Shown here piece by piece: positions 1 to 23,581 of a stretch of 23,581 nucleotides of DNA. The translations under genes were made by a program, and so were the position numbers. The DNA lies in IMG/VR virus record IMGVR_UViG_3300025674_000404, positions 1 through 23,581 of that record; one strand, 5' to 3'. Under the pieces are notes generated by a model. The model was given only the letters and a program-made list of their open reading frames with translations, ran no database searches and had not been told where the DNA came from. Source of the DNA: a virus. Positions within the stretch are counted from its first letter, which is position 1, and every line of letters begins with the position of its first letter.

Positions 1-366
1 CGCTTTAACTTGTTTTGTTTGTGCCATTGAACGTGCTAACGCTTTTGTATATCTAGACGCGAGTCTGTCATACAAGTTATCTTCAATAGCTTCTTCAGTG
101 ATTGAGAATGCAAGAGCGATAGTCTCGTGAGTGTATCTTGCAGTGTAAGTCTCTTGAGCATTGTCAAAAGCAACACCAGAACCCTCAGCTTTAACTTGCG
201 CTTGAGCAAATCCTGATAACATTACTTCCTCTTCGAAAGCTCTGTCAGAAGTTTCCTTCACATAGATTTGTTCGTGCTGATTCTCATACTGTTTGTATTC
301 CAGGCCGAATAGTGCATTCAAACCTGGCTCTAGTTCTTTAACTAGTTGTCCTCTAGAAATGGCCAT
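1..366 (-). CDS. Major capsid protein (5' part, truncated by window edge)
   Basis: The 122 visible codons give an N-terminus starting MAISRGQLVKELEPGLNALF and continuing through FEEEVMLSGF, AYTARYTHE-like and AFSITEEAIEDNLYDRLASRY segments. I recognise this as the major head protein found in many uncultured marine phages, probably of the HK97-type fold (family knowledge, not visible here). It would form the icosahedral shell. The ATG at 366 follows an AGGAGG ribosome binding site at a good distance. It lies directly downstream of the small head-associated gene and is part of the morphogenesis operon. The rest of the gene runs off the left edge. Confidence 0.9.
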   Translation of the reverse strand, partial: MAISRGQLVKELEPGLNALFGLEYKQYENQHEQIYVKETSDRAFEEEVMLSGFAQAQVKAEGSGVAFDNAQETYTARYTHETIALAFSITEEAIEDNLYDRLASRYTKALARSMAQTKQVKA

Positions 367-382
367 AGTTCATATCCTCCTA

Positions 383-952
383 TTATATGCCTGCTATTTG
401 TTTAATGAAGTGCTCATTGATCGTTACAACCCAGTTAACATTTGCTGCTGTTAAGTCTGAATTGTCTGGATCTTTAGAAACACCCAAGATTTTTAACTGA
501 CCAGTAGATGTACCTAATGAAGCGTCATCAAGTTCTACTTTTGATACATAGTTAGGTGTTGCACCTGCTGTGTATGCAATATCAGCTAAATTTCCAACAT
601 CCGTTTGTGCAGAAGCACCAGCGTTGTTAGATTGTACTTCAAACCTTTGGTAAGGGTCATCAGCTACGAAACCGACAATGTCAGTCGCAGTATTTGCAGC
701 CTCCAAATGGTTTGCCCATGTTGGTTTGCTTGTAGAAGCATCAGTATAGAAGACACCATTAAGTGATCCTAATAATACATCGCCTGCTGCTGCAACTGTA
801 ATTGTACCAGTAGCAGCCATTTCGACTGGGTCCCACTGGTAAATTGCGTCTGCAGAAGCTGCAATGCTATATTCGGATAAACCTTGAGCGTCTCTATTCT
901 GACCAACTTTTCCGATTGCTTTCAATCCGAAAGCAGCGTCTTTGTTTGCCAT
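383..952 (-). CDS. Head-associated protein, possible capsid decoration protein
   Basis: This 189-aa protein has no cysteine and is rich in Ala, Thr, Val and Asp, with alternating small and beta-branched residues that suggest a beta-rich fold. It has no signal peptide and no membrane segment. The start at 952 follows a GAGGAG site. It sits immediately before the capsid gene and after the scaffold and a 156-aa gene, the place where head decoration or stabilisation proteins are often found. The role is inferred from position and composition; it could instead be a minor head or head-completion protein. Confidence 0.6.
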   Translation of the reverse strand: MANKDAAFGLKAIGKVGQNRDAQGLSEYSIAASADAIYQWDPVEMAATGTITVAAAGDVLLGSLNGVFYTDASTSKPTWANHLEAANTATDIVGFVADDPYQRFEVQSNNAGASAQTDVGNLADIAYTAGATPNYVSKVELDDASLGTSTGQLKILGVSKDPDNSDLTAANVNWVVTINEHFIKQIAGI

Positions 953-1010
953 AGTTTTTTACTCCTCAGTAAAGTTTAGTTTATCCGGAGGTTTTGGAAT
1001 CGTTAAAAAA

Positions 1011-1481
1011 TTAACTTTTCTTCGAACCACCGAAGGTTACACGAGTCTGCCTGTCAACATTGATAGGCATACTTGGATGCTGTTCCTTCATAAGATCGTT
1101 ATCAACTGCTTTGTCTTGCTCTATGCCTTGTTCAGCATAATACTGAGCTCTAGACTTTGCGATCTCTTCCGGTACCCTTGTCAGCACAAGGCCCCCAACT
1201 CCGATCACTCCTGCGTACTTACCATCTTCGATAATTGGATAATCTGAATCCGGGTATTCATCAGCACGAACAAGTTCGTATCCTGATCTTATTCTTCCAG
1301 CGATATTTTTAGTATCCTGAAAGCCCATTGATTCTACTCTTACCCATCTATGACGAAAACCTGTTGGCGCAGGTGGTGCATCTAAAGATGACGGTGGAGT
1401 CCAAACTTTTTTTCGAGTTTCTTTTTCTCTAGTTTGGCTCGCACGAGAAGTTCTTTTGTCTTCTGTTTTTTCCATATGCAT
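1011..1481 (-). CDS. Conserved marine-phage protein of the head operon, unknown function
   Basis: The 156-aa protein begins with a charged, disordered-looking segment of about 35 residues, followed by a folded core with PPAPTGFRHRWVRVES, GRIRSGYELVRADEY and a Gly/Val-rich VIGVGGLVLTRVPEEIA stretch, and ends in a basic tail. It starts one base after the scaffold stop and is followed by a 58-nt gap before the 189-aa gene, so it belongs to the head operon. I recognise the sequence type from marine phages but not a function. A role in head assembly is inferred from context only. Confidence 0.6.
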   Translation of the reverse strand: MHMEKTEDKRTSRASQTREKETRKKVWTPPSSLDAPPAPTGFRHRWVRVESMGFQDTKNIAGRIRSGYELVRADEYPDSDYPIIEDGKYAGVIGVGGLVLTRVPEEIAKSRAQYYAEQGIEQDKAVDNDLMKEQHPSMPINVDRQTRVTFGGSKKS

Positions 1482-2447
1482 TTACTCCTTCGTGATTAAT
1501 TGTTTCGCATATTCTTCAAGCGGCACACCTAATTTTTTAGCAATTGCCATTTGAGACGGCGTGAGTCTCACAACTTTGCGGCCTGTTCTACTTGTTCTAG
1601 AAGCCGAAGCTACTGTCTGAGTAGGTTTTTCAGTCGTTGGAGTTTCTACCTTACCAAATTTATGCGGGAATTCAAGCTTTAATCTTTTATCAATCTCATT
1701 ATAATATTCATCAGATTGAGCATCATAGCCCTCTTCCTCTGTTAGTTTTTTATGTAAAGCAAAGGCTGTATAAGTCATTGCTTCATCCTTACCGAACCAT
1801 TCATTTTTAGAAGCCCACGCCTGAGCTTTTGGATCAGGATTAATAGGCGCTTCTTGTTTTGTTGGGTTCTTTTCTGGTTGATATGTTGCAGTAGGTTCTT
1901 CTTTTTCAGTTCCTCTAGCTTTCATATCAAGCAGTTTTGCTTCTTCATAACCGAGTCTTGATATCTCAGTTTGAGCTGTAACTTCATCTTGCAAATTACC
2001 ATCTTCTCTGGCTTTTTGTAATTTTGAAACTGCAGCTTCCATAGAAGCTTTTAGTCTATTTTCCATTTCAGACACATAACTTGTGTCTAATTTAGAAATT
2101 TTTCCCTCAAGAAGTTTTTGCTTTTCTAACACAGATTTTGCGTAAGCTGTTGCGGCTTCTTCTCTTCGTTCCGCCTCACGCATTTTTCTAGTTAGTTTTG
2201 CAATTCTTCTTTTAACTCCTTCTGAGTATTCTTCTAATTCTTTCTTTTTTTCTTTATCATCTGGTTCAGCTTGAACATCAAGCTGCTCATCAGATTTCTC
2301 AGCTGAGTCATTGGACTCAGTATTGTTGTCTTCAGTTTTTTCATGAGATACCTCTATTTCTGTTTCGGGTGTTTTTTCTTCTGGTATTTCTACCTCGGCA
2401 CCTGGACCAGATGTATCTATGTCAACTGTCTTTTCTTGTTCTTGCAT
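1482..2447 (-). CDS. Capsid scaffolding protein
   Basis: The 321-aa protein is strongly charged. Residues 1-75 are very acidic, about 75-180 form Lys/Glu-rich helical and coiled-coil sequence, and the C-terminus (about 295-321) is a short amphipathic helix with TPSQMAIAKKLGVPLEEYAK. This layout, together with the position just upstream of the capsid genes, fits internal scaffolding proteins, whose basic C-terminal helix docks onto the coat protein and which are lost before DNA packaging. The start at 2447 has an AGGAG site. No protease is visible nearby, so whether the scaffold is cleaved or ejected cannot be told. Confidence 0.85.
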   Translation of the reverse strand: MQEQEKTVDIDTSGPGAEVEIPEEKTPETEIEVSHEKTEDNNTESNDSAEKSDEQLDVQAEPDDKEKKKELEEYSEGVKRRIAKLTRKMREAERREEAATAYAKSVLEKQKLLEGKISKLDTSYVSEMENRLKASMEAAVSKLQKAREDGNLQDEVTAQTEISRLGYEEAKLLDMKARGTEKEEPTATYQPEKNPTKQEAPINPDPKAQAWASKNEWFGKDEAMTYTAFALHKKLTEEEGYDAQSDEYYNEIDKRLKLEFPHKFGKVETPTTEKPTQTVASASRTSRTGRKVVRLTPSQMAIAKKLGVPLEEYAKQLITKE

Positions 2448-2461
2448 AGTGTTCTCCTATG

Positions 2462-2923
2462 TTAATACTGATGAAGTATATCTTCTGGGTTTTCAATGGT
2501 AGCAAGCACTTCATCATCGTTAAGTATTCTTACTTCGCCGCCATCGATTTGTATCCTGGAGCCTGCATAACGTGCAAAGATGACCCAATCACCGACCTTG
2601 CACCAAGGGCCCTCAGGAAACTTTTCTTTATCATAACAATGTGGTCCTTGCGCTAATACTAATCCGCAAGTAGAAGCCACTTGTTGTTTTTCTAAAGTCT
2701 CTTGTCCAAAGTATAAACCACCTTTTGATTTCTCAGGCATCTTGAATGGTAATACAATCATTCTCCAACCAGTTGGTTTAGGAAGTTTATCTTCTTCTTT
2801 TGTTTTTAAACGTTCATACGCTTCGTCTTTGTCTTCATCTAGCTTGTTGTACTTTTCTTCCAACGCAAGCTTAGTCTTCGGAATTTCTTCCGAATTTGAC
2901 GATGTTATTGTTTTGTCCGTCAT
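2462..2923 (-). CDS. GroES-like co-chaperonin (Cpn10 fold)
   Basis: Residues about 50-145 match the Cpn10 fold: a first strand GWRMIVLPF, a segment that fits the mobile loop (KSKGGLYFGQETLEKQQ, 65-81), then GLVLAQGPHCY, the KVGDWVIFARYAG strand and IDGGEVRILNDDEVLATIE. Residues 1-48 form an added charged helical extension. At 153 aa it is longer than bacterial GroES (about 95-100 aa). It lies between a coiled-coil protein and the scaffold, which suggests it works with host GroEL on head proteins, as known for T4 gp31. GAGGAG precedes the start at 2923. The first 53 nt overlap the end of the 85-aa gene in another frame. Confidence 0.88.
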   Translation of the reverse strand: MTDKTITSSNSEEIPKTKLALEEKYNKLDEDKDEAYERLKTKEEDKLPKPTGWRMIVLPFKMPEKSKGGLYFGQETLEKQQVASTCGLVLAQGPHCYDKEKFPEGPWCKVGDWVIFARYAGSRIQIDGGEVRILNDDEVLATIENPEDILHQY

Positions 2924-3128
2924 CTTTCTCCTCTTCTTTTTTTGGGTTTAAAATATCTGTTAAGGCTTGATCTATTTGTTGGTAAGCTTGTGCTTGACCT
3001 AATAGATATTTATAGTTTTCATAATTTGTTGCACCACCTGCAATCATAGAATCACCAATAGACTGGTAATTTTCTCTAAGTTCTTTTCTAAGTTTTACTA
3101 CGAGTTGTTCTAATGTTAGCACTTCCAC
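2871..3128 (-). CDS. Small helical protein, unknown function
   Basis: This 85-aa protein starts with GTG (3128). Residues 1-60 are predicted helical with Gln, Leu and Lys repeats (LEQLVVKLRKELREN and LLGQAQAYQQIDQALTDIL); the tail is acidic and Asn-rich. Its start overlaps the stop of the 94-aa DUF6321-like gene and its 3' end overlaps the GroES-like gene by 53 nt, so all three should be translationally linked. I do not recognise a function; an assembly or adaptor role in the head operon is guesswork. A GTG at 3122 could be the true start. Confidence 0.65.
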   Translation of the reverse strand: MEVLTLEQLVVKLRKELRENYQSIGDSMIAGGATNYENYKYLLGQAQAYQQIDQALTDILNPKKEEEKDDGQNNNIVKFGRNSED

Positions 3129-3400
3129 CTTCTTCTAGCCTGGCGTAGTCTAGAATTAGGATCTGCTGCTGCTTTCGGAAATTGTTTCATTTGGCCGGCA
3201 CTTCTAGCGCAGTATGATTTTCTACGCTTTGCAGCTTTAGATCCTGGCTTGACCTTACCAGTGACCGCTGTTTTTAGTTTTGAGCCAGGATTTTCTCTTC
3301 TATAACGGGCGACACCTGCTCTTGTCATCCCAGCGCCCGACTTTGTCGAACGAAAATATTTTTTAGTTTTAGGGGGCTGTCTATCTCTTGTTCTTGCCAT
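3116..3400 (-). CDS. DUF6321-like small basic protein
   Basis: The 94-aa protein is very rich in Lys and Arg and carries the pattern KYFRSTKSGAGMT, GVARYRRENPGSKLKTAV and KAAKRRKSYCARSAGQM, which I recognise as the DUF6321 type common in marine phages. It has two cysteines (one near residue 70 and the terminal one). There is no membrane segment. The ATG overlaps the stop of the upstream DUF5872-like gene in a TAATG junction, indicating coupled translation. A nucleic-acid-binding or virion-internal role would fit the charge but is inference. Confidence 0.75.
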   Translation of the reverse strand: MARTRDRQPPKTKKYFRSTKSGAGMTRAGVARYRRENPGSKLKTAVTGKVKPGSKAAKRRKSYCARSAGQMKQFPKAAADPNSRLRQARRRWKC

Positions 3401-3663
3401 TATTTCTTTTTACCTCTTTTTGCAAAAGTTGCAACGTTTTTAGGTTTAGGGCCAGTGTTCGACGCTTGGCGCTTTCGTTTGACCGCACTCGCCTTTTGTG
3501 AAGCACTCATGGAGCGAGCTTTTGCAAGCGGGACACACTTTGGATATTTCCTTTTGCTCCCCTTGCTTCTTCCACATGGTTGATATTTGCCGTTCTTCTT
3601 CGGCGCTCCTATATCGACCCATTTCTCTGCTACCCATTTTCTTAGGCCACCTTCTTTAGACAT
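3400..3663 (-). CDS. DUF5872-like small basic protein
   Basis: This 87-aa protein has the signature KWVDIGAPKKNGKYQPCGR followed by KRKYPKCVPLAKARSMSASQ and KRKRQ, which I recognise as the DUF5872 type. It is highly basic with two cysteines spaced about 15 residues apart, which could hold a metal or form a disulfide. It overlaps the upstream 95-aa gene by 8 nt and ends in a TAATG junction with the DUF6321-like gene. The function is unknown; occurrence beside another Lys/Arg-rich protein suggests both act together on DNA or in the capsid (inference). Confidence 0.75.
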   Translation of the reverse strand: MSKEGGLRKWVAEKWVDIGAPKKNGKYQPCGRSKGSKRKYPKCVPLAKARSMSASQKASAVKRKRQASNTGPKPKNVATFAKRGKKK

Positions 3664-3943
3664 ATTGAGTTTTTTTTCTTCTATTCGACATTACAGCACC
3701 GCAACCTTTTGCGATTTTTTTTAATGGAGGAAGGTTTCCTTTTTGTCTTAATTTTTTGTCGGGATCAGATTTTTTTAATTTAGATAAAACACTTCCACCT
3801 TCAGCTTTCTTTACTCGTTTCTTACCACCTGGTGTGACTTTGCCTGAGCAAACTGCTGATGCATACATGTTTGCATACGCTGAAGGATAAACTTTAAATT
3901 TACGCTTCGCTGCAGCTTTTCCTCTTGGACAAAGTTTTGCCAT
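3656..3943 (-). CDS. Small basic protein with PRGKAAAKRKF motif
   Basis: The 95-aa protein opens with LCPRGKAAAKRKFKVYPSAY and continues NMYASAVCSGKVTPGG, a pattern I know from marine phage genomes without an assigned function. Two cysteines at about 5 and 32. The second half is Lys-rich with GGSVLSKLKKSDPDKKLRQK. It overlaps the DUF5872-like gene by 8 nt and its start codon shares one base with the stop of the 46-aa gene before it (TAATG). The local composition is mostly Lys AAA codons, as in its neighbours. Confidence 0.65.
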   Translation of the reverse strand: MAKLCPRGKAAAKRKFKVYPSAYANMYASAVCSGKVTPGGKKRVKKAEGGSVLSKLKKSDPDKKLRQKGNLPPLKKIAKGCGAVMSNRRKKTQYV

Positions 3944-4083
3944 TACTTCACCTTTTTCATTTTAGATTTCATAACTCTTCCACCTTTTTTCATGAAACCC
4001 ATTTTGTTTCTTACAGGTTTTGGAAGTTTTTTTAATCCTTTTCCTTTTTTACCTGCTGGTACTGGTTTTAAATTACCCGGCAT
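3943..4083 (-). CDS. 46-aa lysine-rich peptide
   Basis: An ATG at 4083 with AAGGAG just upstream opens a 46-aa reading frame starting MPGNLKPVPAGKKGKG and ending in repeated Lys/Met (VMKSKMKKVK). About a third of the residues are lysine. Both ends are TAATG junctions: the start shares a base with the stop of the Cys-rich 34-aa gene, and the stop shares a base with the start of the 95-aa gene. The precise fit in the chain supports it as a real gene. No function recognised. Confidence 0.6.
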   Translation of the reverse strand: MPGNLKPVPAGKKGKGLKKLPKPVRNKMGFMKKGGRVMKSKMKKVK

Positions 4084-4187
4084 TATTTTTCTCCTTTGCA
4101 GTTACAATCATGATCACACAAACATTGTGTAATACCAAAAATCTTACAAACGATTTCACATAATTTTTGTTTTATTTTTTTTAACAT
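4083..4187 (-). CDS. 34-aa cysteine-rich peptide
   Basis: This very short frame has six cysteines in 34 residues, at 10, 14, 22, 24, 28 and 30, giving a C-x3-C and then a CxCxxxCxC block (CLCDHDCNC) with an Asp-His-Asp between. Such spacing suggests metal binding, for example zinc. The first part is Lys-rich and helical. Start and stop are both TAATG junctions with the flanking genes, which argues that it is translated. It stands out because the neighbouring small proteins have few or no cysteines. Function unknown. Confidence 0.55.
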   Translation of the reverse strand: MLKKIKQKLCEIVCKIFGITQCLCDHDCNCKGEK

Positions 4188-4411
4188 TATTTCCATCCCT
4201 TCTTTGCTAGTTTAGGTTTTCCTGATCTTACCAGGCCACCGTTTTTTTCATACCTTCTTAATACTTCTTCCATCCTTGGGTCAAGATCAAAAACGTCTTC
4301 TTCATCATAATCTTTTTCTTCTTTCATTTTTTTATATAACGCTTTAAATTCTTTTCCAGAGGCTCCTCGTTTACCTAATTCTCTAAATTTTTTTGTAAAT
4401 TCACCTGGCAT
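4187..4411 (-). CDS. Small charged protein, unknown function
   Basis: The 74-aa protein begins MPGEFTKKFRELGKRGASG, has an acidic middle (EEDVFDLDPRMEE) and a basic end (SGKPKLAKKGWK). The MPG start resembles the 46-aa peptide downstream. It has no cysteine and no membrane segment. Both boundaries are TAATG junctions, with the holin-like gene upstream and the Cys-rich peptide downstream. It is part of the small-protein chain between portal and scaffold; no function recognised. Confidence 0.6.
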   Translation of the reverse strand: MPGEFTKKFRELGKRGASGKEFKALYKKMKEEKDYDEEDVFDLDPRMEEVLRRYEKNGGLVRSGKPKLAKKGWK

Positions 4412-4800
4412 TATTTTTTACCTGCACCATTACGGAAGATTTGTGTACCCTTAATGCCATAAATGCTCGCAACGACGAGAATCCACAAATTTGTAAACCA
4501 TGACGGGAGCTGCGAGAACATCTCGAAGAAAAGTTTTACCTTATCCATCGCTGCTGGGTCCTCACTTACGACTGCCCAAGCCAAAATAGCTACGGGCAAA
4601 CTTAAAATTATTAAAACTGCTTCGTCCTTCCAGTCCGATTGTCTTGCTTCCAACAATTGACCTTGATAATCAGCCTCACCTCTTGCCATTTTTTCAGCAT
4701 GACGCATTTGTGCATCCGCCATGAGCATTTTAGTCTCTTGACGTTTTTTAAAAATGTGTGAGCCAGCTTGAAAAGCTAGTTTAGCTGCCTGTAACCACAT
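4411..4800 (-). CDS. Membrane protein, possible Holin_3TMs-like protein
   Basis: The 129-aa protein has an amphipathic, charged N-terminal half (1-57) and two hydrophobic segments, about 60-79 (AVLIILSLPVAILAWAVV) and 101-117 (WFTNLWILVVASIYGIK). The WKDE entry into the first segment and the LPSWF entry into the second resemble the Holin_3TMs family of phages and gene-transfer agents, which release particles through the inner membrane. A gene-transfer or head-operon location is usual for that family. Only two segments are clear here, so it may be a different membrane protein. It ends in a TAATG junction. Confidence 0.55.
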   Translation of the reverse strand: MWLQAAKLAFQAGSHIFKKRQETKMLMADAQMRHAEKMARGEADYQGQLLEARQSDWKDEAVLIILSLPVAILAWAVVSEDPAAMDKVKLFFEMFSQLPSWFTNLWILVVASIYGIKGTQIFRNGAGKK

Positions 4801-4801
4801 G

Positions 4802-4945
4802 TTAGTACCAGGTAGCTGTTTGTTTTTTTAAAGTTTTGGTGCCTTTAACAGTTACTGTTGGGTTTTCACCTGCTTTTGGTGTAGGAATTTCCTTTCCACC
4901 ATTAGGATAACCAACTTCTGTCTTAGCTTTTTTGTTTTTTTCCAT
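4802..4945 (-). CDS. 47-aa small protein, unknown function
   Basis: The start at 4945 was chosen because it follows AGGAGAAAAA, although an open frame extends to 5035. The protein begins MEKNKKAKTEVGYPNGGKE, then IPTPKAGENPTVTVKGTKTL and ends ATWY. It has a Lys-rich head and a beta-like Thr/Val middle. Its first 23 nt overlap the end of the DUF6496-like gene, and it stops one base before the membrane protein start. Function unknown. Confidence 0.6.
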   Translation of the reverse strand: MEKNKKAKTEVGYPNGGKEIPTPKAGENPTVTVKGTKTLKKQTATWY

Positions 4946-5099
4946 TTTTTCTCCTAGTCTTAGACAATCCCGCCTCTGAAAGCGCAATTGCAATTGCTTG
5001 TTTCCTATTTGTAACCTTTTTTTTCGATTTTCCAATAGGAAGTTTACCTTTTTTAAACTCTCTCATCACTTTTTCGACTTTTTTCTGACCTCTAGCCAT
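4923..5099 (-). CDS. DUF6496-like small basic protein
   Basis: This 58-aa protein reads MARGQKKVEKVMREFKKGKL, then a Lys-rich turn and NRKQAIAIALSEAGLSK, which I recognise as the DUF6496 pattern seen in phages and plasmids. It is a small, strongly basic protein predicted to be helical. Its ATG shares one base with the portal stop codon (TAATG), so it should be translated by ribosomes leaving the portal gene. It overlaps the following 47-aa gene by 23 nt. DNA binding would fit, but there is no direct evidence. Confidence 0.7.
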   Translation of the reverse strand: MARGQKKVEKVMREFKKGKLPIGKSKKKVTNRKQAIAIALSEAGLSKTRRKNGKKQKS

Positions 5100-7549
5100 T
5101 AGTTTTGTCTTCTTTTAGCAAGTTCTGTCTTTGCAATCGATGTTGCAGCTCTAAGTTCAGCTAAATCTTCGTTTTGTTCAAGCTTTTCTTCCTGATTCAT
5201 CTGGTTCATCATCGCTCTCATCTTATCAAGATTGAGTCTCTCTTCGTTTTGTTGTGCTTTGACTGCATCATCTTTAGCTCTGATGTCTAATTCTCTTGCT
5301 CTTAGCTTCGCAATCGGATCATTACCAAAATCACCATTAATTTTCTTTTCTTCTTTTTGAAAATCTTCCATCATATCTGCAATGAGTTCTGCTTTTCTTG
5401 CTTCAATTTTATTATTTAAAGCTTGCATCTGTTGTTGCATCATTGGATTCATCATGGCTTGTGGGTTTTGTTGCATTTGTTGCATCATTTGAATTTCTTT
5501 CATGAATTCAATTTCAACTTGCTCTAGTGCCATAAGAGAAATGTGTTCAAAAATATTTTTTTCTAATGCTGCATTAATGACAGGATTATTTTTTGCCATA
5601 TTTGTTCCCATAAAGTTTAAATGTGCAGTGATATGGGCTCTATGATCTTGGCCTTTAAAAGCTTGAAACTGTTGTGCGCCCAATGCTCTAATATGTTCTT
5701 GTGCAGGATCAATAGGTGCAACAGGTACAGGTGGTTTTAAAATAGAATCTACATCTTTAACACCTAAAGCTTCGTACATATTTCTGTACGCTTTATACAT
5801 ATCATGTATTTGTGGATTTGATTGTGCAAGTTGTAACTCGGTTTGTGCTAAAGATATTCTTTGCGTTTGTGAAAAAATATTTGGATCTGCAACAGGTAAT
5901 ACATCCACCTTATCATCAAAGTCTGTTTGTTTAATTTGTTTTTCTCCACCTATTACTTCGTAAGGATATTCAGCCGGTAAATAAAGTTTAAATACTCTTG
6001 CTAATAATTTAAATTCTTGTTTGAGCGCCGCGTATAATCTTTTGTGGATAGCAGACATTGTTCTGCTACCACGTTCGAGCAATGCAACTGTCGTTCCCAC
6101 TGCAGCTCTAGAATCTCCCGCTCCTACCTGCATGTCAGCAATAGATGCAAAGCGCTGACCGGCTTGTACAACGACACCCATAAGTTGAAGCAATGTTGCA
6201 CTTGGCTCTTTGAATGGAAGCGTCATGAATGAATCTTTAATGTTTCCACCAGGAGCATCGACATCTCTGAATTCACCAGGTTGTATCGATTGTGCATCAT
6301 CCCTAATTCGTATACCTCTCATTTTAAATCCAGCTGGTAAGTTGGATAAAGTTCCAGCATCAAGTAAACTTCTTAGAGCTGCGGTTGCTGTGCGTGACAG
6401 TCCGCCAATCATATGAATTAAACCAAAACCATAAAAACCAAGACCTGGTAAAAATTTGAAATGTGTAAAATAGTTAATTCTTTTTTTCTGAGGATCTTGT
6501 ATTTCATAGTTCCTTCTAATAGATAATATCGAACGAGAGTTTTCTTCGATCGTTACAATGTAAGGTAATTTAATACCAGTAGGTTCCCCAGTGGGTCTGC
6601 GATCTTCAAAACCCTCAAGGTCTAGATTGACATGACATTCAAGAATTGTAAAGACATCTTGTTGTCTTCCAGATTGTCTTGTTCCTTCTAATTCGTGTTC
6701 TTTTTTATCTAAATCTGATTCATTGTCATAACCAGGAGTAAGGTCAATATCTCTATAAAAACCACCGACCTGTTGTTTTCTTAAATCGTTTTCAGAAATT
6801 TTGATGCGGTGTATAATTGCTTCTGCGTCATCCAGTGATGTTGCCGTGTAAGGTACGATTAAATCATCTGCAGGTACAAACTTTGAAACCGCTCTTTCCA
6901 TCGTTGCTTCATAGTAGACTTTTTTAAATGCAGAACCTTGTAATGGTAGATAAAATAACATTTGATCAAATTCAGACTCGTACTCACTCATCACATCCAT
7001 AATTTGATAATTCATAAATTCTTTGACACGTTGAGATTGTTGTTCTTTTGCAGGATCTGGTTTTCCAACAATCGCCGTTCTTACAGGTCCGTCTGCTGGT
7101 AACAATTCTTTATAAGCCAAAGATTGAAACTGAGTCACCGCTTCTGCAAGCACAGGATGCGTTGCACCACTTGCTCCTTGAAAGGGTTCTGTTTTTTGTT
7201 CGTATTTAAATCCTAATAAATCTAAACCTTGGGTAATCGCTCTTTCCCAATCTTGTCTTGAAGATTTATAGTCCATGTAGTTTGAATATAACTCTGATCC
7301 AAGCGGCATTAGTATTTCCTCGGGCAGTAGTTCCGCTAGGTTGTCAAAATGATTTTGACTTTGAGCCTGGCTAAATGCACCTGGATCAAAGTTAATTTCT
7401 ACTCCTCCATCTGATAAAGGGGTAATCTCTGTGTCTTCAACATTAGGTACGTCTTCTTGTACCTCTACAACTTTTTCATTAAGTTCTTCAGGTGACTCTA
7501 ATTCAATTGATTGTTTAACTTCGTTTGGAAGTCCTTTGTCTACTGCCAT
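5099..7549 (-). CDS. Portal protein
   Basis: The 816-aa protein is the size of large portal proteins. Residues 1-60 are acidic; about 85-520 contain the portal core, with DWERAITQGLDLLGFKYEQ, TEPFQGASGATHPVLAEAV and the FLPGLGFYGFGLIHMIGGLSRTA region; about 683-712 is a striking Met/Gln-rich stretch, followed by a long coiled-coil tail to 816. The portal ring forms the DNA entry vertex and docks terminase. The gene lies directly downstream of terminase large subunit and a 47-aa peptide, as expected. GGAG precedes the start at 7549. The 816-aa length and C-terminal coiled coil suggest a podovirus-type portal, though this is inferred. Confidence 0.88.
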   Translation of the reverse strand: MAVDKGLPNEVKQSIELESPEELNEKVVEVQEDVPNVEDTEITPLSDGGVEINFDPGAFSQAQSQNHFDNLAELLPEEILMPLGSELYSNYMDYKSSRQDWERAITQGLDLLGFKYEQKTEPFQGASGATHPVLAEAVTQFQSLAYKELLPADGPVRTAIVGKPDPAKEQQSQRVKEFMNYQIMDVMSEYESEFDQMLFYLPLQGSAFKKVYYEATMERAVSKFVPADDLIVPYTATSLDDAEAIIHRIKISENDLRKQQVGGFYRDIDLTPGYDNESDLDKKEHELEGTRQSGRQQDVFTILECHVNLDLEGFEDRRPTGEPTGIKLPYIVTIEENSRSILSIRRNYEIQDPQKKRINYFTHFKFLPGLGFYGFGLIHMIGGLSRTATAALRSLLDAGTLSNLPAGFKMRGIRIRDDAQSIQPGEFRDVDAPGGNIKDSFMTLPFKEPSATLLQLMGVVVQAGQRFASIADMQVGAGDSRAAVGTTVALLERGSRTMSAIHKRLYAALKQEFKLLARVFKLYLPAEYPYEVIGGEKQIKQTDFDDKVDVLPVADPNIFSQTQRISLAQTELQLAQSNPQIHDMYKAYRNMYEALGVKDVDSILKPPVPVAPIDPAQEHIRALGAQQFQAFKGQDHRAHITAHLNFMGTNMAKNNPVINAALEKNIFEHISLMALEQVEIEFMKEIQMMQQMQQNPQAMMNPMMQQQMQALNNKIEARKAELIADMMEDFQKEEKKINGDFGNDPIAKLRARELDIRAKDDAVKAQQNEERLNLDKMRAMMNQMNQEEKLEQNEDLAELRAATSIAKTELAKRRQN

Positions 7550-7658
7550 TTAATTTTTTCTCCGATCTTACATTCTTAACAGTATTATAGTCAACATTCA
7601 AGCCTTTGGAACTTGGTCCTTGTTTCGGGGGCACTGTTGTTGTAAGCTTTTTCACCAT
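7515..7658 (-). CDS. 47-aa peptide between terminase and portal
   Basis: Starting MVKKLTTTVPPKQGPSSKGL and continuing NVDYNTVKNVRSEK, this short protein is basic and Pro/Thr-rich. I recognise the PPKQGP pattern from other marine phages at the same place between terminase and portal. The ATG shares one base with the terminase stop (TAATG) and the last 35 nt overlap the portal start. The conserved position suggests a packaging-motor accessory, which is inference. Confidence 0.65.
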   Translation of the reverse strand: MVKKLTTTVPPKQGPSSKGLNVDYNTVKNVRSEKKLNGSRQRTSKRS

Positions 7659-9142
7659 TACCAATAGTAACTTTTCTTCCTCTGAGTTTGAGGTTCATCT
7701 ATATAATCTTCTGGGTGATCAATCAAGCCTCCTTGCCTAAAGCGCATCAATGCTTGGGTGGTAGAGTCAACAAAGTCATCGTGATCTCCATATGGAAAAG
7801 ATGCACATTCTTCAACAACCTCTTGAGCAAAAGTCTTGGACAAAGGAGCCCAGACCATGCCTGATTCAAACATTGGAGATATTGCATTAACTCTTGTATG
7901 TTTATCGTTTCCTTTTGAAGGTGTGAAGTTAACCACTGGAATACCCATTTGCCTAAGTTCGTGGGTCAGGGGCAGTCCAGAAGCTTTCGCTTCAACAATG
8001 ACCGTTTCTGGTTTCCAATAGTTATATTGTTCAAGAGCCATTCTTCGGAGCTCAGGGAACTCGTACCTACCTTTAATGGCATCAACTAAAATTAAATGTG
8101 CTGGACTATCCGGATCAGGATAAAAAATCCCCCAAGTTGTAATTGCAGAATAGTCAGAAGATTCTTTTTTTGTAAAAGCCGTATCATAACTTTGAATAAC
8201 ATGTTGCAAAGGTGGAATATAATCTTCTTCCCAGTTCTTCCACCAATCTCTTTTTAAAAGAGCGCCTTCTTCTGCAGTTGGATTTTGCATGTACTGTGCA
8301 TTCCATTTTGCAATACCCGCAGAAGCTTTTACTGCTTCTAAATCTTCTAACTTCCAATATTCTGGCCATACAGGTTCTCCTGATGGCATGATAGCAGGAA
8401 ACTCTACAACTTCCCACTTATCTGCTTTTTCATCTTGTTGAGCTTTTAGTAACTGAGCGGTCAAGTCTTTTGTGGACCACCGGGTCATAACTAAAACAAT
8501 TCTTCCACCAGGTTGTAGACGCTGACGTGGACCTGACGTATACCATTCGTATGCTTTGTCAAAAGCTGTAGGAGAGTTTACATCTTGCTCGGAATGTGGA
8601 TCATCGATGATTAAAAGATCTGCACCTCTTCCGGTCACAGCTCCTTCCACACCCACAGCAAAATATTCACCGCCTTTATCGGTTTCCCATCGTCCTGCAG
8701 CTTTTGAGTCTTCTCTTAACCTTGTGGTAAAAACTTCTTGGTACTCGGCTGAGTCAATTAATGTTTTTGCTTTACGTCCAAATCTTACAGCAAGTTCTGC
8801 TGTGTGAGTCGCTTGAATGATTTTTAATTTGGGATCATTTCCAATCATCCAGGCTGGCAAAAAGTAAGATGCGAATTCTGATTTTGTATGCCTGGGTGGC
8901 ATATTAATAATTAATCTTTTTAATTCTCCTGTTTGTAATCTATTAAATTTATCTGAAATAATTTTATGATGGGAACCCTCAATAAAATCTGGCCAAATGT
9001 GTTTTACAAAAGTCAAAAAATCAGTTTGGATCTGAGACTCCTTTTGCTTTTTTATTTTTGTAAGAAAATCTAACTTGACCTGTTTTCTGACTTTAGGGTC
9101 TTTAATTCTATTAAGATTTTTTATTTTATTAATATCAAGCAT
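7658..9142 (-). CDS. terL: Terminase large subunit
   Basis: The 494-aa protein is the packaging motor ATPase and nuclease. Walker A-like sequence INMPPRHTKSE lies at about 79-89, Walker B LLIIDDPHS at 176-184, and a coupling motif VMTRW at 218-222. The RNase H-like nuclease domain follows from about 315, with acidic candidates D320 (SYDTAF), E384 (VIVEAKASG) and D455/D456 near the end. Length and motif order are typical. It uses ATP to pump DNA into the prohead through the portal and cuts the concatemer. The ATG at 9142 has no clear ribosome binding site, and a promoter with half-site repeats lies just upstream. The small subunit is 3.5 kb away on the other strand. Confidence 0.93.
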   Translation of the reverse strand: MLDINKIKNLNRIKDPKVRKQVKLDFLTKIKKQKESQIQTDFLTFVKHIWPDFIEGSHHKIISDKFNRLQTGELKRLIINMPPRHTKSEFASYFLPAWMIGNDPKLKIIQATHTAELAVRFGRKAKTLIDSAEYQEVFTTRLREDSKAAGRWETDKGGEYFAVGVEGAVTGRGADLLIIDDPHSEQDVNSPTAFDKAYEWYTSGPRQRLQPGGRIVLVMTRWSTKDLTAQLLKAQQDEKADKWEVVEFPAIMPSGEPVWPEYWKLEDLEAVKASAGIAKWNAQYMQNPTAEEGALLKRDWWKNWEEDYIPPLQHVIQSYDTAFTKKESSDYSAITTWGIFYPDPDSPAHLILVDAIKGRYEFPELRRMALEQYNYWKPETVIVEAKASGLPLTHELRQMGIPVVNFTPSKGNDKHTRVNAISPMFESGMVWAPLSKTFAQEVVEECASFPYGDHDDFVDSTTQALMRFRQGGLIDHPEDYIDEPQTQRKKSYYW

Positions 9143-9151
9143 ATTTAAGGT

Positions 9152-9177
9152 TTTATGGAACCATAAACTATTTATGG
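9152..9177. promoter_or_regulatory. Three 7-bp half-sites overlapping the terL promoter
   Basis: TTTATGG at 9152-9158 and CCATAAA at 9161-9167 form a perfect inverted pair with a 2-nt centre; a third TTTATGG lies at 9171-9177 and overlaps the -10 box proposed at 9169-9174. This arrangement is what an operator for a dimeric regulator would look like. No regulator can be assigned; the RHH protein at 19.0 kb is one candidate. Confidence 0.4.
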
Positions 9178-9197
9178 TGTATGAATATATAAATCAA
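9169..9197 (-). promoter_or_regulatory. Putative sigma70-type promoter for terL operon
   Basis: On the minus strand TTGATT (9197-9192) is followed after 17 nt by TAAATA (9174-9169). Transcription would begin near 9162, leaving about 20 nt before the terL ATG with no Shine-Dalgarno sequence. The spacing is ideal but both boxes depart from consensus. Confidence 0.4.
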
Positions 9198-9293
9198 GCA
9201 ATAAAGGGGTAGGTGTTAGGATCCCTTTTTGTAAATGGGTCATCGACATATATAAAAATTCAAAAAACCAAAACCACCTGGTACCTCTATTCA

Positions 9294-9320
9294 TGGGTGG
9301 GTCCCGCCCACATGCACTTA
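9294..9320. repeat. GC-rich hairpin repeat R1
   Basis: Contains the 19-bp sequence TGGGTGGGTCCCGCCCACA shared exactly with copies at 9954, 10587 and 11726; the match to the 9954 copy extends to 27 bp. The two halves TGGGTG and CGCCCA pair with one G-U wobble when read as plus-strand RNA. It lies in the 216-bp gap between the 65-aa gene and terL, next to an 11-bp hairpin. Confidence 0.85.
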
Positions 9321-9348
9321 ACAGGTGTTGCTTTTATGCAACACCTGT
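9321..9348. repeat. Perfect 11-bp inverted repeat (hairpin)
   Basis: ACAGGTGTTGC and its exact reverse complement GCAACACCTGT are separated by 6 nt (TTTTAT). The hairpin starts one base after repeat R1 and lies 10 nt past the stop of the minus-strand 65-aa gene. No U-run follows on either strand, so it is not a classical intrinsic terminator, but it could stabilise an mRNA 3' end or act as a weak terminator. Confidence 0.7.
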
Positions 9349-9358
9349 TGCTTGTTTG

Positions 9359-9556
9359 CTACAGTTCTTGTGCTTGGACCTTGATGCTGTATCCTAGAGC
9401 CTTGATGCGTTTACACTCCAACTCGGTTAAACATTTCTTAGCCTGGGGATATGCAGCTTGGACCAAGGCCAAGAAACCCTTGGCTAATTCATTCATGGGG
9501 TAAATTCTCTTAACCCCATAAATTTCTCTGATTTCAACTAATAGTTCTTTATCCAT
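9359..9556 (-). CDS. 65-aa protein, unknown function
   Basis: The 65-aa protein starts MDKELLVEIREIYGVKRIYP and continues through NELAKGFLALVQAAYPQ to ALGYSIKVQAQEL. It is a mixed helical protein with two cysteines and no membrane segment. AGGAGGAAG precedes the start. It overlaps the 57-aa gene by 8 nt and is last in a three-gene operon (9862 to 9359) with its own strong promoter. Two hairpins follow the stop codon. No function recognised. Confidence 0.6.
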   Translation of the reverse strand: MDKELLVEIREIYGVKRIYPMNELAKGFLALVQAAYPQAKKCLTELECKRIKALGYSIKVQAQEL

Positions 9557-9722
9557 AGTATTCTTCCTCCATTTCGTTTATTTTTTGTAAAAGGTTTGCA
9601 CTGTCCTCTGCAACGCCTTCCACTGGTGGCTCCTCCATGTTTGATTGAAGCCACTGTTTAACATACTCAACGATATCAACACCTTCTGTTCTAAGATCTA
9701 ATTGTAATTGTACCCAGTTCAT
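9549..9722 (-). CDS. 57-aa acidic protein, unknown function
   Basis: The frame starts MNWVQLQLDLRTEGVDIVEY and ends in NEMEEEYYG. It is acidic and probably helical. The ATG lies in an ATGA overlap with the stop of the small membrane peptide, and its 3' end overlaps the 65-aa gene by 8 nt, so the three genes are translationally coupled. No known family recognised. Confidence 0.55.
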   Translation of the reverse strand: MNWVQLQLDLRTEGVDIVEYVKQWLQSNMEEPPVEGVAEDSANLLQKINEMEEEYYG

Positions 9723-9862
9723 TTTCTATTCCTTTCGTTGAACTCAAATCTTGCTCGTTTGTTTTGTTCATCAATCTCTTCCAAAGTAGAGATACACCCT
9801 ATTATTCCAATTAAGCAAATTGCTAAAATGCATAATGTGAATACTATTAGTTCTATACTCAT
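9719..9862 (-). CDS. 47-aa single-span membrane peptide
   Basis: The start at 9862 is preceded by CAAAGGAGAAAGAA, a strong ribosome binding site; the longer open frame upstream would read through a poly-A tract and is rejected. The peptide has a hydrophobic segment at about 4-24 (ELIVFTLCILAICLIGIIGC) followed by a charged tail with many Glu and Arg. It is the first gene of a short operon behind a near-consensus promoter, so it may be expressed early and well. Interference with the host membrane is possible but unproven. Confidence 0.6.
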   Translation of the reverse strand: MSIELIVFTLCILAICLIGIIGCISTLEEIDEQNKRARFEFNERNRK

Positions 9863-9889
9863 TTCTTTCTCCTTTGTTAATTTATATTT

Positions 9890-9918
9890 GTTATAGGATA
9901 ATATATGATTAATGTCAA
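9890..9918 (-). promoter_or_regulatory. Near-consensus sigma70 promoter for the 9862-9359 operon
   Basis: On the minus strand TTGACA (9918-9913) is followed after exactly 17 nt by TATAAC (9895-9890). The start would be near 9883, about 20 nt before the 47-aa gene and including its ribosome binding site. A 22-nt A-tract (9952-9931) lies just upstream of the -35 box on this strand and could act as an UP element. Confidence 0.7.
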
Positions 9919-9930
9919 ATAAAAAATTTG

Positions 9931-9952
9931 TTTTTTTTTTTTTTTTTTTTTT
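9931..9952. repeat. 22-nt T homopolymer
   Basis: An uninterrupted run of 22 T on the plus strand, directly before hairpin repeat R2 and upstream of the minus-strand promoter, where it reads as an A-tract. Runs of this length are unusual in phage DNA and may be variable or imprecisely sequenced. Confidence 0.9.
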
Positions 9953-9953
9953 C

Positions 9954-9980
9954 TGGGTGGGTCCCGCCCACATGCACTTA
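9954..9980. repeat. GC-rich hairpin repeat R2
   Basis: Second copy of TGGGTGGGTCCCGCCCACA, identical to R1 over 27 bp. It is followed on the plus strand by an AT-rich leader with TATAAAGTGAA and GTTGAC that is repeated after copy R3. It separates the minus-strand promoter from the plus-strand promoter of the noncoding structured region. Confidence 0.85.
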
Positions 9981-10019
9981 CCATGCAACTATAAAGTGAA
10001 AATTATTTTTAATTAATAG

Positions 10020-10047
10020 TTGACATAGGATTTTAAATGATTATATT
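10020..10047 (+). promoter_or_regulatory. Sigma70-type promoter facing the structured noncoding region
   Basis: TTGACA at 10020-10025 and TATATT at 10042-10047 are separated by 16 nt. A transcript would begin near 10053, exactly where an 11-bp stem-loop starts, and would enter about 480 nt without a convincing gene. Confidence 0.6.
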
Positions 10048-10280
10048 GTAATTAATCTTTTATTAACCTTGTAATGTAGATAAAAGATTACCCGACTTGA
10101 GGTGAGTTACCTAAGGGATCCGAGGTCGCGATACGATGTACGGCGCTGACTCTCTCAAGTTCCAGGGATGGAATAACTCTGGGATCGTTGGTTTATCCAA
10201 ACCGAGGTACCCCAGAGCCAACGGGGTCCAAGGTCCAGGAAAAGCCTTGATATAGAGTGTGCTCCCTGGACCACTTGGAT

Positions 10281-10346
10281 ACAGTGGTCCATTAAGTCCA
10301 TTAAGCCTGACGAGGCGTTAGTATAATTAATGGTTAATGGACCACT
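10281..10346. repeat. 14-bp perfect inverted repeat within the structured region
   Basis: CAGTGGTCCATTAA and its exact complement TTAATGGACCACTG enclose a loop with its own GCCT-gacg-AGGC hairpin. The right arm continues into ACTGGATCC, which can alternatively pair with GGATCCAGT near 10413, so two competing folds are possible. Confidence 0.75.
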
Positions 10347-10494
10347 GGATCCAATTGGATCGAGTGGCTTGGTTAGTATAATGCTTAAAGTGTCGACCAT
10401 CAGACCAAGCCTCTGGATCCAGTCCAGTAAGGCAAAAAGTACGAGATGCCTGTCATGGTGGTACTCTGGGTCCTTTTCATCACTAACTCCTAGT

Positions 10495-10519
10495 CTTACC
10501 AGGCCGCAAGCCTGGTAAG
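10495..10519. repeat. 10-bp GC-rich hairpin
   Basis: CTTACCAGGC and GCCTGGTAAG form a perfect 10-bp stem with a CGCAA loop. No U-run follows. It could close the 3' side of the putative noncoding RNA. Confidence 0.7.
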
Positions 10520-10544
10520 GCAGAAGCTCACAAGCATAAGTTGT

Positions 10545-10555
10545 GGGGGGGGGGG
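10545..10555. repeat. 11-nt G homopolymer
   Basis: Eleven consecutive G on the plus strand, followed by a CG-rich segment with the palindrome CGAGCTCG. It is out of character for the AT-rich surroundings and prone to slippage. Confidence 0.9.
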
Positions 10556-10586
10556 CGGCGAGCTCGCTCGAGTCCACAAGTTTTTT

Positions 10587-10613
10587 TGGGTGGGTCCCGC
10601 CCACAAGCACTCC
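10587..10613. repeat. GC-rich hairpin repeat R3
   Basis: Third exact copy of the 19-bp core, preceded by seven T. The leader after it again contains TATAAAGTGAA and GTTGAC, then TAGGATATTAA, matching the leader after R2 in order. It lies about 80 bp upstream of the GP88-like gene and probably carries its promoter (-35 TTGACT at 10646; the -10 box is unclear). Confidence 0.85.
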
Positions 10614-10694
10614 CCACGGTTCGCGTATAAAGTGAATTTATTTTGTTGACTTTGATTCTAGGATATTAAGACTTGATTTGAAAGTGAGGAAGTT

Positions 10695-11303
10695 ATGAAT
10701 ACAAAAGAAGCAATACAAATTACGCATACACTAGGCAAGCCATCTAAGATGCCTGGTTTTACTTACGGTCTACCGGCGCAAGCTTGTAAGACCGGCGCAA
10801 AGCTTGCCAAAGTACCGGGGACCACGTGCCATGGCTGCTACGCTCTTAAAGGTTGTTATTTATTTAAATCTTTTAGAGAAGCAGGGGCCAAGCGCCTTGA
10901 AGCTATTAAGCATCCACTATGGGCCAAAGCAATGGCGGTTCAAATCAATTCTAAGAAATCAAAATTTTTTAGATGGCACGATTCCGGTGATATTCAAAGC
11001 GTTAAACATTTACTTAAAATTTTTAAAGTTTGTAAATTAACTCCGGACGTTGCTCACTGGTTACCGACCCGAGAAGCAGGGATGCTGGCCAAAGTACCAG
11101 CGGCCCGGGTTCCTAAAAATTTAATTATCAGATTATCAGCTACCAAAGTTGACGGCAAGGCCGCTAAGTTCTGGCCATGGACTTCAACTGTTAGCGATAA
11201 AAAAAGGTCCACTTGCCCCGCTCCACAGCAAGATAATAAATGTATGGATTGCCGTAAATGCTGGAGCAGGAAGGTCAAAAATATAGCATATGGTAAACAC
11301 TAA
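10695..11303 (+). CDS. GP88-like cysteine-rich phage protein
   Basis: The 202-aa protein resembles the gene-product-88 type found in mycobacteriophages and many marine phages; no biochemical role is established as far as I know. Visible features are an N-terminal Cys cluster (C31, then TTCHGCYALKGC with C45, C48, C54), a central FRWHDSGDI (92-100), WLPTREAG (122-129), RLSATK (146-151) and a C-terminal Cys cluster CPAPQQDNKCMDCRKCW (C174, C183, C186, C189). The clusters suggest a bound metal. GAGGAAG precedes the ATG. It heads the only multi-gene plus-strand operon of the window and has higher GC than the surrounding minus-strand genes, which may indicate separate acquisition. Confidence 0.7.
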   Translation: MNTKEAIQITHTLGKPSKMPGFTYGLPAQACKTGAKLAKVPGTTCHGCYALKGCYLFKSFREAGAKRLEAIKHPLWAKAMAVQINSKKSKFFRWHDSGDIQSVKHLLKIFKVCKLTPDVAHWLPTREAGMLAKVPAARVPKNLIIRLSATKVDGKAAKFWPWTSTVSDKKRSTCPAPQQDNKCMDCRKCWSRKVKNIAYGKH

Positions 11304-11460
11304 TAAATGGAGGTCCCTCGAGGACCTCCAAAAATTATTCGAGGACATGGGAGCACAACCTGAAGTCGAAGACGGTTTTGTAACCTGGTCCCTGAACAGC
11401 CGGGACTTTAAAAAGGGCGCAAGCTCAGAAAGTGAGGACAATGAAAAAAAGAAAAATTAA
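11290..11460 (+). CDS. 56-aa acidic protein
   Basis: Starts MVNTNKWRSLEDLQKLFEDM, overlapping the GP88-like gene by 14 nt, and continues GAQPEVEDGFVTWSL to a charged Ser/Glu/Lys tail. The first part of the coding sequence contains a perfect 9-bp hairpin. The start has no strong ribosome binding site, so coupling to the preceding gene is likely. Function unknown. Confidence 0.55.
   Translation: MVNTNKWRSLEDLQKLFEDMGAQPEVEDGFVTWSLNSRDFKKGASSESEDNEKKKN
11308..11330. repeat. 9-bp perfect hairpin just after the GP88 stop
   Basis: TGGAGGTCC and GGACCTCCA pair around CTCGA, 4 nt past the GP88-like stop codon and inside the next gene. It is followed by A-rich rather than T-rich sequence. It may modulate coupling or mRNA decay. 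Confidence 0.7.
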
Positions 11461-11590
11461 TAAAAACGACTTATTGCCTTGGTTCTTAGAGGACCATAAA
11501 AACCTACCTTCAGATTATCTGGAGGAGGTTGGAGAATTTTTTAAATGGTTGAAGGAGGACCACAAGCGCAAGGAAGCTCGCAAGCATTAA
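11441..11590 (+). CDS. 49-aa charged protein
   Basis: Begins MKKRKINKNDLLPWFLEDHK and has YLEEVGEFFKWLKEDHKRKE near its end, a charged amphipathic helix. GTGAGGAC lies just before the ATG. It overlaps the 56-aa gene by 20 nt, and its stop is followed immediately by the next ATG. The last codons (HKRKEARKH) come from a CACAAGC/GCAAGC repeat that also occurs in nearby noncoding DNA. Function unknown. Confidence 0.55.
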   Translation: MKKRKINKNDLLPWFLEDHKNLPSDYLEEVGEFFKWLKEDHKRKEARKH

Positions 11591-11683
11591 ATGGATTCTT
11601 TATTTTTAATATTAATTTTATATCCATGGTTTTCAATTGCATTGTTGCTTATTGTTTACTCATGGCTCATGGACAAATTTTAA
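11591..11683 (+). CDS. 30-aa membrane peptide
   Basis: A 30-aa frame starting directly after the preceding stop (TAAATG). Almost the whole peptide is hydrophobic (SLFLILILYPWFSIALLLIV) with a short WLMDKF tail, so it should insert into the membrane as a single span. It is the last gene of the plus-strand operon. A toxin-like or holin-like role is possible but cannot be shown. Confidence 0.45.
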   Translation: MDSLFLILILYPWFSIALLLIVYSWLMDKF

Positions 11684-11724
11684 GGTCACAAGCTCGCAAG
11701 CGCAAAGGTCACAAGCTCACAAGC
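11684..11724. repeat. Tandem direct repeat GGTCACAAGCTCRCAAGC
   Basis: Two 18-bp units at 11684-11701 and 11707-11724 differ at one base and are 5 nt apart. Each is built from CACAAGC/GCAAGC sub-units. Related CACAAGC or GCAAGC words occur at 10526, 10603, 11563-11587 and 11741, always close to R-type hairpin repeats. Confidence 0.8.
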
Positions 11725-11725
11725 T

Positions 11726-11744
11726 TGGGTGGGTCCCGCCCACA
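11726..11744. repeat. GC-rich hairpin repeat R4
   Basis: Fourth exact copy of the 19-bp core, here between the convergent ends of the plus-strand GP88 operon and the minus-strand nuclease gene. This position would suit a transcription barrier, but no U-run accompanies it. Confidence 0.85.
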
Positions 11745-11760
11745 AGCTCTTCTCTCCGCT

Positions 11761-12129
11761 TTATAAATTTTTAAATTTTGAAATGATCTTGGTCCAGGAT
11801 TCAGCAATCGGGGCCACAGGCTCATGGCCCTGCCAATGAAGAGTCTCGACCTGGATCCCTGCATAAAGTTTTGGGGCTCTCTGCCCAAGGACCTTGGCAA
11901 GTACAAAAGTATTATCCGTATGCCTCATATGGAAGCTAATTTGATGCGGTGAAAATCTTATTTTTTTACAAATAACTACTTTAAGTTCTATAGTGAAAAA
12001 TGTACCATTTTTATTGTATGCCAACACATCCGGTACCCCCGCGGAGGCCCAACTTTCAAGCCTTGTAAGTGAAAAATCTTTTAATTTTGACTTAACTTCC
12101 TTCCAAAAAAGAGACTCAGGTTTTGCCAT
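11761..12129 (-). CDS. VRR-NUC-like PD-(D/E)XK endonuclease
   Basis: The 122-aa protein has the compact nuclease pattern GVPDVLAY (D34), FTIELKV (E48, K50) and FSPHQISFHMRH with Q63, then a beta segment NTFVLAKV. This fits small restriction-like nucleases of the VRR-NUC or Holliday-junction-resolvase type, which may resolve branched replication or packaging intermediates. Start 12129 lacks a Shine-Dalgarno site; an 11-bp motif TTACGTTGAAT lies 2 nt upstream of the ATG and recurs twice at 13.7-13.9 kb. The C-terminal third (HWQGHEPVAPIAES) is not part of the catalytic core. Confidence 0.7.
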   Translation of the reverse strand: MAKPESLFWKEVKSKLKDFSLTRLESWASAGVPDVLAYNKNGTFFTIELKVVICKKIRFSPHQISFHMRHTDNTFVLAKVLGQRAPKLYAGIQVETLHWQGHEPVAPIAESWTKIISKFKNL

Positions 12130-12145
12130 AAATTCAACGTAAGTG

Positions 12146-12385
12146 TTATAGTTTAAATTCGCTCAGTTTGTTGATGGCTTTACCCATTCTCCACTGTTCT
12201 GGTTGTATAGTAATTACAATTCGATGAGTTTCTCGGGCTCCTAATAATTTGTTTTCCAGGAGCTGTACTCCCTTGATATCATAGTAATCACCATTAGGAA
12301 AAGCAACTTGCACTCTAGCCTCCTGAGCTACTGGTGATTTCAATAGTTTGTCTAGAACTTGTCTAAACAGTTTACCACTAATCAT
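12146..12385 (-). CDS. 79-aa conserved small protein, unknown function
   Basis: Begins MISGKLFRQVLDKLLKSPVA with a basic helix, followed by beta strands VQVAFPNGDYYDIKGVQLLE and RIVITIQPEQW. The helix-then-strands layout resembles DUF6225-type small phage proteins, a weak comparison from memory. It overlaps the 54-aa gene before it by 8 nt. No catalytic residues evident. Confidence 0.55.
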   Translation of the reverse strand: MISGKLFRQVLDKLLKSPVAQEARVQVAFPNGDYYDIKGVQLLENKLLGARETHRIVITIQPEQWRMGKAINKLSEFKL

Positions 12386-12542
12386 TTTTACCTTTGAAGA
12401 ATTGTTCCATCTTAATTATTATTTCTTCTTCAGTTTCTAAGTCTTGTGTTTTTGTTTTGAAGATCTCATCATACCTTTTTTTATAATCTTCAGTAGGTAT
12501 TCTAGATCTACCATCCCACTTTCTTCCGTATTCTTTTACCAT
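12378..12542 (-). CDS. 54-aa charged protein
   Basis: Starts MVKEYGRKWDGRSRIPTEDY after a good AGGAG site, then KKRYDEIFKTKTQDLETEEE and a short helix. The GRKWDGRSRIPT start is reminiscent of small phage DNA- or transcription-linked proteins, but I do not recognise it. It is the first gene of the minus-strand operon 12542 to 11761, with a hairpin in its leader. Confidence 0.6.
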   Translation of the reverse strand: MVKEYGRKWDGRSRIPTEDYKKRYDEIFKTKTQDLETEEEIIIKMEQFFKGKND

Positions 12543-12562
12543 TTAATCTCCTTTTTATGTAA

Positions 12563-12580
12563 CGCCACCACAATGTGGCG
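12563..12580. promoter_or_regulatory. Hairpin or operator in the divergent TerS/12542 intergenic region
   Basis: CGCCAC and GTGGCG form a perfect 6-bp inverted repeat with a 6-nt centre in the 107-bp gap between two divergent operons. It may be an operator or an mRNA leader hairpin for the minus-strand operon. No clear minus-strand promoter was found beside it. Confidence 0.4.
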
Positions 12581-12613
12581 CTACGACTGTAAAACAAAAC
12601 CAACAAAAGTTGT

Positions 12614-12639
12614 TTGACTTTTCAATATCAAAATGTTAC
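12614..12639 (+). promoter_or_regulatory. Possible promoter for terminase small subunit
   Basis: TTGACT at 12614-12619 is followed by TGTTAC at 12634-12639; the 14-nt spacing is short. If used, the transcript would begin within a few bases of the ATG at 12650, giving a leaderless mRNA, which agrees with the missing ribosome binding site. Confidence 0.3.
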
Positions 12640-12649
12640 GGCACTGTCA

Positions 12650-13216
12650 ATGGGATTACCTAAAACACTTACAGAACAACAAAAGAAATTTGCTCTTGAG
12701 CTAGTTACGCAAGAAGGTCGTAAGACTAAATATGAATGTGCAATTGAAGCTGGTTATTCAAAAGATAGAGCAAGTATTACTGCCTCCGAATTAACTAACC
12801 CAAAAAAATACCCACTGGTAGTTCAATATATTGGAGAACTTAGAGAAGAATTTCAAAAAAAATATGATGTAACTTATGAAAGACATATATCTGAACTTGC
12901 TAAAATTAGACAGCAAGCTTTAAAAGCTAACGCCTGGAGTGCTGCGGTTAATGCAGAAATAGCTAGAGGTAAGGCAGCTGGGTTGTATGTAGAACAAAAA
13001 ATTATTAGAACTGGTAAGCTAGATGATTTATCTGAAGAAGAATTGGATAAGCGAATAGCTGAAGTATTAGATCAGTATTCGCCTATCCTGGAAGGTGAGT
13101 CTGTTGAATCTTTAAAAGATAAAGTTAAGACCGAACAAGAATCTATTAGATTGGATCCTGAACAAAGGTCTAAAACTACAGAAATTATTGACAAGAAAGA
13201 CACTCATCAGAATTAG
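12650..13216 (+). CDS. terS: Terminase small subunit
   Basis: Starting at the ATG (MGLPKTLTEQQKKFALELVT) the protein has 188 residues; a TTG start at 12614 would add 12 but is less likely. The N-terminal helix-turn-helix region (residues 7-45, with KYECAIEAGYSKDRASITAS) and the following helices (YDVTYERHISELAKIRQQALKAN, AAVNAEIARGKAAGLY) match Terminase_2-type small subunits that bind the packaging site and regulate the large subunit. The acidic C-terminus would contact TerL. It is on the plus strand, separated from terL by 3.5 kb, and its last 32 nt overlap a convergent zinc-ribbon gene. No Shine-Dalgarno site is visible. Confidence 0.8.
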   Translation: MGLPKTLTEQQKKFALELVTQEGRKTKYECAIEAGYSKDRASITASELTNPKKYPLVVQYIGELREEFQKKYDVTYERHISELAKIRQQALKANAWSAAVNAEIARGKAAGLYVEQKIIRTGKLDDLSEEELDKRIAEVLDQYSPILEGESVESLKDKVKTEQESIRLDPEQRSKTTEIIDKKDTHQN

Positions 13217-13322
13217 AATCTAATTTCCTTAAAGCTTCTTCTTTGCATTCATCACTACAAATAGATTGAAAATCATTCGCAGCTTCGAACTCTTCTTTAC
13301 AGATTGCACATTTCTTTTTCAT
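13185..13322 (-). CDS. 45-aa zinc-ribbon peptide
   Basis: The ATG at 13322 follows a strong AAGGAGG. The peptide reads KKKCAICKEEFEAANDFQSIC near the start, giving C5-x2-C8 and C22-x3-C26, a four-cysteine zinc site, plus a second CLSC near the C-terminus. Such minimal zinc fingers often bind nucleic acid or host proteins. The 3' end overlaps the terminase small subunit gene by 32 nt on the opposite strand, so both transcripts would be complementary there. Confidence 0.65.
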   Translation of the reverse strand: MKKKCAICKEEFEAANDFQSICSDECKEEALRKLDSNSDECLSCQ

Positions 13323-13332
13323 GTTATCCTCC

Positions 13333-13617
13333 TTAGATGTTTTGTTTTTCCATTTTTAATACACATCCTATCGGAAACACATTTCGATCAGAAAATGATT
13401 CTTGTTGTGTGTCATAACTTGAAAACGTTATCAACCTCTTTTTATCCTTTAAAAACACGTAAGCATGCGAAACCATAACAGCCGGCTTCATTTTATCCAT
13501 TTCATATGCGTCAGCATGACCTGAATCTCCATAAATATCTAACCAAGTAATTTTATAAAAATAATATCTTTTTTTATTTATAACCAATAATTGGTATTTA
13601 GATTTTTTCTTAGTCAT
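13333..13617 (-). CDS. 94-aa conserved phage protein, unknown function
   Basis: Begins MTKKKSKYQLLVINKKRYYF, then YKITWLDIYGDSGHADAYEM and MVSHAYVFLKDKKRLITFSS; strands alternate with charged turns, suggesting a small beta fold. I have seen the GDSGHADAYE pattern in marine phages without an assigned function. Only a weak GGGAT precedes the start. One copy of the 17-bp inverted repeat ends about 10 nt upstream and may hold its promoter. Confidence 0.6.
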   Translation of the reverse strand: MTKKKSKYQLLVINKKRYYFYKITWLDIYGDSGHADAYEMDKMKPAVMVSHAYVFLKDKKRLITFSSYDTQQESFSDRNVFPIGCVLKMEKQNI

Positions 13618-13626
13618 ATATCCCTA

Positions 13627-13643
13627 TATAGAGTATTTCTAGG
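13627..13643. repeat. 17-bp inverted repeat, left copy
   Basis: TATAGAGTATTTCTAGG, the exact reverse complement of 13928-13944. On the minus strand it reads CCTAGAAATACTCTATA and continues TAGGGATAT into the start of the 94-aa gene, a promoter-like layout. Confidence 0.85.
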
Positions 13644-13747
13644 TTGAAGCACTTTTATTTTTTTTTAAAAAAATCAAAAAAAATCGCCCCCAGTCGTCCA
13701 TAAACAAATTTATTCAACGTAACCTTTTTATGCGGTATTTTAAGTGT

Positions 13748-13761
13748 ACTACAGCTGTAGT
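13748..13761. promoter_or_regulatory. 14-bp perfect palindrome (operator candidate)
   Basis: ACTACAGCTGTAGT is its own reverse complement. The half-site GTAGT/ACTAC recurs at 13798-13803, 13812-13817 and near 13873, suggesting a dimeric regulator with several binding sites. Confidence 0.5.
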
Positions 13762-13927
13762 TCAAAAAAGCTAATAAAATAGCGGTCTGTTTTTGCTTGT
13801 AGTACAAAGCAACTACAGAGAAAATAGGATAAGTTATTGTTTTCATTGTATTAATTCAACGTAACAAGGCTTTGTAGTCTAAAAACAACTTTTTTTGAAA
13901 ACTTTAAAAAAATAAAAAACATTTGAC

Positions 13928-13944
13928 CCTAGAAATACTCTATA
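13928..13944. repeat. 17-bp inverted repeat, right copy
   Basis: CCTAGAAATACTCTATA, matching 13627-13643 in inverted orientation. It follows TTTGAC and precedes CAGACATTA, and lies 7 nt from the stop of the 69-aa gene. Confidence 0.85.
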
Positions 13945-13950
13945 CAGACA

Positions 13951-14160
13951 TTATTTGCCATAATTCTGCTTTAATTTAGCTTCTATTCTGCCTTGTTTCT
14001 TGATTTCTGCTGCAATTTTTCTAACCATTTGATACCATTTGTTGCACCACATTATTTTAATCTCACCTTCAGTTGTATTATACATCCTATATATACTAGA
14101 TAAGTCTTTCATTTTGTGTTCTATATATGCATTATGTTTCACGTGAAACACTCCTTTCAT
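13951..14160 (-). CDS. Small basic protein whose start overlaps a parS site
   Basis: The longest frame is 69 aa starting MKGVFHVKHNAYIEHKMKD; the rest is basic and helical (MVRKIAAEIKKQGRIEAKLK). The FHVKH segment is the translation of the parS palindrome. The best ribosome binding site (AGGAG at 14151-14155) points to a GTG at 14142, which would sit at the centre of parS, giving a 63-aa product; the ATG at 14160 has no such site. The gene overlaps the end of the exonuclease gene by 29 nt. Function unknown. Confidence 0.5.
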   Translation of the reverse strand: MKGVFHVKHNAYIEHKMKDLSSIYRMYNTTEGEIKIMWCNKWYQMVRKIAAEIKKQGRIEAKLKQNYGK

Positions 14161-14833
14161 TGTAAAATTGATCCACTCTTTTTAACCATTCATACTGAAG
14201 CTTTCTAAATTCTTCACCTTCAAAGATAAAATATTGATACATTAAATCCTTCGTACAAATTAAATTTACACCCTGGGTAATTTTTGTTCCATAAACATAA
14301 TTATGGGCCATTGCATAAGCTGCGAGCTGTAGCCCATAATCGTGGATCCATTCTTTTCTTTTAGGTTTATTGGACTGCTTGAAATCAACAATGGATGGAC
14401 AGCCATTGTAAATTCCAACTACGTCCGTAGCACCCGCATATAGACCAGGATAATACAAAGTGACTTCGGAGCCATATATTTCACTCAACTTATCTCGCAG
14501 ACCTTGGTCGTATATTTGATAGGCCATCTTCTCCGCAAGCTGGCCTGTATCTGTTAAATCAATATGAGGTTTATTTTCTAACCATCCTTCTAAATATTTA
14601 TGCATTGTCGTTCCCCTGGAAGCTGCTTGGTCCTTTGTCCTTGTGGCTTCTTCCGCGCCAACGCGCGCCTTCCATCGTTCTAAAGCTTCTCTTTTTTCCT
14701 GGGGCTGGGTTGCCGCTAAGATGGTCGTGACACTCGGTAGCTTATCCTCGGTTCCAACATCATAATGCCTTTGACCCTGGATCAGGGACCTTGTTGAAGT
14801 GGGGTAAGTATAAAGTTTATTCCATTTAATCAT
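14132..14833 (-). CDS. RecB/Cas4-like PD-(D/E)XK exonuclease
   Basis: From the ATG at 14833 the protein has 233 aa (a TTG one codon earlier is possible). Nuclease motifs are in order: H78 (RGTTMHKYLEG), E123 (GSEVTLYY), D137 (AGATDVVG), D150-x-K152 (SIVDFKQS) and Q169 (YGLQLAAYA). This is the layout of RecB-family phage exonucleases that degrade DNA for nucleotide supply or recombine ends during replication. It overlaps the 164-aa gene by a few nt. Its last codons (SVSRET and stop) are an out-of-frame reading of the parS palindrome. Length is typical for the phage form. Confidence 0.82.
   Translation of the reverse strand: MIKWNKLYTYPTSTRSLIQGQRHYDVGTEDKLPSVTTILAATQPQEKREALERWKARVGAEEATRTKDQAASRGTTMHKYLEGWLENKPHIDLTDTGQLAEKMAYQIYDQGLRDKLSEIYGSEVTLYYPGLYAGATDVVGIYNGCPSIVDFKQSNKPKRKEWIHDYGLQLAAYAMAHNYVYGTKITQGVNLICTKDLMYQYFIFEGEEFRKLQYEWLKRVDQFYNERSVSRET
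14135..14150. promoter_or_regulatory. Exact 16-bp parS site (ParB binding)
   Basis: TGTTTCACGTGAAACA is a perfect palindrome identical to the chromosomal parS consensus of many bacteria including alphaproteobacteria, where ParB loads onto DNA for chromosome segregation. It lies in the overlap of two genes, coding in both frames. A random 16-bp match in a window this size is very unlikely. Whether host ParB uses it is not shown. Confidence 0.85.
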
Positions 14834-15320
14834 CAATACACGTCTTTCCTCGTTTAATTAAATTAATATACCAATCAAACTCACCTTTAAATCTTGGAAT
14901 ATTAGATTGTTTATAAGTCCCTGGTGCGTGGTCCATATAGATTAAAAACCCGTACGTTCTTAAAACTTTCTGGCGATAAGATAAATATTCATTCACAATA
15001 TTTTTAGCCTCTCTCCAATATTTAAAAGCTTTAATCGGATGTAAAAAATGATTAATCCATCTAAATAAAGTAATGTATTTATTTTTACGTTCCATTTTTC
15101 GATCCTTAATTAAATCTTTAATAATGTAAGTTGTATCTTTTAGATCTTGAACCATCTCTGGAAACATAACTCTAGATTTTCTATAAAGACCAATTTCCAT
15201 TTTACGAGTTTCAAGTTCTACTCTTTTTAACATCGCTCTAAATTCAGGATCATTGCCTCTTGTTTCTTTAAACTTCTCAATTAACTCGGTCCCAAGTGTT
15301 CTAGCTCTTTGTGTATACAT
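14826..15320 (-). CDS. 164-aa protein of unknown function
   Basis: The protein is mostly helical and charged: TELIEKFKETRGNDPEFRAM, then RVELETRKMEIGLYRKSRVMF, a basic middle and an aromatic end (YGFLIYMDHAPGTYKQSN, FDWYINLIKRGK). No signal peptide or membrane span. It is between the Mrr-domain protein (4 nt away) and the exonuclease (short overlap), suggesting it works with nucleases on DNA. I do not recognise a family. Confidence 0.6.
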   Translation of the reverse strand: MYTQRARTLGTELIEKFKETRGNDPEFRAMLKRVELETRKMEIGLYRKSRVMFPEMVQDLKDTTYIIKDLIKDRKMERKNKYITLFRWINHFLHPIKAFKYWREAKNIVNEYLSYRQKVLRTYGFLIYMDHAPGTYKQSNIPRFKGEFDWYINLIKRGKTCIDD

Positions 15321-15324
15321 ATTT

Positions 15325-17781
15325 TTACCTTTCGTTTAAAAGTTGATCTCCATCAATAAGTTCAACTCCATGTTTGTTTGCAATTTCAATTGCACCTGGA
15401 GTAAAGCGTGAGCTGGTAATCACCATCATCACTTTTTCATAACCATCATCTTCAACTTCTTTAGCACCAATCAATTCTCGAATCACATCAGGTCCTATCG
15501 CTTTCTTCCAATGTTTACACTGTACAATAAGTTTTTTAATGACACCATCTTTAAATTCTTTAAACCCACGAATATCAATACCGCCATCATAATTATCTCT
15601 AGCAACAATTTCCCAACCTCTTTTTTCCATAAACTTTGACATCTGTTCTTCAAAGCCAGCTGGAGATAAGTCATTGATTTCAATAGCTTTTTCTTGTTCT
15701 TCAGGGTTGACATATAACATTCCGTGTAAACTTTTCGTACGATAAATATATTTTTTCTTGGTCATACCGGTGCCCCACAAAGATTCTTTAACAAAGGTAT
15801 GGCCTGGTGGAACAGGAACATTATTTCGCTCAGCAAGTAACAATTGAAACTTAGAAGGCTTGGCACCTACAGGGAGTTTCCTGGTATGGGCTCTTCGCTC
15901 ACCACTTAAAATTTTATTTTCATTATAGTAATGTCTAACTTTTTTGGGGTCTCGTTTATATCTTACACGAGGTAGATAGATATAACGCTTTACTTCAGAG
16001 TTGACACCTTTAGGAACTCTTTTGCCTCGGTACGTCATGCTGGAGTCTCGTTCAATTAAAACTTTCCAATCCCTGATCGCACTAATGACTTTAGGATAAA
16101 GATCATTTTTAAAACTACGAAGTTGTTCTTCTGATAATTTTTGAGTGTTAAGAATCCAATAACAAAATTGTTTTTTTGCTTTGTTGTAAACATCAACCAA
16201 CACTTCTTCATTATAGTCTGTTACAAAAAACATAATAAGTCTTTCGTTCTCAATAAATCTTACGTATTTAAATTGAGGATCATCTTTAATTTCATAAGCT
16301 GCATTATATGGAATATATTCTCCCGTGCCGGTATTATGAATTTCTTCAATGACTTTATTAACAAACTCTAAAGGTTCACCTTCTAAAGTTTCGAATTTTT
16401 CTCTGGCATGTTTTAGTGTGGTATAGTGTATATCATCACCAAACTCATGATAATCCTTTATAAAATCTAAAGTATTCATGTATTTAAAACTATTAATTTG
16501 TTCCATCCAACCTGAAACCAATAAAGTATGGTTCATTGATGGCCAATATAAAGAAGCTGCTCCTTCTGACATTCGATGATAGTCAATAGGTCCGACAAAA
16601 GGAAGATGCGTTCCTTTTTTAGTCAGGGATAGTAAGGACCATAAATAATAAAAAGAAATCACAACTTTATTTTCATGCAAATAATCATTTGAAGTAACTC
16701 CTTTAGTTGAAGCATTCATTAAACTTTGTCTAACACTTGAAAATTCTTTTGGTTCTAAAGTTTTATTAAACACAGACTGAACGATCATTATACAAATGTC
16801 TTTAACAGTTTTGGCTTTGTCAACCTCTTTGAATATCTCATACGCAACAACATTATCTTTTTTCATTATGTTTAAAAGTTTGTCTTTATTTTCACTCTTT
16901 TGAAAAGAGATAACATATCCCGCTAAAGTCATAAGGTTTTGCATGACGAGTTGATTATAACCCATAAGTAAAAGTTCTTTTTTAGTAGGAAGAACAGATC
17001 GACCGGTTACAGACCTTAATCTTAAGCTATCGACATTATAAGATTTAACATAATCTTGAGCATTATACATTGCTCTAGACATGCCTAAAGTTTCTAAATA
17101 AATATCTTCCACATATTCCTCTGGCATTTCTTTTGCATAACAGAAACTAACTTGTTTAACGATTTGATCAAAATAAGTTTTGTACTCAGCGTGAATATAT
17201 TCTAATAAATCTATGGTGTGTTTATTATTTTTAATTTCAATACATAATGCTTTTGTTTTAGAAAATTCAGGACACACAATGTAAAGTTTTAAATTTTTTC
17301 TCATGCTATATAATTTTTCTACTTCATCAGCAGAAAAAAAAATAGATTTTCCATTAATCGTCATAAGTTCAAAAGAAGAGCTAGAATCACTGTCAGTACC
17401 ATTTAAAAAATCTCCACTCCTTCTAGGAAGTGCGACATCAAACGACATTTTTGGTTTATGGTGACTTGTTGTAATGATTCCATCATCAAAAAATCTGATA
17501 TGTTCACCATATTTATTTTTAAAATTAAGATCCGAATAATTGTATTGTATATCAACAACAGTAGGCTTAATAATTTGTGGTAAGTCGGGAGAATCTAAAT
17601 TTTGACTTAAAAAATTTTTTAAAGCCTCTAATTCATTATTAACATACTTTTCTTTAAAGTTAGGAATGTAAGAATAAAAAAAGTGTGTATCGGTTTTTAA
17701 TTCTGTTTCAATTTCAATAATAGGATTGTTTATATTTTGATTAAATAAATTACTATCTAAATTAAAATTATTCGTAATCAT
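15325..17781 (-). CDS. Large protein with C-terminal Mrr-type nuclease domain
   Basis: The 818-aa protein ends in a clear Mrr_cat restriction-endonuclease-like domain, about 705-818: LSPAGFEEQMSKFMEKRGWE, DGGIDI with D736, IVQCKHW with Q754 and K756, IGPDVIRELIGAK and ITSSRFTPGAIEIANKHGVEL. The first 700 residues are unlike any domain I recognise; they include a Ser-rich DSDSSSSFEL patch at about 130 and helical stretches. Mrr domains in this form cut DNA, often modified DNA. In a phage it could degrade host DNA or exclude other phages. It overlaps a 54-aa gene by 14 nt and lies in the operon with the exonuclease. Much larger than ordinary Mrr proteins (about 300 aa). Confidence 0.75.
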   Translation of the reverse strand: MITNNFNLDSNLFNQNINNPIIEIETELKTDTHFFYSYIPNFKEKYVNNELEALKNFLSQNLDSPDLPQIIKPTVVDIQYNYSDLNFKNKYGEHIRFFDDGIITTSHHKPKMSFDVALPRRSGDFLNGTDSDSSSSFELMTINGKSIFFSADEVEKLYSMRKNLKLYIVCPEFSKTKALCIEIKNNKHTIDLLEYIHAEYKTYFDQIVKQVSFCYAKEMPEEYVEDIYLETLGMSRAMYNAQDYVKSYNVDSLRLRSVTGRSVLPTKKELLLMGYNQLVMQNLMTLAGYVISFQKSENKDKLLNIMKKDNVVAYEIFKEVDKAKTVKDICIMIVQSVFNKTLEPKEFSSVRQSLMNASTKGVTSNDYLHENKVVISFYYLWSLLSLTKKGTHLPFVGPIDYHRMSEGAASLYWPSMNHTLLVSGWMEQINSFKYMNTLDFIKDYHEFGDDIHYTTLKHAREKFETLEGEPLEFVNKVIEEIHNTGTGEYIPYNAAYEIKDDPQFKYVRFIENERLIMFFVTDYNEEVLVDVYNKAKKQFCYWILNTQKLSEEQLRSFKNDLYPKVISAIRDWKVLIERDSSMTYRGKRVPKGVNSEVKRYIYLPRVRYKRDPKKVRHYYNENKILSGERRAHTRKLPVGAKPSKFQLLLAERNNVPVPPGHTFVKESLWGTGMTKKKYIYRTKSLHGMLYVNPEEQEKAIEINDLSPAGFEEQMSKFMEKRGWEIVARDNYDGGIDIRGFKEFKDGVIKKLIVQCKHWKKAIGPDVIRELIGAKEVEDDGYEKVMMVITSSRFTPGAIEIANKHGVELIDGDQLLNER

Positions 17782-17932
17782 ATTGATCTAAGTATCCTTT
17801 CATAACTTCTTTCGCTTCCTTATCCATTCGTTTTAAAACTTTTTCATAATGTTTACGTTCTTTTTTATTCTTACACACCTTTTGCATGTAGCGTTTATCT
17901 TGCCAAAGTTCTTTTGCTATTTTGTTTCTCAT
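17768..17932 (-). CDS. 54-aa basic protein
   Basis: Begins MRNKIAKELWQDKRYMQKVC and continues with KKERKHYEKVLKRMDKEAKE, a charged helix likely to form a coiled coil, ending in an acidic Tyr-rich tail. It overlaps the Mrr-domain gene start by 14 nt and the preceding 49-aa gene by 38 nt. The ribosome binding site is weak. Function unknown. Confidence 0.5.
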   Translation of the reverse strand: MRNKIAKELWQDKRYMQKVCKNKKERKHYEKVLKRMDKEAKEVMKGYLDQYDYE

Positions 17933-18044
17933 ACCAATTTATATCTCTTCCCTCTTTCTTACACCATAAGTAATGTCCATATAAAGTTTGTTCATTTAAC
18001 TTTCTTCGACACTCGGTGGTATTCCATTTAATCTTTTTTTTCAT
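17895..18044 (-). CDS. 49-aa protein, unknown function
   Basis: Reads MKKKIKWNTTECRRKLNEQT, then LYGHYLWCKKEGRDINWYEK. Two cysteines 17 apart, aromatic and basic. Its start lies inside the end of the 53-aa gene (overlap 17 nt), and its end overlaps the 54-aa gene. Amino-acid composition is protein-like, so I accept it despite a weak ribosome binding site. Confidence 0.5.
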   Translation of the reverse strand: MKKKIKWNTTECRRKLNEQTLYGHYLWCKKEGRDINWYEKQNSKRTLAR

Positions 18045-18189
18045 CTTCTAAATGATGTTGATAACACCTAATGGTCATGGTGCCATTGGTTGACATAATT
18101 TTTATTTTAATTTCATTTCTTGCAGAAACAATTTCCATGCCTTGATACGTTGGTATGACAATTTCTGAGTCTCCTTTTTTATCTGGCAT
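18028..18189 (-). CDS. 53-aa protein, unknown function
   Basis: Begins MPDKKGDSEIVIPTYQGMEI, with beta-like VSARNEIKIKIMSTNGTMTI and a His/Glu-rich tail. It starts two bases after the lipoprotein stop codon begins, with no gap for a ribosome binding site, so it is probably coupled. Function unknown. Confidence 0.5.
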   Translation of the reverse strand: MPDKKGDSEIVIPTYQGMEIVSARNEIKIKIMSTNGTMTIRCYQHHLEDEKKD

Positions 18190-18190
18190 A

Positions 18191-18454
18191 TTACTTACAC
18201 TTAACCAAAGTTACATTTTGATCTGCAATCCAGACATAACTCCAGGCTACGGACCCATCTTCTTTAACAAGACATTTTTTACCAAGTTCCACGCGATATT
18301 GTGAGACATCTCGTTTTTGTTTTTCGGGTTTGGCACACCCCACAAGTAACATTAAAACAACTAACAAAAACATGACCGAAAGATACGGCAATATTTTTTT
18401 CATAAATTGTTTTCTTTTAGCTAATTTAATTCTTATTTCTTTTGCTTTTTTCAT
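18191..18454 (-). CDS. Predicted lipoprotein
   Basis: The 87-aa frame starting at 18454 has AAGGAG upstream. A basic head (1-17) leads into a hydrophobic segment and the lipobox LVGC with Cys40; a second start at residue 18 (18403) would give a more usual signal peptide. The mature part is about 47 aa with RVELGKKCLVKEDGSVAWSY and two more cysteines that could form a disulfide. Phage lipoproteins act as outer-membrane spanins or block receptors against superinfection; neither can be chosen here. It overlaps the upstream zinc-finger gene by ATGA. Confidence 0.65.
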   Translation of the reverse strand: MKKAKEIRIKLAKRKQFMKKILPYLSVMFLLVVLMLLVGCAKPEKQKRDVSQYRVELGKKCLVKEDGSVAWSYVWIADQNVTLVKCK

Positions 18455-18627
18455 TGAGTTCTCCTTGTTGAGAAGAGATCAGACATGATTTCTTCTGTTA
18501 TTTCTACTTCGCCTTGACTGTTGCAATAGGCACAATCAATTTCGATCATTTGTTTTTCTGACTCGTCTTTAAAAATTTTACGAAAGCCGTTACCTTCGCA
18601 TTTTGGACATATAATTGATCCGAACAT
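18451..18627 (-). CDS. 58-aa DnaJ-type zinc-finger protein
   Basis: Two cysteine pairs, CPKCEGNGF (C7, C10) and CAYCNSQGE (C32, C35), follow the CxxCxGxG pattern of the DnaJ zinc-binding module, separated by KIFKDESEKQMIEI. Such mini-fingers are common in phages and may bind unfolded protein or RNA. The gene overlaps the 114-aa gene upstream by 82 nt in another frame and ends in an ATGA junction with the lipoprotein gene. Confidence 0.65.
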   Translation of the reverse strand: MFGSIICPKCEGNGFRKIFKDESEKQMIEIDCAYCNSQGEVEITEEIMSDLFSTRRTQ

Positions 18628-18890
18628 AGTTTTTTTCTCATCTTTCTTATGACATATTCAGGGTCATAACCTGCGTTTCTACATACCGTGTAAAAACTTC
18701 TTGTTGGGTTTAGAAAATAATCACGATCTTCTTTTTTATGACGAACATATCGCATATTTCCTTTGATATCCATATCCGCTTCACTCACTGCATCCTCTGC
18801 AGCGGCAGCTAAAACAGCCCTCCATAATTTTAGTTCCGGTGAAGAAACTAAATTTAATGGAGTAACTTTACTTATGTGAGAGTTTCCCAT
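18546..18890 (-). CDS. 114-aa conserved phage protein, possible DNA-binding
   Basis: The protein has an ELKLWRAVLAAAAEDAVSEA helix, then YFLNPTRSFYTVCRNAGYDPEYVIRKMRKKL, which looks like a small helix-turn-helix arrangement found in phages next to regulatory genes. The last 27 residues are encoded in the 82-nt overlap with the zinc-finger gene and may be less constrained. It overlaps the RHH regulator by 23 nt. A regulatory role is inferred. Confidence 0.55.
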   Translation of the reverse strand: MGNSHISKVTPLNLVSSPELKLWRAVLAAAAEDAVSEADMDIKGNMRYVRHKKEDRDYFLNPTRSFYTVCRNAGYDPEYVIRKMRKKLCSDQLYVQNAKVTAFVKFLKTSQKNK

Positions 18891-19041
18891 TTAATTTACT
18901 CACTTTTTCATTAACTAAAATATTAATAGTTTGACTTCGACTGATAGTCGTATTGGGAACCATTACTCTCCTTAGTCTATCTATTTTCGTGTATGTATCT
19001 TTAGATAAAGATACATTTTTAAATTTAGTGATATCTGTCAT
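18868..19041 (-). CDS. Ribbon-helix-helix transcriptional regulator
   Basis: The 57-aa protein has the RHH layout: a beta strand FKNVSLSKDTY (7-17), helix YTKIDRLRRVM and a second helix after the turn TTISRSQTINILVNEKVSKL. RHH dimers of this type bind palindromes and usually repress their own promoter. GGAAG precedes the ATG. A near-consensus promoter lies upstream with the palindrome CAAGATTAAATCTTG covering its -35 box, which fits autoregulation. It is the first gene of the operon that leads through the zinc-finger, lipoprotein and Mrr-domain genes. Confidence 0.7.
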   Translation of the reverse strand: MTDITKFKNVSLSKDTYTKIDRLRRVMVPNTTISRSQTINILVNEKVSKLNGKLSHK

Positions 19042-19068
19042 ATCTTCCTTTCATATTTATTTACATGT

Positions 19069-19097
19069 TATATATGATTTTAAATTAGTCCTGTCAA
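19069..19097 (-). promoter_or_regulatory. Sigma70 promoter for the RHH operon
   Basis: On the minus strand TTGACA (19097-19092) and TATATA (19074-19069) are separated by 17 nt. The transcript would start near 19062 and include the GGAAG site of the RHH gene. Confidence 0.7.
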
Positions 19098-19109
19098 GAT
19101 TAAATCTTG
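19095..19109. promoter_or_regulatory. Operator candidate CAAGATTAAATCTTG
   Basis: A 15-bp inverted repeat (7-bp arms CAAGATT and AATCTTG around one base) overlaps the -35 box of the RHH promoter and lies between that promoter and the divergent 75-aa gene, so one regulator could control both. Confidence 0.5.
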
Positions 19110-19141
19110 TGTAATTCTAAATTCATACTAAAAATACTTGT

Positions 19142-19369
19142 ATGAAAACTTTTTTTATTTTTGCCATACTTTGTATTCAAAACCCTGACTCAAAACAGGG
19201 TATGAGTTGTTTTAATTATTGGGAAGATAGCAAAGAATATGTTGCTAAAGATTGTTATGAAAGAGCACAAAATATAGGCGATGAAATTAAGGCAAAATTT
19301 AGGCAAGAAAATGTTGAAATTATAGAACACATCGTGTGGTGTATTGATAGAAAAGGTAACCTTATCTAG
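19142..19369 (+). CDS. 75-aa small protein, possibly exported
   Basis: Starts MKTFFIFAILCIQNPDSKQG with a short hydrophobic head (3-12) that could be a weak export signal, followed by SCFNYWEDSKEYVAKDCYER and a helical part ending IVWCIDRKGN; four cysteines in all. There is no ribosome binding site and the nearest -10-like sequence (TAAAAA near 19129) leaves almost no leader, so a leaderless mRNA is possible. It is divergent from the RHH regulator and its end overlaps a convergent basic-protein gene by 8 nt. Function unknown. Confidence 0.55.
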   Translation: MKTFFIFAILCIQNPDSKQGMSCFNYWEDSKEYVAKDCYERAQNIGDEIKAKFRQENVEIIEHIVWCIDRKGNLI

Positions 19370-19499
19370 GTTTTCCCTGGCCGATTGATTTCTTTTTAGT
19401 AAATTGTTTATTAGGTGATTTAGAATGACGGCCTTTGCGCTTTACTCTTTTACGCTTTTTGTAATTGTCGACACCGAATCCTTTTGATTTTTTAGCCAT
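19362..19499 (-). CDS. 45-aa very basic peptide
   Basis: Reads MAKKSKGFGVDNYKKRKRVK and then KGRHSKSPNKQFTKKKSIGQ. Lys and Arg make up a very large share of the residues. I recognise the type from marine phages. It resembles the basic peptides of the 3-5 kb cluster and may bind nucleic acid. Its start overlaps the zinc-ribbon gene by 58 nt. Confidence 0.6.
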   Translation of the reverse strand: MAKKSKGFGVDNYKKRKRVKRKGRHSKSPNKQFTKKKSIGQGKPR

Positions 19500-19696
19500 T
19501 TCTCATCCTCTTCTGTAATTTTTAAATACTTAATGGAGCCATTCATATACTGTTTTGTATCTTCTCCACAAATAGTACATCTATAATAGTCGGTCACAAT
19601 TGCAACTAAAATAGACTCTTCTCCGCAATGAGGGCAATGTCCATGAACCGTGTCTATGGATTCTAGAAATTGACTAAGTTTATTATCTTTTACCAT
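19442..19696 (-). CDS. 84-aa zinc-ribbon protein
   Basis: A four-cysteine zinc ribbon is clear: HCPHCGEESI (C21, C24) and YRCTICGEDTK (C40, C43), with beta sequence LVAIVTDYY between them, then an acidic-helical tail. I know this sequence type from marine phages, with no assigned role; zinc ribbons of this form often contact transcription proteins. The start overlaps the endolysin stop by 7 nt. Confidence 0.65.
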   Translation of the reverse strand: MVKDNKLSQFLESIDTVHGHCPHCGEESILVAIVTDYYRCTICGEDTKQYMNGSIKYLKITEEDEKWLKNQKDSVSTITKSVKE

Positions 19697-20154
19697 GGTG
19701 AATACACTGTCTTCTTAGTAACATCGGATCTAGTTGCAGTCAACGACTCCTTCCTATTTCCTTTACCGACATAAGACACATGTACCCAGCCACTATGTGG
19801 ACCTTCTTCTTCTTTATAGAATTCTAAAATAAGTTGATCAAAATCTAAATTTTCTTTGATGTATTTTGCTAGAGCTTTATTATCAACACCCATAACCTGG
19901 ATATCTGCGGCCTCACCTTTTGCATGTTGTGAATTAATGGTGCTACCAATATGAATACATAATTCAGCAGATCGATACCCCGATGATACAATGACCGGTG
20001 CATCATAATGATTACGAATGGGTTGTAAGATAGACTCACAAAGTCTTTTTAAATTTTCAATTTGACCAGCAGTTGGGTTATTGTTTAGTCCTTTTCTCGC
20101 TGCTGTCTGACTCGCTGTTAGTTCGGCTAGGCTGAAATTGGTCGTTAGTTTCAT
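19690..20154 (-). CDS. Endolysin, peptidase M15-like (L-Ala/D-Ala peptidase)
   Basis: The 154-aa protein matches the M15 zinc peptidase fold used by phage endolysins to cleave peptidoglycan cross-links: a helical FSLAELTASQTAARKGLNNN head, VIVSSGYRS, then SQHAKGEAADI giving H77 and D84, and WVHVSY giving H125 as the third ligand. There is no signal peptide, so release depends on a holin or pinholin. GGAG precedes the start. The adjacent membrane protein at 20477-20223 is the probable lysis partner. Length is usual for the single-domain form. Confidence 0.85.
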   Translation of the reverse strand: MKLTTNFSLAELTASQTAARKGLNNNPTAGQIENLKRLCESILQPIRNHYDAPVIVSSGYRSAELCIHIGSTINSQHAKGEAADIQVMGVDNKALAKYIKENLDFDQLILEFYKEEEGPHSGWVHVSYVGKGNRKESLTATRSDVTKKTVYSPW

Positions 20155-20221
20155 TGCATTTACACTCCTTTAGTAAAAAGCAAAAACCCATGGCAGAATA
20201 GTAAATACACTTTCGCCACAT
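20078..20221 (-). CDS. Possible nested 47-aa peptide in the lysis region
   Basis: An ATG at 20221 opens MWRKCIYYSAMGFCFLLKEC and continues with a Ser/Thr-rich tail. It starts right after the stop of the membrane protein gene and overlaps the endolysin start by 77 nt in another frame, an arrangement used by some Rz1-like lysis genes. But it has no ribosome binding site and no lipobox, so it may be chance. Confidence 0.2.
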   Translation of the reverse strand: MWRKCIYYSAMGFCFLLKECKCNETNDQFQPSRTNSESDSSEKRTKQ

Positions 20222-20222
20222 G

Positions 20223-20477
20223 TTAGTTTGCTAATGGATTTTTATTCGATGCTTTTAACTCCTTGATTTCAAGTTCTAAAACTTGAATCGTTTTATTCAT
20301 AACTTCAATTTTAATATTTTGTGCGGCAATTTCTTTGACTAATGGATTAAGATCTAGACCTGCTAATGAATTAATTTTTTCATTCATTTCACCATATACG
20401 GTAAAACCACCACCGATAGCAGTAATAAGTCCTATCCAGACAACTATTTTTTCTAAATTGTTTTTAATTTTATCCAT
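20223..20477 (-). CDS. Membrane-anchored coiled-coil protein, possible holin or spanin
   Basis: The 84-aa protein has a short charged head, one membrane segment at about 10-27 (IVVWIGLITAIGGGFTVY) and a long helix rich in Leu, Ile, Lys and Glu (IAAQNIKIEVMNKTIQVLEL) that should form a coiled coil outside or inside the membrane. This single-span plus coiled-coil layout resembles inner-membrane spanins and small holin-like proteins. It sits directly before the endolysin gene, which supports a lysis role. It overlaps the secreted-protein gene by 8 nt. Confidence 0.6.
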   Translation of the reverse strand: MDKIKNNLEKIVVWIGLITAIGGGFTVYGEMNEKINSLAGLDLNPLVKEIAAQNIKIEVMNKTIQVLELEIKELKASNKNPLAN

Positions 20478-21798
20478 TTTTTAAAATCCACAATTCTTTT
20501 ATCAGTTTTTGTTTTTCTTGTCTAATCTCAAACAACTCTTTTTCAGCCTGAAAAAGCGGGTCTTTTTGCTGATAAGATACCAGGGTAACAGTATTATATA
20601 GTATTCTATCGTCTCTGATGTTTGCTTGATCCAGGTAAATAGCTTTTGGTTTATAAAATTCAACATTTGCGTATTCTTGAAGCGCGGAATTATCTATCAT
20701 TGTTTTTAATTTTACAAGGTTTTTAAGTTGTAAGTTTTTGCCAATATCCTTGACTTGTGCGTCTATCTTATCCATACTCTTCGCCAATGAAATCGATTTT
20801 TTCTCACTTGAAACGTTGCTTTTGCTGTCAGCTACAGCTTCTGTTGTTTGTTCTTCTTCTGTCGATGTTTCTGTCTCTGTACTTGATTCCTCGTTCGATT
20901 TTTGTTCAGCCTGTAGTGATGATGGCTCCTGTTCCACACTTTGTGGTTCCTGAGGATCCTGAGAATCTTCAGCCGAAGAAAGAGGAGCGTCAGTTTTTTC
21001 ATCGGAAGGCTCCGAACTCTCTGTAAATGTGGTGGTATCAAGAACTTCTTGCTTATCTTCTTCTTTCAATTCTGGTAATGATTCATTTGTTTCAAATTTT
21101 GGAAGTTCTGTAAATGTCTCCTGAAAATTCATTTCTTCTGTATCTGTTTGGAGCTCTAATGTACTCCATTCTTCTATCTTTACTTCTTCTTCAAATTTAA
21201 ACGTATCAACATCTTTTAATTCATCTTTAATATCATTATTTAAATCTAATAATGCCGTTTGTGTTGCGTTATCTAAAGGGGGTACATAGGTATAAGTTAC
21301 TGATAAATAAGGATTTTTTAGGTCTGCACCATAATGACCCGATGTTCCTGGTACACTAAAACTATATTTTAGATTTACATCATAGTCTTGTTGTGAATTT
21401 GAATTGATAATAAGTTGATCTGTATAAGTTTGAAAACCATTTTGAATACCATTAATAACCCTGGTTTGTGTAAGAGTGTTTCCATTATCATCTACAGTCT
21501 TAATGGTTTGAGTTACCGATTGAGAATAACTATTCCAAAACCAAATGTCAGCACCACCTGTTACAGTAAATCCTTCGTTTAAAGATTGTTTATTTATATC
21601 TAATGAATTTAAAGAAACAGGATCAGACTCAACAATGCCCCCATGGACACCAGCAATTGTATTAGAACCATGATAAGTATTGCCCGTATTCGTCCAACCC
21701 GTTGTAAAGTCTTGCGAAACAAGATTGTTAGTAGTGTCAGCATAGGCTAAATTACTTATTAGAATTAGACTTAGAAGCTTTGTTAAATTCTTTAGCAA
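20470..21798 (-). CDS. Secreted acidic protein with long low-complexity region
   Basis: The TTG at 21798 is chosen as start because AGGAG lies 7 nt upstream and the product then begins with a normal signal peptide of 20 residues ending LAYA before Asp21; an upstream TTG at 21831 would add 11 mostly basic residues. Residues 21-180 look like a beta-rich domain (WFWNSYSQSVTQTIKTV, DLKNPYLSVTYTYVPP); about 205-340 are very acidic and Ser/Thr/Glu/Pro-rich; the C-terminus is helical with NTVTLVSYQQKDPLF. Total 442 aa. Its role is unknown; export suggests an envelope or surface target. The start overlaps the 206-aa gene by 47 nt. Confidence 0.6.
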   Translation of the reverse strand: MLKNLTKLLSLILISNLAYADTTNNLVSQDFTTGWTNTGNTYHGSNTIAGVHGGIVESDPVSLNSLDINKQSLNEGFTVTGGADIWFWNSYSQSVTQTIKTVDDNGNTLTQTRVINGIQNGFQTYTDQLIINSNSQQDYDVNLKYSFSVPGTSGHYGADLKNPYLSVTYTYVPPLDNATQTALLDLNNDIKDELKDVDTFKFEEEVKIEEWSTLELQTDTEEMNFQETFTELPKFETNESLPELKEEDKQEVLDTTTFTESSEPSDEKTDAPLSSAEDSQDPQEPQSVEQEPSSLQAEQKSNEESSTETETSTEEEQTTEAVADSKSNVSSEKKSISLAKSMDKIDAQVKDIGKNLQLKNLVKLKTMIDNSALQEYANVEFYKPKAIYLDQANIRDDRILYNTVTLVSYQQKDPLFQAEKELFEIRQEKQKLIKELWILKNG

Positions 21799-22372
21799 AC
21801 TTAATCTCCTTTTTCTTTTCTTCTTCTTCAATAATTTTTAATGCTTTTGTATATTGATCAAAGTCTGGTCTAAGTTTGCTACCATGTTTTTTCCATTCTT
21901 TTGTTGCTTCTTTACCTATTTTGCCTTTGTAAGGACATGGGGTTCCTGCATTTTCCATAGCTGCAAATACTCTTGCGTCTTGACATAACAAAGATACGGC
22001 AGCAACGGCCATACCATTTGCTTTAAGTTCTCTTGCAAGTTTTATTCTCTCACAATTTAAATCTCTAACTGATTTTCCACCCGATATACCAAATGTAAAA
22101 GTTTGTACGCCACCTGATACTCCAGTGCTACAAACATCAATTCCTGATCCATTAAATCCTGGTGCGTATGCTGCTGGAGGTGCTGATCTTATATTAGAAT
22201 TAGAAGTATTAGTAGTAGTACTGCTAGATGAAGAGCCAGATTCATATGTGGTTGATGCACTATATCCCCCTGTAATAGATGTGTTTCCACCAGAAACGTT
22301 GTTTTGTGTAGTGTCTGTATTGGCTGTAGTTGCATAAAATATGCACACCAATAGTGTCAATAATAGTCTCAT
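21752..22372 (-). CDS. Secreted conserved phage protein, unknown function
   Basis: The 206-aa protein has a signal peptide (residues 1-17, LLLTLLVCIFYATTA), a Ser/Thr/Asn-rich region to about 60, then RSAPPAAYAPGFNGSGIDVC, GVSGGVQTFTFGISGGKSVR, DLNCERIKLARELK and the cysteine-bearing CQDARVFAAMENAGTPCPYK. I recognise this from many marine phages, where it remains uncharacterised. It ends in a Lys/Glu-rich helical tail. Four cysteines after the signal could form disulfides in the periplasm. It precedes the 442-aa secreted protein, and both may act together at the envelope. Confidence 0.65.
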   Translation of the reverse strand: MRLLLTLLVCIFYATTANTDTTQNNVSGGNTSITGGYSASTTYESGSSSSSTTTNTSNSNIRSAPPAAYAPGFNGSGIDVCSTGVSGGVQTFTFGISGGKSVRDLNCERIKLARELKANGMAVAAVSLLCQDARVFAAMENAGTPCPYKGKIGKEATKEWKKHGSKLRPDFDQYTKALKIIEEEEKKKEIKFAKEFNKASKSNSNK

Positions 22373-22396
22373 TTGGTCCCCGTTAATCCGGTTATA

Positions 22397-22543
22397 TTAT
22401 ATGTTTCTTAAGTGAGGTGCAATAAGATTATTCTTTGCTCTAGGCCTAGAATTTCTATTACGTGCGACAAAGGTAGCTTGAGCTTGCCTTTTTGCTTCAG
22501 CATCTCTAAACTTAATTAATTTAATAAAATCTTTGTGATCCAT
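22397..22543 (-). CDS. 48-aa basic peptide
   Basis: Reads MDHKDFIKLIKFRDAEAKRQ and AQATFVARNRNSRPRAKNNL. It is basic with one helix and an Arg/Asn-rich end. No ribosome binding site is clear, but the composition is protein-like and it fits between the 218-aa and 206-aa genes with short gaps (22 and 24 nt). Function unknown. Confidence 0.45.
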   Translation of the reverse strand: MDHKDFIKLIKFRDAEAKRQAQATFVARNRNSRPRAKNNLIAPHLRNI

Positions 22544-22565
22544 AATTGGATCAGTATATACTATT

Positions 22566-23222
22566 TTAATTGTCTTGAGAAGCGTTATTTGGTTCTAACT
22601 CATAGAACATATTATCAGAGTCTTCAGTAACCCAATCGGATCCTTCTACGTCCCAATACGTAGTTTGGACTTTATAATCCGGCCAACTCTTATCAGTAGT
22701 GAAACTATTAACATGCCAAATGCAACGATTATTTGGCTGAGCGGCATAATTGCCATTTTCAAGTTGAATAATATGTGCGCACTTATGTTCTTGAGGTATT
22801 TCAGAATGTTCAACATTAAGTATATTAGTATCAGGATGGGCCCAATCAATGGTAAAAAGATATTGTCCGTGATAAAATTTTTTATCTTTTCCACGAAATT
22901 TACCGTCTAGACCAGCCATCCAATCAAAGCAATGAACGCTAGGCCAATAACTAAAACAATTCCACAATTGTAATTGGTCAACCGACATATCTGGCACTTC
23001 GGCTCTAGAAAAACGTTTTTGGAAAAACGCTGATATAGGCAAACGCCAATAGCACGCACCATTGGGTAACATGATATTAAACAAGATCGCACGCCCTGAT
23101 ATGCTCGTAATACCAAAAGCAACACAATCCTCTTCACCTTTCTTAGACATGTCCATGTCGTATAAATACTCGGTCTTAACTTTGCAATAAATGGGTGGAA
23201 TATTTGCGTTAAGATATGCCAT
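22566..23222 (-). CDS. 218-aa conserved marine-phage protein, unknown function
   Basis: Begins MAYLNANIPPIYCKVKTEYL and includes DCVAFGITSISGRAILFNIM, CYWRLPISAFF, LQLWNCFSYWPSVHCFDW and QYLFTIDWAHPD, then CAHIIQLENGNYAAQPNNRC. It is rich in aromatic residues and cysteines and looks like an alpha/beta protein without a signal or membrane segment. It is highly conserved across marine podo- and siphoviruses as far as I recall, always near the DNA polymerase, which suggests a replication-linked role. GGAGG precedes the ATG. It lies 28 nt after the polymerase gene. Confidence 0.65.
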   Translation of the reverse strand: MAYLNANIPPIYCKVKTEYLYDMDMSKKGEEDCVAFGITSISGRAILFNIMLPNGACYWRLPISAFFQKRFSRAEVPDMSVDQLQLWNCFSYWPSVHCFDWMAGLDGKFRGKDKKFYHGQYLFTIDWAHPDTNILNVEHSEIPQEHKCAHIIQLENGNYAAQPNNRCIWHVNSFTTDKSWPDYKVQTTYWDVEGSDWVTEDSDNMFYELEPNNASQDN

Positions 23223-23250
23223 AGTTTAGCCCTCCAGCTTGTCCAAATTA

Positions 23251-23581
23251 TCATTCAAAAATATCTCCCCAATTTTCACCTGACTCGTAATCAACTTTAT
23301 TTGGGACCTCTAATGTAACAGCATTCTCCATAATCTCAATAATCTTATTTGCATGTTCTTGAGACTCTACAGATAAATCTAATTCATCGTGAATTTGAAT
23401 ATGTGCTACAATACCTTCTTTGTATAAATCTAACATTGCTTTTTTAGTCATATCAGCTGCGGATCCTTGAATTAATTTATTCAATGATTTGTAAGTATAA
23501 GCTCTCCTGATCCCTGGTCCGTGTTCCCTGAGCGCATCTTCGTGAGGTAACGCTTTGTGCATTCCGAACATGTTAGGCTCG
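23251..23581 (-). CDS. DNA polymerase A C-terminus (truncated by window edge)
   Basis: The visible 110 residues hold the end of the palm and fingers of a family A (Pol I/T7-type) DNA polymerase: YKSLNKLIQGSAADMTKKAM, the helix that follows motif B, and HIQIHDELDLSV, motif C with the catalytic His-Asp-Glu. The enzyme copies the phage genome. The 5' part lies beyond the right edge, so the exonuclease domain cannot be assessed. It ends 28 nt before the 218-aa gene. Confidence 0.9.
   Translation of the reverse strand, partial: EPNMFGMHKALPHEDALREHGPGIRRAYTYKSLNKLIQGSAADMTKKAMLDLYKEGIVAHIQIHDELDLSVESQEHANKIIEIMENAVTLEVPNKVDYESGENWGDIFE

Follow-up and report, generated by a model that had tools for sequence, protein, structure and literature searches.

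The closest described counterparts of the site examined here are the parS sites of chromosomal ParABS systems, whose classical place is rsmG near parA. Phage genomes with a centromere-like ParB site are also familiar from phage-plasmids such as P1, N15 and similar elements, which are maintained as prophages and encode a ParA and a ParB of their own, acting on sites specific to each element. The published consensus of chromosomal parS is TGTTNCACGTGAAACA, in which position 5 is given as N (PMC7022226). Two engineered situations are also relevant: in lambda-parS, a parS tag used for imaging phage DNA draws ParB into foci as infection proceeds (PMC13190303), and supernumerary parS copies in Caulobacter can affect the cell (PMC5815017). 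For natural orphan parS sites in virulent phages, we found no paper in the open-access literature.

The locus described here shares features with each of these systems. It consists of the same 14-16 bp palindrome as chromosomal parS, for example that of the SAR11 rsmG-parA region, with T or C tolerated at position 5. Unlike chromosomal parS, however, the phage site is found on a virulent phage, outside rsmG and away from any parA or parB, and its position shifts between relatives. As in P1 and N15, a phage genome carries a centromere-like ParB site, but the phages considered here are without detected ParA, ParB or integrase, and the site is that of the host. Whereas the lambda tag is engineered and its ParB is supplied by the experimenter, the present site is natural and matched to the ParB of the host. 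The extra Caulobacter copies, in turn, were inserted by experimenters into a chromosome and are not viral.

The parS match, its coding context and the phage that carries it

The window, by which we mean the whole stretch of DNA analyzed, is a 23.6-kb virus fragment (IMGVR_UViG_3300025674_000404, 23,581 nt). The features of concern here are as follows.

7658..9142, minus strand: terminase large subunit (TerL; PHROG 38); a related clade has parS 35-166 bp upstream of terL
11761..12129, minus strand: VRR-NUC-like protein of 122 aa; this window homologue has an FHMRH motif and no site
13951..14160, minus strand: 69-aa gene (ORF with homologues) overlapping the exonuclease gene, its start region spanned by parS
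14132..14836, minus strand: exonuclease of PD-(D/E)XK type (PHROG 298, E 6e-53), with homologues in HTVC027P and others
14135..14150, no strand: putative orphan parS, TGTTTCACGTGAAACA, exact 16/16 match
14142-14140, minus strand: GTG in the centre of parS, candidate start codon of the 69-aa gene from its frame and Shine-Dalgarno spacing
14156-14151, minus strand: AAGGAG, a Shine-Dalgarno-like sequence 8 nt ahead of the GTG in the parS centre

The initial annotation had described an exact parS in the overlap of the exonuclease and 69-aa genes, and this was confirmed: TGTTTCACGTGAAACA at 14135-14150 has 0 mismatches to the chromosomal ParB loading site and fits the 16-bp consensus. No second match is present in the window, even with up to 3 mismatches allowed. 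The site is indeed a perfect palindrome, one of two of 16 bp in the window, the other being the low-complexity TTAAAAAATTTTTTAA. A chance match had been called extremely unlikely, and the numbers agree. At the composition of the window, 5e-6 to 9e-6 exact parS 16-mers are expected in 23.6 kb (Markov orders 0-2), and at least 120 IMG/VR contigs contain the 16-mer, compared with 1 and 5 contigs for two control palindromes matched in composition. These control counts suggest that a few per cent only of the exact parS 16-mers in the IMG/VR collection are due to chance.

The palindrome is coding in two frames, as had also been noted. In the exonuclease frame it forms the C-terminus VSRET* (final codons GTT TCA CGT GAA ACA TAA), and the 69-aa frame across it reads V-F-H-V-K-H. 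The suggestion that the second gene starts at the central GTG is plausible, since this codon is in frame and preceded by AAGGAG at 8 nt; other possible starts are the ATG at 14160 and one later ATG. The 69-aa gene itself is probably real, as homologues follow the exonuclease in four contigs (L129, L130, L131 and L139), where their N-termini are unrelated and lack parS. A search of viral contigs for 69-aa homologues confirmed no relative. The intergenic region adjoining this gene is flanked by 45-nt inverted repeat arms (13624-13668 and 13903-13947) that are 78% complementary.

The window belongs to the HTVC023P/HTVC027P-like (pelagiphage-type) podoviruses. It has the module of that type, with homologous terminase, portal, exonuclease, GroES-like and capsid genes; its TerL is 69% identical to that of HTVC027P, 71% to that of 023Pt_psg01 and 58% to that of HTVC023P, and its exonuclease is 48-52% identical to those of the same three phages (50% for HTVC027P). 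From this kinship we infer that the host is SAR11, the HTVC027P and HTVC023P records giving Pelagibacter HTCC1062 as host. HTVC027P is described as obligately lytic (PMC12753301). The window also encodes an 818-aa protein (15325-17781, minus strand) whose C-terminal part is an Mrr-type restriction endonuclease domain (PF04471, E 1e-21); the long N-terminal part fused to it has no assigned function. Four copies of a 36-nt interspersed repeat, with the core TGGGTGGGTCCCGCCCACA, are present (9288-9323, 9948-9983, 10581-10616 and 11720-11755), and akin to it are GGGTCCC/GGGGCCCC elements near parS or terL starts in relatives (L023, L088 and L443-L522).

Carriage and position of the site among relatives

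Conservation at the exact position of the window site was rejected: among 80 exonuclease relatives, including those with the 69-aa gene, none has parS at the end of the exonuclease gene. The dual-coding overlap is therefore incidental. What appears to be conserved is instead an intact site that recurs at shifting, mostly intergenic positions. In a set of 47 exonuclease relatives and 3 reference phages, the exact 14-bp core was found in 7/50 records and a control in 0/50. Two of the seven (G002, whose exonuclease is 72% identical to that of the window, and G041) have the exact site in apparently intergenic DNA. Exact, apparently intergenic sites also occur at various places in L014 (TerL 78%), L103, L021, L105, L110 and others. 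No parS was found in the 80 closest TerL relatives (680 kb, many not reaching the exonuclease region), or in HTVC023P, 023Pt_psg01, DSL-LC04 and several other pelagiphages. Given these scattered intergenic sites and the close TerL relatives that lack one, parS carriage among the relatives of the window is patchy and its position fluid.

The remaining five of the seven records (HTVC027P, L149, L156, L158 and G010, the last placed in this group by its matching flanks) have the core inside an unannotated VRR-NUC-like gene, where it lies in an FHVKH motif. In HTVC027P (L122) this gene encodes 123 aa at 16216-16587 on the plus strand; the annotated gp32 is partly on the opposite strand. Among 66 unique VRR-NUC-like homologues, 26 encode FHVKH, of which 10 keep the core and 16 break it synonymously; codon use alone predicts 7.2 cores (shuffle P 0.047). 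These codons indicate that coding alone is able to yield the 14-bp parS core. The HTVC027P-type sites were first counted as support and were discounted after this codon test; the five matches are not counted because a conserved FHxxH protein motif accounts for them. Free synonymous change of the palindrome in relatives, which the initial annotation regarded as evidence against a function, is thus what was found at the HTVC027P-type site, whereas the window copy is spanned by no close relative in which such change could be followed. Selection for an intact site is clear in the sites upstream of terL and in Ruegeria phages, both described below.

A sample chosen by terminase alone gave a more regular picture. 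Relatives of the TerL of contig L083 were gathered by protein only, which yielded 73 loci with at least 120 bp upstream. An intact parS is present upstream of terL in 41 of these, 39 exact and 2 with the one-letter variant TGTTCCACGTGAAACA, all at 35-166 bp from the gene. In the other 32 loci the best parS match has at least 5 mismatches, and none of 59 control palindromes comes within 2 mismatches on the same sample. The 41 sites have common ancestry, which was counted against an orphan parS, and represent 16 distinct flank contexts; one lineage has tandem doublets of TGTTCCACGTGGAACA and TGTTTCACGTGAAACA about 24 bp apart. On the TerL tree, parS presence requires 7 gains or losses, 3 of them forced by well-supported branches, and whole TerL clades of 12 retain parS. 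Near-complete genomes (G143, G144, G145 and G101) have one parS each. The flank contexts, the doublets and variation chiefly at position 5 speak for genuine ParB sites. The possibility that the terL regions without parS hold a decayed copy was rejected, as the best matches there belong to a different conserved promoter-like element. In L443-L522, a conserved promoter-like block, GGGCCATGTTTYTCRCAAAYAAT ... AGGGGCCCC-ATG, lies upstream of terL with or without parS.

Of the 120 parS contigs listed from IMG/VR, at least 44 have genes homologous to those for TerL, portal or capsid in the window. In these 44, 23 sites are intergenic compared with 4.2 expected by position, a figure uncorrected for relatedness. 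Among the 44 is also a more distant group (TerL about 28%) in which as many as five sites occur near terL. In contigs L017, L044, L053 and L075, whose terminases show about 28% identity, two to five copies of parS fall inside roughly 1.3 kb close to terL; comparison of the multi-site region of L044 with phage records by blastn gave spurious matches only. A scan for CACGTG-centred alleles revealed 18 half-site changes, of which 9 replace T by C at position 5, 5 affect the outermost position 1, and the other 4 are confined to two divergent matches. Variation in relatives is therefore restricted mainly to the positions tolerated in parS, as in sites of the chromosomal type.

Cultured phages, partition genes and host sites

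Exact parS sites also occur in cultured Ruegeria phages (L609, L611 and L619-L624; KT870145, MH015255, MN602268), three each in DSS3P8 and V10 and two in DSS3_MAL1. All three sites of DSS3P8 are intergenic, within a block of small genes. In two aligned groups of Ruegeria phages, parS is invariant at 16/16 positions, while the other columns are invariant at 142/312 and 185/314. Phaeobacter phage MD18 lacks parS, and ParB went undetected in MD18, DSS3P8, V10 and MAL1 alike. In CRP-810, GTTCCACGTGGAAC lies within a long gene. Complete phage records lacking parS include four pelagiphages of other groups, HMO-2011, SPO1, phiKZ, phiCbK, ICP1 and others.

We also looked for partition genes that might accompany the sites. 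The ParB domain PF02195 was above cut-off in 0/50 parS-bearing phage records, and none was found in complete HTVC027P, DSS3P8 or V10; the window fragment was also negative. Integrase (PF00589) and ParA (PF13614) were not found in 20 records. With ParB, ParA and integrase all undetected, a phage-plasmid with its own ParABS was rejected for the phages examined, and the sites are best regarded as orphan parS sites for a host ParB. One contig, L442 (G030), encodes a ParB_N-like protein (958-1764, minus strand) immediately upstream of its exonuclease gene, with a score of 16.4 bits, below cut-off; this ParB_N-only ORF is unsupported as a parS binder. ParB_N at E 0.001 was absent from 46/50 other parS contigs, some of which are fragments.

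On the side of the host, 18/20 SAR11 genomes have the core with one mismatch or none, in almost every case as a single copy, and in the two genomes inspected the site sits in rsmG, between mnmG and parA. Capture of host rsmG together with parS was rejected, as the phage flanks are without rsmG sequence.

Proposed role of the site and alternative explanations

We consider it likely, with a probability of about 0.7, that the window palindrome is an orphan parS that would load the chromosomal ParB of the host. For the sites upstream of terL and those of the Ruegeria phages, our confidence exceeds that for the window copy. The initial annotation had proposed recruitment of host ParB, and this survives as the best reading, given that relatives and unrelated cultured phages carry parS without ParB; the expectation of a conserved position did not hold. 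It also seems somewhat probable that several lineages of virulent marine phages independently gained the host parS and use the host segregation machinery while owning no partition gene. After entry of the phage, host ParB-CTP would bind the site and close as a clamp, and the clamp would slide onto the flanking kilobases to form a partition complex on the phage genome. Such a complex could link the phage genome with ParA and SMC of the host, so that the genome would be positioned, compacted or shielded. Binding, spreading and a benefit to the phage are all predicted. Because its position shifts between relatives, the site is probably a position-independent DNA element, and neither a codon feature nor a fixed operator. 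As to its purpose, we favor positioning or compaction, to which we give about half of the probability, followed by a decoy and by late-gene regulation. Positioning or compaction through ParB, ParA and SMC would best fit a single, position-independent site. The likelihoods stated below for the decoy and for regulation concern purposes of an orphan parS, and thus overlap with the probability given above.

The phage copies might serve as a decoy that titrates host ParB and disturbs segregation or the cell cycle to the benefit of the phage. A SAR11 cell would have one chromosomal parS, soon outnumbered by replicating phage genomes; SAR11 genomes are in fact nearly always single-site, and extra parS copies lower Caulobacter fitness in a position-dependent manner (PMC5815017). 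However, most of the phages have one site and no array, and failed segregation of a dying host would seem of little use to a phage, so we regard a decoy as rather unlikely. Slightly less credit is due to regulation, in which ParB at parS would block or delay a nearby promoter, for instance late transcription into terL, as a timing repressor. ParB does repress parS-adjacent promoters in Pseudomonas aeruginosa (PMC5521831), and both the 41 loci with a site in a promoter-like region just upstream of terL and the intergenic DSS3P8 sites in their small-gene block would suit such a role. Relatives nevertheless differ in whether the site (-35 to -166) precedes or follows the promoter-like elements, about half of the sampled relatives are without it, and the window copy is inside genes, away from a promoter.

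Two further explanations dispense with ParB at the window site or altogether. VSRET and VFHVKH may merely happen to be spelled as a palindrome, functionless here even though parS elsewhere in the clade is real. That the position is unique to the window contig would agree with this coincidence, as would the freedom of the HTVC027P-type core at synonymous sites, where 16 of the 26 FHVKH homologues break it. We nonetheless judge it improbable, considering the expectation of 5e-6 to 9e-6 and the few per cent of chance 16-mers suggested by the control palindromes. Moreover, the two peptides are unconserved in relatives, which leaves no protein motif to force the palindrome, and FHVKH-type coding matches give CGTTTC..., short of the full 16-mer. 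Least credible by far is that the palindrome serves as operator for a different regulator, of phage or host origin, with a matching sequence preference: many sites do lie in promoter-like regions, but the alleles are nearly all known parS alleles (TGTTTCACGTGAAACA, TGTTCCACGTGAAACA and TGTTCCACGTGGAACA).

If the orphan parS reading is correct, chromosome segregation proteins would commonly serve abundant phages of the ocean as host factors; we did not find this link in the open-access literature. Ruegeria pomeroyi DSS-3 with DSS3P8, V10 or MAL1 offers a culturable test system. Recruitment of host ParB would account for the perfect parS copies in viromes, and parS counts in metagenomes should not be taken as all chromosomal. 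It would also mean a new role for ParB-CTP clamps.
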